Shown: one piece after another, positions 1 through 64,000 of the stretch
Position numbering within the stretch: position 1 is the stretch's first letter
Layout: every line of letters begins with the position of its first letter
Origin: Alicyclobacillus kakegawensis NBRC 103104
Lineage (GTDB): Bacteria; Bacillota; Bacilli; Alicyclobacillales; Alicyclobacillaceae
DNA: 64,000 bases
Assembly: GCF_001552655.1 (NCBI RefSeq)
Contig: NZ_BCRP01000015.1
Coordinates: forward strand, 1-64,000
Reading direction: 5' to 3'
The notes under the pieces: generated by a model
What the model was told of the DNA's origin: nothing
Seen by the model: only the letters and a program-made list of their open reading frames with translations
The model's database searches: none
Made by a program: the position numbers and the translations under genes

Positions 1-45
1 TTTTTTCTAGGCGGCAGATTGACATATTGGATACTGCCTCGTTGC

Positions 46-132
46 CTAATTTTCCCGGTGGCGATATCGCCACAGATAGGCAATACACGCGACGATGACT
101 AACCCAACTACAAAATCTTTAACAAATTCCAT
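46..132 (-). CDS. 28-residue single-span membrane micropeptide
   Basis: A 28-codon frame starts with ATG behind a strong Shine-Dalgarno (GAGGAGGTG, about 5 bases upstream) and ends in TAG. The product begins MEFVKDFVVG, has a hydrophobic stretch over residues 7-21 (VVGLVIVACIAYLW) and ends in a basic RYRHRE tail, so it looks like an inner-membrane peptide with its positive end in the cytoplasm. The family is not recognised. The ribosome site is the best argument that it is translated. It lies divergent from the MarR-type regulator that follows. It could still be a chance frame. Confidence 0.45.
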   Translation of the reverse strand: MEFVKDFVVGLVIVACIAYLWRYRHREN

Positions 133-359
133 CTCACACACCTCCTCATCGCATAATTCTACAATGACCAAGCGGTTTCCTTCGTATCTTTCTGACACTC
201 GTATACGCTGTTGTCACGTCCATTGTCCTAGGCTTATTCGCGTCAATTTGCGCTCCCCCCAATCCGGTCAAGATACGTGCTGAATTAGTTGCAATAGCCC
301 CTTCTTGTAGGTATTCTACTAATAGTTGCAATAACATCCTATTTTCGCGGTGTGAGGAC

Positions 360-839
360 ATGGAAACTAACCAAATGCCAATGTCGAACCTAGAAGTTGA
401 GTCTTTTGGCAAATATATTTCAGCAATTTACCGCCATTCACAGATTCTCGTAAGTTCCAGGCTTAAGCCGTTTCAGATTGGTAGCGGTCAGTACATTTTC
501 TTATTAACAATTGCCGCGAACGAGGGTATATCACAGAAGGCCCTGAGTCAGCAGCTCGCAATTGATAAAACCACCACGGGAAAAGCAATAGACAAACTGG
601 AGGCACAAGGGTATGTGTGGAGAAAAGCCTCATCCTTAGATAATCGTTATAAGCTACTTTACCTTACCGACTCCGGTAAATTGGTAGTGCCAAAGGTAAA
701 GGAAATATTAGATGAATTGACTAGTTTGATCTTGGCAGGGATAGACGATACGGAATATACGGTCATGATGAATATTCTACGGAAGGCACTTTTCAACATT
801 CGCGAACTGGCTCGTACGGGAGGATTGGAATCCGTTTAG
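360..839 (+). CDS. MarR-family transcriptional regulator
   Basis: A 159-residue protein with the usual MarR length and layout: an N-terminal helical dimerisation part, a winged helix-turn-helix around residues 55-105 (QKALSQQLAIDKTTTGKAID, then the wing with DNRYKLLYLT), and a C-terminal dimerisation helix. MarR proteins bind as dimers to palindromes near their own promoter and are released by small phenolic or oxidising ligands. The next gene, 75 bases downstream on the same strand, encodes an AhpD-like protein, a common target class for MarR/OhrR-type repressors, so a redox or aromatic stress response is plausible. Base composition is clearly more A+T-rich than in the second half of the window. 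The ligand is unknown. Confidence 0.85.
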   Translation: METNQMPMSNLEVESFGKYISAIYRHSQILVSSRLKPFQIGSGQYIFLLTIAANEGISQKALSQQLAIDKTTTGKAIDKLEAQGYVWRKASSLDNRYKLLYLTDSGKLVVPKVKEILDELTSLILAGIDDTEYTVMMNILRKALFNIRELARTGGLESV

Positions 840-913
840 CAGGCCGGATGAACAAAGCTGTTTGCTCCATTCGTTCAACAATCATAACCTTTGCGAGGAA
901 AGAAGGTATCCCC

Positions 914-1507
914 ATGGCTCGTATTCGAGGAGTCTCAGCTCGCCAAGCAGGACCGTACGTGAAACTGGTTTACTTCTTTACTCGCCGGAATCTTCGTCGG
1001 TTGACTGGGCGTGAAACAGAGCAAATGATTGAGCCTCTTCAGATGTACGCGCACGTGCCAAGTTTTCTGAAAGGGTATGCCAAGCTAGAACAAGCTACGG
1101 CCAGAACGCATCGACTCGACAAGCGGTTGCGTGCCCTTGCAGAATTGAAGACCGCGTCCCTCACTCAATGCGAGTACTGCATCGACCTGGGCTCGCAAAT
1201 CGCGCGACAGTGGGGTTTAAGTGACGATGAGCTACTGGCTCTACCGAATTACCGAAAAAGTCCTCTGTTCTCCGAACTAGACAAACTGGTTCTCGATTAT
1301 GCTGTCGCCATGAGTCGCACGCCCGTCGCTGTGACCGATGATCTCGTCGCCAAGCTTCGTGAACACCTTGACAGCGAGCAACTGATCGAACTGACCCACC
1401 ATATCGCGTTGGAAAACATGAGAGGTCGGTTTAATTTGGCCCTTGGCATTGGGGCGGCTGGTTTCAGTAAAGGAATGGTCTGCGCCATTCCGACCACAAC
1501 GGATTAA
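914..1507 (+). CDS. Carboxymuconolactone decarboxylase / AhpD-like protein
   Basis: About 197 residues. The motif CEYCIDLGS with its CxxC pair, followed by a helical LSDDELLAL region and a distal HHIALENMRGRFN, is characteristic of the CMD/AhpD fold. Members use the CxxC pair for alkylhydroperoxide or disulfide exchange, or act as decarboxylases; the enzyme activity here cannot be fixed from sequence. The start is placed at the ATG preceded by AGGAAAGAAGG; an in-frame ATG 66 bases earlier lacks a good ribosome site. It follows the MarR-type regulator and probably shares its transcript. Confidence 0.8.
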   Translation: MARIRGVSARQAGPYVKLVYFFTRRNLRRLTGRETEQMIEPLQMYAHVPSFLKGYAKLEQATARTHRLDKRLRALAELKTASLTQCEYCIDLGSQIARQWGLSDDELLALPNYRKSPLFSELDKLVLDYAVAMSRTPVAVTDDLVAKLREHLDSEQLIELTHHIALENMRGRFNLALGIGAAGFSKGMVCAIPTTTD

Positions 1508-1606
1508 CACCAACTAACTCGACAAGTGAGGCATGGCAAGGGACATTCATGAAATTTGGCTAACGTAAGCGATTGTCGATACACTATGGCTTTTGGAAGA
1601 AGATGA

Positions 1607-1726
1607 ATGATGTGCAAGCGATGCGGAACTAAGGGTAAGGGGGCCATCGTAATGGCTGACACGGAGAAAACGGAAGGGCAAAGGCCAGGCTTTGAGACAT
1701 CGAACCGGATGAGATCACTACAGTAA
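1607..1726 (+). pseudogene. Damaged copy of the Cys-rich peptide gene (see 4086-4262)
   Basis: The stretch 1585-1627 closely matches 4065-4106 in leader, ribosome site and first codons: both read a TTTGGA-type ribosome site, then ATGATGTGC and the residues MMC-x-RCG. Here the frame continues only as a 39-residue sequence without the further cysteines of the downstream copy, so the zinc-ribbon part is missing. It looks like a duplicated 5' end fused to unrelated sequence. An internal ATG at 1652 opens the frame of the next broken ORF. Confidence 0.4.
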
Positions 1727-1818
1727 CAGATGAGGACGGGAAGACATATCTAGTTGAAGTCATATATGACGAGGAAGATGCGTTGGAAGTCATAGCTGAC
1801 ATCATTCGTCATCATTAA
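1652..1818 (+). pseudogene. Frameshifted small acidic protein gene
   Basis: ATG at 1652 begins MADTEKTEGQRPGF and then runs off frame. In the frame displaced by one base, directly after a TGA at 1693-1695, the sequence reads DIEPDEITTVTDEDGK and continues as an acidic, well-formed protein tail (YLVEVIYDEEDALEV) to TAA at 1816. A single lost base near 1695 would explain both halves. The family is not recognised. Either the gene is dead or there is a sequence error. Confidence 0.4.
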
Positions 1819-1842
1819 TTGCCAAAATCAGTAATCAGGAAG

Positions 1843-1969
1843 GTGAATCAGAGTATCTAAATCCGAACTTGTCACTCGCGTCGCTGACGGTGAAGAATGG
1901 CCGGACCAAGAACCTATTCCCCTAACGTATGTCGATGACAAGGGCAAGGAATGGGAATTTGAAATTTAG
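1843..1969 (+). pseudogene. Second small acidic ORF with a shifted start, similar to its neighbour
   Basis: The frame ending in TAG at 1967 reads ELVTRVADGEEWPDQEPIP and then LTYVDDKGKEWEFEI. That end resembles the preceding ORF (ITTVTDEDGKTYLVEV), so the two look like tandem relatives. No start codon is usable in this frame; a GTG after AGGAAG at 1843 is one base out of register, with a stop after five codons. This again suggests a one-base indel. From 1970 to 2034 nothing else is visible. Confidence 0.35.
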
Positions 1970-2034
1970 AGGACTTGATTGAGATACTCGCTGAACTTGC
2001 TACAAGACTGTATTTGTAATTGTTAAACTCATAA

Positions 2035-2061
2035 CCCGGGGCATGATAAATATGTCCCGGG
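2035..2061. terminator. Hairpin, probably a shared terminator
   Basis: CCCGGGGCAT and ATGTCCCGGG form a 10-bp stem (one G-T pair) around a 7-base loop, followed on the plus strand by CCTTATTTTG. It lies just beyond the 3' end of the minus-strand DoxX-like gene and after the plus-strand broken ORFs, so it could end transcription from either side. Confidence 0.6.
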
Positions 2062-2071
2062 CCTTATTTTG

Positions 2072-2593
2072 TCACACGGTTATCTGCTTAGATGAATCTA
2101 CCCTACTGCTTTGCTTACCCACTTTCCAAAAGTAAACCGCCACGGCGACTTGTATGAAGACCATGATGAGATCGATGGGGATACCTTCATCGAACGGATC
2201 GGATGTGTTCACGAAGAACGAACCACCCTGGTAAAAGAAGAAGTTCAGATTCATAAATGCGGAGACAATCCCCGTAAAGACTCCCAGTTTCACCATTGCA
2301 TTGTTTAATCGACCGGTTGCAGTGAGGAACGCCAAGAACAGGAACGAAAGTCCAACCAGAATCTCTCCAGTTTCGACTAATGCAGCGACGATTTCACAGT
2401 GTAGCATGCAGTACTTTTGCAACAAGCGAGCATAGAAGTGATATTGCATGTCTGGAATGGATTGCATCATTTGATTGTGCATGTCACGAACAAAGGTTCC
2501 GCTCAAGAGCTTGTCCAGTCCAGATACCAGCCACTCGTATGCGAGGATCACTAGGATCACGGGAAAAAAGAACCGCGTAGATTCTTGTGCCAT
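2072..2593 (-). CDS. DoxX-like integral membrane protein
   Basis: About 173 residues with four hydrophobic segments: FFFPVILVILAYEWL at the start, one near residues 65-90, one with GVFTGIVSAFMNLNFFF, and a C-terminal IPIDLIMVFIQVAVAVYFW. This layout and the GxxxL(L/S)G first-helix pattern match the DoxX/TQO small-subunit superfamily, whose members bind quinol oxidases or partner in redox stress. The start is taken at the third of three near-adjacent ATGs because GAGGAGG then sits about nine bases upstream. The function is unknown, and the gene stands alone on the minus strand. Confidence 0.65.
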   Translation of the reverse strand: MAQESTRFFFPVILVILAYEWLVSGLDKLLSGTFVRDMHNQMMQSIPDMQYHFYARLLQKYCMLHCEIVAALVETGEILVGLSFLFLAFLTATGRLNNAMVKLGVFTGIVSAFMNLNFFFYQGGSFFVNTSDPFDEGIPIDLIMVFIQVAVAVYFWKVGKQSSRVDSSKQITV

Positions 2594-2732
2594 CTCCATC
2601 CCCTCCTCATCCGATATCGTACTTCTATTGTTCATTAGTGGGACATAATCTAGATTCGTGTTCGTGAATCATTTTCGACACCCTTGGGGGCATTTATTTC
2701 CTTCTGTTGCGGCGGAAAGCTATTACAAAACG

Positions 2733-2756
2733 CCCAGGACAATCACCTGTCCTGGG
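2733..2756 (-). terminator. Strong hairpin with T-run on the minus strand
   Basis: CCCAGGACA and TGTCCTGGG form a perfect 9-bp stem with a 6-base loop. Read on the minus strand the stem is followed by CGTTTTGTAAT, as in a Rho-independent terminator. It lies downstream of the LysR-like remnant at 2931-3017. Between 2594 and 2732 no gene is visible. Confidence 0.55.
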
Positions 2757-2789
2757 CTTAGCGGCATGCCAACCCGTGAAAAACCGCAA

Positions 2790-2834
2790 GCCGGGCCACA
2801 AGCCCGTTCGGGTTCGAATCCCGCTCTCGCACCA
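2790..2834 (+). other. tRNA 3'-half remnant (class II type)
   Basis: The stretch holds a GGGC-CACAA-GCCC stem-loop like the long variable arm of Leu/Ser tRNAs, then CGGGTTCGAATCCCG as a T arm, then CTCTCGCACCA as the 3' acceptor strand with encoded CCA. No matching 5' half (GCGAGAG) lies upstream, and the 3' part is one base short, so it is not a working tRNA. Such fragments are typical scars of integration at a tRNA 3' end. Confidence 0.45.
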
Positions 2835-2930
2835 AGCAGGACGCGGCTTTCCGGGTTTTCCGGAGAGCCTCTTGTTATCGTGAAACATTCGATTGCAAAC
2901 GAATAGCTAATCTTTGTTTCTCAAAATGTT

Positions 2931-3017
2931 TCATCTCCGCCCATCTTCTGTCACCGTCAACACTGGTCTCAGCTCTGCTGCCACCGTCCGAAACACCTTG
3001 AAGGCATTGATGTTCAT
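2931..3017 (-). pseudogene. N-terminal fragment resembling a LysR-type regulator
   Basis: A 28-residue frame behind a very good ribosome site (AGGAGAGG) begins MNINAFKVFRTVAAEL, the typical opening of a LysR-family helix-turn-helix, and then runs out at a TGA. No continuing LysR sequence is found in the other frames. It is divergent from the PhzF-like gene, a frequent partner arrangement, so it may be the stub of that gene's former regulator. A chance short ORF is the alternative. Confidence 0.4.
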
Positions 3018-3124
3018 CTCGACCTCTCCTGTTGTTAATCACGAATCATGCTTCATTTTATTATTTTCATATGAAACTTAGAGTAGCATTAAAATGGAGA
3101 ACAAGTGACAGGAGAGTGTCATCG

Positions 3125-4021
3125 ATGAGAAATGTGAAAGTTTACCATGTAGATGCGTTCACGACCACCCCATTCAGCGGAAACCCAGCCGGCGTGGTGC
3201 CTGATGCTGCTGGTCTCACCAACCAGGAGATGCAAAGTATTGCCAGAGAATTGAATATGTCTGAGACAGCGTTCTTGCGTCGTGGCGACTCCGACGCTGA
3301 TTTTCGCGTACGCTACTTCACACCGACCTCGGAAATCGACTTTTGCGGCCACGCGACGGTAGGTGCTTCGTGGTTATTGGCGACAGAATTCGGTTGGGCC
3401 CAACAGAAAGCTCAGTTGGTTTTCAAGACTAATGTCGGTATCGTCCCAGTGGAATGGACCACAAAGGAAAATGGTGATGTAGAGACAGTGTTCATGCGGC
3501 AAAGTTCACCCCGCGTTCAGCACATGGATTTAAGCGCCGAGGAAGTCGCTCGTTTGTTGGGAGTAGATGTGACTAGCCTAGACCGGAACCTTCCAATCCG
3601 ACTTGGATACACGGGTAACTGGCACTTGCTCGTCCCGTTAACGTCACGTAAAGCGATTGACGAGGCAAGACCTCTTTTAACAGAACTAGCAGAGGTAAAC
3701 ATACGGCAGAACGCAGTGACCACCCATCTGTTTACATTTGATTGTAATCCTGATTTTTACGACCTATATACTCGAGATTTCGGCCCTGCGGTCGGAATTC
3801 CAGAGGATCCAATCACAGGTGCGGCAAACGGAGCCTTAGCAGGTTATTTAGTTCTTGAGGGTATACTTGATCGTGCACAACGGCACAAGCTGCGAATAGC
3901 ACAAGGGGACGTGACGGGACGACCTGGGACAGTTCATGTAGATATTCTACCTGGAATGGAACCGGAAATTCGTGTCGGCGGATCAGCAGTCGTGACTATA
4001 CAAGGTGAACTTCGACTGTGA
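3125..4021 (+). CDS. PhzF-family isomerase/epimerase-like protein
   Basis: 298 residues with the diaminopimelate-epimerase-like double domain of the PhzF family. Visible hallmarks are VDAFTTTPFSGNPAGV near the N-terminus, MSETAFL with the conserved acidic residue (Glu47) that acts as the acid/base in PhzF, DFCGHATVGA, the second-half ITGAANGALAGYL, and GSAVVTIQGEL at the end. PhzF itself isomerises a phenazine precursor, but most bacterial homologues stand outside phenazine clusters and their substrates are unknown; no other phenazine gene is here. The start is chosen at the ATG with an upstream AGGAGAG; an upstream in-frame codon at 3032 has no ribosome site. Confidence 0.85.
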   Translation: MRNVKVYHVDAFTTTPFSGNPAGVVPDAAGLTNQEMQSIARELNMSETAFLRRGDSDADFRVRYFTPTSEIDFCGHATVGASWLLATEFGWAQQKAQLVFKTNVGIVPVEWTTKENGDVETVFMRQSSPRVQHMDLSAEEVARLLGVDVTSLDRNLPIRLGYTGNWHLLVPLTSRKAIDEARPLLTELAEVNIRQNAVTTHLFTFDCNPDFYDLYTRDFGPAVGIPEDPITGAANGALAGYLVLEGILDRAQRHKLRIAQGDVTGRPGTVHVDILPGMEPEIRVGGSAVVTIQGELRL

Positions 4022-4085
4022 TGCTTGCCCAGAAGATGGCGTGGGCATTAGACTGTGGAATAGTTATGGACTTTGGAGGAAATGA

Positions 4086-4262
4086 ATGATGTGCGAGCGA
4101 TGCGGAAAAGAGCGATGTTGCTGCGCCGACGTCTGCGGATGTGATGATGAAGAAGTGCCGATATGCCCTGTCTGCGGCTTTGAGATGAAAGAAACGCGCG
4201 GCTGCACTCCCTTCTGCAGGAACTGCGGATACAAGGGAGTATGTGGGGATCCGACATCTTGA
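4086..4262 (+). CDS. Small Cys-rich zinc-ribbon-like protein
   Basis: 58 residues with 13 cysteines: MMCERCG, a CCC triplet at 11-13, C17 and C19, then the paired knuckles CPVC (27-30) and CRNC (44-47) and a last C53. Two well-spaced CxxC pairs suggest a zinc ribbon; the other cysteines could hold more metal. GGAGGA lies about six bases before the first ATG. The family is not recognised. It follows the PhzF-like gene by 64 bases and may share its transcript. A partial copy of its leader and first seven codons lies at 1585-1627. From 4263 to 4432 only a GC-rich hairpin (GGCGGCG/CGCCGCC near 4390-4415) is seen. Confidence 0.6.
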   Translation: MMCERCGKERCCCADVCGCDDEEVPICPVCGFEMKETRGCTPFCRNCGYKGVCGDPTS

Positions 4263-4432
4263 GCGAGTGCACCATTCTCCCGAATTGGCGCCATGCCGAA
4301 GAGCCATCCGGAGGTCGCAGGACGGACCGTGACCTTTTGACCTCACGCATGAAAAGAGGGACCAGAGGCCCCATCTCGACCCGAGCGTGGGCGGCGGAGC
4401 GAGCTTCGCCGCCGCCGACCTCTCATCACGGC

Positions 4433-5392
4433 TCATCCATCTACCTGGATGACACCGTGTGCGACGAGCCAGTCCACCGCCTCCCGGACCGCTTGCAGCG
4501 ATTCGTAACGCGGCGTGTATCCGATGAGGCGCTCGGCTTTGGCAATGCTGCAGTTCGGGCTGTGGGCGATATGATCCCACGTCGCCTGCGCCTCCTGCGG
4601 GGAAACGGTCTTACGCCACTCTTCCCACGGCAGGTAGCGCAAGTTTGCTTCGCGGCCGAACCAGCCCGCCACCCCCTCCGCGTAGCCGCGCAGTGTCACC
4701 GCGGCCGGGGAAACAACGTGAAAGCTTTCGCCGACCGATGTGTTCCAATGGCGGATGGCCTGCTGGAACGCCTGGGCGACGTCGTCCGCGTGTACGTGAT
4801 GCACCGTCTCCATCCCGAGATTGGGCAACACCACCTCTTCGCCGCGCGCCAGGCGGCTGAACACTTCCGGATTGAAGTGGCCCGCCGGATTGAGTGGCTC
4901 CCATCCTGGACCTACGATGTGCCCAGGATGCAAGACAGTCGCTGGCAACCGGCCTCTGCGCGCCTCTTCCAACAAATACTTCTCAATCTTCGCCTTGTGG
5001 ATGCCGTATTCACCGAACGGCCGGCGCGGCACGTCTTCCGTCGTAGGCACGCGCACGCTCGGCCCATGCACCCAGATGGTGCCGCAGTGCAGAAAGTGCT
5101 GCACGTGCCCGCGCAGCGCCTCGGCCAGTTGCTGCGCGCTCGCGAGCGTAAAGCAGATGAGATCGATCACGATGTCCGGCTGCAGGTTGCGGATACACTC
5201 CCCGAACTGGCCTTGTGCCTCGAGGGCAGCGCGATCAATCTCCACCTGCCGCACCGACTTCCAGGCGCCGTGCGGCTGATACGGATCGCGCCGGCGGCGG
5301 CTGACGTTGATGACTTCGTGCCCGTCTTCCACCAGGCGTGGCACCAAGTAGGTGCCGATGTGTCCCGTGCCTCCGATGATGACAACGCGCAT
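4433..5392 (-). CDS. NAD-dependent epimerase/dehydratase (extended SDR)
   Basis: 319 residues. The N-terminal Rossmann motif IIGGTGHIG (residues 5-13) binds NAD(P); the active site YGIHKAK (YxxxK) and the mid-protein VLHPGHIVGPGW are typical of extended short-chain dehydrogenases that act on nucleotide sugars or related substrates. The C-terminal part (PWEEWRKT, Y-T-P-R-Y) resembles NAD-dependent epimerases of unknown substrate. AAGGAGG lies seven bases before the ATG. The gene is alone on the minus strand, preceded by a possible small ORF. The substrate cannot be assigned. Confidence 0.8.
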   Translation of the reverse strand: MRVVIIGGTGHIGTYLVPRLVEDGHEVINVSRRRRDPYQPHGAWKSVRQVEIDRAALEAQGQFGECIRNLQPDIVIDLICFTLASAQQLAEALRGHVQHFLHCGTIWVHGPSVRVPTTEDVPRRPFGEYGIHKAKIEKYLLEEARRGRLPATVLHPGHIVGPGWEPLNPAGHFNPEVFSRLARGEEVVLPNLGMETVHHVHADDVAQAFQQAIRHWNTSVGESFHVVSPAAVTLRGYAEGVAGWFGREANLRYLPWEEWRKTVSPQEAQATWDHIAHSPNCSIAKAERLIGYTPRYESLQAVREAVDWLVAHGVIQVDG

Positions 5393-5459
5393 CCCGAAAT
5401 CCTCCTTTATGGTTGTTTCACCTGGATGGCCACCAGCGGCAGCCGAATGAACCTGGACT

Positions 5460-5540
5460 TCATGCCTGCTCTTCTTGTCCCGATCCGCCCGCGACCTCCG
5501 ACAGCATCCCGCTCAGTTCCGCTTTGCCCAGTTCCTCCAT
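5460..5540 (-). CDS. Possible 26-residue acidic peptide
   Basis: ATG behind GGGGGAGAG opens a 26-codon frame (MEELGKAELSGMLSEV...) that ends in TGA 68 bases before the epimerase gene on the same strand. The composition, acidic with a helical first half, is protein-like, but the length makes chance hard to exclude. The rest of 5393-5685 shows nothing else. Confidence 0.25.
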   Translation of the reverse strand: MEELGKAELSGMLSEVAGGSGQEEQA

Positions 5541-5685
5541 GTCTGTGCTCTCCCCCAATCACAACACCCGCGAACGGATGAACAGGTAACGAATCGCACT
5601 GGCCAGAGAATGACAAGGGATCCGTTCTCTCCACAGATTCCATATTCATACGTCATTGACCAGGATATATCATGAAAGATTTTCG

Positions 5686-7209
5686 TTAAATCTGTATATC
5701 AATCCTTTCTTCTTTGTTCCCGGTGACTTCTACGTATAGTGATTTTGCGGGATGTCCCGGTGCTGTAATCATCAAACTATATTTTCCGGTTGGAAGTTCT
5801 GTAAAGCGAAACTCACCATGTTCGTCGACTGAGACCATCTGCAACGTTACCCAGGATATATCCATTAAATGAATGGTTCCTCGCGTCACCTGTTCTCCTT
5901 CAGGGGTGCTCACGCGGCCGACAATTATCCCATTAGAGTCGCATGAAATCTTTACTCCTTTCCATTTGCTGATGAGCGGCTGTAACAACTCTGTATCCGG
6001 GATCGAATGATCTGCCGGTATATTCCTGTCCTGATTTAGAACTTGGCGATAGACTTTCAAAGTCTCGGAGACCATTCTCGTCACCGACCAACGTTTGACG
6101 GCCCACCTTTTTGCTGACAAGCCCATTTTGGTTCGTCGGCTGGGAAATTTCAATAAGTGGGCCAATACATCGGCCAACTCCACACTGTTTCCAGGATCAA
6201 CAAGCCATCCAGTTTTCTCGGATTCAATCATTTCCGGAATTCCGCCTACTCGGCTAGCAACAATCGGTTTGCCCGCCAGCTGTGCCTCCATGACGGCAAA
6301 CGGCAGTGTGTCATGAAGAGTCGGCAGAACGACAATGTCCGATTGCACCAGTAGATTGGGGACGTCGTTCCGATTCCCCAAGAAGCAGACGAACTGTTCC
6401 AGTCCCTTCTCTCGACAGAGTGCCTCCAAGTGGTTTCTCAGCACACCATCTCCAATGATCCAACATCGAAATGTGTATCCTTGAAGTTTGAGCATATATA
6501 ATGCGTCCAATAGAGTAGAATGACCTTTAATCGGCACCAAGCGAGCGGGACAAACAATCAGCGGAATATCCTTATCTGTCGATACTTTTGGTGTCTGATC
6601 AAAGGAAAGATGAGTCCCATAGGGAATCACATGGGCATGGTTTACCGAAACATGCAGCCCGTCAAACGTGTCTCGTATCCACATACATGGAAAAATGACG
6701 GCGTCGGCTGCCCTAGCGCTCTCGGCTTCCTCGTGAACAACATATTCCATCTCGAATGGGTGCTTGGAAGGTTGGTTTACAAGCCATTCCTGCGATTTCA
6801 CATTATGATACGTCACGACCAAAGGAATGTCGGGAGGCTTCACCCGGTATAAGCAACGAGCTGACAGAATGTCCTGTGCATGAATCAGATCGTAACCTTG
6901 TAACGGGAACTGTTGCAAAGCCAGTTCGATGGAATACCGCTCCATCTCCCGCCATCGCACCCAGTTCGTCACATGTGGAAAGTACTTATCAAAATAGCTG
7001 TTCACTATCGGCTTCACCTGTTCTCGCATGGCTTGTTTGTTTACTCTGTGCCCTGAAGAATGATATACCTCGCAGAGCCCCGGAGCGTGTGCCACTAGAT
7101 CTACTTGGTGCCCTCGGTGCTCGAGTTCTTCCTTCAATCCTTGGATATACGTAGATCGTCCACCGACCCGTGGATAAGCTGAATACGTAGCGATTAATAT
7201 TTTCATCAA
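5686..7209 (-). CDS. GT4-type glycosyltransferase with C-terminal beta-sandwich domain
   Basis: 507 residues. Residues 1-400 are a two-domain GT-B glycosyltransferase: the N-terminal GGRSTYIQGL loop, the middle LIHAQDILS and VTYHNVKS, the C-terminal nucleotide-binding part with CPARLVPIKGHSTLLDA, and the family signature ending in E (LPFAVMEAQLAGKPIVAS, then GGIPEMI). From about residue 430 a further domain follows (GRVSTPEGEQVTRGTI, then GEFRFTELPTGKYSLMITAPG). It has the pattern of a carboxypeptidase regulatory-like beta-sandwich, which usually binds carbohydrate or mediates contacts outside the cell. This fusion is unusual. The gene is A+T-rich relative to the later window and stands alone. 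Confidence 0.8.
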   Translation of the reverse strand: MMKILIATYSAYPRVGGRSTYIQGLKEELEHRGHQVDLVAHAPGLCEVYHSSGHRVNKQAMREQVKPIVNSYFDKYFPHVTNWVRWREMERYSIELALQQFPLQGYDLIHAQDILSARCLYRVKPPDIPLVVTYHNVKSQEWLVNQPSKHPFEMEYVVHEEAESARAADAVIFPCMWIRDTFDGLHVSVNHAHVIPYGTHLSFDQTPKVSTDKDIPLIVCPARLVPIKGHSTLLDALYMLKLQGYTFRCWIIGDGVLRNHLEALCREKGLEQFVCFLGNRNDVPNLLVQSDIVVLPTLHDTLPFAVMEAQLAGKPIVASRVGGIPEMIESEKTGWLVDPGNSVELADVLAHLLKFPSRRTKMGLSAKRWAVKRWSVTRMVSETLKVYRQVLNQDRNIPADHSIPDTELLQPLISKWKGVKISCDSNGIIVGRVSTPEGEQVTRGTIHLMDISWVTLQMVSVDEHGEFRFTELPTGKYSLMITAPGHPAKSLYVEVTGNKEERIDIQI

Positions 7210-7641
7210 TATTCTTCCCCTTTCGCGACGCGGGTAACGGTTTCTGAAATCGTTACGTTACTATATGCAACGGAGACAAGCTCGGTACATGCATGCGTTT
7301 AGCATCCGCGTCTTGCTAAGTACACCGTTCACCCCAGGATCGACAGGGAGGCGTTGCGGCCATCGTTCAGAAGAATGCAACTTGCTAGTCAAAAGACGCG
7401 CAAGAGTCTACCTTGGAGAAGACTTGGGCACACTCATGGCACATCCATTTCCTGATTTCTGGGAATGCAGGAAACTACGGTGGATACCCGTGTACGAGAA
7501 ATCCGCTCCTATTTATTCGCTAAGGCCGTGACTCAATGACGAAATAGGGCAAGTTCCCCAGGACATACACCCTTCAACAGGACAACCCCTCAGACATTAT
7601 ATGGACATCGGAGAAGTGAATACCGACGAGGAGGGAGTTTA
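7210..7641. other. Intergenic region without a supported gene
   Basis: No ORF here has a ribosome site or a convincing composition. On the minus strand a short open stretch near 7390-7480 reads PEIRKWMCHECAQVFSK, with one CxxC knuckle, and may be a scrap of a zinc-binding protein. It has no start, and a stop lies directly upstream. Confidence 0.4.
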
Positions 7642-7767
7642 ATGTACGGAGTCTTTGGTGGCTTTACTCGTTGGGCCGTGGTGTTCCTCATCATCTTTGT
7701 CCTGTTCTTCCTGTTGGTCCCTGGATACGAGTATGGAGCAGGAGCAGCGACGGGTCCCGTGTGCTAA
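7642..7767 (+). CDS. YjcZ-like small spore-associated membrane peptide
   Basis: 41 residues starting MYGVFGGFTRWAVVFLIIF: a short glycine/aromatic N-terminus, one hydrophobic span (residues 11-27), and a PGYEYGAG tail. This is the pattern of the YjcZ/SscA-type sporulation peptides of bacilli, which are about 25-50 residues and tied to spore coat or germination. GAGGAGGGA lies six bases before the ATG. It is followed by its own terminator, so it is likely a single-gene transcript. The family assignment rests on composition and layout only. Confidence 0.6.
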   Translation: MYGVFGGFTRWAVVFLIIFVLFFLLVPGYEYGAGAATGPVC

Positions 7768-7786
7768 CAGCCAGCCTGTGCAACAA

Positions 7787-7816
7787 AAGGGCGCCCATGT
7801 ATCGGCGCCTTTTTCT
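7787..7816 (+). terminator. Rho-independent terminator after the YjcZ-like gene
   Basis: GGCGCC at 7790-7795 pairs with GGCGCC at 7804-7809 around an 8-base loop, and the stem is followed by TTTTTCTT. It sits 20 bases past the stop codon of the small spore gene. Confidence 0.75.
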
Positions 7817-7873
7817 TGCAAGTTGATGGACTGTGCTCTGCCTATCAATGAAGGAGGGAGACTGTGATTACAC

Positions 7874-8032
7874 GTGCTCCTTGCCAATGACACGAACATC
7901 CATACGGCAAACATTGACGTATTACAGAACGTGCTCCAGCCCACGGATGACGTTCATGAGGTCTGGTTCCCATTTTTATTCTTTCCATTTTTCACACTCG
8001 AGGCACTCGGTGCATGGGACTGGTGGTGGTAA
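7874..8032 (+). CDS. Small acidic ORF with aromatic-rich C-terminus, start disturbed
   Basis: The frame from GTG at 7874 reads VLLANDTNIHTANIDVLQNV, then acidic residues, then FPFLFFPFFTLEALG and a WDWWW end before TAA. A good ribosome site (AAGGAGGGAG) lies at 7851-7860 but fits a GTG at 7864 that is one base out of register and stops after eight codons. A one-base indel between 7864 and 7874 would restore a natural start, so the gene may be frameshifted. The family is unknown; the hydrophobic aromatic tail could insert in a membrane. Confidence 0.35.
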   Translation: MLLANDTNIHTANIDVLQNVLQPTDDVHEVWFPFLFFPFFTLEALGAWDWWW

Positions 8033-8399
8033 GCTGCGCAAGCAAGCCAAGCGGCAATCGAGTGTATAACCTGCACAGTACGGGCCAAACTCCATAAGTC
8101 CGATGTCACCGGCCCCACCTTCGCCGATGACCATGGCGGCCACGCTTGCCGCCCTACCCACGTTTAACTTTACGGAAGGTGCATTGATTTATGCTGAAAG
8201 ACACACACGCTATCGTCGAGTCTCTGTGCTGCGGCCGGTGCATCACGGTGTTCCACGTTTCCAGCCGACCGCGGCCCCGTCCAATCCGCCCGATTCACCT
8301 TTCATCCCATAAATGGGCAGAAGACTTGGTCACGATGTCCAATTCTCTCGAACTTGTCCCTGCGTACCCTGGAAAACATCACGACCCGGGGGGATGAGC
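8033..8399. other. Intergenic stretch, nothing clear
   Basis: Several short overlapping frames run through this stretch on both strands, but none has a ribosome site plus protein-like composition. No hairpin with a T-run is seen. It may be the remains of older genes. Confidence 0.4.
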
Positions 8400-8972
8400 A
8401 TGAACTGGTTGTCTTCGTTTATGATTGCCAACCTCATTGGAATCGGATCGAACCTCGACAATTGTGGCGTTGGTCTCGCGTACGGAACGAAAAACATCAC
8501 GATACAAGGTTGGGTCAACGCCGTGATCAATGGAATCGGTTTTGGCACCACCCTCCTTGGGACGTACTCAGGCAGCTTGATTTCCCGCTACATTCCCGAA
8601 GCGGGTGCCAAGTGGGTGGCGTGCCTCGTGCTGTGCGCCATTGGCATATTCTCGCTCTATTCAGCTTATCTACAGCCTAGAATGGCATCACGCCCTGCCC
8701 CGTCTGTGAAGCTTTCAAGACCCGGCCTCAAACAGGCGGTCATGCTTGGACTGGCCCTTTCTTGTACGAATATCGCGAGTGGATTTAGTGCGACAGTTGC
8801 CCATTCTGCCTCTATCTGGACAACCGCGCTGAGCATCACAGGATGGGGATATATCATGATTTGGCTCGGAAACTCGGTAGCGATTCGATTCTTTTCACAT
8901 TTATTGGGGAAATATTCCTCGCTCGCCGCTGGAGTCTTGTTGATTGGTGTGGGTATCCATCAGGTCATATGA
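8400..8972 (+). CDS. MntP/YtaF-like multi-pass membrane protein
   Basis: About 190 residues with six hydrophobic segments in a 3+3 arrangement. The first half has SNLDNCGVGLAYG and the second half the related SCTNIASGFSATVAHS, as in the inverted repeat of the MntP/YtaF family (putative manganese efflux pumps; YtaF is a sporulation-linked homologue in bacilli). The start is taken at the second of two adjacent ATGs, which leaves GGGGGGATGAGC as ribosome site. The conserved acidic D of the first repeat is present; the second repeat has Asn in that place. The ion and role are uncertain. Confidence 0.7.
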   Translation: MNWLSSFMIANLIGIGSNLDNCGVGLAYGTKNITIQGWVNAVINGIGFGTTLLGTYSGSLISRYIPEAGAKWVACLVLCAIGIFSLYSAYLQPRMASRPAPSVKLSRPGLKQAVMLGLALSCTNIASGFSATVAHSASIWTTALSITGWGYIMIWLGNSVAIRFFSHLLGKYSSLAAGVLLIGVGIHQVI

Positions 8973-9289
8973 GCAGCATGGAAGCCCGAGGATTTGATTG
9001 TTCAGACATTTTTCAGCGAGTACACCGGAGAATGTGGCTGTGAGATGATCGCAACCGCAGCCGTCTCCATTTACCTATTCCAATCGCTAATGTGTGGGCG
9101 CCAACGATGAGGCGGTCGGCATCAACGGCGAGGACGTGGCGAGATAGATGGGCTGCTATCCCCGCCGCCGAGTCGGACACTTGTCATGCCCATAAGCCGT
9201 TTTTTCGTCGCCAGGCACTGCACTAGCTGTGTCATTTCCAAGGGCGACTTGGACTGTGCCGCGAAGAGTGACCCTGCACAGACCATCCC
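8973..9289. other. Intergenic stretch after the MntP/YtaF-like gene
   Basis: No supported gene. Directly after the stop codon at 8970-8972 the same frame stays open for about 50 codons (WKPEDLIVQTFFSEYTG and on), which has protein-like character but no start codon or ribosome site. It could be the remains of a longer C-terminus or of a second gene. Confidence 0.35.
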
Positions 9290-9772
9290 CTACGCCTGGC
9301 GGCGTATACTCAACCCATGCTCGTGCTGGATGTGCTCCAGCAGACGGTCGCAGCCTCTGGTCACCAGCGCATATACCTGCTCAAAATTCCCCGTATAGTA
9401 CGGGTCTGGCACGTTTTTGTTGTCCAGGTCGTCCACCAGGTCGAGCAGCCGCAACACACGTGCCTTGGCTCGGCCAAGGCGCCGGATTCCGGCCAGGTTT
9501 TCTTCGTCCATGGCCACGACATAGTCAAACTTGTCCAGATCCGCCCGTGACAGCTGGCGGGCGCGCAGTCCATCCGCACGAATCCCCTCCCGCGCCAGCA
9601 CAGCCAAGGTGCCGCGATGGGGTGGATCGCCCACATGCCACCCGCCGATACCGGCCGAATCAACAGTGACCTGATCTGCCATTCCCTTCTCCTCCAACAT
9701 GTGACGAAAGACGGCTTCCGCCATCGGAGATCTGCAGATATTCCCAAGACAAACAAACAACACCCGGATCAA
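9290..9772 (-). CDS. Low-molecular-weight protein-tyrosine phosphatase
   Basis: 160 residues, the usual length. The P-loop VCLGNICRS gives the nucleophile Cys8 and Arg14 (C-x5-R-S), and DPYY at residues 123-126 supplies the general acid Asp. The family removes phosphate from protein tyrosine or arginine in the cytoplasm; in bacilli paralogues serve the McsB arginine kinase pathway or tyrosine kinases of polysaccharide synthesis. Which applies is not clear, since no kinase lies next to it. The gene stands alone on the minus strand. Confidence 0.9.
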   Translation of the reverse strand: MIRVLFVCLGNICRSPMAEAVFRHMLEEKGMADQVTVDSAGIGGWHVGDPPHRGTLAVLAREGIRADGLRARQLSRADLDKFDYVVAMDEENLAGIRRLGRAKARVLRLLDLVDDLDNKNVPDPYYTGNFEQVYALVTRGCDRLLEHIQHEHGLSIRRQA

Positions 9773-10154
9773 TCCCCATCACTCCCCCCAGTCCTTTCCG
9801 CTGTCAATCGCCGCCGAACGGACGCAGCATGATCTGAGCGGCTTCCAACCGCTATCATGGCACAAGCAGCAACTCCCTTGCAAAGGGCAATGATGGTGGC
9901 GTATGTGCAGCCTCTTCGCAATCACGGTGGCCCCCTGCCCCGGCCACAGGACAAGCCACGCGTGCGGCGCCGGCGGTTCATGAACCCGCTCCTTATGCAT
10001 CCTATGCAGACACGGGTGGACAAGCAACGTCGCCGGGCGGTGGCTGAATGTCCCATGGATTTCTAGCATATTTCAAGCATCGTGCGTTATCGTTGCTGTC
10101 GGCAGGGCATCCTGCCCTTGCCTTATCCCCCAAGAGCTACCCTTTCCCTGATGG
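9773..10154. other. Intergenic stretch with no convincing gene
   Basis: A plus-strand frame at 9857-10066 (69 codons, arginine-rich, MAQAATPLQR...) lacks a ribosome site but is followed by a real-looking plus-strand terminator. The opposite strand has a frame rich in His and Cys that looks like a shadow. Neither is called as a gene. Confidence 0.35.
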
Positions 10155-10178
10155 CCCGCGGTCCGCCGCGGGATTTTT
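10155..10178 (+). terminator. Rho-independent terminator
   Basis: CCCGCGG at 10155-10161 and CCGCGGG at 10166-10172 form a perfect 7-bp stem with a 4-base loop, followed by ATTTTTG. It implies a plus-strand transcript ending here, although no firm gene lies upstream within 1 kb. Confidence 0.7.
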
Positions 10179-10268
10179 GTGTTCAGACCCAATTTGCATC
10201 AAGCGAGGACGGCGTGGCAACACTAGAGCAATCAGGAGCACACAGCACGAAAGGCAGGGAGAGACCCG

Positions 10269-10460
10269 ATGGCACGCAAAGACCACCCACTGCACGAGGA
10301 AGCCGCACAGGAAACTCGCGAAGCCGCCCGCACAGACGACACACGGCTGCAAGAGGAAGGGTTGTCCATCATTCAGCAGCAGCTGCGCGATGCCTACACG
10401 TCGGGTACAAGCGATGAGCTGTCTCCCGATCTCCCGGCGCCGAAGCAAGATATGAAGTAG
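10269..10460 (+). CDS. Small hydrophilic hypothetical protein
   Basis: 63 residues, highly charged (MARKDHPLHEEAAQETREAA...), with no hydrophobic segment; probably helical in its first two thirds. CAGGGAGAG lies five to six bases before the ATG. The composition resembles small soluble spore or stress peptides of bacilli, but no family is recognised. It lies between a terminator and the tRNA promoter and is probably transcribed by itself. Confidence 0.5.
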   Translation: MARKDHPLHEEAAQETREAARTDDTRLQEEGLSIIQQQLRDAYTSGTSDELSPDLPAPKQDMK

Positions 10461-10550
10461 CCCTCAGGGTCAGTCTTCTCCTCTGGCCCCTCCTCGGGCC
10501 CGTCCCTTATGCTCGCAGTCCAGAAGGGCCTGCCGGGCAGAACCCTCCTC

Positions 10551-10579
10551 TTGACACACAGCTCTGTATTGATTATAGT
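10551..10579 (+). promoter_or_regulatory. Sigma-A promoter of the tRNA cluster
   Basis: TTGACA at 10551-10556 and TATAGT at 10574-10579 are separated by exactly 17 bases. The first tRNA starts 21 bases beyond the -10 box, so transcription would begin near 10586. The match is among the best in the window, as expected for stable RNA. Confidence 0.85.
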
Positions 10580-10599
10580 TTTGGGTGTTCCGCTTAACT

Positions 10600-10675
<76 letters not shown>

Positions 10676-10690
10676 TATTCCTCGTGCGGT

Positions 10691-10765
10691 GCGGAAGTGG
10701 CTCAGGGGTAGAGCATCGCCTTGCCAAGGCGAGGGTCGCGGGTTCGAATCCCGTCTTCCGCTCCA
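10691..10765 (+). tRNA. tRNA-Gly (GCC)
   Basis: A 75-base cloverleaf with encoded CCA. The acceptor GCGGAAG pairs with CTTCCGC, the anticodon loop TTGCCAA carries GCC, and the T arm is GCGGGTTCGAATCCCGT. It lies 15 bases after tRNA-Phe, likely in the same transcript. Confidence 0.95.
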
Positions 10766-10769
10766 GAGT

Positions 10770-10843
<74 letters not shown>

Positions 10844-10933
10844 TATCCATTTGAGAGATTCATCGGCTTCCAGTCACGGAGGCCGCTTGTTGATTTGTCC
10901 CCGTCCTTTTCAGCCGCCCGTCGAGACGCTGAA

Positions 10934-12184
10934 TCAGGATTTTCGTCTGCGCGCCACCGTCTCTTTACGGCGCGTTTTCCCATTCCGCAGGTGAAAACGA
11001 ATGTACGACCCCGCCTTTTCCGCAGCCGCTCTCGCGTCACGCTCGGTCTCGGCTTCAGCAATGACATAGGCATACCGTTTTCCCATCGACAGCGGCGGCG
11101 TGAGGTACGCGTTCTTGCGCGGCTTGACAAACACCTCCCGCACGCCGGAGACCTGCCTGGCACGCCGACGCCCGGTCACCTTCTCCAGATACCCTGGTTT
11201 GTTCACCGTCAGGTAGCAGGCATAGATACATTTGCTGTTTCGAGACGACACGTCCGGTGTGTCACCAAACAGAGAGCGAAGGGTTTGCTCGGCAAGGTTG
11301 AAGCCGTGGGCGTACTCAATCAGGCGATTCATAGCCGCCCCGGAGATGCGTGGGTTGACCTCGATGACCCGGCAACCACCGCCACTCCAACGAAACTCAG
11401 TGTGAAACGCGCCGGTCTCCATGCCTGTGCGCTGGCAAATATCGGCCATCATGTCCTCCACCGCCGCCGCCAATTTCTCCGGGATGGACGGGCGTAGGGA
11501 GTAACCGGTGACAATGAAACGCTGCCCGAAGGTCACCACCTGTTCGACGATGGCTGCCACGTGCACCTGCCCTCGGTGCACCACTGCCTCGACTAAATAC
11601 TGCGTCCCAGGCACGTACGCCTCGACGAGGACATCTCCATCTGGATAGCGTGCGCGCAACCTGGCCACATGCCGCTCAAACTCGTACCGGCTCCCGGCAA
11701 ACAGGACATCCTTCGATCCGGTCGACCGAGGCGACTTGACCACAATGGGCAAATCGAGCTCAAGCGAGGGCACGTCGTGATGAGCCTGCACAATCTGGAA
11801 CGGCACCGAGTAAGGGGCCTCGCGCAGACATTCGCGCAGGGTAATCTTGTCTTGCATCCGCTCTATCGCTTCCACAGTCTGGTAGGGCATGCCCAATTTA
11901 CGAGACAGGCGGGCCGCCTCCCCCACGTGGGCGTCTGTGAAGCTCACGATCGCGCTGACATCCAGACCTGTTTCCATGAGGTTCCGGACCTGGTCCTCCA
12001 CTCGCCGCGGATCTTTCAGGTCGACCAGCACCATGCGGTCCACGTGCGGGAAGTCGTCGCGCCTGTGCAGAAAACTGCGGCGGTCTGTCAACAACACAGT
12101 CGTAAAACCCAACCGCTTGGCCGCTTCGACGGCGTCCTTGCTGGAGCCAGACTGACTGCATCCTAGAAAGACCAACGACTTCAC
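10934..12184 (-). CDS. ATP-grasp enzyme of the spore-coat saccharide operon
   Basis: About 416 residues. The centre has the ATP-grasp layout: PIVVKSPRSTGSKDV (phosphate-binding Lys and Gly/Ser loop), DVLVEAYVPGTQYLVEAV, then the metal site AFHTEFRWSGGG followed by VIEVNPRISG. Carboxylate-amine ligases of this superfamily activate a carboxylate as acyl-phosphate and couple it to an amine or thiol. The start is taken as GTG at 12184 (KSLVFLGCSQSG); longer frames run into the upstream gene. It is the last gene of the minus-strand cotS-like operon, 47 bases after the UDP-glucose dehydrogenase. A natural idea is amide coupling to a uronic acid, but the substrate is unknown. Confidence 0.75.
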   Translation of the reverse strand: MKSLVFLGCSQSGSSKDAVEAAKRLGFTTVLLTDRRSFLHRRDDFPHVDRMVLVDLKDPRRVEDQVRNLMETGLDVSAIVSFTDAHVGEAARLSRKLGMPYQTVEAIERMQDKITLRECLREAPYSVPFQIVQAHHDVPSLELDLPIVVKSPRSTGSKDVLFAGSRYEFERHVARLRARYPDGDVLVEAYVPGTQYLVEAVVHRGQVHVAAIVEQVVTFGQRFIVTGYSLRPSIPEKLAAAVEDMMADICQRTGMETGAFHTEFRWSGGGCRVIEVNPRISGAAMNRLIEYAHGFNLAEQTLRSLFGDTPDVSSRNSKCIYACYLTVNKPGYLEKVTGRRRARQVSGVREVFVKPRKNAYLTPPLSMGKRYAYVIAEAETERDARAAAEKAGSYIRFHLRNGKTRRKETVARRRKS

Positions 12185-12231
12185 TTTTCCACCCCCATCC
12201 GCGAGTAAACTGGGCCGACTGGCGACCGCCC

Positions 12232-13536
12232 TCACCCCCCTCGTCCGACACCCACGTAGCGAAACCCAGCCTGCGCAACCCGCGCTGGATCTAGCGCATT
12301 GCGGGCGTCGAACAACCAGTTGCCCCGCGTCAGGGTCCTCAGTCCAGGCCAGTCCGCATCGACCAACTGTGGCCATTCGGTCACCAATACCAGTGCGTCC
12401 GCGTCCGTCACCGCTGCGGCCAAGGTGGCAGCCGGAATCAAGTCCGGGTGAAAGGGGGCGGCGCGCGCGGCCCCGGTCGGATCGTACGCGGACACCTCGG
12501 CGCCCTCAGCCGTCAGCTCAGAGGCCAGGCGCAACGCGGGGGCCTCGCGCAGGTCGTCTGTATGCGGCTTGAAGGTCAGGCCAAGCAGGGCGATGCGCCG
12601 GCCTTGCAAGTCGCCCATACGCCGCCGCATCACGGAAAGAAACCAAGAGACCTGCGTCTCGTTCACCGCGGCCGCTTCCGCCACGATAGATAGTTGAACG
12701 CCACAACCATCGGCCTGATGCAGCAAGGCGCGCACATCCTTGGGAAAACAGGAACCGCCGTAGCCGATGCCTGCCCGCAGGAAATCGCCGCCGATGCGAG
12801 GATCAAGCCCCATGCCGTGCGCCACCGTCACCACATCCACTTGCATCTGGTCGCACACTCGCGCCAGTTGGTTGATGAACGAGACCTTGCTGGCCAGGAA
12901 TGCATTGCTGGCGTACTTTATCATCTCCGCGTTGCGCGGTGTCGTCACGACCCATTTACTGGCGAGGCCTTGATACACCGTCTGCAACAGGGCCAGCGCC
13001 CGCTGGGAATCAATCCCAAGGACGATCCGCTCGGGTGCAAGGGCGTCTGCCACAGCCTGGCCCTCGCGCAGAAACTCAGGGTTGGAGACGACGTCAAACG
13101 GAATCTGCAACCTGCGCCGCCCCAGCTCCCCCGCAATTTTGTCCCGCACCTGCTCACAGGTGCCCACCGGCACCGTGCTCTTGATGACGACGACCGTGTA
13201 CCTGTGCATTTGCCGTCCAATCGCCTCCGCGACACTGAGAACAGACGATAGGTCACAACTGCCGTCGGCAGCCGCCGGCGTGCCGACGGTGACAAACACC
13301 ACGGGACAATCATCCAGCGCATCGGCCAGCGTCGTCGTGAAGCGCAGGTGACCCGTCTGGCGGTACTTTTGCAGCCGCACCGCCAACCCCTGTTCGTAGA
13401 TGGGTGGCCGGCCGGCCTGCAGTTGGCGGATTTTCCCCTCATCGATGTCGACGCCAACCACCTGGTGCCCATGCGCGGCCAAAGCCACCGCCGTACATAC
13501 TCCCACATAGCCCATACCGACAATCGCCATATTCAT
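12232..13536 (-). CDS. ugd: UDP-glucose 6-dehydrogenase (YtcA/TuaD-like)
   Basis: 434 residues. The N-terminal NAD site is IVGMGYVG (residues 5-12), the middle linker helix contains NAEMIKYASNAFLA, and the catalytic thiol is Cys263 in GYGGSCFPKD; the C-terminal domain has GLTFKPHTDDLREAPA, which binds UDP-sugar. It oxidises UDP-glucose to UDP-glucuronate with two NAD+. The start is the ATG after AGGGGTG; the longer frame overlaps the epimerase gene. Gene order with the epimerase, glycosyltransferase and CotS-like gene mirrors the B. subtilis cotS/ytcABC region, so the product probably feeds a spore-coat glycan. Confidence 0.93.
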   Translation of the reverse strand: MNMAIVGMGYVGVCTAVALAAHGHQVVGVDIDEGKIRQLQAGRPPIYEQGLAVRLQKYRQTGHLRFTTTLADALDDCPVVFVTVGTPAAADGSCDLSSVLSVAEAIGRQMHRYTVVVIKSTVPVGTCEQVRDKIAGELGRRRLQIPFDVVSNPEFLREGQAVADALAPERIVLGIDSQRALALLQTVYQGLASKWVVTTPRNAEMIKYASNAFLASKVSFINQLARVCDQMQVDVVTVAHGMGLDPRIGGDFLRAGIGYGGSCFPKDVRALLHQADGCGVQLSIVAEAAAVNETQVSWFLSVMRRRMGDLQGRRIALLGLTFKPHTDDLREAPALRLASELTAEGAEVSAYDPTGAARAAPFHPDLIPAATLAAAVTDADALVLVTEWPQLVDADWPGLRTLTRGNWLFDARNALDPARVAQAGFRYVGVGRGG

Positions 13537-13564
13537 CGCCCGCACCCCTGCTTTTCTGCCAAGC

Positions 13565-14524
13565 TCACGATTGCCGCCCATACAAACGCCGCATGTCCGC
13601 CACCTGCCGCTCGACACCTTCCGCCAGACCGACCCGGGGACGAAACGCAAGCCGCTCAGCCGCCTGCTCCACATCGGCATAGGTGCGCTGCACGTCGCCC
13701 GGTTGCGCGGGCCAAATCTGCCGTTGCAGGGTCACGCAGCAGACAGCCTCTATGGTGGTCAACAAGTCGTTGACGCTGGCACGATTGCCACCGCCGATAT
13801 TGAACACATCCCCCGCCCTGCCAGACTCCGCAGCCGCCAGGTTGGCGTCCACCACGTCGCCGACATAGGTAAAATCGCGCGTCTGCTCCCCGTCTCCGTA
13901 AACGGTCACCGGCTGACCGCAAAGGGCGGCGCGAATGAACCGGTGCACGGCCATGTCCGGGCGCTGACGAGGCCCGAACACGGTGAAGTAGCGCAACGAT
14001 ACCGCCTGGATTCCGAATTCCGATGCGTATACACGGCACAATTGCTCGGCCGCCAACTTGCTGACCCCGTAGGGAGAGCGTGGGTAGGTGGGGGCGTCCT
14101 CCGCCAGCGGCCCCTCCATGTCACCGTACACGGACGATGAGGAGGCGTAGACGACTGTGGGCCGACGCGCGGCATCCAGGCTTTTTACGGCCTCAAGCAG
14201 CCGCTGTGTGGCCAGGACATTGCTGCCCAAATAGTCCGCGAAGGATGGCCCCCAACTGCTGCGTACCCCGGGCAACGCGGCCAGATGAAAGACCACGTCC
14301 GCTCCGCGCACAAGTTCCTCAAGCTGGTCCGCGCACAGGTTGACCTCCATGAAATGGAATTTGGGATGCCCCGCGGCAGAACCCAGGTTCCGCCGCTTCA
14401 TCCAACGCGGGTAATTCCCGGTCATGGCGTCCAGGCCGATGACCTCGTGCCCTGAGGCGAGCAGCCTGTCACACAAGTGAGACCCGATGAAGCCGGCGCA
14501 GCCCGTGACGATGACGGTGCTCAT
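13565..14524 (-). CDS. Nucleotide-sugar epimerase (YtcB-like, UDP-glucuronate/UDP-glucose type)
   Basis: 319 residues. Rossmann motif VTGCAGFIGS at the N-terminus, DVVFHLAALPGVRSSW, the catalytic Ser and YGVSK of extended SDRs, and the C-terminal RDFTYVGDVVDAN that is typical of UDP-glucuronate and UDP-glucose 4-epimerases. It probably converts UDP-glucuronate from the next gene to UDP-galacturonate, or the neutral sugars. The ATG overlaps the stop codon of the preceding glycosyltransferase by four bases (ATGA), so the two are translationally coupled. The corresponding gene in B. subtilis is ytcB. Confidence 0.88.
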   Translation of the reverse strand: MSTVIVTGCAGFIGSHLCDRLLASGHEVIGLDAMTGNYPRWMKRRNLGSAAGHPKFHFMEVNLCADQLEELVRGADVVFHLAALPGVRSSWGPSFADYLGSNVLATQRLLEAVKSLDAARRPTVVYASSSSVYGDMEGPLAEDAPTYPRSPYGVSKLAAEQLCRVYASEFGIQAVSLRYFTVFGPRQRPDMAVHRFIRAALCGQPVTVYGDGEQTRDFTYVGDVVDANLAAAESGRAGDVFNIGGGNRASVNDLLTTIEAVCCVTLQRQIWPAQPGDVQRTYADVEQAAERLAFRPRVGLAEGVERQVADMRRLYGRQS

Positions 14525-15672
14525 GGTGTATTCTCCCAGACATCCAGGATCTCTTGGGCCACCCGTCGCCACCGGTATCGGCTTTTGGCCAAACGCCAGC
14601 CGTTTTTACCCATCCTTTGGCGGAGACTTGGATTCGCCAACAGCCGGCCAACCGCCTTCGCCATCGCACGCGGGTCTTCCGGACGCTTCAGAAGCAGCCC
14701 GTTCTCCCCGTGCACAATGACCTCCGGATTCCCCCCGCGGGCTGTGGTAACAATCGGCAGGCGGGCCGCCATCGCCTCGTAATGCACACGCGCCAGAGGT
14801 TCCTCCCACTGGGACGGGCAGACAAACACATCCCCCAGCCAAAACCAGCGATGAATTTCGTCGGCGGCCACAAACCCGGTTGTGACAACCGGAAGGGGGC
14901 ATCTGTCCGCCAACGCCTTGACGTACGCCATGTAATCGCTCATCCCGTTGTCGCTGTACCACTTGCCGCCCACGAGCACCAAGGCTGCCTCGGGATGCCC
15001 CTGGGCCAGATGCCACATGGATCTCACCAGGACGTCCGCTCCCTTTTTCGGCGACAGACGGCCGACAAACAGCACCACATTGCGCCCTTCGATGCCGTAC
15101 CGACCCTTCAGTTCCCGGCGCGCCTGCTCGACTTGATCACGATGACGCCGCGGATTATAGCGCTGCACGTCCACTCCCGAATAAATGGTGCGCAACCGCG
15201 ACTCAGCCTGCGGATAATCCTGCACAACCCGCCGTCCCACGTAATCGCTTACGGTGACGATCCGTTCACACGCTTGTATCGCCGTATCAGCCTCTTCGTG
15301 AGATATCTTGCCAGGCAGAAACATATCGTTGTGCATGCTGAGGATGATGCGGGCCTGAGGCGCCTTCTGATGCACCCCCTGAACGAGACGCGGCCGGTTG
15401 AAGATGTGAATCAAGTCGTAACGGGATGACGCCTTGGCCAAGAACGTGAGGACGTGTTTTTCGTAGACCCCGAAAATCTTGCCCGGCACGCGCACATAAC
15501 GCACATTGCCCACCCGTTCGTCTGCTGCCAATTCAGGGTCCTCCACGCCGAGCACAGTCACGTCGTGGACACGCGCCAGATAAGGCAGGACACCGTCGAT
15601 GTAAGTCTGAATCGCCCCGCCGCGCACGGCTGGAACGGGCAACTTCTCGGTGACTATCAACAGCACCTTCAT
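14521..15672 (-). CDS. GT4-family glycosyltransferase of the spore coat (YtcC/CotSA-like)
   Basis: 383 residues with two Rossmann-like domains: MKVLLIVTEKLPVPAVRGGAI at the start (sheet 1 plus GG loop), LIHIFNRPRL and LSMHNDMF in the first half, LFVGRLSPKKGADVLVRS and the E-x7-E-like stretch EEPLARVHYEAMAARLPIV in the second. It transfers a sugar from a nucleotide donor. It overlaps both neighbours by four bases, which marks a tight operon with the CotS-like gene and the epimerase, so the acceptor is probably a coat glycan or coat protein. Confidence 0.88.
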   Translation of the reverse strand: MKVLLIVTEKLPVPAVRGGAIQTYIDGVLPYLARVHDVTVLGVEDPELAADERVGNVRYVRVPGKIFGVYEKHVLTFLAKASSRYDLIHIFNRPRLVQGVHQKAPQARIILSMHNDMFLPGKISHEEADTAIQACERIVTVSDYVGRRVVQDYPQAESRLRTIYSGVDVQRYNPRRHRDQVEQARRELKGRYGIEGRNVVLFVGRLSPKKGADVLVRSMWHLAQGHPEAALVLVGGKWYSDNGMSDYMAYVKALADRCPLPVVTTGFVAADEIHRWFWLGDVFVCPSQWEEPLARVHYEAMAARLPIVTTARGGNPEVIVHGENGLLLKRPEDPRAMAKAVGRLLANPSLRQRMGKNGWRLAKSRYRWRRVAQEILDVWENTP

Positions 15673-16766
15673 GCCTTGCCCACCCCCAGCGCCTGGGCAA
15701 GTTCTTGGAGCGCCTGCCACTTGCTCGTCTCGGAGGCCTCCACCTGGGCCAGCACCGGCTCTAATTCCGTCCCCATGAACTCTACCGGGCGGAAGACCAT
15801 CTCCTTCACGTTTTTGTAGAACTCGTTGGGCAATGAAAAGTCCACCAACAAGACCTCCAACACCTGTCGTCGGACCGGGTTCGCTTCACGGTAAGCCTCT
15901 ATCATGCCGCGCATCCATTCCACGTCCCAACGCCCCGCGTCTTCCATAGTCGAACTGATCAACTTCCTCAGGTCGCGGATAGGGAGGTCGTACGCCACCC
16001 CGTCTAGGTCAATAATCCACAGTCCACCCGGACCGCGCTGGCCGTTGGACCAACCGTAATCCTGATGGGCCAGACCCCAGGCAGACTCGCCGCGCTGGAC
16101 CAGCTTATGATACGGTGATGCCTGAAGCCGTTGATACGCCTTGCGGGCCTGTGCCTCGAATTTGTCCACCACGTCGAGCAGCGCTTGACTGCCCGGGACG
16201 TCCCGGTACACCTCTCCCAGGTTGCGAAACCAACCAATCTTCACCGCCATCTTCCGGTACGCCTGTTCCCACTTGTACAGGCGAGATGCGTGCCGCGCGC
16301 GGCGCGGCACGAGGAATCCCCGAGAGCGGCGATGGAACTCTCCCAACCCGTAGCAAAGTTCCTGCGCGCCCGCCAAGTCCACCTTGGAGACAGGCCGCAG
16401 CGGTTCAATCCAGTCCGTGACAATCCACAGTTTTCCGCCCGCCTGGCTGTACAGCCGTCCTTTTTTCGACCTCACGAGCGCCGGGACCCGCGCCTTGCGG
16501 CGGACCAGATAATCCTGTGCTGCCACCGCAAAACGACTGCGTTCCGGGGCGCGGTGCAACAGCTTCAAGCTGCGTGGCCCCTGGTCGGTCTCCAGCTTCC
16601 ATATCGCTCCGCCTTTGTCCGATTTCGCCGTTATCAGCGTCATGCCGGCCACGTTCATGTCATAGCGGGCCATCACACGTTCGGCAGCCGCTTGCACCTC
16701 CGGGGGAACCATCTGGTCTGGATTTGGGTATCCCCTGTCCGCCCATGGCCCAACTGGCATCGCCAT
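15669..16766 (-). CDS. CotS-family spore coat protein (kinase-like fold)
   Basis: 365 residues in the aminoglycoside phosphotransferase fold. The Brenner motif HQDYGWSN (H-x-D-x4-N) and the metal-binding IDLDGV are intact; N-terminal GGAIWKLET and RSLKLLHR correspond to the nucleotide loop and lysine. CotS-type proteins are incorporated into the spore coat of bacilli and are thought to phosphorylate or bind sugar. GGGAGGAGGGACAGG precedes the ATG. It is the first gene of the five-gene minus-strand operon ending with the ATP-grasp enzyme, which would be switched on in the mother cell during sporulation; no sigma-K promoter was confirmed. Confidence 0.85.
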   Translation of the reverse strand: MAMPVGPWADRGYPNPDQMVPPEVQAAAERVMARYDMNVAGMTLITAKSDKGGAIWKLETDQGPRSLKLLHRAPERSRFAVAAQDYLVRRKARVPALVRSKKGRLYSQAGGKLWIVTDWIEPLRPVSKVDLAGAQELCYGLGEFHRRSRGFLVPRRARHASRLYKWEQAYRKMAVKIGWFRNLGEVYRDVPGSQALLDVVDKFEAQARKAYQRLQASPYHKLVQRGESAWGLAHQDYGWSNGQRGPGGLWIIDLDGVAYDLPIRDLRKLISSTMEDAGRWDVEWMRGMIEAYREANPVRRQVLEVLLVDFSLPNEFYKNVKEMVFRPVEFMGTELEPVLAQVEASETSKWQALQELAQALGVGKA

Positions 16767-16944
16767 TCCTGTCCCTCCTCCCTATGTTGCCACAGTGTAT
16801 TGGCCGACAGGACGAACAGTACAGGACAAGGGACCAGTGCGCACCATCTATGGGCCGGAACCTGGAAAAAAGGCTGATGCGAGTCGAGAATCAACACTTG
16901 TCCGCGCCTCGGCCGTACAGCGGCAGTCTCCTCGCAAGAGAAAA

Positions 16945-16980
16945 GCGCCCTCGCCTTGCCATACGGCAAAACGAGGGCGC
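16945..16980 (-). terminator. Rho-independent terminator of the hydrolase gene
   Basis: GCGCCCTCG and CGAGGGCGC form a 9-bp stem with an 18-base loop that itself contains TTGCC/GGCAA. Read on the minus strand it is followed by TTTTCTCTT. It lies 40 bases past the stop of the dienelactone hydrolase gene. Confidence 0.8.
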
Positions 16981-17020
16981 CGGCTCCTTTTAGATATACG
17001 TTCCGTCGAACCTCGGGCGC

Positions 17021-17836
17021 TCAACCAACCCATTCATTGAAGTAACCCAGAGTCCGCGCAAAGGCGTCACGGCTGGCAGCCGCATTGTAAGAACGGCGCG
17101 TGTCATTGAAGAAGGCGTGATGGGCGCCCGGATACACCTTGTATTCGAAATCCTTCCCGGCCTTGCTCATCGCCTCCGCCAGCGCGGGCGCGGTCGCGGT
17201 CAGCTGCGTGTCCAACTCCCCATAAAACGCCCGGACCGGGCATTGAATGGCGGCGATGCGCTCGTCTTTGGGCGAACGCCCGTAATACATGACCGCACCT
17301 TTCAACTCTGGATCATGGCTGGCCAAATGAGCCGCCAGCGCCCCGCCCAGACAATAGCCCACAGCAACCACGCCCTGGCCCTTGCTCAACTCGCATTGGT
17401 TGCGCAAAAAGTCAGTCGTCGCCCGCAGTTGATCCGTATAGTTGTCCACATCCAGACCGCTGAACAAGGCAGTCATCGTCTCGCTCACGCGCTGGGGCTC
17501 GTCCCCCGGCAGCTTCGCCAGCTCTGCATCGCGTTCAGCCGGATTGCCCCACGCGGTGGGCGGCAGCTTTTCCATAAACGCTTTCACCGCCTCCACCCGA
17601 TCACGATGCAGGCTCTCCGGGCGTTCACCGTCAACCGCGTACAGGTCCGGGGCAAAGGCGACATATCCGGCCTTGGCAAACCGCTCGGTGACGTCCTCAA
17701 TGTGCGGGTCCACCCCCCAGACTTCCTGCAGCACCACAACTGCCGGCAATGGCGTCTGCGCGTGATCCTGCACGGCCAAATAGCCCATGTAACGGTCGTC
17801 CGCGCCGTAGCGCACCCAGCGAGTATCCAGTCCCAT
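17021..17836 (-). CDS. Dienelactone hydrolase family protein
   Basis: 271 residues of alpha/beta-hydrolase fold. The catalytic triad is readable: nucleophile Cys162 in GYCLGG (Cys in place of Ser, the family mark), the acid Asp in FYGELD, and His in YPGAHHAFFND. Dienelactone hydrolases open the lactone ring formed in chlorocatechol breakdown, but many bacterial relatives are general carboxylesterases; no aromatic pathway genes are adjacent. AAGGAGG lies eight bases before the ATG. A single-gene transcript with its own terminator. Confidence 0.88.
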   Translation of the reverse strand: MGLDTRWVRYGADDRYMGYLAVQDHAQTPLPAVVVLQEVWGVDPHIEDVTERFAKAGYVAFAPDLYAVDGERPESLHRDRVEAVKAFMEKLPPTAWGNPAERDAELAKLPGDEPQRVSETMTALFSGLDVDNYTDQLRATTDFLRNQCELSKGQGVVAVGYCLGGALAAHLASHDPELKGAVMYYGRSPKDERIAAIQCPVRAFYGELDTQLTATAPALAEAMSKAGKDFEYKVYPGAHHAFFNDTRRSYNAAASRDAFARTLGYFNEWVG

Positions 17837-17983
17837 GATGAAACCTCCTTCAGCGTTCAAATGTTTCGGTTGCAGAAACAGAGTACAAGATGAAGAGACA
17901 GGAATCAACCAGCAGTCTCGGTGCACGGATAGCCAAGCCCCATTTTCTCTTTCCAGATCTTCCTACAATACAAAAATATAAAA

Positions 17984-18005
17984 AGACCTGCCGCCAAGCA
18001 GGTCT
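17984..18005 (-). terminator. Terminator of tRNA-Ala
   Basis: AGACCTGC and GCAGGTCT form an 8-bp stem with a 6-base loop; read on the minus strand it is followed by TTTTTATATTTTTG. It lies four bases beyond the tRNA 3' end. Confidence 0.85.
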
Positions 18006-18009
18006 GTCA

Positions 18010-18084
18010 TGGTGGAACCGATGGGACTCGAACCCACAACCCCTGCGCTGCCAGCGCAGTGCTCTCCCATTGAGCTACGGTCCC
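18010..18084 (-). tRNA. tRNA-Ala (GGC)
   Basis: A 75-base cloverleaf with encoded CCA. Acceptor GGGACCG pairs with CGGTTCC (one G-U pair), the anticodon loop CTGGCAG carries GGC, and the T arm is GTGGGTTCGAGTCCCAT. It stands alone on the minus strand with its own terminator. Confidence 0.93.
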
Positions 18085-18251
18085 TTACCGCAGCGAATCG
18101 GGAACTCCGGCGGCCTTTGGCCATCCGTTCCGAATCGGACAATGGCTATTGTAGCCGATGGTGACGGCGGAGTCAAGCGGATCATCAGAATACATAATTT
18201 GGAATGCGATGGGCAACGATAACGGTGTAGCCGTAGAGGAGGATGTTCACT

Positions 18252-18743
18252 ATGAAAAAGTGGCTGTTGGCAACCAGCGTCGTCGTGATGATGGGCAGCG
18301 CCATCCCCATCGCCTGGGCAGGTGATGGACTTTGGCGCCACGTCCCCTCCACCCACACACAAGGGAGCGCTCGGGCTGTCGCGGGCGGACCGTTTGCGGG
18401 ACCCGTTGACGTTCAGCATGACTGGCAACTCCGCTCCAGCGTACGTGTCAGCCGTCAGGTGCTGCGCGAAGCCTACATGGCCAGCCGCGCCGTGTATACA
18501 GAAAAGCTGCAGAAATACGCGAAGGTTACACCCAGCCAGGCCAAAAAAGCGATTGCCCAAGCCCATCCAGGCATGAAGGTGGAAGACGTGCAATTGCGCA
18601 ACATTCGCACCGACTTGGTCTACACAGGTCTCGCCCGGGATGACGAAGAACGGTATTTGGTCATCGTGGATGCGGGCAACGGCAAACTGCTGTTGGACAG
18701 GCTGCTGCCCACCCATCACGAGCGCGTGTTCTCGGGCGGTTGA
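18252..18743 (+). CDS. Secreted PepSY-domain protein
   Basis: 163 residues. A signal peptide is clear: MKKWLLATSVVVMMGSAIPI followed by AWA-G. The C-terminal half (about residues 90-155) has the PepSY pattern: TPSQAKKAIAQAHPGMKVED, then a strand pair ending LVIVDAGNGKLL. PepSY domains are found in protease propeptides and membrane-attached regulators and may inhibit proteases or bind ligands outside the cell. The start is ATG-AAA-AAG, since AGGAGG is nine bases before it; an in-frame ATG three codons earlier touches the ribosome site. No cysteines and no anchor. A stable hairpin follows. Confidence 0.7.
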   Translation: MKKWLLATSVVVMMGSAIPIAWAGDGLWRHVPSTHTQGSARAVAGGPFAGPVDVQHDWQLRSSVRVSRQVLREAYMASRAVYTEKLQKYAKVTPSQAKKAIAQAHPGMKVEDVQLRNIRTDLVYTGLARDDEERYLVIVDAGNGKLLLDRLLPTHHERVFSGG

Positions 18744-18758
18744 GTGCCTCGGGAAAGG

Positions 18759-18780
18759 CCCCCGCTCGGCGGAGCGGGGG
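18759..18780 (+). terminator. GC-rich hairpin after the PepSY gene
   Basis: CCCCCGCTC and GAGCGGGGG form a perfect 9-bp stem with a GGCG loop, 15 bases after the stop codon. No T-run follows on either strand, so it may act as a transcript-end stabiliser or a weak terminator. Confidence 0.5.
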
Positions 18781-18911
18781 TGGCCTCCCCAAATAAAAAA
18801 TAAAAAAGCCGCGCTCCTGGCGCGACCCTGGTTCGACATGGCGATGCCTTCATTCAAATCGCATATAAACGTCTATGGGATACACGTGGGTCCCATTGGC
18901 CATGCGGTCCC

Positions 18912-19301
18912 TCACACGGAGACCGCGCGCACCTTCACATCGTCCAACGCGATGGGCCCAATGCCCCGCGGAACCTCGATGGCGTCCCGCTTGGTGGCCC
19001 CCAGCGCCTCTGTGATGTAGTCGCAGGCTACATTGGGATCTATGCGGTCCCCACATGTGTACACATCAATGCTTGCGTATCCGTGTTCAGGAAAGCTGTG
19101 AATCGTCAGATGAGATTCCGAGATGATGACCACCCCGCTGACTCCCTGTGGGGCAAACTTGTGAAACGCCACTTCCCGGATCTCTGCGCCCGCCTCCAGC
19201 GCCGCGTTGACCATAATGCGTTCGATGCTCTGCAAGTCGTTCAGGCTTTCGGGGTTACACCCCCACAGTTCCGCAATCACGTGACGTCCAAAAGTGTCCA
19301 T
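18912..19301 (-). CDS. speD: S-adenosylmethionine decarboxylase proenzyme
   Basis: 129 residues, the size of the short bacterial type 1b enzyme. It self-cleaves at Glu62-Ser63 in [17 protein letters not shown]; Ser63 becomes the pyruvoyl cofactor, with His68 and Cys83 (YTCGD) as catalytic partners. It decarboxylates S-adenosylmethionine to give the aminopropyl donor for spermidine. No speE lies nearby. A long leader of about 160 bases behind a consensus promoter (see 19302-19496) suggests post-transcriptional control. The stop is followed by mixed sequence without a clear terminator. Confidence 0.95.
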
Positions 19302-19496
19302 AAAAAAATCCCCCTTTTAGCGCAAATGCCATGCCATTACGGCATGTGGAGCCCTGACCGTTCACCACGGGGGAAAGTTAGTCCTTCGAGGTCCTAACCC
19401 TTTAAGTGAAGGAGGGTTCCAAGTCTGCGGTTGTATCCTGTGGACGCGGCCAAAGATTACGAGTGACAGTATACGATGCAGCCTGTCATTTTGCAA
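19302..19496 (-). promoter_or_regulatory. speD promoter and structured 5' leader
   Basis: On the minus strand TTGCAA (19491-19496) and TATACT (19468-19473) are spaced by 17 bases, placing the start near 19461. That leaves about 160 bases before the ATG, far more than a simple gene needs. The leader folds locally: GTTAG...CTAAC encloses CCT/AGG (near 19380-19405), and ATGCC/GGCAT forms a second stem (near 19325-19345). It does not match a riboswitch I can name with confidence. Confidence 0.55.
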
Positions 19497-19600
19497 CCAG
19501 AACTTTCACCAACCGCGGAAAACAGTGCCGCTTACGCCGCGTCCCCCGATAGACTTGCATCAGGATTTATTTCTGTATATTCTTACATCCATCCCAGAGT

Positions 19601-20818
19601 TCACACTTGGAGCCCAAGCAAGGCCTGAAACCCACGCTCATAGGCCGCCAGCAGGCGCTGGGGTGTGTGGCTGGGGACCACCGTCTCTTGAAAGTGGACA
19701 GCCAGTTGCCGGGCGGTCGCCGGGTGGTCCAAAAGGCGGGTGATGCAGGCCGCGAGCGCATCCGCATCACCCACGGGAGCCAACAATCCGGTGGCACCGT
19801 CGGTGATCAATTGCCGGATGCCGGGAACATCGCTGCCGATGTTGGGAACGCCGTAAAATCCGGCTTCCAGGATGGACAGACCGAACCCTTCGCTCCTGGA
19901 GCAGAGCACGTGGCAATCGAGTCCGGCGTAAAACTCGGGCATCCAATCGCAATAGCCGAGAAAGCGAGTGCGCGAGGACAACTGCAGTTCACCGACCAAG
20001 CGTTTGAGTGCAGACTCGGACGGCCCCCAACCCGCCACCGCCAGGTACAGACGCGGTCGTTCGATGCGCGCCATGGCCCGGATTAGGGTGTCAATGCTCT
20101 TGCTGGGATGCAGCCTGGCGCTCACACCCACGACCGTGGCGTCCGTCGGAATGCCGAGCCGCTCGCGCAGCAACCGGCGGTAATGGCTGCGCGGCTGGGG
20201 CAGCGGGGTCAGAACGGCAGCGTTGGGGACATGATAGGAAGGGCGGTCTGGGCAGAGGGACTGGTAGTCGGGATTGACCGTGAACAGACCGTCCGCGCGA
20301 TGCAAAAAACGGGTGTTGACGTGTGTCCACAGCCTGCCGCGCAGGCGCCGATGGGAAAAGTCATGGCGCGGATCGGAATGAACCGTCGACGTCCAGCGGC
20401 AGCCGCACCTGAGGGCGGCCAGAGCGGCCAAGGCATTCATACGCGGTCCGTGCGCGTTGAGCACCGCGTGTGGTTGCTGCGTCAACAACCTCACGAGCGC
20501 GGTGAGGGCTCGCAGGCGCCTGTCCGGCAGATCGATGACGGGGACGTCGATGGCTTGCAGACGTTCCCTCAGGTATCCTGAACCCATCAACACAAAGCGG
20601 TAGGCCATACGCTGCGGGGTTTGACGGACGGCACTGGCCAACGCCAGCAGGTGGCTGGCCGCGCCGCCTTGCTCCGCCCCCTTGGCCAAGACGAGAACGG
20701 TTGGGGTCGGCGGTGCATCAGGAGGGGCGATGCACCTGTTTGGTGTGTTCCATGACGTAGGTCGAAAGGTCGTGGTCGTCAAAGTGGATGCACTCTCGAT
20801 GCAACAACAGATAATCAA
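19601..20818 (-). CDS. GT4-family glycosyltransferase, start uncertain
   Basis: Up to 405 residues. The protein starts in earnest at TVLVLAKGAEQGGAA (first strand plus GG loop), with VLNAHGPRMNALA, the DHP-type TSTVHSDPRH, VSARLHPSKSIDTLIRA and the signature SRSEGFGLSILEAGFYGVPN. It transfers a sugar from a nucleotide donor; the acceptor is unknown. No ATG lies before the first strand: the frame opens at TTG 20818, which is inside the neighbouring small gene in another frame (100-base overlap), and the only nearer start-like codon would cut the first strand. An unusual start codon or a small sequence error is possible. Confidence 0.75.
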   Translation of the reverse strand: MIICCCIESASTLTTTTFRPTSWNTPNRCIAPPDAPPTPTVLVLAKGAEQGGAASHLLALASAVRQTPQRMAYRFVLMGSGYLRERLQAIDVPVIDLPDRRLRALTALVRLLTQQPHAVLNAHGPRMNALAALAALRCGCRWTSTVHSDPRHDFSHRRLRGRLWTHVNTRFLHRADGLFTVNPDYQSLCPDRPSYHVPNAAVLTPLPQPRSHYRRLLRERLGIPTDATVVGVSARLHPSKSIDTLIRAMARIERPRLYLAVAGWGPSESALKRLVGELQLSSRTRFLGYCDWMPEFYAGLDCHVLCSRSEGFGLSILEAGFYGVPNIGSDVPGIRQLITDGATGLLAPVGDADALAACITRLLDHPATARQLAVHFQETVVPSHTPQRLLAAYERGFQALLGLQV

Positions 20819-21023
20819 TGGAAGCGCCGGTCAGTTCGGCCGCAAAGGCGAGCACATGGTGGCGCCGCTGCGTAGGTTCGGGCCAGGCGGCCTGAAAGTA
20901 CTCGTCAATGCGGCGAAACTGGTCAAAATTCAAGCTCGGCACCAAGTGCACAAACGCCTCAGGCGGTAGTTCTAATATGTCGTAATTCTTTCCTTCGTAT
21001 TCAATCGTGAGTCCTAACCGCAT
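20718..21023 (-). CDS. Small hypothetical protein upstream of the glycosyltransferase
   Basis: 101 residues starting MRLGLTIEYEGKNYDILELP, with no transmembrane segment and a His/Asp-rich end (HFDDHDLSTYVMEH). GAGAGGGTGGA lies about eight bases upstream of the ATG. The family is not recognised. It is directly upstream of, and overlaps, the glycosyltransferase frame on the same strand, so the two probably share a transcript and may be translationally linked. It is divergent from htpX. Confidence 0.55.
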   Translation of the reverse strand: MRLGLTIEYEGKNYDILELPPEAFVHLVPSLNFDQFRRIDEYFQAAWPEPTQRRHHVLAFAAELTGASIDYLLLHRECIHFDDHDLSTYVMEHTKQVHRPS

Positions 21024-21234
21024 GATTTTATCCACCCTCTCCGCTGCCAGTATAGCGAATCCCGGAACGGCAGACAATTTGACTGCCGCCCGGCCCCCTT
21101 GGGGCCGCTTTGTGGCTGAAATGCGACAAATTCGTCACGGAACCTTGGGACTTCCCCCTTTACACCCAATTTCCGCGACCGTTACCATGTATCTAGACGT
21201 GATTTCATCACATATATGGGGAAGGATTGAGGAA

Positions 21235-22083
21235 ATGAACTCCATCAAGACCTGGTTCCTGATGGGACTGTTGACCGTCATCCTGGTGCTGATTGGCGAA
21301 TGGGTCGGCGGCCACACCGGTATGCTGGTGTTTCTCTTGATTTCCATCGTCATGAATTTCATCGGCTACTGGAAGAGCGGAGACATGGCAATCCTGATGA
21401 CCCGATCCTATCCGGTTTCGGAACACGAGTATCCGGAACTGTACGCCATCATCCGCCGGCTGGTCAACCGGGCCGGGCTGCCGATGCCGAAGGTGTACAT
21501 CACCCCGTCGCCACAACCCAACGCGTTTGCCACCGGGCGCAACGCAGAGCACGCCAAGGTGGCCGTGACGGAAGGTATTTTGCGCACGCTGTCGGCGCGG
21601 GAATTGGAAGGCGTACTGGCGCACGAGATTGGACACATCAAGAACCATGACATTTTGATTGGATCCCTGGCCGCGATGATGGCCGGATTGATTACATCTA
21701 TCGCGAACATGCTGCAATGGGCGGCCATCTTCGGTTTCGGGCGCCGCGACGACGAGGACAACGGAGGCATCTTGGCGGAGTTGGCGATGATCATTGTGGC
21801 GCCGATTGCCGCCACCCTCATCCAGTTTGCCATCTCGCGCGCTCGTGAATTTAAGGCGGACGCGACGGGCGCCGAACTCGTAGGGGACCCGAATCCGCTG
21901 GCAGACGCGTTGGAACGCCTGGAAGCATACGCCCAGCACATCCCCGGCGGTTTCTCGCCGGCCACATCTCACCTGTTCATCGTCAACCCGCTGCGGGCTG
22001 AAGGATTAATCACCCTGTTCAGCACCCACCCGTCGACGCGGGAACGAGTGCGCCGCCTGCGGGCGATGCGGGTGCTCGGTTGA
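21235..22083 (+). CDS. htpX: HtpX-like membrane zinc metalloprotease
   Basis: 282 residues. Two N-terminal membrane helices (residues 7-24 and 28-44) precede the M48 peptidase domain: the zinc site HEIGH (His130, Glu131, His134), two more membrane segments, and the third zinc ligand Glu in RAREFKADATGAEL. NAFATG and FSTHPSTRERV are family-typical. The enzyme degrades damaged membrane proteins at the cytoplasmic membrane, together with FtsH. The start is the ATG with TTGAGGAA just before it; the frame upstream is open but has no ribosome site. In bacilli htpX is stress-controlled; no operator was confirmed. Confidence 0.93.
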   Translation: MNSIKTWFLMGLLTVILVLIGEWVGGHTGMLVFLLISIVMNFIGYWKSGDMAILMTRSYPVSEHEYPELYAIIRRLVNRAGLPMPKVYITPSPQPNAFATGRNAEHAKVAVTEGILRTLSARELEGVLAHEIGHIKNHDILIGSLAAMMAGLITSIANMLQWAAIFGFGRRDDEDNGGILAELAMIIVAPIAATLIQFAISRAREFKADATGAELVGDPNPLADALERLEAYAQHIPGGFSPATSHLFIVNPLRAEGLITLFSTHPSTRERVRRLRAMRVLG

Positions 22084-22102
22084 CCTGACAGATGACACAG
22101 AG

Positions 22103-22129
22103 GAGCCCCGAAACCGCGGGGCTCTTTTT
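22103..22129 (+). terminator. Rho-independent terminator of htpX
   Basis: GAGCCCCG and CGGGGCTC form a perfect 8-bp stem with a 6-base loop followed by five T. It lies 19 bases after the htpX stop and also faces the convergent ABC permease gene. Confidence 0.85.
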
Positions 22130-22132
22130 GGT

Positions 22133-23337
22133 TTATTCGTACCGCAGCGCATCAATGGGGTTGAGGCGGGCGGCTTTGTTGGCCGGGTAGATGCCGCAGA
22201 CGAGCCCAATGAATGTGGAGAAGACCAAGCTGACGGCAATCGCCCAGCCGGAGACGGTGGTGGGAAGTCCCGTCACGGCGCGCAGGACCAACGACCCCAT
22301 TACGCCGAGCAGCACGCCGAGCACCCCGCCAATCAGCGTAATCAACACGGATTCAATGAGAAATTGCAGCAAAATGACTCGTTGGGTGGCGCCCAAAGAG
22401 ACGCGGATGCCGATTTCCTGGGTGCGCTCCGTCACCGATACCAGCATGATGTTCATCACCCCGACGCCGCCCACCACCAAGGCAATCCCGGCGATGGACC
22501 CGATGACCAGGGTGAGAATCCGCGTCACCTGCCCTATCGTCTGTTCCAGCCCGGCGTAAAAGCGGGTGCTCTCCTCGAACGCGTTGCTGTCGTGCACGCG
22601 AATGTTCAGCGCGGTGACGATGCGGTTACCCAGATCGACCTTGTCGATCCCGGGCTTGACCTCCACATCCATCTCACTGATGCTCCACCAGGGAAACAGG
22701 TCGCGGCAGGTGGTCGCGGGCATGTATACATAATCGGTTCCCAAAAAGCTGCCCAATAGGTTGAACTGCGCAGGCGCCGCGATGCCAATCACCTGCAGCG
22801 GTTGCCCGCCAATCTGAACCGTCTGCCCAACACGGGGCGCTCCAGTGAACAGCTTCTCCGCCAACGAAGGACTGAGCAGCACAACGCGCCGGTGCGCCAA
22901 CACGTCCGCATCCGTGAACATCCGTCCCTGCACCACCGTGAAGTGGGCAATCTCGTTCAAGTATTGCGGGCCGGCATCGAGCTCCGCGTTGACCACACGG
23001 CCGTCGCTGGCCACCGTGGCCTGACCGTACAGTGTATAATAAACGTCCTCCACGCCCGAAAACTGGCGCGCCAACTGGAAATCTTGGTCGGAAAATGAGA
23101 GAATTTGGTCCGGCTGCGGAAGTCCTGGCTCCAGTGTCTCCTTGGGCAGAATCTGTATCGTGTTTTGCAGCCGCGGACTCTCGATGGTGGCGATGACTGC
23201 CGCCTGGCCGCCTTGCCCTAACGCGACAATGGTGATGATAGCCGAAACGCCGATGAGAATGCCCAGCATGGTGAGAAACGAGCGCAGCTTATTGCTGCGG
23301 ATGGCCGTCCACGCGGACAACAGCATCTCTCCCAGAT

Positions 23338-23341
<4 letters not shown>
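22133..23341 (-). CDS. MacB/FtsX-type ABC transporter permease
   Basis: 402 residues. One N-terminal membrane helix (near FLTMLGILIGVSAIITIVAL), a large extracytoplasmic domain of about 220 residues, then three C-terminal helices of the FtsX domain containing VGGVGVMNIMLVSVTERTQE and the EIGIRVSLGA motif. Such permeases form mechanotransmission ABC exporters with an ATPase and an HlyD-like adaptor. The start overlaps the stop of the ATPase gene by four bases. In a Gram-positive without outer membrane the system probably exports peptides, antibiotics or lipids; the cargo is unknown. Confidence 0.88.
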
Positions 23342-24020
<679 letters not shown>

Positions 24021-24024
<4 letters not shown>

Positions 24025-25073
24025 CGGACGGTCACAGCCTCTCCATTATGCAGGCTGCCAGGGTTCAGCACCACCTGGTCCCCTGGTCGCACGCCCTTGG
24101 TGACCTGCACCTCGGTGTCATTTGACTGGCCCAGTTGCACCGCTGTCTGGCGCACACGCCCCTGGCTATACACGTAGACTGAGTAACCGTTGCCGGTCTG
24201 CACAAGAGCCTCGTACGGCACCACGACAACCTTTCCGGCCGTCGTGCTGGCAATCCGAACGTCGACTTGGTACCCGATGGGAACCGGGAAGGCCGCGGCA
24301 GGCGCAATGTCCACTTCCACTTGTCCGCCGCCCGAGGTTTGACTGGTCGCATAACCGGCCACCTGCGAGACGGTGCCCCGCCACTGTTGGTTGGGGTAGG
24401 CGTCACTGGTCAACGACGCGGTCATTCCCTTGTGGATATGTACGGCGTCCACCTCCGAGACGCTGGTGACTACTTGCTTGTCCGCTCCAACCACCTCGAC
24501 CACCGGCACTGTTGTGCCATCCGTGGTGACGCCCGTTGGGTTCACCGCAAGCACCGTGCCCGAGAACTGGGCGCGCACGATGGTCGCATCATAAGCCGCC
24601 TGCGCCTGCGCCAGCTGCCCCTTCGCCTGCGCCAACGTGGTGCTCGCCTGGTCCAAGGTTCCCTTGAATTGGGGTTGTAACCCGGGCGGCGCAGAATCGT
24701 ACTGCTGCTTGGCTTGTTCATACGCCTGTTGGGCGTTTTCCACAGCTGTCTGCGCCGCCTCCAATGACGCGGCTTGGGTTTGATTCTGACACGTAAGCAG
24801 GATATCCCCCTTCTGGACTCTCTCCCCGACCTTGACGCGGATCTGATCAATCGGAGCCGGCAACGCCGACGCCATCACGTCCTGCTGGTCGACCGGACGG
24901 ACCGTACCGCTGGCGAAAATTTGATTGCTGAGCATCTTGCGTTCGACTTGCACGACCTGCACCGTGGGTTGACGCGGCCACGCCAGAGAGGTGGCGCAGG
25001 CCGCCGCGGCAAGGACGAGGACCCCTGCCACCCACCACCAGCGTCGAAAACGGCGTTGCGTCTCCTGTTTCAC
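24021..25073 (-). CDS. HlyD/MacA-like adaptor protein of the ABC exporter
   Basis: About 350 residues. An N-terminal membrane anchor (WWWVAGVLVLAAAACATSLAW) precedes a barrel-sandwich hybrid split by a coiled-coil hairpin (AASLEAAQTAVENAQQAYEQ and the returning ASTTLAQAKGQLAQAQAAY), then a beta-barrel part with VVVPYEALVQTGNG. This is the membrane fusion protein layout. The start is put at GTG 25073, about nine bases after GAGGAG; a GTG three codons upstream is too close to the ribosome site. First gene of the three-gene exporter operon. Confidence 0.87.
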
Positions 25074-25201
25074 CCACGTCACTCCTCATTCGTCCCAGAA
25101 ACGCAGATATCTCAACAATACATGACAACAGCGGATCGGAAAAGGGGGCCGCGCCATCCCATCCGTGGCCTCAAAGACACCCAGCGCACCGGTGTGTGTC
25201 G

Positions 25202-25531
25202 TCACACGGACGGATGCGGCCGCATGTAGTCAACATGCTCCGATTGTCTCCCGATGGCCCCGGAGGGGCTTACTGCGCCTACCGCAGTCCCCCGGGCACC
25301 TGCGTCCGTCGGCAGACCGGGCTTTGGCCAGGAGAGGTAGCGAGCCCCATAATCGGCGACGGAATGGGTCTGCCACGGCGTCCCGGATGCTGGCGCGCTG
25401 TGGCTTTCTGCCACCCCGGCATTCTGCAAGTACCGGCTCAGCCTCGCCTCCACCGCGGCCAATTGCGCCTCCACCTGGCGCAGCTCGCGCAGCACCGCCA
25501 TCAGCTCCAGGTCCGTACCTCTCTCCCGCAT
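25202..25531 (-). CDS. Small hypothetical protein with N-terminal coiled coil
   Basis: About 109 residues. Residues 10-40 form an alanine/leucine heptad pattern (LMAVLRELRQVEAQLAAVEA), likely a coiled coil; the rest is low in order and rich in Ser, Gly and Pro. GAGAGAGGG lies six bases before the ATG. The family is unknown. It lies upstream of the exporter operon on the same strand but 128 bases away, and divergent from the next membrane protein gene. It could be a chance frame in GC-rich DNA, although the heptads argue for a protein. Confidence 0.45.
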   Translation of the reverse strand: MRERGTDLELMAVLRELRQVEAQLAAVEARLSRYLQNAGVAESHSAPASGTPWQTHSVADYGARYLSWPKPGLPTDAGARGTAVGAVSPSGAIGRQSEHVDYMRPHPSV

Positions 25532-25692
25532 GCCCATCCCTCTCTCGCATCAGGTTCACCATAATACCCATATCCTGCCCACACGCTCCGGGCCAATGCG
25601 CTAGGCATAGTTTGTCCGCGGGCCGCATAGCCATCATGGTGAGACCACGGCGGAGTGGCCGGAAAGCCGCGCCAAGCAAGGGAGGGCTGCCT

Positions 25693-26058
25693 GTGTACGC
25701 ACGGGTCTATGACCGTCTCGTCGGCTGGCTGTGTCTTGCCTCCGCCGCCGTCGGCTGGCTGTCCGGACGTATCGGCGATTATATGCACATCTGGCCGCTG
25801 GAATCCTGCATCCTGTTGGGCATCGGTGTCCTGGCCCTGCTGGGCGCGCGTGCGCGGCTGCGCTATACCGTCGCCGTCGCGTTGGTTCTGGGTCTCGCGC
25901 TGTTCTTGTGGGGCGTGACTGGAAGCGTGCACCCCCACCTGCCCGGCGCCACGGCAGAGCCGTTGGAATGCGCGTTGCGCATCGTGGCCGGAGCCTGGGG
26001 AGTCTATACAGCGGTTGAAGACACCTTGAGCTGGCGCCGTCACCGCCAGACAGCATGA
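25693..26058 (+). CDS. Small four-helix membrane protein of unknown function
   Basis: 121 residues from GTG 25693, with AAGGGAGGG six bases upstream. Four hydrophobic segments are visible (LVGWLCLASAAVGWL, SCILLGIGVLALLG, YTVAVALVLGLALFLWG, and a weaker C-terminal ALRIVAGAWGVYTAV) with a short HPHLPG loop. This is reminiscent of small DUF4383-type membrane proteins, but the match is only in layout. A longer upstream frame exists on this strand but lacks a ribosome site. It lies 66 bases before the CBS-domain gene and may share its transcript. Confidence 0.6.
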   Translation: MYARVYDRLVGWLCLASAAVGWLSGRIGDYMHIWPLESCILLGIGVLALLGARARLRYTVAVALVLGLALFLWGVTGSVHPHLPGATAEPLECALRIVAGAWGVYTAVEDTLSWRRHRQTA

Positions 26059-26124
26059 AGCGGCGCAACGGGCGCATACTAACCGGGCGGACCTGTCCGC
26101 ACACTGCACCAAGGGGGCGATTGC

Positions 26125-26562
26125 ATGAAAGTCCGGGACTTGATGACGGCCAACGTTTCGTATGTCCAGGAGTCCGACCCTGTACAGAAAGCCGCCCAAA
26201 TCATGAACTCGGTCAACTGTGGATCGGTTCCGGTGTGCGACGCCAACAAGCGCGTCGTCGGCATCATCACCGATCGAGACATCGCCTGCAAGGCTGTGGC
26301 CAACGGTCAGTTCAACGCCCAAGTCCGCGACTGCATGAGCCGCCAGGTGATTACAGCCACCCCGGACACAGACGCACACGAAGCGGCTGACCTGATGGCC
26401 CAACACCAAATTCGACGCCTGCCGGTGTGCGACAGCGCGGGCACCCTCCAGGGCATTTGCGCGATTGGCGACCTGGCACGCCAAAACATCCACATCAACG
26501 AAGCGGGCGACGCGCTCAGCCGGATCTCGCAGCCGACGCAGGCACAGAGCCAGCTGCAATAA
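26125..26562 (+). CDS. Two-CBS-domain protein
   Basis: 145 residues consisting of a CBS pair: MKVRDLMTANVSYVQESDPV to ITDRDIACKAV, and CMSRQVITATPDTDAHEAAD to IGDLARQNI. CBS pairs bind adenosine nucleotides or S-adenosylmethionine and act as energy or redox sensors; stand-alone pairs occur in many bacilli (YhcV-type) and are linked to spores or stress. AAGGGGGCG precedes the ATG. No effector domain is attached, so it must act in trans. A terminator follows at once. Confidence 0.88.
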   Translation: MKVRDLMTANVSYVQESDPVQKAAQIMNSVNCGSVPVCDANKRVVGIITDRDIACKAVANGQFNAQVRDCMSRQVITATPDTDAHEAADLMAQHQIRRLPVCDSAGTLQGICAIGDLARQNIHINEAGDALSRISQPTQAQSQLQ

Positions 26563-26575
26563 CGGTTTTCCATTG

Positions 26576-26607
26576 GCCCGTGGGCGCTTCGGCCCGCGGG
26601 CTGTTTT
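26576..26607 (+). terminator. Rho-independent terminator of the CBS gene
   Basis: GCCCGTGGGC and GCCCGCGGGC form a 10-bp stem (one G-T pair) with a 6-base loop, followed by TGTTTTAT, 14 bases after the stop codon. Confidence 0.8.
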
Positions 26608-26641
26608 ATGGCTTTTGGAACCATCACTCAAACAAAGAGCC

Positions 26642-26658
26642 CCACGCCTGCGGCGTGG
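26642..26658 (-). terminator. Terminator of the SASP gene
   Basis: CCACGCC and GGCGTGG form a 7-bp stem with a 3-base loop; read on the minus strand it is followed by GGCTCTTTGTTTG. It lies 30 bases beyond the stop codon of the spore protein gene. Confidence 0.7.
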
Positions 26659-26687
26659 AGCCCTTTACCAACACAACCATTCGTTTG

Positions 26688-26903
26688 TCAGCCGCGGCCA
26701 GCCAGCTGCTGCTCCGCCAGCGCCACCAGTTTCCGCGTGATATTTCCCCCGATAGCACCGGTGTCGCGAGTGGCCATCGTGCCCCAATAGCCATCAGAAG
26801 GGGGCTGAATGCCCAACTCGGAGGCCACCTCATACTTCAACTGGTCCAACGCCTTCGCCGCGCTCTGCACGACCAGCGTGTTCGACTTCTGTCCTTGTGC
26901 CAT
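26688..26903 (-). CDS. Alpha/beta-type small acid-soluble spore protein
   Basis: 71 residues. Two conserved blocks of the family are present: LKYEVASELGI, which holds the GPR protease cleavage site, and the helical DNA-binding end GYWGTMATRDTGAIGGNITR followed by KLVALAEQQL. These proteins coat spore DNA and protect it from UV and heat, and are degraded at germination. GGGAGGTG lies six bases before the ATG. Expression is expected in the forespore under sigma-G. This gene is firm evidence that the organism forms endospores. Confidence 0.95.
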   Translation of the reverse strand: MAQGQKSNTLVVQSAAKALDQLKYEVASELGIQPPSDGYWGTMATRDTGAIGGNITRKLVALAEQQLAGRG

Positions 26904-26971
26904 GTTTATCACCTCCCTGGTGTAGGCATAGTGTGCCCGCATCAAGGAGGGATACGCTGTTACATTCTGGC

Positions 26972-28108
26972 TCACCCACGTTCGGCGAGCGGCACAAAGC
27001 GGCGATCCGTCTCGCCCGTGTACTCGGCGCGCGGGCGAATCAAACGGTTGTTCTGGTACTGTTCCAGCACGTGCGCGGTCCAGCCGGAAATGCGGCTGCA
27101 CGCGAAGATGGGCGTGTACAGGTGGATAGGCAGGCCGATGCTGTAGTACATGGAAGCCGAATAGAAGTCCACGTTCGCGTTAAGCCCTTTCTTCTCGCGC
27201 ATCAACTGCTCCATCCGCTGCGACATCTCGAACCACTTGGTCTCGCCGGCCCGTTCCCCGGCCTGTTTGCTCAACTGGCGCAGGTGCGTCGCGCGCGGAT
27301 CCTCCGTGCGGTACACGCGATGGCCAAAGCCCATGATCTTGCGCTTGGCCGCCAACGCTTCCGTCAGCCACGCATCCACGTTATCTATCGAGCCAACTTC
27401 CAGCAGTGTCCGCATCACCCGCTCGTTGGCTCCGCCGTGCAGCGGCCCCTTCAGGGTTCCGATAGCCGAGACGATGGCCGAGTAGATATCCGATAGCGTA
27501 CCCGCGGTGACACGGGCAGAGAACGTGGAAGCGTTCAGTTCATGATCCGCATGCAGGATGAGTGCCGTGTTGAACGCCCGTTCCGTAAACTCGTCCGGTT
27601 TCTCCCCTTTCAGCTGATACAAGAAACTGGCCGCCATACTGAGACTCGCGTCCGGTTCCACCGGCGCCAACCCCTGCCGCAGACGCTCTGCCGCCGCGAC
27701 AATCGTCGGCACCTGGGCCACCAAACGCGTCGCCTTGCGGACGCTGGCCTCATACGAGTCGTCGGCGGCGTCCGGATCGAACAAGGCGGCGTAGGAAACG
27801 GCCGTCCGCAGAACGTCCATCGGATTGGCGTCCTTCGGCAGGCCGCTGAGCAATTCCATCACTTTTGGGTGCAGCGCCCGTTGACTCGCAATCGCTTGCT
27901 TCAACTCGGTGAGCTGGGCTTTGTTGGGCAAGTCCCCATGCCACAGCAGATAAATCACTTCTTCAAACGAAGCCCCGCCGTTCACCAAGTCGTGAATGTT
28001 GTACCCGCGATAAATCAATCGGCCTTCCCGGCCGTCCAAGTAGCAGATCTCGGACGTGTTCGCTACCACATCCTCTAACCCGGCTTTGAACGCAGCTTGC
28101 TGGCTCAT
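26972..28108 (-). CDS. citZ: Citrate synthase (type II-like small form)
   Basis: 378 residues. The catalytic set is visible: His in [10 protein letters not shown], His in GPLHGGANE, and Asp in [11 protein letters not shown]; the substrate-binding R in GFGHRVYRT is present. The length fits the small citrate synthases of bacilli. It condenses oxaloacetate with acetyl-CoA to citrate. 2-Methylcitrate synthase is a close relative and cannot be excluded by sequence alone, but no other methylcitrate-cycle genes are nearby. GGGAGGG lies seven bases before the ATG. The gene is monocistronic and divergent from tpx. Confidence 0.9.
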
Positions 28109-28297
28109 ACGATTTCCCTCCCAAATCACGCCACATGTGGCCACAGGGTCGATTATACTACAACCTGACGAGCAGGGAAAAACGCCGTGTCAGCGGCCCC
28201 AAACGTCGATGCGCCGTATCCGGGGCCGCGTGTCCTGCCGACCACTGGCGGTCCAGGGTCAGGATGGAAAGCGTGTGACCCCCTCCCGGCCATTAGC

Positions 28298-28325
28298 TTG
28301 TCTGGGAACACAGGTGTGCTATGAT
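28298..28325 (+). promoter_or_regulatory. Likely sigma-A promoter of tpx
   Basis: TTGTCT at 28298-28303 and TATGAT at 28320-28325 are 16 bases apart, about 60 bases before the tpx start codon. Both boxes match four to five of six consensus positions. Confidence 0.55.
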
Positions 28326-28385
28326 GAAATTGTGCCCACTAGTCGGGCAAATTCATCACCCATCTTTAAGAGAGGAAGGGAATAT

Positions 28386-28904
28386 ATGGAGCAGGAGCGC
28401 GCCGGAGTTGTGACCTTTGCGGGCAAGCCCGTTACCTTGATTGGCCCGGAAATCCGCGTGGGCGACAAGGCCCCGGACTTTGAAGTTCTGGCCAATGATC
28501 TGTCCCCGGTCAGGCTGGCGGATACCCGTGGCAAGGTCCGCATCATCAGTGTCGTGCCGTCGCTGGACACGGGGGTCTGCGACGCGCAGACGCGTCGATT
28601 TAACCAAGAGGCTTCCGCGCTGGGAGAAAACGTGGTGGTCCTGACCATCAGCGCCGACCTGCCGTTTGCACAAAAGCGCTGGTGCGCGGCTGCGGGCATC
28701 GACCGCGTGCAGACCTTGTCTGACCACCGAGACATGTCCTTCGGCCGGGCCTACGGAACCTACATGAAAGAACTGCGCCTGAACTGTCGAGCCGTCTTTG
28801 TGGTCGATTCCAATGACATGGTCACCTACGTGGAGTATGTCCCGGAGGTCACTCAACACCCGAACTATGAGGCCGCGCTCAGCGCCGCCAAAGCGGCCCG
28901 CTGA
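28386..28904 (+). CDS. tpx: Thiol peroxidase (atypical 2-Cys peroxiredoxin)
   Basis: 172 residues. The peroxidatic Cys65 is in [14 protein letters not shown] and the resolving Cys100 in KRWCAAAGI, 35 residues later, as in Tpx. The N-terminal block AGKPVTLIG and the C-terminal YEAALSAAK are family-typical. It reduces hydroperoxides using thioredoxin in the cytoplasm. The start is the ATG after GAGGAAGGG; the upstream open frame is not coding. A sigma-A-like promoter lies 60 bases upstream. Confidence 0.95.
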
Positions 28905-29035
28905 ACCTCCGGGCGCGGGAATCCGCTCAACCCGCCCAGGGTGCTCCGACAGGCGTCCGCGTCCTACGGGCGTCAGGCCCCAAGCAGCGGGCGTTTGTAT
29001 CCCCCAGACTGGCGCGGGTGGCCTCTGGGCGTGAC

Positions 29036-29072
29036 AGGTTGGCCGCCAGTGTCTCGTGTTGGCGGCCAACCT
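29036..29072. repeat. Perfect 13-bp inverted repeat
   Basis: AGGTTGGCCGCCA at 29036-29048 and TGGCGGCCAACCT at 29060-29072 form a perfect stem with an 11-base loop in the 280-base gap between tpx and badI. There is no T-run, so it is not a standard terminator. The rest of the gap (28905-29186) holds no supported gene. Confidence 0.6.
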
Positions 29073-29186
29073 GGGTCAGCAGGGTCGCCAAGGCGCTGTC
29101 CAAATCCTCGGTGTGCCAGGCTGATTCGGCCGGACGGCGAACGCCCGCCGCCTCGGGACGGGCGCACCTCGCGAAGCTCTATTCCG

Positions 29187-29990
29187 CTAGCGCCAGCGTC
29201 GAAACGGACGGAAGTTCACCTTTCTTTTCTCCGTGAAGGCGCGATTGCCCTCCATCGCTTCCTCGGTTCCATAATAGAGACTGACCGCGCTCATGGCAAG
29301 CTGGGCGATACCGCCGATGTGGGCCGTGTCGGCGTTGAACGAGTATTTGGCCAGCTTCAGCGCGGTCGGGCTTTTGTCCAAGATTTCCTCGCACCAAGAC
29401 CGCACCTCGGTGAGCAAATTGGCATGCGGGACCACCTTGTTGACCAGACCCATCGCGTACGCCTCGGCGGCGCTGTAGCGACGGCATAGGTACCAGATCT
29501 CGCGCGCCCGTTTCTCGCCGACGACACGCGCCAAATAGGCCGTGCCGTAGCCCGGATCGACCGATCCGACCCTGGGCCCGACCTGGCCAAAGACCGCCCG
29601 GTCGGAGGCAATCGTCAAGTCGCACACCACATGCAAGACGTGCCCACCGCCGATGGCGTAGCCATTGACCGCCGCAAGCACCGGTTTCGGCATGTTGCGG
29701 ATGAGCGCGTGCACCTCCTCGATGTCCAGTCCCAGGTCGCTGCGGCTGCGCCCACCGTAGCCGCCGCCGGCAGCGCTGCGCTCCTTCTGGTCACCGCCGA
29801 CGCAAAACGCGCGGTCTCCTGCGCCCGTCAGCACCACCACACCAATTTCACGATCCGCCCAGGCATCGGAAAGCGCCTCAATCATCTCCTCGACGGTGCG
29901 CCACCGAAAAGCGTTGAGGACGTGCGGGCGGTTGATAGTAACGGTCGCGATTCCCGCATCCTTATGATAAAGGATGTCCTGAAAAGCCAA
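29187..29990 (-). CDS. badI: 2-ketocyclohexanecarboxyl-CoA hydrolase (BadI-like)
   Basis: 267 residues of the crotonase superfamily. Oxyanion-hole blocks are AFCVGGDQKERS and NGYAIGGGHVL; the active-site region reads GPRVGSVDPGYGTAYLARVV. BadI and MenB are close relatives; SVDPGYGT with ARVVGEKRAREIWY, SFNADTAHIGGI and the EKRK end fit BadI better than MenB, which has SFDAGYG. BadI hydrolytically opens the ring of 2-ketocyclohexane-1-carboxyl-CoA to pimelyl-CoA. The two genes upstream encode BadH-like and AliA-like proteins, which supports this reading over menaquinone synthesis. It is the last gene of the operon, 12 bases after badH. Confidence 0.8.
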   Translation of the reverse strand: MAFQDILYHKDAGIATVTINRPHVLNAFRWRTVEEMIEALSDAWADREIGVVVLTGAGDRAFCVGGDQKERSAAGGGYGGRSRSDLGLDIEEVHALIRNMPKPVLAAVNGYAIGGGHVLHVVCDLTIASDRAVFGQVGPRVGSVDPGYGTAYLARVVGEKRAREIWYLCRRYSAAEAYAMGLVNKVVPHANLLTEVRSWCEEILDKSPTALKLAKYSFNADTAHIGGIAQLAMSAVSLYYGTEEAMEGNRAFTEKRKVNFRPFRRWR

Positions 29991-30002
29991 CTCCCGCGCC
30001 CC

Positions 30003-30746
30003 CTAACACATGGTAAGCCCGCCGCTGACGCTCAACGTCTGGCCGGTGATGTAGCCGGCGTCCTCCGAAGCCAAGAAGGCCACCGCCGCGGCCACATCTT
30101 CCGGCTGCCCGAGCCGCCGCATGGGCACGGCTTTGGTCATGGCGTCTACGAGGCGCGGATGACCGGCCGCCACCTGCGTGAGCAGTGAGGTCTGCGTCGG
30201 ACCGGGGCAGACCGTGTTGGCGGTCACGCCGTGCTGCGCCACTTCTCGAGCTATCGTCTTGGTAAAGGCAAGGATGCCTCCCTTGGCCGCTGAATACACC
30301 GCCTCGCCTGAGGACCCAACACGGCCCGCGTCGGAGCCGATGTTGACAATGCGGCCATACCCGGCCTTCATCATGATGGGGAGTGCCTGGTGCGTAAAGC
30401 GAATGCTCCCCAGCAGGTTGACCTCCAGAATCTTCCGCCATGTCGGCTCGTCGCTGTCCACAAACGGCTCCACCTTATCCCAGCCGGCGTTGTTGACCAA
30501 TACGTCCCAGCGGCCATAGCGATCCATCACCACATCGCGGGTGCGCACCACGTCCGCTGTCTTGCAGACGTCGCACGCCTGCGCGACGGCTTCGCCGTCC
30601 GCCGCCCGGATTTCGGCGGCGGTCGCCTCCGCCAACTCGCCCTGGATGTCTGCGGCGACCACGCACAGCCCCGCTTGCGCCAACCGCAAAGCGATAGCCC
30701 GACCGATGCCCTGGCCGGCCCCCGTGACCACCGCCACCCTCTCCAT
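30003..30746 (-). CDS. badH: 2-hydroxycyclohexanecarboxyl-CoA dehydrogenase (BadH-like SDR)
   Basis: 247 residues of the classical SDR family. The NAD site is VVTGAGQGIGRA, NNAGWDKVEPF is the NNAG block, and the active site is Ser plus VYSAAKGG (YxxxK). The surrounding IGSDAGRVGSSGEAVY, VCPGPTQTSLL and the C-terminal TGQTLSVSGGLTM resemble BadH of Rhodopseudomonas closely. BadH oxidises the 2-hydroxy to the 2-keto acyl-CoA, the substrate of BadI. Start at the ATG behind GGGAGGTGG. It is the middle gene of aliA-badH-badI. A generic 3-oxoacyl reductase is the alternative reading. Confidence 0.78.
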   Translation of the reverse strand: MERVAVVTGAGQGIGRAIALRLAQAGLCVVAADIQGELAEATAAEIRAADGEAVAQACDVCKTADVVRTRDVVMDRYGRWDVLVNNAGWDKVEPFVDSDEPTWRKILEVNLLGSIRFTHQALPIMMKAGYGRIVNIGSDAGRVGSSGEAVYSAAKGGILAFTKTIAREVAQHGVTANTVCPGPTQTSLLTQVAAGHPRLVDAMTKAVPMRRLGQPEDVAAAVAFLASEDAGYITGQTLSVSGGLTMC

Positions 30747-30797
30747 CACACTCCACCTCCCGCCCTGCCGGAGTGTTGCGGACACCCCTGACGGCTG

Positions 30798-32432
30798 TTA
30801 ATCGCCTTCCGCCAACAGCTGTTCACGCAGCTTGAACTTTTGAATCTTGCCGCTCGGCGTCCGCGGCAACTCCTCGACGAGCCGCAAAAATTCCGGCCAG
30901 TAGTGGTTTGCCACCCCCTTTTCGCGCAAGAACGCCTGCAGGCGCGACAGCGTCAACGGCTCGCTGCCCGGTTTTTGCACGATAAAGGCGCAGACCCGCT
31001 CCTGCAGCCGCGGGTCCGGCTTGGCGACCAACGCCGCCGCCTGCACGTCCGCATGCTCATGCAGGACGTCCTCCAGGTAACTGACCGGAATGTTTTCACC
31101 GCCGCGGATGATGATGTCTTTCGTCCTGCCTGTGATCTTGATATACCCGTCCTCATCCATCACGGCTCGGTCACCGGTCCGAAACCAACCGTCCTCCGTA
31201 AACGACTCCTGCATCAATTCTGGCTGATCTAAGTATCCGACAAACAGGGTGGCCCCACGGCACTGCAGGTCTCCCTCTTGCCCGGGCGGACACAGGCTGC
31301 CATCGCGGGCGACGACGCGCACCTCCAATCCGGGAAAGACAACGCCGTCGGTGGTGGTCAGCTTCTCTAGCGGATCGTCCGGTCTGGTCACGGTCACGAG
31401 AGCGTTCTCGGTCTGTCCCCAGCCGGCCAACACCTTGCAATTCGGAACTACCGCCAAGGCCTGGCGGATGACCGGACGCGGAATGGGCGCGCCGTAGCAG
31501 CCCCAGATGCGCAGCGACGAGACGTCGTATTCCCGCAGATTGGCGGCGTGAATGAAGTCGTACAAGAACGGCGTCGCTCCGTTGGTGACCGTGATGCGGT
31601 GAGCGGCGACCAGCCGGACGAACTCCTCCGGGTCCCACACGTCCTGATAGACCGCCGTCGCCCCGAGCATGGTCGGCAGCAGCACCCCATACAAGAACCC
31701 GGTCTGGTGCCCGAAGGTGGAGGCCATGTGAAACACATCGTCCACACCGACCTGCATCCGCTTCGCCCATGCCACGATGGGCCCGTTGAGCGTGTTGTGA
31801 GTATGAATCACCCCTTTGGGCATGCCGGTCGTCCCGGAGGTGAAGATGAGTTCTGCGGGGTCATCCGGGGAAGGCCGGAACGCGTCCAGGTCTGCGTCGT
31901 CTCTGCCCTCCTCAAAAGCGTTTTCCATGAACGATTCCCAGCTGTCGGGCTGCGTTCGGCCGACCACCAGGACGTTGTCGCCCAGTGGCACGCGCCCGGC
32001 GACCTCGCGGAGCATGGCTGGGTAATCAAAACCGCGAAACTCTCTCGGAATCACGATGAGCTTTGGCTGCGCCTGGCGGAGCATCACCTCCAGCTCGCGG
32101 CCGCGATAAATGGGGATGAGCGGATTGGATATGGCGCCGATGCGGGAACAGGCGTAATGCAAGATGATCCACTCGCACCAATTGGGCAATTGGAAGGACA
32201 CGACATCCCCCGCGCGGATGCCCATTTCCAACAAGCCGAACGCGGCGCGGCGGACCTTGTCTGCGAGTTCCCGATACGTATACCGATGCAACGGATCCAA
32301 AATCGCGACCTTGTCTGGCAATCGCTGCGCCGCCTCGGCCAGAAAGTCGGACACCGTCTTGTCCGGCCAATGGCCTTCGCGGCGGTACACGTCCCGCTGC
32401 GCGGGCGGATGATGGAACCACCACGTTTGCAC
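30798..32432 (-). CDS. aliA: Cyclohexanecarboxylate-CoA ligase-like acyl-CoA synthetase
   Basis: 544 residues of the ANL (AMP-forming) superfamily. The AMP motif FTSGTTGMPKGVIHTH, the GWGQTENALV block, the hinge GDRAVMDEDGYIKITGR and the catalytic lysine in PRTPSGKIQKFKLR are intact. It activates a carboxylic acid as CoA thioester with ATP. The aliA name is based mainly on its position in front of badH and badI; the sequence itself fits medium-chain and cyclohexanecarboxylate ligases. The start is GTG, with GGAGG nine bases upstream. First gene of the operon. BadJ and BadK relatives are not in the window. Confidence 0.72.
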   Translation of the reverse strand: MQTWWFHHPPAQRDVYRREGHWPDKTVSDFLAEAAQRLPDKVAILDPLHRYTYRELADKVRRAAFGLLEMGIRAGDVVSFQLPNWCEWIILHYACSRIGAISNPLIPIYRGRELEVMLRQAQPKLIVIPREFRGFDYPAMLREVAGRVPLGDNVLVVGRTQPDSWESFMENAFEEGRDDADLDAFRPSPDDPAELIFTSGTTGMPKGVIHTHNTLNGPIVAWAKRMQVGVDDVFHMASTFGHQTGFLYGVLLPTMLGATAVYQDVWDPEEFVRLVAAHRITVTNGATPFLYDFIHAANLREYDVSSLRIWGCYGAPIPRPVIRQALAVVPNCKVLAGWGQTENALVTVTRPDDPLEKLTTTDGVVFPGLEVRVVARDGSLCPPGQEGDLQCRGATLFVGYLDQPELMQESFTEDGWFRTGDRAVMDEDGYIKITGRTKDIIIRGGENIPVSYLEDVLHEHADVQAAALVAKPDPRLQERVCAFIVQKPGSEPLTLSRLQAFLREKGVANHYWPEFLRLVEELPRTPSGKIQKFKLREQLLAEGD

Positions 32433-32607
32433 GTGCGCACACCTCCGTATGATGCTGCAAATTGCAGACCGCGAGATCGCCCGCCGCTGGGCATGCGGCC
32501 CGCTGAGGGCAATTGTTGGCGCGACCTCACAGGTTCACATCGGCAACGATTGCGCTTCTAGTGAACCATACACCCCATTCTCCCGAATTATGACGAAAAA
32601 ATGAAGA

Positions 32608-32632
32608 GAGACAGGAGAAATTCTCCTGTCTC
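32608..32632 (-). terminator. Terminator of the ComA-like/FolC-like pair
   Basis: GAGACAGGAG and CTCCTGTCTC form a perfect 10-bp stem with a 5-base loop; read on the minus strand it is followed by TCTTCATTTTTTCG. It lies 27 bases past the ComA-like stop codon. Confidence 0.8.
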
Positions 32633-32658
32633 CCGCTCATTCCCACAACGGCCGACGC

Positions 32659-33588
32659 TCAGGAAGGGGCGTCCCTGTGTCTGCGTCCAGACGGCCCGCG
32701 GCGCCCGTCCAGCCAAATCACAGGCCCTGCGGTCTCCGCTCGCGGCCTCGGCGGCGGTGCGTCCAACGCCGATGGGGCCGCTTCTGCCCCTTGCTCATCG
32801 GCGGCCTCCTCAAGCCACACCCACTCGGGATCCACGCCCCGCCGGAGCCCTTCCAGCACGGCCACCGACTCCGGCGCCACGTCGCCGAGGTTTAGCTTCG
32901 TCCCCAACTCCGCGAGCAGGCGGAATTGCAGGAGCCGACTGGGGGTTTTCAGGATCAGCCGGTTCTGCAACGGACCGACGCCCTCCAGGATATTGGCGAG
33001 GCGACGTTTTTGCCGCCCCCACCACATATCGTCGGCCCCCCTGGGCCCATACGGCAGCGGCAGCAAAATGTAATCCGCCCCCGCCTGCAGGTCGGCGTGC
33101 AGGTGGCGGACGACCGTGTCCACGCTCGCGCCGGCCGCGCGCCGCGGCACCTGCGACAGCACCAACAGTCCCAGCGCGTGCGCGCGGCGAACGACGTCCC
33201 GGCGCTGACGCGGGCCCATACGCTCCGGTTCATCCGCCATGATCAGCGCCCGCAACCCTGCCTCAGCCACAGACTGGATATACGCGGGCAAAGCGTCCTG
33301 ATCCCAGGCCGCGGCGAACGCCTGGCCGCTGGGACAGGCCAACACCCCGTACTCCTGGCACAAGCACACCTTATCCATAACCCATTCGGGCGCGCGCATC
33401 ACGGCGTGGCACCCGGACAACAACCAGAAATCGATGCCTTCAGCGGCTGCCTGCAAGCAGTCGCGCATGCCCGCCGAGGTCATCCCATCGTCGAGCACCA
33501 CTGTCAGCCCGGCAATCCGAGGTTTCCCGACTCGTTCGCGCAGCGACTGGCGCATCCAATCCGTCCAATGTGCACGGTCCACCGTCAC
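32659..33588 (-). CDS. Divergent ComA-family (phosphosulfolactate synthase-like) TIM-barrel protein
   Basis: 309 residues. The first 250 follow the ComA/YitD pattern: a strand RIAGLTVVLDDGMT, a helix, then GIDFWLLSGCHAVM, YGVLACPSGQAF, AEAGLRALIMADEPE and a later ALGLLVLSQVPRR. In true phosphosulfolactate synthases the first strand ends in DKG and the second has KLG; here they are DDG (residues 33-35) and LLSGC, so the usual lysines are replaced and the standard reaction with phosphoenolpyruvate and sulfite is doubtful. The last 50 residues are low-complexity (Pro/Arg/Asp). It follows the FolC-like gene by 57 bases on the same strand, so the two are likely one transcript. Confidence 0.55.
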   Translation of the reverse strand: MTVDRAHWTDWMRQSLRERVGKPRIAGLTVVLDDGMTSAGMRDCLQAAAEGIDFWLLSGCHAVMRAPEWVMDKVCLCQEYGVLACPSGQAFAAAWDQDALPAYIQSVAEAGLRALIMADEPERMGPRQRRDVVRRAHALGLLVLSQVPRRAAGASVDTVVRHLHADLQAGADYILLPLPYGPRGADDMWWGRQKRRLANILEGVGPLQNRLILKTPSRLLQFRLLAELGTKLNLGDVAPESVAVLEGLRRGVDPEWVWLEEAADEQGAEAAPSALDAPPPRPRAETAGPVIWLDGRRGPSGRRHRDAPS

Positions 33589-33645
33589 ACCTCCCGAGGC
33601 CCCAATTTGCCTACACCAGCATATGGGCGGGAAAAGGGGAAGGTG

Positions 33646-35034
33646 TCATTCCTCCGGGCGCCAGATGGTCCGCGTGTCGACAGCAAAGTGCTGCATCACG
33701 TCGGCCACAAAGGACTGGGTCCCCAACAACAGCAAGCCGTCCGCCGGCTCAACGCGAGCCCGCGCTGTGTCCAGCGCACGCGTCACGTCCGGCACCCACT
33801 CGCTGCGCATGCCGAGGGCGCGCGCTGCGCGGCAGAAACGGTCATCAAACCGCAGGTGCGGGTTGCTGGCCCGGGTCCACACCACCCACTGCACGTGCTC
33901 CCGGAGCACGCCCAGCACGCCCATCCCGTCCTTGTCCACAGGAATGGCGAGCACGGCCCCAAACCGCTGCACCGAGCCGCGGCGCTTGGCCGATGCGGCC
34001 CAGGCTGCGACGTGCACAGCCGTTTCGCGGTGTACTGTGCCATCCACCAGCACCAGCGGACGCCGGTCTATCACTTCCATGCGGCCCGGCAACCGAATGC
34101 GCCTCAGGTCAATCTCTTCCGGCAGCAACGCTCTCAGGCCCTGTCGCTGTTTCACCACCCGCCTGGCCGCTGCCGCGGCCACAGCGGCGTTGCGGGCGAG
34201 GAAATCGGGAACCACCGGCAGGCGGATGCAGGTTTCGTCTCCGGCGGCAAAACGCACCCGCACCCGTACCTCGTCCCTATCCGGCGGCACATCCACGCCG
34301 GCCGAAAAGTCGCGGCCCAGCAGCTGCACATCCGTCCCCTCTGGCCAACACCGGCGCCACACCGCCTGCACCGTCTCCGACTGAGGGTGGCTGACCAGCC
34401 AACGGGTCTCCGCCCGCAGGACCCCCGCCTTTTCCCGCGCCACGTCGGGCAACGTCGGCCCCAGCTCCCGCGCGTGTTCCAGGAACACGGGTGTCAACAA
34501 CGCGCCTTGATGACGGACCTGATTCACATCGTCGTGCAACGCCCCGCGCCCGAGTTCAAACACGTTGACATCCGTCTGCTCGTCAGCAAACCACAGCGCG
34601 GCCACGCACGCCAACAGGCCCACCGGCCCGATGTATTGATTGGGAGGCACAGGCAACCGTCTCGCTTCGTCGTACACCTGTGTCATCCAGTGTACAAACG
34701 CCGCTTCCGGCATCACCTGTCCACCCAGACGAATCCGCTCCATGAAGTCGATCAGGTGCGGGCTGGTAAACAGCCCCACGCGCAAGCCCAGCAGCTGGAG
34801 AATGGCCGCCAGAAGAATCGCATTCGATCCCTTGCCCTTGCTGCCGGTGACAGCCACGTTGAACGCAGCCGCATCCGGATTCGCCAACTCCGCCAGGAGG
34901 CGTCCGGTCCACTCTGGATGGCGCACCACCCTGTCGGGCCCATCTGGCAGCAGCGGGCGCGCCCGGTTCAACCATTCGTAAATCAGCGCGATGGCTTCCC
35001 GTGTTGTGTATCGTTGCCCTGTTTCCAATCCCAT
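33646..35034 (-). CDS. FolC-like Mur-ligase family enzyme
   Basis: 462 residues with the two-domain ATP-dependent amide ligase layout of folylpolyglutamate synthase: P-loop VTGSKGKGS (residues 62-70), GLFTSPHLIDFMERIR, and a middle LPGRMEVI. The usual C-terminal DGAHNP is here DGTVHRETA, and the conserved Asn is absent. The start codon follows a weak ribosome site. Normal FolC adds glutamate to folate; the altered second domain and the pairing with a ComA-like protein argue for another acceptor acid. It is not a typical PgsB/CapB either, since it lacks the membrane segment. Confidence 0.65.
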   Translation of the reverse strand: MGLETGQRYTTREAIALIYEWLNRARPLLPDGPDRVVRHPEWTGRLLAELANPDAAAFNVAVTGSKGKGSNAILLAAILQLLGLRVGLFTSPHLIDFMERIRLGGQVMPEAAFVHWMTQVYDEARRLPVPPNQYIGPVGLLACVAALWFADEQTDVNVFELGRGALHDDVNQVRHQGALLTPVFLEHARELGPTLPDVAREKAGVLRAETRWLVSHPQSETVQAVWRRCWPEGTDVQLLGRDFSAGVDVPPDRDEVRVRVRFAAGDETCIRLPVVPDFLARNAAVAAAAARRVVKQRQGLRALLPEEIDLRRIRLPGRMEVIDRRPLVLVDGTVHRETAVHVAAWAASAKRRGSVQRFGAVLAIPVDKDGMGVLGVLREHVQWVVWTRASNPHLRFDDRFCRAARALGMRSEWVPDVTRALDTARARVEPADGLLLLGTQSFVADVMQHFAVDTRTIWRPEE

Positions 35035-35147
35035 CTGTTGTCTCCCCGTTCGTCTCGGCTGCGGTCAAATCTCCCGCCAGTGTACCACAACCTGCCGCGC
35101 CTGCCGCCCGCTGCACACAGTGGGCACACCCGCACCCGGGCAACTGC

Positions 35148-35175
35148 ATGACATCTATCTATAAAGTCGTATAAT
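35148..35175 (+). promoter_or_regulatory. Likely sigma-A promoter of the alpha/beta hydrolase gene
   Basis: ATGACA at 35148-35153 and a perfect TATAAT at 35170-35175 are 16 bases apart, 82 bases before the start codon. The gap between the divergent FolC-like and hydrolase genes holds nothing else. Confidence 0.65.
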
Positions 35176-35256
35176 ACCTATAAACGGATCTTGACGAACG
35201 GCGGATAGGGGATCTCTCCCTGGCTGCGCCGTCCAGATAAGTGAGGAACGGGTGGA

Positions 35257-36090
35257 ATGGTAAAACTGAAAGACTGGCATTGGCCGACTCACGGCGCGCG
35301 TGCCGTGGCGCTGCTGGTGCATGGAGCCGGCGAGCACTGCGGCCGCTATGAGTGGTTGGCTTCGCAATGGCAGCGGCGACGATACGCCGTCCTCGGCACC
35401 GACTTGCCGGGCCTGGGCCGATCCGGCGGTCGCCGCGGACACATCGATTCCTTCGAACAATACCTGCACGTGGTCGACAGGCTCGTCCGCCGGGCGGACG
35501 AACTGTACCCCAACGTCCCTCACATCCTGTTTGGCCACAGCATGGGCGGTCTGATTGTGGTGCGCTACCTGCAAACGCGCCCGCAGGCGCAGCACAGCCT
35601 GCGCGCCGCCGTCTTGTCCTCCCCCTGCCTGCAGCTGTCCATGACTGTACCCCGCTTGAAGGCGCGCATGGCCACCGTGTTGGACCGAGTCTGGCCGCGC
35701 CTGCAGCAACCCAACGGTATTCAGGCCGATGCCATCAGCCGCTCTGCGGATGTGGTCCACTCCTACGCCCGCGATCCGCTGCTGGTGCAAACCGTCAGCG
35801 TACGCTGGTTCATGGAGCTGCAACGCGCCATGGCGGCCGCGACCGCCCACCCAAGCCGCTTTTCCATACCGGTATTGATTCTCCAGGCGGGTGCGGACAA
35901 ACTTGTCTCGCCGGAGGCGTCCCGGCGCTTTGCCGACCAGCTGCGGGCCCCCAACAAGCGGTTTCTCTTGTTCGAGGCGTGCTATCACGAGTTGTTCAAT
36001 GAACCGGAGCGCGAGCTGGTGTTTGCGGAAATGGTCAAGTGGCTGGATGAGGTGATGGCCACGCCGCCCGCTGAAGCGGTGCAAACGTAG
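35257..36090 (+). CDS. Alpha/beta hydrolase (monoacylglycerol-lipase-like)
   Basis: 277 residues. The oxyanion and nucleophile parts are LLVHGAGEHCGRYEWL and FGHSMGGLIV (Ser in G-x-S-x-G); the acid is Asp in LQAGADKLVS and the base His in CYHELFNEPE. This arrangement, including HG-GEH, fits the serine lipase/monoglyceride lipase group. No signal peptide, so cytoplasmic. GAGGAACGGGTGG precedes the ATG. Monocistronic, with its own promoter. Confidence 0.87.
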   Translation: MVKLKDWHWPTHGARAVALLVHGAGEHCGRYEWLASQWQRRRYAVLGTDLPGLGRSGGRRGHIDSFEQYLHVVDRLVRRADELYPNVPHILFGHSMGGLIVVRYLQTRPQAQHSLRAAVLSSPCLQLSMTVPRLKARMATVLDRVWPRLQQPNGIQADAISRSADVVHSYARDPLLVQTVSVRWFMELQRAMAAATAHPSRFSIPVLILQAGADKLVSPEASRRFADQLRAPNKRFLLFEACYHELFNEPERELVFAEMVKWLDEVMATPPAEAVQT

Positions 36091-36153
36091 CGGCCGCTGC
36101 GAGGGGACGGGCGGCCGCTTGGGTGCCGTGCCATCCCGGCCGCAGCCGACGCC

Positions 36154-37836
36154 TCAGAACCGTCCGGACCTCAGGATGGACCAGATGAGCCAAACCAGCA
36201 TGGCGAAAATCAGAATGAGGCCCACGTCCGTGGCCGGCACCCCGAGTACGGGGAGCTTCGGATCGGTCAGCGAGGAGGCAATCATCCAGGCTGCCACGAG
36301 GATACTGATAGCCAGAACCATCAGGCTGAACGAGAGTCGATTGCCAATCCTGTCCAGATTGCGCAACACCTGTTCCAATTCGGGCACGCGCAGGTTCAAT
36401 TCAATCGGGCCGCGCCGCAGTTGCTGGAGCACGTCCTGGAGGACGCGGGGCAGCTCGACAGCCCATTCGGAGAGCACTCCCGCGCCACGCAGCAACCGTC
36501 TCGCGGCCGCCGCCGGGTTGGTCCTTTCCCACAGCAGCCGGCGCCCAAACGGTTCCGCAATGTCCATGATGCGGAAGCTCTCATCCAGGTTCTCCACCAC
36601 ACCTTCAATGGTCAGGAGCGTCTTGCCGACCAAGGTGAGGTCGGCCGGGATTTCGATGCGGTGCTTGTACGCCACCGTGAAGATGTCCTTGACAGACTCT
36701 CCCAAGGAAACCTCGGACAAGGGCACGTCGTAATACTTTTCCCGCAGGTCGTCAATGTCGCGGCGCACCTTCACCATGTCGACGTCCGGCGGCACCACCC
36801 CCATGCGCGTGAGCGCCCGCACAATCTGGTCGGTGTTGCGGCGCATCAGCGCAATCACAAGCGAGGTCAGGTGATCCCGCATCTCAGGCGTCAACCGGCC
36901 GACCATGCCGAAGTCCAGAAACAGGATGCGGCCGTCCGGCAGCGCTGCCAGGTTGCCGGGGTGCGGATCGGCATGGAAAAAGCCGCGAATCAGCAACTGC
37001 TCGAAAACGGCCCGTGAAGCCCGCGCCGCCAACTCCGATAAATCGAATCCCTGCTCGCGCAATTTTGCCACGTCACCGAGCTTTGTCCCCTGCACGTACT
37101 CCATCACCAACACGCGCGAGGTGGTGTAAGACCAATACACCTTTGGAATGTAGACCTCCGGGTTACCACGGCTTTCCCGGGCTATGCGTTCGCAGTTGCG
37201 GGCCTCCGCGCGGTAGTCCAACTCTTGCAGGACGGTGCGGGAGAGCTCTTCCACCATGTCGCTTACGCGGTAGTGTTTGGCCACACTCAGGTGCCGCTCC
37301 GCGCGCCAGGCGAGATCCGCCAAAATCTCAAGGTCGACACGAACCTGCTGCTGAACCCCGGGCCGTTGTACCTTGACCGCCACCACCTCGCCGCTCCGGA
37401 GCACCGCCCGGTGCACCTGACCCAAAGAAGCGGCCGCGACAGGTTCAGCCTCGAACATGGCAAACACGTCTTCCAGAGGACAGGAGAGCTCGTCCTCCAC
37501 GATGGCCTTGGCATCCGCGAAGGAAAACGGCGGCACCTGATCCTGCAGCTTCTCCAGCTCGAGAATCAGCGGTTCCGGCAACAGGTCCCGGCGCAGACTC
37601 GCCACCTGACCCACCTTGATGAACGCGGGACCGAGCTCCTCCAGCATCCTGCGCACCCGCCGCGGCATGCTGGGCCGGGGCGTGGGCGGATTGTCACCGG
37701 AGGCAAACCATTTCCCGGGCAGCCGCAGCACGTCGTGTAGACCCAGGCGCGCCACCAGCCAAGCGAACCCGTTGCGCACCAGGATCTGCGCGATCGTTCG
37801 ATAGCGGTTGAAATGCCGGACCTTGCGTGGGACCAT
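36154..37836 (-). CDS. ABC1/UbiB/AarF-family protein kinase-like protein
   Basis: 560 residues. Family marks: PAFIKVGQVASLRRDLLP (the KxGQ motif), AAASLGQVHRAV (alanine-rich nucleotide loop), VAVKVQRPGV (catalytic Lys), HADPHPGNLA (catalytic and metal Asp/Asn) and LDFGMVG. Two C-terminal membrane helices lie at about residues 505-555. UbiB relatives are ATPases that support isoprenoid-lipid and quinone handling at the membrane; this organism presumably makes menaquinone, so a role there is possible. GGAGGGAGAG lies just before the ATG. Convergent with the hydrolase gene. Confidence 0.9.
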   Translation of the reverse strand: MVPRKVRHFNRYRTIAQILVRNGFAWLVARLGLHDVLRLPGKWFASGDNPPTPRPSMPRRVRRMLEELGPAFIKVGQVASLRRDLLPEPLILELEKLQDQVPPFSFADAKAIVEDELSCPLEDVFAMFEAEPVAAASLGQVHRAVLRSGEVVAVKVQRPGVQQQVRVDLEILADLAWRAERHLSVAKHYRVSDMVEELSRTVLQELDYRAEARNCERIARESRGNPEVYIPKVYWSYTTSRVLVMEYVQGTKLGDVAKLREQGFDLSELAARASRAVFEQLLIRGFFHADPHPGNLAALPDGRILFLDFGMVGRLTPEMRDHLTSLVIALMRRNTDQIVRALTRMGVVPPDVDMVKVRRDIDDLREKYYDVPLSEVSLGESVKDIFTVAYKHRIEIPADLTLVGKTLLTIEGVVENLDESFRIMDIAEPFGRRLLWERTNPAAAARRLLRGAGVLSEWAVELPRVLQDVLQQLRRGPIELNLRVPELEQVLRNLDRIGNRLSFSLMVLAISILVAAWMIASSLTDPKLPVLGVPATDVGLILIFAMLVWLIWSILRSGRF

Positions 37837-37925
37837 GCTCTCCCTCCTCGACCCTCCCATTGTACCGTATCTTGCACAATCGCGCGGTGTGGCGCAGTGG
37901 ACCATTCGGAACCAAAGCGCTCGCG

Positions 37926-38285
37926 TCAGTAGGCCGTCAGGAGATACGCAACCATGGCCAAGAGCATCAGGACGAGACACGCGCTCAGGAGGATGGGGAA
38001 GCGAAAGGCGGATTGAAACTGACCGGAGTTGATGCCGCGACGTTTATGAAGGTAGCTCCAACACGCGTAGATCGCGGCCACCAAGGCGATGAAAATCGTG
38101 AACAATCCGATCCCGCGAACCAGGGCATCGGAGAACGGATGCATCTCGCGCGCGAGTTCAAAGTGCAGGCTCGTGGTCACGAAGCCAATGCCCAAAATCG
38201 CGATGATGGTGCGAATCCAGGCCAGAAACGTCCGCTCGTTGGCCAAATGCTGCTGGACGTATTTGGATTCCTCAGGCCGTGGCAC
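37926..38285 (-). CDS. DUF202/YidH-type small membrane protein
   Basis: 119 residues from GTG 38285, with GGGAGGG six bases upstream. Characteristic block NERTFLAWIRTIIAILGIGF in the first third, then IGLFTIFIALVAAIYACW and a last span LLSACLVLMLLAMVAYLL: three membrane helices as in the DUF202 family. The function of the family is unknown. A longer frame reaching 38381 has no better start. It lies 89 bases before the UbiB-like gene on the same strand and may share its transcript. Confidence 0.8.
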   Translation of the reverse strand: MPRPEESKYVQQHLANERTFLAWIRTIIAILGIGFVTTSLHFELAREMHPFSDALVRGIGLFTIFIALVAAIYACWSYLHKRRGINSGQFQSAFRFPILLSACLVLMLLAMVAYLLTAY

Positions 38286-38403
38286 GCCATACCCTCCCAT
38301 CCTCTGGTCGATTGTGGTATAAAAGAGAAGCAAGAGCGCAAAACAACGCGCCAACGCACGGTAATTCCGACTGCGGCTCACACAAGCCGAAAGGAGAAAT
38401 TGC

Positions 38404-38949
38404 GTGGAAAGTCACGTCCTGCCCGTACTTCTCATCGTCATCCTCGTCGCGTTCGGCCTCTACCGGCGCGTCCGCCGCACCGTCACGTTCCAACCCATCC
38501 AGCGCCGGCGAATGATCATCCGCTCCCTGCTGTTCGTGCTCCTGCTCGTGTTGTTTGTGGGGACGGCAGCCAAGACCGACCTATCCTACGGGGTGATGGG
38601 CATCGGCATCCTGGCCGGGCTGGCCCTGGCCTGGGTCGCAGCGGCCACCACCCGTTTTGAAATCCGGAACGGGATATGGCATTATCGGCCCAGCGGCTGG
38701 GTGAGCGGTGTGGTGCTGCTGCTGTTCATCGGCCGCCTCGCCTACCGGTTGTTGGAATTGTACCACAGCGAAGACCTGGCCGCCGCGTCCAATGGCCAGC
38801 CCGCTCACTTGCAGGCGAACAACTATACAAGCGACCCTTGGACACTGCTCGCCTTTTTCATCTTATTCTCGTATTACGCGGCCTACTTCGCGTATCTGCT
38901 GTGGAAGGAGAGGCGGCTGGAGACGTCGGGGCAGGAGACCGGCGGATAG
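38404..38949 (+). CDS. DUF1453/CcdC-like membrane protein
   Basis: 181 residues from GTG, with AAGGAGAAA upstream. Four to five membrane helices: VLPVLLIVILVAFGLY, then RRVRRTVTFQPIQRRRM as a basic loop, SLLFVLLLVLFVG, MGIGILAGLALAWVAA, SGVVLLLFIGRLAYRLL and TLLAFFILFSYYAAYFAYLL. The P-I-x-R-R basic loop is a mark of DUF1453/CcdC-type proteins, found near cytochrome maturation genes in some bacilli. No such genes are here, so the role remains open. Divergent from the DUF202 gene. Confidence 0.65.
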   Translation: MESHVLPVLLIVILVAFGLYRRVRRTVTFQPIQRRRMIIRSLLFVLLLVLFVGTAAKTDLSYGVMGIGILAGLALAWVAAATTRFEIRNGIWHYRPSGWVSGVVLLLFIGRLAYRLLELYHSEDLAAASNGQPAHLQANNYTSDPWTLLAFFILFSYYAAYFAYLLWKERRLETSGQETGG

Positions 38950-39066
38950 GCTGCGGCAGCACGCCCAGGCTTTCGCCCGGCGTGGCCTGCGGAATCGGCG
39001 CCGCCAATGCCAGACGGCATACAGGCCAAGAGGCGGCACGCGGACGATTGGTCTACCGAGTGGAAA

Positions 39067-39091
39067 GCGCCGCAGGTCAATCCTGCGGCGC
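39067..39091 (-). terminator. Terminator overlapping the thrB stop codon
   Basis: GCGCCGCAGG and CCTGCGGCGC form a perfect 10-bp stem whose 5-base loop contains the thrB TGA. Read on the minus strand it is followed by TTTCC only, a short T-run. It would end the long ilv-leu-thr transcript. Confidence 0.6.
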
Positions 39092-40075
39092 CACTCGTTC
39101 TACACGGGGCTTGTTCAACCAAGGCCGAAGCACCATCGATACGCACTCCACATTGTATTCCCGCCAAGCGAGGGTCATCTCGTCGGCCACCCGCAAGGCC
39201 ACCTTTTCGTTGTCGCACCAAGCCAGCAGCGAAGGTCCGGCCCCGCTCAACGTGAGTGCCTTCGCTCCTTGCCGCACCGCCGCGCGGCGCACATCCTCAA
39301 ACCCGGGTATCAGCTGACGGCGGTACGGCTCATGCAGCCGGTCGCCAAAGCCAGCCCGCAGCCCGTCCAGTTCCCCGCTCGCCAAGGCCAGCATGAGGCG
39401 CGCGGCCTGCGCCACGTTGTACACCGCATCAGCCATGGAGACTTGCTGCGGCAGCGCTTTGCGCGCCTTTTCCGTCGGCAATGGAAAGTTGGGCACGCCG
39501 ACCGCAAACACCAGCTGCTCCGGTATGGGTAGAGGCGTGTACGGTGGGCCGTAGCCATCCGCCGCACACAGGCACCCTCCCCCAAACAGCGCGGGCGCCA
39601 CGTTGTCCGGGTGGCCTTCCAATTCTGTCGCCAGTTTCAGCAGAGCCGCGTCATCCAGCGCACGCTCCGGGTCAAAGTGTTGGACCAAGCCATTGCCGAG
39701 CAGGAGGCCGCCGACAATCGCGCTGGCGCTAGAGCCCAATCCCGCCGCGATAGGGATGTGGTTGTGCGCGCGGATGCAAAACTCGGCAGGTACGCGTGTT
39801 GCCCCCGCCCGCTCGAACAAAAGCTCCATCGCCTGCACGATCACGTTCTCACGCGTGAGCGGAAGCTGGTTTGCCGCCTCTCCTTCCATTGTGATGGCAA
39901 ACGGGCGGCCGGTCTCCACCTCGATTTCATTGAACAGGGCCAGCGCCAGCCCCATGCAATCGAACCCAGGCCCCAGATTGGCCGAGGTGGCAGGAACCCG
40001 TACGCGCAGGCGCAGGCGCAGGGTTGAGCTGGCTTGATCCCGTGCTGTCATCGCTGCATCCATGTCTACCGCCAT
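39077..40075 (-). CDS. thrB: Homoserine kinase
   Basis: 332 residues of the GHMP kinase family. VPATSANLGPGFD at the N-terminus, the ATP motif IPIAAGLGSSASA (P-x3-G-L-G-S-S), and the C-terminal TLSGAGPSLLAW are intact. It phosphorylates homoserine to O-phosphohomoserine for threonine synthase, encoded directly upstream. The start is the ATG after GAAGGGCAGG, 10 bases beyond the thrC stop. It is the last gene of the twelve-gene amino-acid run, and a stem-loop covers its stop codon. Confidence 0.95.
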   Translation of the reverse strand: MAVDMDAAMTARDQASSTLRLRLRVRVPATSANLGPGFDCMGLALALFNEIEVETGRPFAITMEGEAANQLPLTRENVIVQAMELLFERAGATRVPAEFCIRAHNHIPIAAGLGSSASAIVGGLLLGNGLVQHFDPERALDDAALLKLATELEGHPDNVAPALFGGGCLCAADGYGPPYTPLPIPEQLVFAVGVPNFPLPTEKARKALPQQVSMADAVYNVAQAARLMLALASGELDGLRAGFGDRLHEPYRRQLIPGFEDVRRAAVRQGAKALTLSGAGPSLLAWCDNEKVALRVADEMTLAWREYNVECVSMVLRPWLNKPRVERVAPQD

Positions 40076-40085
40076 CCTGCCCTTC

Positions 40086-41165
40086 TCACAACCGCTTTTC
40101 CAAGACCCGCCGCACGGCCGACAATTCTGCATCCACGACTTGCGCCGACGCCGCCGCGATGCGGGTGGCCGAATCGGGGTCTTTCAGTCCATTGCCGGTC
40201 AGCACGCACACCACCGTCTCGCCCGGGCTCAATTGGCCGGTGCGCGCCAACTTCAGCAGCCCGGCCACGGACGCCGCCGATGCTGGTTCCGCAAACACGC
40301 CTTCTCCTGCAATCAGACGGTACGCTTCGCGAATCTCGTCGTCGCTGACGGAGCCGATGGCGCCCCCGGATTCCTTGGCCGCGTTCAGAGCCAGTGCCGC
40401 GGACGCTGGATTGCCAATGCGAATGGCGGTGGCAAACGTCTCCGGGTGCTCAATCGGGTGCCCCACCACCAAAGCGGCAGCCCCTTCCGCCTCGAACCCG
40501 TTCATCTTCGGAGTCGAATTCACCACGCCCGCCCTGTGGTAAGCCGTGAACCCTTGCCAATAGGCGCTGATGTTGCCCGCGTTGCCAACCGGAATGCACA
40601 GCCTGTCCGGGGCGCCGCCGAGCGCGTCGCAAACCTCGAAGGCGGCCGTCTGCTGGCCCGCCAACCGGTGCGGGTTGATGGAATTGACCACCGTGACCGG
40701 CAGAACATCAGAGAGTTCCCGCACCAGCTGCAGCGCTTCATCGAAGTTGCCCCGGATGGAGACGACCTCGGCCCCGTAGATGGCCGCCTGCGCCAGCTTG
40801 CCGAGCGCCACCTTGCCCTCGGGAATCAGCACAATCGCGCGCACCCCGGCCCGGGCCGCGTAGGCCGCCGCGGAAGCCGACGTATTGCCGGTGGAGGCAC
40901 AAATGACCGCTTCCGAACCCTGCTCCAAAGCCTTGGCGACGGCCAGCACCATGCCCCTGTCCTTGAACGATCCGGTCGGGTTAGCGCCCTCATACTTCAA
41001 GAACACGTCACAGCCCGTGCGCCGGCTGAGGAGAGGCGACGGAATCAATGGTGTATTGCCTTCGCACAGGCTGAGTTCCGGCGTCTGCTCGGTCACCGGC
41101 AACCACTCCCGGTAGCTCGACAGAATCCCCGGCCAGCGCCTGTGCTGTGTCTGCGGGTTGATCAT
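40086..41165 (-). CDS. thrC: Threonine synthase
   Basis: 359 residues, fold type II PLP enzyme of the shorter class. The Schiff-base lysine is Lys68 in [24 protein letters not shown] and [13 protein letters not shown] bind the phosphate of PLP. It turns O-phosphohomoserine into threonine. The ATG follows GGGGAGGAG by eight bases; a TTG one codon earlier is less likely. Placed between hom and thrB, as in bacilli. Confidence 0.95.
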
Positions 41166-41216
41166 CAACAGGCTCCTCCCCTGTCCGCACGGTGTATAGA
41201 AAGTCGCGGTCTTTCT

Positions 41217-42572
41217 TCACCCATCCACAGCCAGCGGCAACATGGCGGCCCCGCTTGTCTCCTGATGGGCCGTGGCTTCGCCTTCTGAGTCCCCCGGCTC
41301 CACAGGCATCACGCTGCAGACCTTCCGTACGCTGGCCAACTGCCGCAAGGCGGCCAACACCTCGCGCAATCGCCGCGGCGGCGTCCGGTGCGTGACAATG
41401 ACAATCTCGGCGCAGTTGTTATCGACCCGTTTTTGCAGCACCGACTCCATGCTCACGTCCACTTCGCCAAACAGGCCGGCAATCTGCGCGAATACCCCCG
41501 GCTGATCGGCGACCAGCAGCCTGAGGTAGTGGCGCGCCGGTTCCATGGAAGACGCGTCCACCCGCTTGTGCGACAGACAGACCTGCGGCGCCATCTGCAC
41601 GACACCCAGCCGCAGGTTGCGCAGCACCTCAATCAGATCGCCGACCACGGCGCTGGCGGTCGGCAGCGAACCCGCGCCGCGACCGAAGAACATGAGGTCA
41701 CCGGAGGCGTCGCCGCGTACGAACAGGGCATTGTACGAATCGGACACGCTGGCCAAGGGATGGTCCTGCGGCACCAGTGTCGGCCGCACCCGCAGGGCCA
41801 ACTGTCCGCCGCGGTCGGTGGCCGTGGCCAGCAGCTTGATCACGGCGCCCAGCTCCTGCGCGTACTGGACGTCGCGCGCGGACACGGAGCGGATGCCCTC
41901 CACCTCGACATCCTCCAAGCGCACCTGAGTGTGAAACGCAATCGAGGCGAGGATGGCCAGCTTGCGCGCGGCATCCAGGCCATCCACGTCACTGGACGGA
42001 TCGGCCTCGGCGTATCCCAGGTCCTGGGCCTCTCTCAGTGCATCCGCAAATTCGGCGCGGGTCTCCGTCATGCGCGTCAGGATGTAGTTCGTGGTTCCGT
42101 TCAGGATTCCCTTCAGGTCGGTGATGTCGTTGGCCGTCAGAGATTCCTTGAGCGGGCGAATGAGCGGAATCGCGCCGCCCACCGCCGCCTCGTAGTACAC
42201 GTCCACCCCCGCCTTGGCCGCCGCCTCCCAGATCTCCGGGCCATGGCCGGCAATCAGGTCCTTGTTGGCCGTCACGATGTGCTTGCCGGCCGCGATGGCG
42301 GCCAACAGCATCCGCCTGGCGTCCTCCACGCCGCCTATCGTCTCGATGACCACGCGCACATCCCCGTCCTCCAGGATGTCCTCCGGCCGCGTGGTGACAT
42401 GGATGCCGGCCAGGTCCACAGCCCGCGGTTTCGTCACATCGCGCACCAAAATGTGCTTCAAAACCGGGCGCATGCCGGTCAAAGCCTGAATCTTGCCGGC
42501 CCGGCGCCGCAGCAGCTGCACGACGCCAGATCCGACCGTTCCACACCCGAGCAATCCAACCTGTACGTCCAT
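41217..42572 (-). CDS. hom: Homoserine dehydrogenase with ACT domain
   Basis: 451 residues. N-terminal NAD(P) site LLGCGTVGSG, the ANKDLIA block, the catalytic part GILNGTTNYILTRM and AEADPSSDVDGLDAARKL with the lysine, then a C-terminal ACT domain from about residue 355 (HYLRLLVADQPGVFAQIAGL) that normally mediates threonine feedback. It reduces aspartate semialdehyde to homoserine. Its ATG overlaps the leuD stop by one base (TGATG), tying the threonine genes to the leucine genes in one transcript. Confidence 0.96.
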   Translation of the reverse strand: MDVQVGLLGCGTVGSGVVQLLRRRAGKIQALTGMRPVLKHILVRDVTKPRAVDLAGIHVTTRPEDILEDGDVRVVIETIGGVEDARRMLLAAIAAGKHIVTANKDLIAGHGPEIWEAAAKAGVDVYYEAAVGGAIPLIRPLKESLTANDITDLKGILNGTTNYILTRMTETRAEFADALREAQDLGYAEADPSSDVDGLDAARKLAILASIAFHTQVRLEDVEVEGIRSVSARDVQYAQELGAVIKLLATATDRGGQLALRVRPTLVPQDHPLASVSDSYNALFVRGDASGDLMFFGRGAGSLPTASAVVGDLIEVLRNLRLGVVQMAPQVCLSHKRVDASSMEPARHYLRLLVADQPGVFAQIAGLFGEVDVSMESVLQKRVDNNCAEIVIVTHRTPPRRLREVLAALRQLASVRKVCSVMPVEPGDSEGEATAHQETSGAAMLPLAVDG

Positions 42573-43171
42573 CAGCCGACCGCCGCCTTGCTGCGCCGTT
42601 GCTCGTAATCCGCTATGGCGGCCTCGTGCTGCAGGGTCAAACCGACATCATCCAGACCGTTCAGCAGCTTGTGTTTGCGCTGTGGATCGATGTCGAATGG
42701 GTAACTGTTTCCATCCGGCAGCTCCACGCGCTGCTTCTCCAGGTCCACCGTCAGGCTGTACGGATGACCCGCACCGACAGTGAACAGGTGCTGAATGGTT
42801 TCGGACGCCAAAACCACCGGCAGCAGCCCGTTCTTGAAGCAGTTGTTGTAAAAAATGTCCGCAAACGAAGGCGCCAAAATGACCCGAATCCCGTAGTCGG
42901 CCAACGCCCAGGCGGCGTGTTCACGGGAGGACCCGCAGCCGAAGTTGTCGCGCGCCACGAGGATGCTCGCCCCCGCGTAATCCGGGTGGTTGAGCGCAAA
43001 CTCCGGATTGGGGGAGCCATCGTCCAGGTACCGCCAGTCGTAGAACAGGAACTGGCCAAAACCACTCCGCTCAATCCGTTTCAAAAACTGCTTCGGTATA
43101 ATCTGGTCGGTATCGACGTTCACCTTGTCGAGGAACGCCGTTTTTCCTTCATGCCGGACGAGCGGCTCCAT
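42572..43171 (-). CDS. leuD: 3-isopropylmalate dehydratase small subunit
   Basis: 199 residues. The swivelling domain marks are [33 protein letters not shown] and [17 protein letters not shown]. With LeuC it isomerises 2-isopropylmalate to 3-isopropylmalate. The ATG, preceded by AGGAGGTG, lies 23 bases inside the end of leuC, so translation is coupled. Confidence 0.96.
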
Positions 43172-44627
43172 GACCTGCACCTCCTGTGTTTGATCCGGCC
43201 GCCGACGGCGACGGCGACCCATTGAGAAACTCGCGCACATCGACAAAGTGACCCGCGATGGCCGCGGCAGCTGCCATCGCCGGACTGACCAGGTGCGTAC
43301 GCGCTCCCTTCCCCTGACGGCCCTCGAAGTTGCGGTTGGACGTCGAGGCGCACCGCTCCCCGGCCGGGACAAAGTCCGGATTCATGGCCAGGCACATGCT
43401 ACAACCCGGCTCCCGCCATTCAAAACCAGCCGCGCGGAAGACCTCGTGCAGCCCCTCCGCCTCCGCTTGTTCCTTGACCCGCTTCGAGCCGGGTACCACC
43501 AGGGCCCGCACCCCGGGCGCCACCCGCCGGCCTTTGGCGACCGCCGCCGCCAGCCGCAAGTCCTCAATCCGGGCATTGGTGCACGAGCCGATGAACACGT
43601 GCTGCACGGACACATCGGTCAAACGCGTGCCCGGGGTCAACCCCATGTAGGCGAGCGCCTGCTCGGCCGCCTGGCGCGCGACGGGTGAAGCGAAGCTGTC
43701 CGGGCTCGGTACCACATCGTTCACACCCAGGCACATGCCCGGGTTGGTGCCCCAGGTGACCTGCGGTTCCAAGTCCGCCACATCCAATTCAATCACCTTA
43801 TCAAACTCGGCGCCCTCGTCCGTGCACAGCTGCTTCCACGCCTCGACGGCCCGCTCGAACTCCGCTCCCTGCGGCGCGTAGGGCCGGCCCTGCAGGTAGG
43901 CAAAGGTCTTCTCATCCGGCGCGACCAAGCCGGCCCGGGCGCCAGCCTCAATCGCCATGTTACACATGGTCATGCGGCCTTCCATGCTCAGGCTCCGCAC
44001 CGCCTCGCCCGAAAACTCAATCACATAGCCGGTGCCAAAATCGACACCGTAACGGCCAATCACCGCCAGGATCACGTCCTTCGCCGTGACCCCGGCTGGA
44101 AGCTGCCCGTTCAGGCGCACATTCAGCGTCTTCGGCCGCACCTGCCACAGACACTGGGTGGCCAGCACATGTTCGACCTCGCTGGTCCCGATGCCGAACG
44201 CCAGGGCGCCGAAAGCGCCGTGGGTGGAGGTGTGGCTGTCGCCGCAGACAATCGTCTTGCCGGGCTGTGTCAGGCCCAGCTCCGGACCAATCACATGCAC
44301 GATGCCCTGATCGCGGCTGTTCAAATCGGCCAACGGAATCCCGAACTGCCGGCAGTTGTCCGCCAACGTCTGGATCTGTTTGGCGGCAATGGGATCGCGC
44401 ACGTCGAAAGGATTGTCCGTCGGCACATTGTGATCCATGGTGGCAAACGTCAAATCGGGCCGGCGCACCTTGCGACCTGCCAAGCGCAGAGCCTCAAACG
44501 CCTGCGGCGACGTGACCTCGTGGACCAAGTGCAAGTCGATGTAGATGAGGCTTTGACTGCCTTCCTCCACCACTACGTGTTGTTCCCAGATTTTATCGAA
44601 CAGCGTCTTCGGCCGCGCTGTGGACAT
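43149..44627 (-). CDS. leuC: 3-isopropylmalate dehydratase large subunit
   Basis: 492 residues of the aconitase family. [25 protein letters not shown], and the iron-sulfur ligands in FIGSCTN and the CSMC of [11 protein letters not shown] are present, so the 4Fe-4S site is complete. The ATG, behind AGGGAGGGGAA, lies 35 bases inside the end of leuB. The C-terminus after FLNGSPSPS is extended by a short low-complexity tail that covers the leuD start. Confidence 0.96.
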
Positions 44628-45743
44628 CGATGATTCCCCTCCCTTGCCCTTCCAATCGAGTCTTCAAAACGTCCAGCACCTTGTCGGTCATCTCGCCGGT
44701 ACCCAGCGGACCCCGCGCCGAATTTGTCACGCCCCCGCCCATCAGGTCGGCCGTCCGCCAGCCGGCGGCGAGGACGTCACGCACAGCCTGCTCTATCGCG
44801 TCCGCAGCCTGCGGCAGCTCCAAGGAATGCCGAAGCATCAAGGCCGTCGACAAGAAGGTGGCCAGCGGGTTGGCCTTGTTCTGACCGGCGATGTCGGGGG
44901 CCGATCCGTGCACGGGCTCGTACAACCCGGGCCCCCCGCTGCCCAGACTGGCCGACGGCAACAAACCAATGGACCCCGTAATCATGGCTCCTTCGTCGCT
45001 CAAGATATCACCAAACAGGTTTTCCGTCACCAGCACGTCAAACTGGCCCGGGTTCTGAATCAACTGCATGGCCGCGTTGTCCACCAAGAGGTGATTGAGC
45101 TGCACGTCCGGATACTCTGGAGCCAGCCGCTCCGCCGTCTCTCGCCAAACCCGGCTCGATTCCAACACGTTCGCCTTGTCCACGGAGGTCAACCTGCCGC
45201 GGCGCTGGCGGGCGAGTTCAAACGCGAGACGCAAAATCCGCTCAATCTCCCCCTGCGTGTACACCAGCGTGTCGACCACTTCCAGTCCACCATCCACCTG
45301 CCGGCGTTCCCGCGGTTGACCGAAATACAGACCGCCCGTCAGTTCGCGGACAATCACAAAATCAGCGCCACGAACCACCTCTGGCCGCAACGGCGACGCG
45401 TCGACCAGACTGGGGAAGACCGTGATGGGCCGCAGGTTGGCGTACACCCGCAGCGCCTTGCGAATGCCCAGCAGACCCGCCTCCGGGCGCTGGTGCCCAG
45501 CCCCCTGATCCCACTTGGGTCCGCCAACAGCCCCCAGCAGCACCGCATCGCTGTCTTTGCACAGTTCCACCGTCTCCTGCGGCAACGGTTCGCCCGTCTC
45601 GTCAATCGCCGCGCCGCCGATGAGACCGTGCCTGAACTCAAACCGCTCCCCGGTCCAAGCTGCCACAGCGTGCAGAAGCCGTACCGCCGCCGCGGTCACT
45701 TCCGGCCCGATGCCATCGCCCGGCAGAACCGCAATCCGTTTCG

Positions 45744-45747
<4 letters not shown>
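44593..45747 (-). CDS. leuB: 3-isopropylmalate dehydrogenase
   Basis: 384 residues. [10 protein letters not shown] at the start, GAVGGPKWD, the [10 protein letters not shown] block, the YTQGEIERI tyrosine, the lysine in [12 protein letters not shown], and the metal site [14 protein letters not shown] are intact. It oxidises and decarboxylates 3-isopropylmalate with NAD+. It overlaps leuA by four bases. The C-terminus is about 20 residues longer than in many homologues, running into leuC. Confidence 0.96.
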
Positions 45748-48868
<3,121 letters not shown>

Positions 48869-48872
<4 letters not shown>

Positions 48873-50644
48873 GGTTTCACCCCTATCATCTCGTGCAGGC
48901 CACTGCCCGGAGCCACCATCGGGTAGACGTTCTCCTCCGATGTGACCCGACACTCAATGAGCACAGGGCCAGGCTGCGCCAACGCCTCGCGCAGGATAGC
49001 GGCGCAACTTTCCTCGTCCTCCACCCGGTATCCTGGAATGGCGTACGCCTGCGCCAGCTTTACATAGTCCGGTTGGAATGAGAGCAAAGAATGGGAATAG
49101 CGCCCCTGGTAAAACAGTTCCTGCCACTGTCTGACCATGCCCAACGCCGAGTTGTTCAGCACGATCACCTTGATCGGCAGCTGGTACTGGGCCACCACGG
49201 CGAGCTCCTGCACCGTCATCTGAAACCCGCCATCGCCGAGCACGGCGGCCACCACCCGGCTGGGATCCCCGAGCTGGGCGCCGATAGCAGCAGGCAGACC
49301 GAATCCCATGGTTCCCAAACCGCCCGACGTCACAAAACGGTTGGGCTCCGCAAACGAATAGAACTGCGCCGCCCACATCTGGTGTTGACCGACGTCTGTC
49401 ACGACAATCGCCTCCCCGCGGGTGGCGCGGCAAATCTCCTCCACCACCCACTGAGGCTTGAGCCCGCTGTCGTCCCGCTCGTACCAGAACGGGTAATCCC
49501 GCTTGAGCTCCAGGAGATGCGAAACCCAGTCCTCATAGTGGCCCGGGCCGGTACACTCCTGCAGCAGCACTTCCAGGGCGCGGCCGGCGTCTCCGACCAC
49601 CGGAATGTCCGTTTCGACGTTTTTGCCGATTTCGGCCGGATCGATATCAATGTGGGCGACCTTGGCCCGCCGGGCGAAGTGATTGAGATTGCCAGTCAGG
49701 CGGTCGTCAAAGCGAGCCCCAAAGTTGATCAGGAGGTCGGTTTCGTACAGCGCGTGGTTGGCGGCAAACGTGCCGTGCATGCCTCCCATGCCCAGGAACA
49801 GCTCATGATTACCCGGAAAGCCTCCCAACCCGAGCAGGGTGTGGACCACCGGAATCCGCGTCCGTTCGGCAAACTGGCGCAGCAGAGTGTGCGCGCGAGC
49901 GTGCAGAATACCGGCTCCGGCGAGGATTACGGGCCGGCGCGCTGTTGCCACAGCGGCGGCCAATTTGCGCAGTTGCAGCCGGTTGGGCTCTATGGTCGGC
50001 TGGTAGCCGGGCAGGCAAACCGGCGCGTCATAGTGAAACACGCCTTTGGCGCTGGTAATGTCCTTGGGCAGGTCGATGAGTACGGGCCCGGGACGACCCG
50101 TGGTGGCAATGTGGAAAGCCTCTTTAATCACCCGCGGCAGCTCCGCTACATCACGCACCTGATAGCTGTGTTTGGTGACGGGCATCGTGATGCCGAGCAC
50201 CGAAGCCTCTTGAAACGCATCCGTGCCGATGACCGCGGTCGCCACTTGACCGGTGAAGACGACCAGAGGCAACGAATCCATCATCGCATCCGCCAGACCG
50301 GTGACCAAATTGGTCGCGCCCGGCCCCGACGTCGCGAGCACGACTCCAGGCCGCCCGGTCACGCGCGCGTAGCCCTCGGCCGCGTGAATGGCCCCTTGCT
50401 CGTGACGGGGCAAGATGTGCCGAATCCCACACTGGTAGAGGGCGTCGTATACGGGAAGCACCGCCCCTCCGGGATAGCCAAACAGAACCTCAACTCCCTC
50501 CCTGCGCAGTGCTTCCACCAGCATCTCGGCACCGGTCAGTTCCAGCGCACTGTGCACCTGCCGCCCCTGCGCCTGCGGACTGGGCTCGGCACCCGATTTT
50601 TCCGGCATCGGTTTTGGCGCTGCGGCTTCCGCTCCCGTACTCAT
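48869..50644 (-). CDS. ilvB: Acetolactate synthase large subunit
   Basis: 591 residues. The catalytic Glu lies in [29 protein letters not shown] and a central FAD-binding domain follow; the C-terminal thiamine-diphosphate motif is [18 protein letters not shown] to VLNN. It condenses pyruvate with pyruvate or 2-ketobutyrate. The first 30 residues are an extra Ala/Pro-rich extension. AGATGGAGGGAGAG lies before the ATG. Confidence 0.96.
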
Positions 50645-50674
50645 AATTTCTCTCCCTCCATCTCTGTTTGTCGG

Positions 50675-50690
50675 CCCCGCTGCAGCGGGG
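50675..50690. repeat. Perfect 16-bp palindrome between ilvD and ilvB
   Basis: CCCCGCTGCAGCGGGG reads the same on both strands. It lies in the 118-base gap between ilvD and ilvB, the largest gap in the run of twelve genes, and could form an RNA stem that trims or pauses the transcript, or bind a protein. No T-run follows. Confidence 0.5.
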
Positions 50691-50762
50691 ATCCCGGAAT
50701 TGCACGCGATTGCGCTTTGTCCATGCGGGCGGCAGGTGTCGCCGCCACCCGCCGCATCGGTC

Positions 50763-52427
50763 TCAGCCGCGCAACACCGCCCCCGTGTTGGCCGACGTCA
50801 CCAACTGCGAGTAACGCCGCAAGTAACCGCTGCGCTGTTTCGGCTCCGGCGGCGACCACTGTTCCTTGCGCCGGGCCAGTTCAGCGTCATCCAACAATAA
50901 ATCGATGGTGCGGGCGTTCATGTCAATGCGGATGCGGTCACCGTTTTGCACCCAGGCAATGGGGCCCCCTTCAGCGGCCTCCGGTGAGATGTGCCCGACA
51001 CAGATGCCGCGTGTGGCGCCCGAAAACCGGCCGTCGGTAATGAGGGCGACCTTCGTACCAAGCCCACGCCCGACGATGGAAGAGGTGGGTGCCAACATTT
51101 CCGGCATTCCCGGACCCCCTTTGGGCCCCTCGTAGCGGATGACCACCACATGCCCTTCGCGGACCTCGCCGCTGTTGATGCCGCGCTGAGCGTCCTCTTG
51201 CGATTCGTAGACGATGGCTTCGCCTTCGAATTCCGTAATGCCATCCTGCACCGCACCCACTTTGATGACCCCGCCGTTGGGCGCCAGGTTTCCGAACAAG
51301 ATCGACAACCCTCCGACCGGGCTATAAGGATCGGTGCGCCGGCGAATCACCCGTTCGTCCAGAATTTCGGCATGCTGGACGTTTTCCCGAATCGTCTTCC
51401 CGGTGATGGTGATGCGCTCCGGATGAATGGCCTCAGCTTCAATCAACTCCTTGATAATGGCCGACACGCCGCCCGCTTTGTGCACATCCTGGATGCTGTA
51501 TTCGGACGCCGGGCTGATCTTGGCGATGTACGGGACGCGTTTGGCGATCTCGTTGATTCGCTCCAGGTCGTAATCAATCCCCGCCTCGTTGGCAATCGCC
51601 ATCAGGTGCAGGACGGTATTGGTCGATCCGCCCATGGCCATATCGAGGGCAAACGCATCATCAATGGCTTCGCGGGTGATGATGTCGCGCGGACGCACGT
51701 CTTCTTGAATCAGTCGCATGAGGTGGCGGGCCGCCTCGTAGATGAGTTCTTCCCGCTCTTTGGAGGTGGCAACGAGCGTTCCGTTGCCGGGGAGGGCTAT
51801 GCCGAGCATTTCCATGATGGTGTTCATAGAATTCGCGGTGAACATGCCTGAACACGATCCACACGTCGGACAGGCGTTCCGCTCCAAATCCATAAGTTCT
51901 TCCTCGCTGATGCGCCCGGATTGATAGCTGCCAACGCCTTCAAACACAGATACAAGCGACAGCGGCTTGCCCGTCCGCGAACGTCCAGCTTCCATCGGAC
52001 CGCCGGAGACAAACACACAGGGGACGTTGGTGCGGACGGCCGCCATCAGCATACCGGGGGTGATTTTGTCACAGTTCGGGATATAGAAGACACCGTCAAA
52101 CCAGTGCGCGTTGATCATCGTCTCCGCCGCATCCGCAATCAGTTCACGGCTCGGCAGGGAATAGCGCATGCCGATGTGTCCCATGGCTATGCCGTCGTCC
52201 ACGCCAATGGTGTTGAATTCAAAGGGTATGCCGCCGGCTTCTCGAATGGCGGCCTTGACCACTTCACCCATCTGTTTCAAATGGACATGACCGGGAACAA
52301 TGTCAACATACGAATTGCACACCCCGATGAACGGTTTCGGCAGGTCAGCCGGTTTCACCCCGGTCGCATACAGCAAGCTGCGGTGAGGCGCCCTGTCCAC
52401 GCCCTTCTTTATCATGTCGCTGCGCAT
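50763..52427 (-). CDS. ilvD: Dihydroxy-acid dehydratase
   Basis: 554 residues. Iron-sulfur cysteines are visible in [28 protein letters not shown] and [37 protein letters not shown] closes the active site. It makes 2-keto acids in the isoleucine and valine paths. It follows ilvE by 32 bases, with AAGGAGG eight bases before the ATG. Confidence 0.97.
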
Positions 52428-52459
52428 GCAGGCACCTCCTTGATGGTATCCGTGAAACT

Positions 52460-53368
52460 TCAGACACGAGATGCGACCGATGCCGCCCGGTCGGGGTAGA
52501 CCTGCACTCCATCGACAAGCACACGCCGCCGGAAAGTCTCATGCACCTGCTTGGTACAGAATCCGGGTTCCCCCGTGCCGATGACGCGCCCATCCACCTT
52601 AACCACCGGCACAATCTCAGCCGCCGTACCCGTCAGGAACACTTCATCCGCCACATACACATCATGGCGGTGGAACGCTTCTTCCTTCACCATGTAGCCC
52701 AGTTCCTCGGCAATCTCCATCACCACTTGACGTGTGATGCCCGCCAGGGCGCCGAGATACGTGGGCGGTGTATAGAAAACGCCGTTCTTTACAATGAACA
52801 CATTCTCGCCCGACCCTTCTACCACATAGCCCTCCGTGTTCAATACCAGGGCTTCGCTTGCGCCTGCGACCCGGGCGTCAATTTTAATCAAAATATTATT
52901 AAGGTAATTCAATGATTTCACTCTCGGGTTGAGAATGTCGCCACGGCTGCGCCGCGTGGCCACCGATACGACGTCAATTCCCTGCTCGTACAACTCCTTC
53001 GGGAACATAGCCAGTTCCTCTACGATGACGAACACCGCTGCGGTCTGGCATTTCCATGGATCAAGCCCCAAGTCTCCCGTGCCGCGTGTGGCGACCAGGC
53101 GAATATAAGCGTCATCCAAGGCATTCCGGCGCACCGTCTCGACAACGATGCCTTCCATTTCATCCAAACTATAGGGAATCTTTAACATAATCGACTGCGC
53201 CGACTCGTACAGGCGGACCAGGTGTTCACGAAGTCGGAACACGTTCCCCCCGTACACACGAATGCCCTCGAAGATCCCGTCCCCGTACAAGAGCCCATGA
53301 TCATAAACGGAGACCTTCGCTTCGTCACGGCTGACATAATCGCCGTTGAGAAAGATGGTTTGCCCCAT
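52460..53368 (-). CDS. ilvE: Branched-chain amino acid aminotransferase
   Basis: 302 residues, fold type IV PLP enzyme of the shorter class. [19 protein letters not shown] at the start, the Schiff-base Lys151 in [12 protein letters not shown], and [13 protein letters not shown] fit IlvE. It carries out the last step to leucine, isoleucine and valine. It is the promoter-proximal gene of the twelve-gene run; a promoter, a cre-like repeat and a short leader ORF lie upstream. Confidence 0.95.
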
Positions 53369-53374
53369 GTTCTT

Positions 53375-53518
53375 TCACACTCCCGAAGAAGAAATCAACA
53401 AAGCCGCACGTGCCCCATAACCGGGACCCGTTCGAATCGTCCTACTATTTTCTGTAAGCCAAATACAGCTAGTGAAAAAAGTGAGAACGATGAGGCGAGA
53501 AAGAAGTTTGAAGGACAT
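53375..53518 (-). CDS. Possible leader ORF before ilvE, rich in branched-chain residues
   Basis: ATG at 53518, with TGGAG six bases before it, opens a 47-codon frame that begins MSFKLLSRLIVLTFF, with eight Leu/Ile/Val in its first 12-20 residues, and ends with TGA seven bases before the ilvE ATG; the ilvE ribosome site lies inside it. This is the sort of layout used for translational attenuation. The weak point is that the ATG sits on the -10 box of the best promoter, so it would only be translated from an upstream start such as the TATAAT at 53564-53569. It may be chance. Confidence 0.3.
   Translation of the reverse strand: MSFKLLSRLIVLTFFTSCIWLTENSRTIRTGPGYGARAALLISSSGV
53446..53460 (-). 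promoter_or_regulatory. Weak CodY-box-like sequence in the ilvE leader
   Basis: The minus-strand sequence GGCTTACAGAAAATA matches about 10 of 15 positions of the CodY consensus AATTTTCWGAAAATT, all on its right side. It lies about 50-65 bases after the proposed transcription start, where CodY could block elongation. CodY commonly represses ilv-leu operons in bacilli. Confidence 0.25.
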
Positions 53519-53546
53519 TGTAGACTCCAGGGAAGACGAGTGTCAA
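53517..53546 (-). promoter_or_regulatory. Promoter of the ilv-leu-thr operon
   Basis: On the minus strand TTGACA (53541-53546) and TACAAT (53517-53522) are 18 bases apart, giving a start near 53510 and a leader of about 140 bases. Nothing like a T-box (AGGGTGGNACCGCG) is present in that leader, although ilv-leu operons of bacilli usually have one. Confidence 0.65.
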
Positions 53547-53571
53547 TAGTCACAACTTTCCTTATTATACA

Positions 53572-53608
53572 TGTAAGCGTTTACCCGTTCTTTCTCGTAA
53601 ACGCTTAC
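53572..53608. promoter_or_regulatory. Inverted repeat of two cre-like sites upstream of the ilv promoter
   Basis: GTAAGCGTTTAC (53573-53584) and GTAAACGCTTAC (53597-53608) are perfect inverted repeats separated by 12 bases. The first, read as TGTAAGCGTTTACC, fits the catabolite-responsive element consensus WTGNAANCGNWNNCW. The arms are centred about 68 and 92 bases upstream of the proposed start. In B. subtilis CcpA activates ilv-leu from a cre upstream of the promoter; the same role is inferred here. Confidence 0.6.
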
Positions 53609-53690
53609 TATAGCATTGGGATTGAGACTCAAAGAGAAAATGAATTTTTTTTGAACACCGCTCACATGTCGGGAAAGGTCGAACAAAGAG

Positions 53691-53708
53691 GGCGGCTCCA
53701 TGGCCGCC
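53691..53708 (-). terminator. Terminator of the PatB-like gene
   Basis: GGCGGC and GCCGCC form a 6-bp stem with a 6-base loop (within a CCATGG core); read on the minus strand it is followed by CTCTTTGTTCG. It lies 100 bases past the gene's stop codon. Confidence 0.5.
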
Positions 53709-53808
53709 CAACTTCGATTCAGGGTTCGGAGGGGATGTATGTAGACCGGCGCCGGAACGCGACGGAAAGGCGCACGACCGATCCGAATTCGCGTCAGGCA
53801 CCTTCGCA

Positions 53809-54996
53809 TCAGACACCGACAGACAGTGCATTGACCGCCCGTTTCAAGCGGTCCATCGCTTCCCGCACGTACGCACGGGGGCAACCGACATTCATGCGCA
53901 TGAAGCCCTGGCCGCCAGTGCCGAAAATGTGCCCTTCATCGAACGCAATGCGCGCCTGTGTCAGACAGAACTGGTCAAGCTCAGACTGAGCCAGCCCCAG
54001 CTTACGAAAGTCCAGCCAGACAAGATACGTCCCCTCGGGCACCACCACCGACAACGACGGGATCTCGGCCTTCACTGTGGATACCACGACATCGACATTG
54101 CCCTGCAGGTATACAAGCAACTCATCGAGCCAGTCGTCACCGTACCGATAGGCTGCTTCCGCCGCCACCAAGCCCAGCACGTTCGCTCCGGCCTGAGAGC
54201 GGCGGCGCTGCGCCGCCAGGTAGGCCTCGCGCAAGCGCGGATTGCTGGCCACCACCAACGCCGTTTGCAATCCGGCGAGGTTAAACGTCTTGCTCGGCGC
54301 CAAGCAGGTCACCGTCCGCTCGGCAACGCGGTCTCCGAGTGAGGCGAGAGGGGTATGGCGGTGTCCAGGAAGAATGAGGTCGCCGTGAATTTCGTCGGCA
54401 ATGATGAGCACGTCGTGACGCTCGCAGACCTCTGCAAACTGACGCAGTTCCTCTCTGTCCCAAACGCGGCCGACCGGGTTGTGCGGACTGCACAGAATGA
54501 CCAGCTTGACACCCCCGGACTGGAGTTTCACGTCAAGGTCCGCCAAGTCCATCACGTATCGGCCGTCCTCCAGCCGCAGCGGGTTTTCGACGACGCGGCG
54601 CCGGGTTTCGCGAATGACGCGCATGAACGGGTAATAGACCGGAGGTTGCACCAACACCCCGTCCCCCGGATCTGTGAGTGCCTCGATGAGGATACTGATG
54701 GCCGGGACCACTCCCGGGGCGTGCGCCAGCCATTTTTCCTCTATAGGCCAACCCTGGCGACGGCGGTACCAGTCTGCCGCCGCCTGCAGGTAGCCTTGGG
54801 TGACCAGCGGATACCCAAACACCCCGTGCTCCACACGCCTGCGCAACGCCGCGAGCACCGGTTCCGGGGACGGGAAATCCATGTCGGCCACCCACATCGG
54901 CAATACGTCTGTGGTGCCAAACCGTTCTTGCAGTCCATCCCATTTCGAGCAGCCGGTGCCCACCCGCTCAACGATGGCATCAAAGTCATACTTCAC
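53809..54996 (-). CDS. MalY/PatB-type PLP aminotransferase / C-S lyase
   Basis: 395 residues, fold type I. LPMWVADMDFPSPE near the start, CSPHNPVGRVW, IIADEIHGDL and the Schiff-base lysine in APSKTFNLAGLQ align well with PatB of bacilli. PatB cleaves cystathionine and cysteine conjugates, yielding homocysteine or thiols. The start is GTG 54996 (VKYDFDAIVERVGTG), because an AAAGGAG lies 12 bases upstream and the alignment with PatB begins there; a TTG frame reaches 55026. A generic class I aminotransferase is the alternative. Confidence 0.85.
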   Translation of the reverse strand: MKYDFDAIVERVGTGCSKWDGLQERFGTTDVLPMWVADMDFPSPEPVLAALRRRVEHGVFGYPLVTQGYLQAAADWYRRRQGWPIEEKWLAHAPGVVPAISILIEALTDPGDGVLVQPPVYYPFMRVIRETRRRVVENPLRLEDGRYVMDLADLDVKLQSGGVKLVILCSPHNPVGRVWDREELRQFAEVCERHDVLIIADEIHGDLILPGHRHTPLASLGDRVAERTVTCLAPSKTFNLAGLQTALVVASNPRLREAYLAAQRRRSQAGANVLGLVAAEAAYRYGDDWLDELLVYLQGNVDVVVSTVKAEIPSLSVVVPEGTYLVWLDFRKLGLAQSELDQFCLTQARIAFDEGHIFGTGGQGFMRMNVGCPRAYVREAMDRLKRAVNALSVGV

Positions 54997-55089
54997 GTGG
55001 TATGGCGTCTCCTTTCTCGGCTCCAAGGGACACAGGAGCTGTGTTGGAATCCCGCCATTCCATCATACCGAAAGTTGACTCGGACATCC

Positions 55090-55278
55090 TCACTCCGGCT
55101 TAACTTCCTCATCCACCACTTCGTACTTCTGGGTATCGTGTGGAATTTCCGTGGCCACGCCACCCTCATTGGACATGCGCTCCACGCTGGCTTCCACCGG
55201 CTCCGGCGTCTCCTTTGGGTCTGGCAGCATCGGATCGCGGGGCGCGCGGCGCTGTCTGGAATCCGGCCCTCCCGACAC
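55090..55278 (-). CDS. Small acidic hypothetical protein
   Basis: About 62 residues, rich in Glu, Pro and Asp (DPKETPEPVEASVERMSNEG...), with no hydrophobic part and probably unfolded. The start is placed at GTG 55278, five bases after GGAGGTGA. The family is unknown. It lies 93 bases upstream of the PatB-like gene on the same strand. From 55279 to 55450 nothing is seen. Confidence 0.45.
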   Translation of the reverse strand: MSGGPDSRQRRAPRDPMLPDPKETPEPVEASVERMSNEGGVATEIPHDTQKYEVVDEEVKPE

Positions 55279-55450
55279 AGGACTCACCTCCCTCCTGTCG
55301 GCCAGTGGGCGCCGCCCGAAAAGAAAGGGACCACGCCTAGTCTGTCCGAGCGAGGTCCCAGGTCATGCACCCATCCGGCGGAGGTCCGGCTCAGGCCGTA
55401 CAGTGGCAAGGCGCACGCCGGCCGCCACGCTGGTCTGGAATCCCCCAGGC

Positions 55451-56368
55451 CTAGCGCGCGCCCTCGGTCTCCTCTGCCGCTTCCACAAAACGGTTGGTCA
55501 GGCGGCCTACGCCTTCAATCTCGACGGTGACCTCGTCGCCGGCCTGCAGCCACCGCTGCGCGTGCGGAGGCATGCCGAGGATGACCCCCTCCGGTGTGCC
55601 CGTCAAAATAATGTCTCCCGGCCACAGCGTCATGTGCCGCGACAGGTAGGACACCAACTCCGCGCACGAAAAGATCATGTCGCTGGTGTTGGAATTCTGA
55701 CGAACCTCTCCATTCACATACGTGCGAATGGGTAAAGCGTTCGGATTGGGAATCTCGTCCGCGGTCACGAAATACGGCCCGATGGGGGCAAACTTGTCGC
55801 ACGTCTTGCCGAGGAGCCACTGCGGTGTACGGTTTTGCAGGTCGCGAGCCGACACGTCGTTGGCCACTGTGTACCCAGCCACCGCCGTCAACGCGTGCTC
55901 CGCATCCACGCCGCTGACCTTTTGCCCAATCACGATGGCCAGTTCAGCCTCATAGTCCACTTGGCGGGACGCCGACGGCAGCGGTATGGGCTCTCGGTGC
56001 CCGGCCAGGGTGTTGTTGAACTTGCTGAACACGACCGGACTTGTCGGCACGGGGGAGCCGGTCTCCGCCGCGTGCTTGCGGTAGTTCAGACCGATGCAGA
56101 TGATCTTCTGCGGGTTCAGCACGCACGGTCCAAACCGCACCTCGTCCTCCGCCAGGGTCTGCCAGCGCGCCTGCTGCAGCCCTTCCCGGCAGATCTCCTG
56201 CAGACGCTGCCGCTGCGCCGGCCGCGCGATGAAATCGTCCACCGTCTGGGGCAGAGAATTGACCGATTCGCCCGCGGCCTCCGCAATGTCGAACACCGTC
56301 GCCAGCCGCCCCTCGTATGCAACAGCCAGCTGCCAGCGACCGTCTCTGCGTAGATTGGCAATCTTCAC
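55451..56368 (-). CDS. Fumarylacetoacetate hydrolase family protein
   Basis: 305 residues. The family core is PQKIICIGLNYRKHA, the metal site DYEAELAIVIGQK with Glu/Asp, and PIGPYFVTADEIPNPNAL, MIFSCAELVSYLS and TGTPEGVILG. FAH-fold enzymes cleave C-C bonds of 2-keto acids or act as decarboxylases or isomerases in aromatic-acid paths. The start is GTG 56368, six bases after GGGAGACGGG. Exact substrate unknown; it is next to malate synthase but no aromatic operon is seen. Confidence 0.88.
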   Translation of the reverse strand: MKIANLRRDGRWQLAVAYEGRLATVFDIAEAAGESVNSLPQTVDDFIARPAQRQRLQEICREGLQQARWQTLAEDEVRFGPCVLNPQKIICIGLNYRKHAAETGSPVPTSPVVFSKFNNTLAGHREPIPLPSASRQVDYEAELAIVIGQKVSGVDAEHALTAVAGYTVANDVSARDLQNRTPQWLLGKTCDKFAPIGPYFVTADEIPNPNALPIRTYVNGEVRQNSNTSDMIFSCAELVSYLSRHMTLWPGDIILTGTPEGVILGMPPHAQRWLQAGDEVTVEIEGVGRLTNRFVEAAEETEGAR

Positions 56369-56526
56369 GCTCCCGTCTCCCTCCGCTGGTCTGCGCCGTG
56401 GCGCTCTGTCCCGTCTTGAATGGAACACAATGAACACTAGCTATCGTACAAATTGCTAGGCGGCCTGTACAGACACTCTGTGGGAAACCGTCCGCCGCAC
56501 CCGCCCAGGCCCTGTCATGTGACGGA

Positions 56527-58131
56527 CTACAGCAGTCGCTCGTACCCCGGAAGGGTGAGAAAGTCGACGAAGTCGTCCGCTGTGGTCAACTCGTCAAACA
56601 GTCGCGCCGCCTCGGCATAGTGTCCGACCTCAAAGCGCCGCTCCCCGACGGCCGTCCGGATTTTCTCCAATTCTTCCGCCAACACCTGGCGGAACAGGTC
56701 GATGGTCACCTTGCGACCGTCCGCCAGCACGCCTTTGGGGTGACGGATCCACTGCCAAACCTGGGCCCTGGAGATCTCCGCGGTGGCGGCGTCTTCCATC
56801 AGGTTAAAAATCGGCACGGCACCGGCTCCGCCGAGCCAAGCCGCGATGTACTGCACCCCCACGCTGATATTGATACGCAGTCCGTCCTCGGTGATGGTGC
56901 CCTCCGGCACCTGCAGCAGGTCCGCGGCAGTGGCCTGCACGTCTTCCCGCTTCTTGTCCACCTGGTTGGGCTGCGGCATGTGCTGGTCAAACACCTCAAG
57001 CGCAACCGGCACCAATCCCGGGTGCGCCACCCATGTGCCGTCGTGCCCGTCTTTCGCTTCCCGCTCCTTGTCGGCCCGCACCTTGGCCAACGCGTCTTCG
57101 TTGGCAGCCGGATCGTTCTTGACCGGGATCTGCGCCGCCATGCCGCCGATGGCCAAAGCGCCCCGGCGATGGCAGGTGCGAATGGTCAAGAGCGTGTAGT
57201 GGCGCATGAACGGTACGGTCATTGTCACCTGAGCCCGGTCTGGCAAAATGAACTGGGGCAGGTTGCGAAATTTTTTGATGTAGCTAAAGATGTAATCCCA
57301 GCGCCCACAATTGAGCCCCGCTGCGTGCTCGCGCAACTCGTACAGGATCTCCTCCATCTCGAAGGTGGCCAAAATCGTCTCGATGAGGACCGTGGCTTTG
57401 ATGGTTCCGCGGGGGATCTCGAGCTCCCTTTCGGCGTGCACAAACACATCGTTCCACAACCGAGCTTCCAGGTGGCTCTCCAATTTCGGCAGGTAAAAAT
57501 ACGGGCCGCTGCCCCGCGCCAGGAGTTCACGCGCGTTGTGGAAGAAATAGAGCCCGAAGTCAAACAGCGCGCCGGCCACAGGCTGCCCGTCCACCTGGAC
57601 GTGTTTTTCCACCAGGTGCCAACCGCGCGGCCGAACGATGAGCGTGGCCACCCGCGGCTGCAACGCGTAGCGCCTCCCCTCCGGACTGACATACTCTATC
57701 GTCCGCCGCACCGCGTCGCGAAGGTTGACCTGCCCGCCCACGGTGTTTTCCCACGTCGGGGAGTTGGCGTCCTCAAAGTCGGCCATGAAGCACCGCGCGC
57801 CTGAATTCAACGCGTTGATGACCATCTTCCGGTCGCCGCTCGGGCCCGTGATTTCCACTCGCCTGTCCGTCAAATCCGCGGGAATCGGGCCAACGGTCCA
57901 CTCACTCTCGCGAATCTCCCTCGTCTCCGGCAAAAAGTCGGGCAGCTGCCCGGCGTCAATCGCTTGCTGACGGGCTATACGCTGCTCCAACAACCGCCTC
58001 CGCTGCGGCTCAAAGCGCCGGTGCAGCCCGGCGATGAAAGCGAGGGCCTCGGGAGTCAAGATCTCCGCGAACCGCTCCTCGTACGATCCGCTCACCGTCA
58101 CGCCGCCTGGGCATAGATACGTGGTTTCCAT
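56527..58131 (-). CDS. aceB: Malate synthase A
   Basis: 534 residues, the size of the A isoform. [12 protein letters not shown] with metal ligands, [17 protein letters not shown] with the catalytic Arg, [17 protein letters not shown], and [12 protein letters not shown] are intact. It condenses glyoxylate and acetyl-CoA to malate. No isocitrate lyase (aceA) lies in the window, so here the enzyme probably consumes glyoxylate made by the glcEFD product. GGGAGG is nine bases before the ATG. Divergent from the IclR-family gene; an operator-like sequence lies in its promoter region. Confidence 0.95.
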
Positions 58132-58216
58132 GACGCTCAGCCTCCCTGTCCACACGATCTGCGCCTTTAGAATCCCAGACATGATTCTGAATATCATCAT
58201 AACACCGTATTATGGA

Positions 58217-58245
58217 TTGTGGAAGATAGTTCTATAATACGGAAC
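58217..58245. promoter_or_regulatory. Operator-like site in the aceB/iclR intergenic region
   Basis: The core GTTCTATAATACGGAAC (58229-58245), with a further GGAA half at 58221-58224, matches the site upstream of glcE (59302-59318) at 13 of 17 positions, and over 29 positions at 20. The site covers a TATAAT (58233-58238) fit to serve the IclR-family gene, and overlaps the possible -35 (TTCCAC) of aceB, whose -10 would be TATGAT. An outer inverted repeat CCGTATTAT/ATAATACGG (58205-58242) encloses it. Confidence 0.55.
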
Positions 58246-58332
58246 AAGGCGGCAATCGCCTGTCGTTTGCCCGGCCTGAACTCCTGTATAATAAACACGG
58301 CAGCACAACCGGATTGCATCGGAGTGGGACCC

Positions 58333-59097
58333 GTGGAAGACTACACAGTGAAATCGGTCGACAAGGCGCTTAACCTGTTGGAGATGATGAGTGAGTACCC
58401 GCAGGGAGCGGCCATCACAGAACTGGCTAGTCGCTCCGGCATGTACAAAAGCACGGTGCACCGTCTCTTGGGTACGATGATGAAGCGGGGATTTGTGGAA
58501 CAGGACACACAGACGGGCCGCTACAAGCTCGGTTACAGCCTGTTGGATTTGGGCATGCGGCTGTTGTCCTCCATCGACCTGCGGTCCGAAGCCCTTCCCC
58601 ACCTCCAGGAACTGGCGCGGCAGACGCAGGAGGTCGTGCACCTCGCCCTGCTCGACCAAGGAGAGGTGGTCTACATCGAAAAGGTCGAGACCCCGCACAC
58701 CATCCGCATGCATTCGCGCGTGGGCAAACGCGTCCCCGTGCATGCCACGGGCCTCGGCAAGGCCATCTTGGCGTTTCTCCCGGCCGGCGAACTGCGCGCG
58801 CTCATCCGCCGCTACGGATTGCCGCGAATGACGGAGCACACGCTGACCGACGAAGCCGAGTTCCTGGCATCCCTGGAGACGACGCGCCGGTTGGGGTACG
58901 CGATGGATGTGGAAGAACACGAGCTTGGCATCTGCTGCGTGGCGGCTCCCATCTTCGACAACACCGGACAAGTGGTGGCCGCCTGCAGTGTCTCAGGCCC
59001 CCGCCAACGCCTCGACCCAGCCAAGTTGGTCGAACTGGCGCCTTTGGTCATGGACACCGGCCGACGCATCTCGGAGCGGCTCGGCCACCACGAGTAA
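58333..59097 (+). CDS. IclR-family transcriptional regulator
   Basis: 254 residues from GTG 58333, with GGAG eight bases upstream. The N-terminal winged helix-turn-helix is at about residues 22-60 (AITELASRSGMYKSTVHRLL), followed by the GAF-like effector domain with GLGKAILAFLP, and the C-terminal ISERLGHH. IclR proteins bind small acids such as glyoxylate or pyruvate. Its place between aceB and the glycolate oxidase genes points to glyoxylate or glycolate as effector and to these genes as targets. Whether it represses or activates is not known. Autoregulation is likely from the overlapping operator-like site. Confidence 0.88.
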   Translation: MEDYTVKSVDKALNLLEMMSEYPQGAAITELASRSGMYKSTVHRLLGTMMKRGFVEQDTQTGRYKLGYSLLDLGMRLLSSIDLRSEALPHLQELARQTQEVVHLALLDQGEVVYIEKVETPHTIRMHSRVGKRVPVHATGLGKAILAFLPAGELRALIRRYGLPRMTEHTLTDEAEFLASLETTRRLGYAMDVEEHELGICCVAAPIFDNTGQVVAACSVSGPRQRLDPAKLVELAPLVMDTGRRISERLGHHE

Positions 59098-59368
59098 AGC
59101 CGCCCTAGGTCCCTTTGATTCAACTCCTAGGCCGCCGGGGCGGCACCAGCAGAGGGACGAAAAACAAGTGAATGTAGACACAGCAGGTCGCGCGAGAGGC
59201 GATAGGACCTTGAGGTAGATTGTTTGACTATTCGATGTTAACATACTCATATGTCAACACTTCCAATCAAAAATTCGCGTGTGTCATTGCGGCAGAACAT
59301 TGTTCTATATATCAGAACCAGCTGTGTATGGATAGAAGAGATTTCTTTTTGGATAAGGAGGCGGAAGC
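59098..59368 (+). promoter_or_regulatory. Upstream region of glcEFD with operator-like site
   Basis: GTTCTATATATCAGAAC at 59302-59318 is a near-match to the site in the aceB/iclR region; an AGAAC half at 59294-59298 lies in the same relative position as GGAA there. A TTGACT at about 59225 and A+T-rich sequence after it may belong to the promoter but no full -35/-10 pair is convincing. No gene is seen in the stretch. Confidence 0.5.
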
Positions 59369-60727
59369 ATGTCATCCGATGAGCCGACGCACGCCCCCAT
59401 CGCCGCGGCATTAGCCGATGCCATCGGTGAAGCCCAGGTGCGGACCGATGCCCATTTGGCCAAGCGCCTCAGCCAGCAGGCCACTCCGATTGTAGTGGCC
59501 ACCCCCCGCAATCCGGCCGCCGCCGCGCGTGTGCTGCGTCTTGCCGCTGATCACGGCTGGTCCGTGCTGCCCTGCGGGGCGGGCACGCATTTGGAAGCAG
59601 GACCAGTCCTTAAGCCTGTCGATGTCGTCATCCAGAGCACAAACCTCAATCAAGTGGTCGAGTATTCACCGGCAGACATGGTCGTCACCGTCCAGTCGGG
59701 CATGCCCCTGTCCAAGCTGCGACACGTTCTGGCCGAACACAACCAGATGCTGCCCATGGACGCCCCCTGCACCCCGGCCGCCACGGTCGGGGGAGCCGTC
59801 AGTGCCGGCTTGTCCGGTCCCCACCGCGTTTTGTACGGGACATTCCGCGACTTGCTCATTGGCACCCGCATCATCCTCGCGGACGGACGAATGGTGCGAA
59901 CGGGCGGCAAAGTGGTCAAAAACGTCGCGGGCTACGACGTGACCAAACTCGTGGTCGGAAGCCGGGGCAGTCTCGGCTTTCTCACGGAGTGCACGTTCAA
60001 GCTGAAACCGCTTCCTCTGCACCGTGAGCTGTGCCTGTTGGTAGGCAAGAGCGCGCAGGTGGACTGGGTGCGGGCGCGGGTCATGGACTCACCGCTTTTG
60101 CCCAGCGCCATGGAGGCGACCAACGATGCCGCGTTGATACAAGCGTTCATCTCAAGCCGACTAGGGACGGATGGACCCGCGGCGGAGTGGCTGTTGGCGA
60201 TAGATTGCCACGAGAACCGGCAGGCGGCCGCCTACCAGACGGAGCAGGTGCTGCTCTTGGCAGCCGATTTGGGCATGCACGCCGAGGTTATCCGCGGCCA
60301 GGATGTGGAACGGTTCTGGGCGCGCCACGCCAAGACCTGGCTGCAACCCGGGAGCGTGCTGCGCGTGCAGGCGCCGCCCACCGACATGATGTCCATCCTC
60401 AACGAGTGGACGCAGTTTGCCCATGAGCGACACGTGGCGGCGACCGTGACCGCCAGCCTCCCCGCTGGCGTCGGCCGCATCGGACTGTGGGCCGGGACGG
60501 TGGACGAACAGGTGGAGCTGCTCCAGGAATTGCGTGCCCGCGCCCGCCAGCGCGGAGCAGCCAGCCTGCTTGAGACTGCGCCCAAGACCGTCCGCAGCGT
60601 GGTCCCGATGTACGACAGTCCTCGTCTCGGTACGGCGGAGCGCAGGCTGCAGGCGGCCGTGCAACGGGCCTTTCAGAGCGGCGGATCGCACTTTCCAGAC
60701 ACATTCGCGGGAGGGATGACCTCATGA
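59369..60727 (+). CDS. glcE: Glycolate oxidase FAD-binding subunit
   Basis: 452 residues. The FAD-binding PCMH fold is visible: PIVVATPRNPAAAARVL, VLPCGAGTHLEAG, VTVQSGMPLSKLRHVL and PCTPAATVGGAVSAGLSGPHR; GGKVVKNVAGYDVTKL is highly characteristic of GlcE. With GlcD and GlcF it forms the membrane-associated glycolate oxidase that yields glyoxylate. AAGGAGGCGG lies six bases before the ATG. The stop overlaps glcF by four bases. Confidence 0.9.
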   Translation: MSSDEPTHAPIAAALADAIGEAQVRTDAHLAKRLSQQATPIVVATPRNPAAAARVLRLAADHGWSVLPCGAGTHLEAGPVLKPVDVVIQSTNLNQVVEYSPADMVVTVQSGMPLSKLRHVLAEHNQMLPMDAPCTPAATVGGAVSAGLSGPHRVLYGTFRDLLIGTRIILADGRMVRTGGKVVKNVAGYDVTKLVVGSRGSLGFLTECTFKLKPLPLHRELCLLVGKSAQVDWVRARVMDSPLLPSAMEATNDAALIQAFISSRLGTDGPAAEWLLAIDCHENRQAAAYQTEQVLLLAADLGMHAEVIRGQDVERFWARHAKTWLQPGSVLRVQAPPTDMMSILNEWTQFAHERHVAATVTASLPAGVGRIGLWAGTVDEQVELLQELRARARQRGAASLLETAPKTVRSVVPMYDSPRLGTAERRLQAAVQRAFQSGGSHFPDTFAGGMTS

Positions 60728-62097
60728 ACCGGGCACTCTCTCAGTCCGCGCGGAAAACCCCCGCGCCGGCTGACGCCCCCGAGACCGGCGCTTTTCTTTA
60801 CCCAGAGCCACCGGACACAGACCGCTACTCGGCCTGTGTGCACTGCGGATTTTGTCTCGAAGTGTGTCCCACCTACCAGGAAACCTCGGACGAAAACCTG
60901 TCGCCGCGCGGACGTGTGTACTTGATCAAACAGGCAGCCCAAGGCCTCCTCGAGCTGGACGAGGGTTTAGAGAACCCTGTGTTCAGCTGCCTCGACTGCC
61001 GAGCCTGCGAGAGCGTCTGCCCGTCCGGTGTGGAGGTAGGCGCTTTGATTGAAAAGGCGCGGGGCCAGTTCCACCTAAAGGCTGAGGAGGAGGGAGGGGC
61101 AAGCCCGCTGACGAGGCTGTTTTTGCGCGGCGTGTTTGCTCATCCCAGGCGTCTGCGTGCGTTGGGGAAGATGTTGCGCCTGTACCAGAAGTCAGGGCTG
61201 CGGGCGGTGGCTCGCAGCCTGCGCCTGCTCCGTGTCCTGCCCCCGCACATCCGCGAAATGGAAGCAGTTTTGCCCCAGCTGTCCGACCCGCCCGCGCTGC
61301 TGAAACTGCCGGAACGCATCCCGGCGGCCGGAACGGGCGCCCAGCCCGCCGCGCCCGTCACTGGGGCCCTGTTCACAGGCTGCGTGATGGATCTGTTTTT
61401 CTCCGACATCAACCAGGCGACGGCCCGTGTTCTGACGCGCAACGGGATCACGGTGGTGGTGCCGAAAACGCAGGTGTGCTGCGGCGCCCTGCACGTCCAC
61501 GCGGGCGACCGTGAACAGGCGCGGGCCTTGGCGCGACAAAACATCGACGCGTTTTTGGCCTCGGGGGCCGACTACGTGGTCGTCAACGCGGCTGGCTGCG
61601 GGGCGGCGCTCAAGGAGTACCCGGAACTGTTCAGCGGCCAGCCTGACCTTTACGCCCAGGCGCAGGCCTTTGCGCGACGGGTGCGCGACATCTCGGAGGT
61701 TCTCGTGGAGGTCGGATTTCAACCGCCCCGCGGCCGAATCGAACGCACGGTCACCTATCATGACGCCTGTCACCTCTGCCACGCTCAGGGCATCCGCAGC
61801 CAACCGCGCCAACTGCTTACCTCCATCCCTGGGCTCAAACTGGTGCCGCTGCCCGACTCGGAGCGCTGCTGCGGCAGCGCCGGGATCTACAACTTAACGC
61901 ACCCAGACATGGCCAACCGCCTGCTGGAACGCAAGCTGGACGACATTCCCGAAGCGGCGGATGCGGTGGTCATGGGCAACCCGGGGTGCATGCTGCAAAT
62001 CCGGCTGGGGGTGCAGCGCCGTCAAGCCGGCGTCGATGTCCTGCACACCGTGCAACTGCTGGATGAATCATACCGCAAGGAGGTCATCGAGTGCTGA
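60724..62097 (+). CDS. glcF: Glycolate oxidase iron-sulfur subunit
   Basis: 457 residues. Two 4Fe-4S clusters: C38, C41, C44, C48 (CVHCGFCLEVCP) and C89, C92, C95, C99 (CLDCRACESVCP). Two CCG domains follow: TGCVMDLFFSDIN to QVCCGALHVHAGD, and TYHDACHLCHAQG to SERCCGSAGIYN. It carries electrons from the flavin subunits to the quinone pool. It overlaps glcE by four and glcD by seven bases. Confidence 0.93.
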   Translation: MNRALSQSARKTPAPADAPETGAFLYPEPPDTDRYSACVHCGFCLEVCPTYQETSDENLSPRGRVYLIKQAAQGLLELDEGLENPVFSCLDCRACESVCPSGVEVGALIEKARGQFHLKAEEEGGASPLTRLFLRGVFAHPRRLRALGKMLRLYQKSGLRAVARSLRLLRVLPPHIREMEAVLPQLSDPPALLKLPERIPAAGTGAQPAAPVTGALFTGCVMDLFFSDINQATARVLTRNGITVVVPKTQVCCGALHVHAGDREQARALARQNIDAFLASGADYVVVNAAGCGAALKEYPELFSGQPDLYAQAQAFARRVRDISEVLVEVGFQPPRGRIERTVTYHDACHLCHAQGIRSQPRQLLTSIPGLKLVPLPDSERCCGSAGIYNLTHPDMANRLLERKLDDIPEAADAVVMGNPGCMLQIRLGVQRRQAGVDVLHTVQLLDESYRKEVIEC

Positions 62098-63539
62098 GTT
62101 CCTCCCTGATACGAGAGCTCACGGAGATTGTCGGGCCGGGCGGTGTCATCCACGACTCCAAGCAACTGGCGGCCTACGAGTGCGACGCGTACGTCGCCCA
62201 GACGGGGCGTCCGGCCGCCGTGGTGCTGCCGGCAGACACCGACCAAGTCGCGCAGGTCGTCCGCTGCCTCGCCCAGGCAGGCGTGCCGTTTCTCCCGCGC
62301 GGAGCGGGAACCGGTCTGAGCGGCGGCGCCACGCCGATGCACCATGAGGTGGTCATCAGCTTGGCCCGGATGGACAAATTGCTGCACGTGGATTTCGCCA
62401 ACCAACGCGCCACCGTCCAACCGGGCTTTGTCAACCTCGAGCTGACCCGTCAGGTGGCTCAACAGGGGTTCTACTACGCGCCCGACCCGTCGAGCCAATC
62501 GGTCTGTACCATCGGCGGCAATGTGGGCGAAAACGCGGGCGGATCGCACTGCTTGAAGTACGGCGTGACCACCAACCACGTGGTCGCCGCCAAGGTGGTG
62601 CTGCCGGACGGAGAATTGGTGGAATTGGGCGATCCGTACGGCGACCCGCTCGGTTTAGACGTGTTGGGGCTCCTGGTGGGATCGGAGGGGACCCTGGGCA
62701 TCGCGACCGAGATCACGGTGCGCATCCTCAAGCGGCCGCAGGCGGTGAAGACGGTGATGGCGTGGTTTGAGAGAGTGGAGGACGCGTCCGACACCGTCTC
62801 GGGCATCATCGCGGACGGCATCATCCCGGCGGCCTGCGAGATGATGGATCAGTTGGCCATGCAGGCCGTCGACAAGAGCATGTATCACGTTGGCTACCCG
62901 CCCGACATCGAAGCGGTGCTCCTGATTGAGGTGGACGGGCTGGCGGCGGGTGTGGACGATCTGGCAGAGCGGGTGGTCGAGGTCTGCCGTCGGCACCGGG
63001 TGCGCACGGTGCGTGTGGCCAAGGACGAAGCGGAACGGTCCCTGTGGTGGAGCAGCCGGAAGATGGCGTTCCCAGCCATCGGCCGCATATCCCCCGATTA
63101 CATGGTGCAGGACGGGGTCATTCCGCGCACGCGGTTGACCGAAGTGCTGAAAACCATCGCCCGCTACAGCCAGGAAGCCGGCCTGCGCGTCGCCAATGTG
63201 TTCCACGCCGGGGACGGAAACCTGCACCCGCTCATCTGCTACGACGCGCGCATCCCCGGGCAAACCGAGCAGGCTGCCGAACTGGGCCGGCGCATCCTGG
63301 AGCTGTGCGTGGATGTCGGCGGCAGCATCACCGGCGAACACGGGGTAGGGGTGGAGAAGATCCGCGAAATGGAATATCTGTTTACCGACACGGAGTTGCA
63401 CCTGCAGGCCAGACTGCGGGAGGCGTTCAACCCGCGTGACCTGTGCAATCCCGGAAAGCTGATTCCACGCCCCGCGCGGTGCGTGGAAGTCAAACAGGCG
63501 GCAGCCGCTTTGGCGTCGCATACCTCGCATACGGTGTGA
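62091..63539 (+). CDS. glcD: Glycolate oxidase subunit, FAD-linked
   Basis: 482 residues from GTG 62091, seven bases after AAGGAGG. The flavin domain has FLPRGAGTGLSGGATP and SVCTIGGNVGENAGGSHCLKYG; the C-terminal FAD-oxidase domain has VFHAGDGNLHPLICYD and SITGEHGVGVEK, where the His residues bind metal. This is the catalytic subunit that oxidises glycolate (or D-lactate in relatives). The presence of GlcE and GlcF next to it favours glycolate. It lies 102 bases before the permease gene. Confidence 0.93.
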   Translation: MLSSSLIRELTEIVGPGGVIHDSKQLAAYECDAYVAQTGRPAAVVLPADTDQVAQVVRCLAQAGVPFLPRGAGTGLSGGATPMHHEVVISLARMDKLLHVDFANQRATVQPGFVNLELTRQVAQQGFYYAPDPSSQSVCTIGGNVGENAGGSHCLKYGVTTNHVVAAKVVLPDGELVELGDPYGDPLGLDVLGLLVGSEGTLGIATEITVRILKRPQAVKTVMAWFERVEDASDTVSGIIADGIIPAACEMMDQLAMQAVDKSMYHVGYPPDIEAVLLIEVDGLAAGVDDLAERVVEVCRRHRVRTVRVAKDEAERSLWWSSRKMAFPAIGRISPDYMVQDGVIPRTRLTEVLKTIARYSQEAGLRVANVFHAGDGNLHPLICYDARIPGQTEQAAELGRRILELCVDVGGSITGEHGVGVEKIREMEYLFTDTELHLQARLREAFNPRDLCNPGKLIPRPARCVEVKQAAAALASHTSHTV

Positions 63540-63641
63540 ATCCGGTTGCATACAGTGGCTGGTGGACATTGATGGAGCGGAACAAAGGTAGCAGGGGCGA
63601 AAAAACGACGGGTCCCCACACCCGTCTGGGAGGAAACGCGC

Positions 63642-64000
63642 ATGTTCACCCAGGTTTACACCCCGATTGCCGGAAGTGTGGGCTGGTCTGCCCTGATTGC
63701 CGTCATTCCCATCCTGTATTTTTTTGTCGCGCTGGTGGGACTCCGGATGCGCGCCCACTTGGCGGCCCTCACCACCGTCGTCCTCGCCATTCTGGACGCC
63801 TGGGTCATCTTCCGGTTTCCCGTCGACAAGGCGGTTTCCGCCTCCGTCTACGGCATGTTCACGGGGCTCTGGCCCATCGGCTGGATTGTGTTCAGCGCCG
63901 TTTTCTTGTACCGAATCACGGTCAACACGGGCCACTTTGACATCATTCGTCGCTCCATTTCCGGCCTGAGTGAGGACCGGCGTATCCAGGCGCTGTTGAT
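63642..64000 (+). CDS. L-lactate/glycolate permease, N-terminal part
   Basis: Only the first 119 codons are inside the window. MFTQVYTPIAGSVGWSALIAV opens a protein of the LctP/GlcA family: helices at residues 14-32, 39-57 and 70-92, with the LWPIGWIVFSAVFLYRITV and HFDIIRRSI blocks. The family (LldP, GlcA) imports L-lactate and glycolate with protons. Its place after glcEFD favours glycolate. GGGAGG is eight bases before the ATG. A small hairpin (GACGGGT/ACCCGTC, 63608-63627) lies just before the ribosome site. Confidence 0.88.
   Translation, partial: MFTQVYTPIAGSVGWSALIAVIPILYFFVALVGLRMRAHLAALTTVVLAILDAWVIFRFPVDKAVSASVYGMFTGLWPIGWIVFSAVFLYRITVNTGHFDIIRRSISGLSEDRRIQALL

Follow-up and report, generated by a model that had tools for sequence, protein, structure and literature searches.

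A FolC-like Mur ligase of a separate clade and a degenerate ComA-like barrel form a two-gene unit in Alicyclobacillus kakegawensis

Phosphosulfolactate synthases of the ComA/YitD type are TIM-barrel proteins whose substrates are phosphoenolpyruvate (PEP) and sulfite. Folylpolyglutamate synthases (FPGS/FolC) carry the motifs GTNGKGS, PTEFE and DGAHN. The window analyzed here, that is, the whole stretch of 64,000 nucleotides of A. kakegawensis DNA, encodes a relative of each of these families in two neighboring genes. A literature search for phosphosulfolactate synthase together with Mur ligase returned only a methanogen genome paper, and searches for phosphosulfolactate synthase with folylpolyglutamate synthase, or for FolC-like with Mur ligase, returned nothing. 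Among the papers listed by a broad search, none dealt with the ligase clade described below, and none of the ComA papers listed assigned roles to individual residues.

Both genes lie on the reverse strand. The upstream gene of the unit encodes the FolC-like Mur ligase (462 residues, 33646-35034(-)) and the downstream gene the ComA-like TIM barrel, a degenerate phosphosulfolactate synthase of 309 residues when counted from the first GTG (32659-33588(-)), with a spacing of 57 nt between them. The ComA-like gene probably starts at the GTG at 33582 (307 residues), as this codon has a better-spaced GGGAGG. An intrinsic terminator of 13 pairs with a T-run closes the unit at 32606-32634(-), with a folding energy of -28.9 kcal/mol and a z-score of -6.04. 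The two adjacent genes and their own strong terminator, as described in an earlier sequence-only reading of this DNA, were thus borne out. Alicyclobacillus shizuokensis (L037) is a relative at 85% identity. A search for a defence role with PADLOC gave zero matches for the four proteins tested. Among RNA elements, only tRNAs exceeded the gathering scores in the window, with three clustered tRNA genes at 10600-10840(+) and one at 18013-18084(-).

The upstream protein belongs to the Mur ligase superfamily by its P-loop, its Glu, His and Lys residues and its three-domain fold. AlphaFold predicts its structure with a mean pLDDT of 90.6, and the top PDB folds for this model are FPGS/FolC proteins (1jbv, Foldseek E-value 9.1e-29, TMt 0.86). 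The P-loop GSKGKGS spans residues 64-70 (34825-34845(-)). Its K68, together with E160, H187 and K202, is invariant over 17 sequences from the family, which all share the P-loop and a DG[TCA][IV]H motif. The last three residues align with E143, H170 and K185 of L. casei FPGS, which we take to be catalytic positions; they presumably correspond to the metal-site Glu and His and to the carbamylatable Lys of Mur ligases. Judged from this alignment, the machinery of the ligase is intact, and the protein does not appear as an altered FolC peculiar to this gene pair. Because its score of 188.1 bits on TIGR01499, the model of the FolC subfamily, lies above the cut-off of 162.65, some folate activity may be present.

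The FolC motifs GTNGKGS, PTEFE and DGAHN are nevertheless absent from the window ligase. As the sequence-only reading had seen, DGTVHRETA stands in place of DGAHN with the P-loop kept; DGTVH covers residues 331-335 (34030-34044(-)) and follows the family form DG[ATCLM][IV][HNSC]. We searched a draw of 348 Bacillota genomes with the ligase profile at an E-value of 1e-60 and obtained 34 matches: the window genome, 24 genomes scoring 272-387 bits and another 9 with scores of 205-213 bits, five of which were aligned. All 24 high-scoring sequences have GSKGKG and an Ile or Val at the position of the His of FolC DGAHN, and the signature GSKGKG, GPVG or GPNG, and DGx[IV] (not DGAHN) was found in every ligase row inspected, 24 outside the family and three inside. 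The eight FolC rows, comprising the five low scorers, two FolC genes that adjoin ligase genes and the FolC of the window genome, have GTNGKGS and D[GAV]AHN. In a tree from which two fragmentary rows were excluded, 25 FolC-like rows separate from these eight at 100/100, so the window ligase does not group inside the FolC clade. From the alignment and the tree, the changed motif is therefore a mark of the ligase's own clade and not of the pairing with ComA. The window genome also encodes a separate canonical FolC on another contig (345.3 bits). Given this separate FolC, the motif common to the whole clade and the 100/100 split, the ligase probably acts outside folate metabolism and would join something else. 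A class-level draw at an E-value of 1e-70 gave ligase matches in 52 of 398 genomes, 28 from the window family and 24 from outside it.

Outside Alicyclobacillaceae, no ComA or MntP-like gene was present in 24 ligase loci with 1.5 kb flanks, nor in 24 loci with longer flanks, the two sets being partly the same places. Of the 24 genomes there that carry the ligase, two have a ComA above cut-off and 22 have none. In a Paenibacillus-like genus, an N-formylglutamate amidohydrolase-like (FGase-like) gene and a RimK-type ATP-grasp gene adjoin the ligase in all three loci (by Pfam in one of them). These loci (L109, L208 and L209, from G057, G563 and G683) contain the ligase, the amidohydrolase-like gene, a gene for an unplaced protein of 404 residues and the ATP-grasp gene, and represent a possible small-peptide cluster. 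A second Mur ligase gene lies directly upstream of the ligase in 5/5 loci of family f62 (two by Pfam). In the sister family f2, a penicillin-binding protein gene is upstream in four of six loci, one of the six being cut by a contig end, and SpoVR is nearby. At L198, L201, L203 and L217 of this family, the transpeptidase-type penicillin-binding protein gene immediately precedes the ligase and a PASTA-bearing one follows in two loci. Other neighbors are hpf, pgi or valS, names that were read from sequence; the remaining neighbors were named by Pfam where their proteins were tested. These neighborhoods hint at peptide or envelope chemistry, without agreement on one pathway. Outside the family, 13 of the 24 genomes with the ligase have the sporulation gene spoIVA; among 56 ligase-less genomes, which form part of the negatives of the same draw, 50 have it. 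Because spoIVA is missing from the remaining 11 of the 24, the ligase cannot be an enzyme of spores alone; a spore-specific role as a general rule was rejected, and with it the spore hint of the sequence-only reading.

The downstream protein is a member of Pfam PF02679 (112.7 bits, gathering cut-off 25.2), which assigns it to the sequence family only, and it fails the equivalog model TIGR03849 (112.1 bits, cut-off 280). L042 from a relative, the sole intact linked ortholog scored on TIGR03849, passes with 285.9 bits. The canonical ComA of the window genome, encoded on another contig, scores 282.2 bits; it is of the YitD type and reaches 227.4 bits on TIGR03849, also below 280. The AlphaFold model of the ComA-like protein has a mean pLDDT of 81.8 and its best PDB match is 1qwg. 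We aligned 60 ComA rows, including one gene twice (L072 = L167), of which 55 are intact. Among these 55, 29 polar columns are near-invariant and each row keeps 23-29 of them. In the window copy 13 are left; the counts are 13 and 14 for the two other members of its genus, and 17 and 16 for the two copies from lineage g12. Replaced positions in the window copy include K56, E92, E116, K150, E177, R179, E214 and N236; K56, the Lys of KFG, is kept in 55/55 intact rows. The window copy does have the DDG and LLSGC motifs noticed earlier; at these positions the other ComA rows read D[K/T/S/N]G and K[FL]. The notion of DKG as the ComA norm fits some rows, including three intact linked copies, but its Lys is T, S or N in other intact relatives and is thus not universal. 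A third class of ComA paralogs occurs away from the ligase in several family genomes (L061-L064, L066, L067, L071, L072 and L075). These paralogs mostly have DKG and keep all near-invariant residues, and one of them scores 307 bits on TIGR03849.

Purifying selection still acts on the ComA-like gene, most clearly at its C-terminal tail. The dN/dS ratio against G001 is 0.176 for the ComA-like gene and 0.193 for the ligase gene, with 0.046-0.174 for seven neighbors; against G002 the ComA-like gene has a dN/dS of 0.08 at saturated dS. The tail peptide GPVIWLDGRRG (residues 288-298, 32695-32727(-)) follows a disordered linker and lies in a region with pLDDT below 50. It is identical in the genus, and between the window and G002 eight of its 11 codons differ, all synonymously, which indicates selection on a short peptide within a predicted disordered tail. 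All 23 linked ComA-like proteins have an [LI]W motif after a variable linker. The ligase was rejected as a necessary partner of this motif, as the tail is kept in the ligase-less G009 and G017, and so was MntP, as the window genus, G010 and G012 have the tail but no MntP gene in between. A move of the tail to the canonical ComA after loss of the linked copy was also considered and is weak: six of the ten g4 genomes examined have a Trp near the C-terminus of this protein and four have none. The six W-tailed genomes are without a linked ComA, and their canonical ComA proteins (L076, L069 and L149-L152) end in a short tail, EPALWHS and variants, with ALW, AFW or VAW.

We searched 34 genomes of the family with the ligase, MntP-like and ComA-like profiles; G031, G034 and G035, which were not searched with all three, were not counted. 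In 16/34, all three genes are present with the MntP-like gene in between, and in another 5/34 (the window genus, G010 and G012) the linked MntP-like gene is missing, so that ligase and ComA-like genes are linked, directly or across the MntP-like gene, in 21/34. Eight genomes keep the ligase without a linked ComA, two keep the linked ComA without the ligase, two lack all three genes, and in one the locus runs off its contig. In genomes that have lost ComA, among the matches listed, the citrate synthase gene, which belongs to the syntenic block of this locus, comes shortly after the MntP-like gene. This block is wider than the trio, and adjacency is therefore weak evidence of shared function. 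The MntP-like protein (PF02659) encoded between the two genes scores 107.5 bits in one copy, and the search of the window genome found a single, distant MntP-like copy (57.7 bits), which lies on a different contig. The long branches of the ComA tree meet, and by itself it cannot settle between single and repeated decay. In a tree of neighboring genes, g12 groups with the ComA-less g4 at 98.6/100, away from the window genus, and the decay of ComA thus happened at least twice. In a third lineage, g4, the sister of g12, the linked ComA gene is lost.

The two proteins could act one after the other in a single unusual pathway, in which the barrel would produce an organic acid and the ligase would join an amino acid to it. 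The linkage in 21 family genomes is in line with this reading, and since intact linked copies keep the synthase residues, an ancestral pathway of this kind is possible in relatives. We judge it improbable for the window, as the catalytic set of its barrel is gone, either gene can be found without its partner in family genomes, ComA is absent from both sets of 24 loci outside the family and from 22 of the 24 genomes, and the adjacency sits in a wider syntenic block. ComB (PF04029) also exceeds its cut-off in no more than 8 of the 26 family genomes, and the window genome lacks it. The sequence-only reading had proposed a shared but different chemistry. Its second half stands insofar as the ligase is probably non-folate; a chemistry shared with the barrel found no support, given the lost catalytic set, a barrel mouth that is not better conserved and genes that are separable in the family. 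The two genes co-occur within the family and were found adjacent in none of the 24 ligase-bearing genomes outside it. The catalytic positions of the ligase are invariant over 17 rows; the barrel keeps 13 of 29 near-invariant polar residues.

The ComA-like protein might also be a re-tooled enzyme in which DDG, LSGCH, MADE and LKTP form a new active site for a new reaction. All three members of the genus have the same DDG, LSGCH, CPSG, MAD and LKT, the barrel is predicted to be well folded, and selection is purifying. We nonetheless regard this as quite unlikely, because the loops that follow strands 5 to 7 are variable (SQVPRR/AELSHH, LPLPYG/LPLPSW and LKTPSR/LKTRNP) and conservation at the mouth does not exceed that of the remaining protein. 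The mouth/rest identity ratio is 0.88-0.98 in the window genus, compared with an average of 1.31 across 153 pairs of intact linked copies. The second lineage, moreover, decayed independently and with partly different replacements. Conversely, the gene could be a functionless relic in the course of being lost, as suggested by the decayed copy in g12 and its absence from the sister g4, by the somewhat raised dN/dS and by the linked MntP gene already gone from the genus. The low dN/dS against both G001 and G002 (the latter with dS saturated), the ORF kept intact in three genus genomes and the purely synonymous changes in the tail make this unlikely as well.

Rather, the locus appears to tell two separate stories, that of an orphan Mur ligase clade caught by the FolC model and that of a pseudoenzyme derived from phosphosulfolactate synthase. 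The explanation that we favor, and hold to be somewhat better than an even bet, is an orphan amide ligase beside a non-catalytic pseudoenzyme carrying a docking tail; with similar confidence in the explanation as a whole, we consider the pair to be a remnant of an operon specific to Alicyclobacillaceae. In its fullest form, this inherited operon encodes the FolC-like ligase, an MntP-type membrane protein and a ComA-like synthase. From its predicted fold and aligned catalytic residues, the ligase would most likely use ATP to join an amine (an amino acid or a peptide) to a non-folate carboxylate via an acyl phosphate. The ComA-like protein descends from a phosphosulfolactate synthase, an enzyme acting on PEP and sulfite. 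Its catalytic residues have been lost in the genus and its tail is under selection, and it most likely persists as a non-catalytic fold that presents GPVIWLDGRRG as a docking peptide. The partner of the tail need be the product of neither neighboring gene, since genomes without the ligase, and others without the MntP gene between, still have the tail. Some observations run counter to this explanation: the contexts of the ligase gene outside the family are heterogeneous, both genes evolve somewhat faster than most neighbors, which also fits a slow decay of the ComA-like gene, and the identity of the mouth residues LSGCH and MAD in three genus members leaves room for a changed activity. More tentatively, a widespread Bacillota clade of Mur-type ligases may perform an undescribed amide ligation, and may have been combined in Alicyclobacillaceae with an MntP-type protein and a synthase that twice turned into a pseudoenzyme, a scaffold recruiting its partner by a C-terminal LW peptide.

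Compared with FolC (TIGR01499; PDB 1jbv and 1w78), the ligase has the same fold, P-loop and catalytic Glu, His and Lys positions. It differs by GSKGKG, GPVG, DGTVH and GTQS where FolC has GTNGKG, PTEFE, DGAHN and GS.Y, and by its separate clade in a genome where FolC is present as its own gene. Members of this clade, found in 24 other genomes of the 348, pass the FolC model, and annotation by that model would label them folate enzymes; the signature separates them from FolC and makes their real substrate a testable question. MntP/YtaF-type membrane proteins (PF02659) are matched by the middle gene of the family trio, whereas the window unit is without a gene in between. With ComA/YitD phosphosulfolactate synthases (PF02679, TIGR03849; PDB 1qwg and 1u83), the window barrel shares the sequence family and the TIM-barrel fold, but the eight residues listed above, from K56 to N236, are replaced and it has an extra C-terminal tail. 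It offers a clear case, with separate decay in two lineages, of selection maintaining an enzyme fold whose catalytic residues are gone, with GPVIWLDGRRG as a precise peptide for binding tests.
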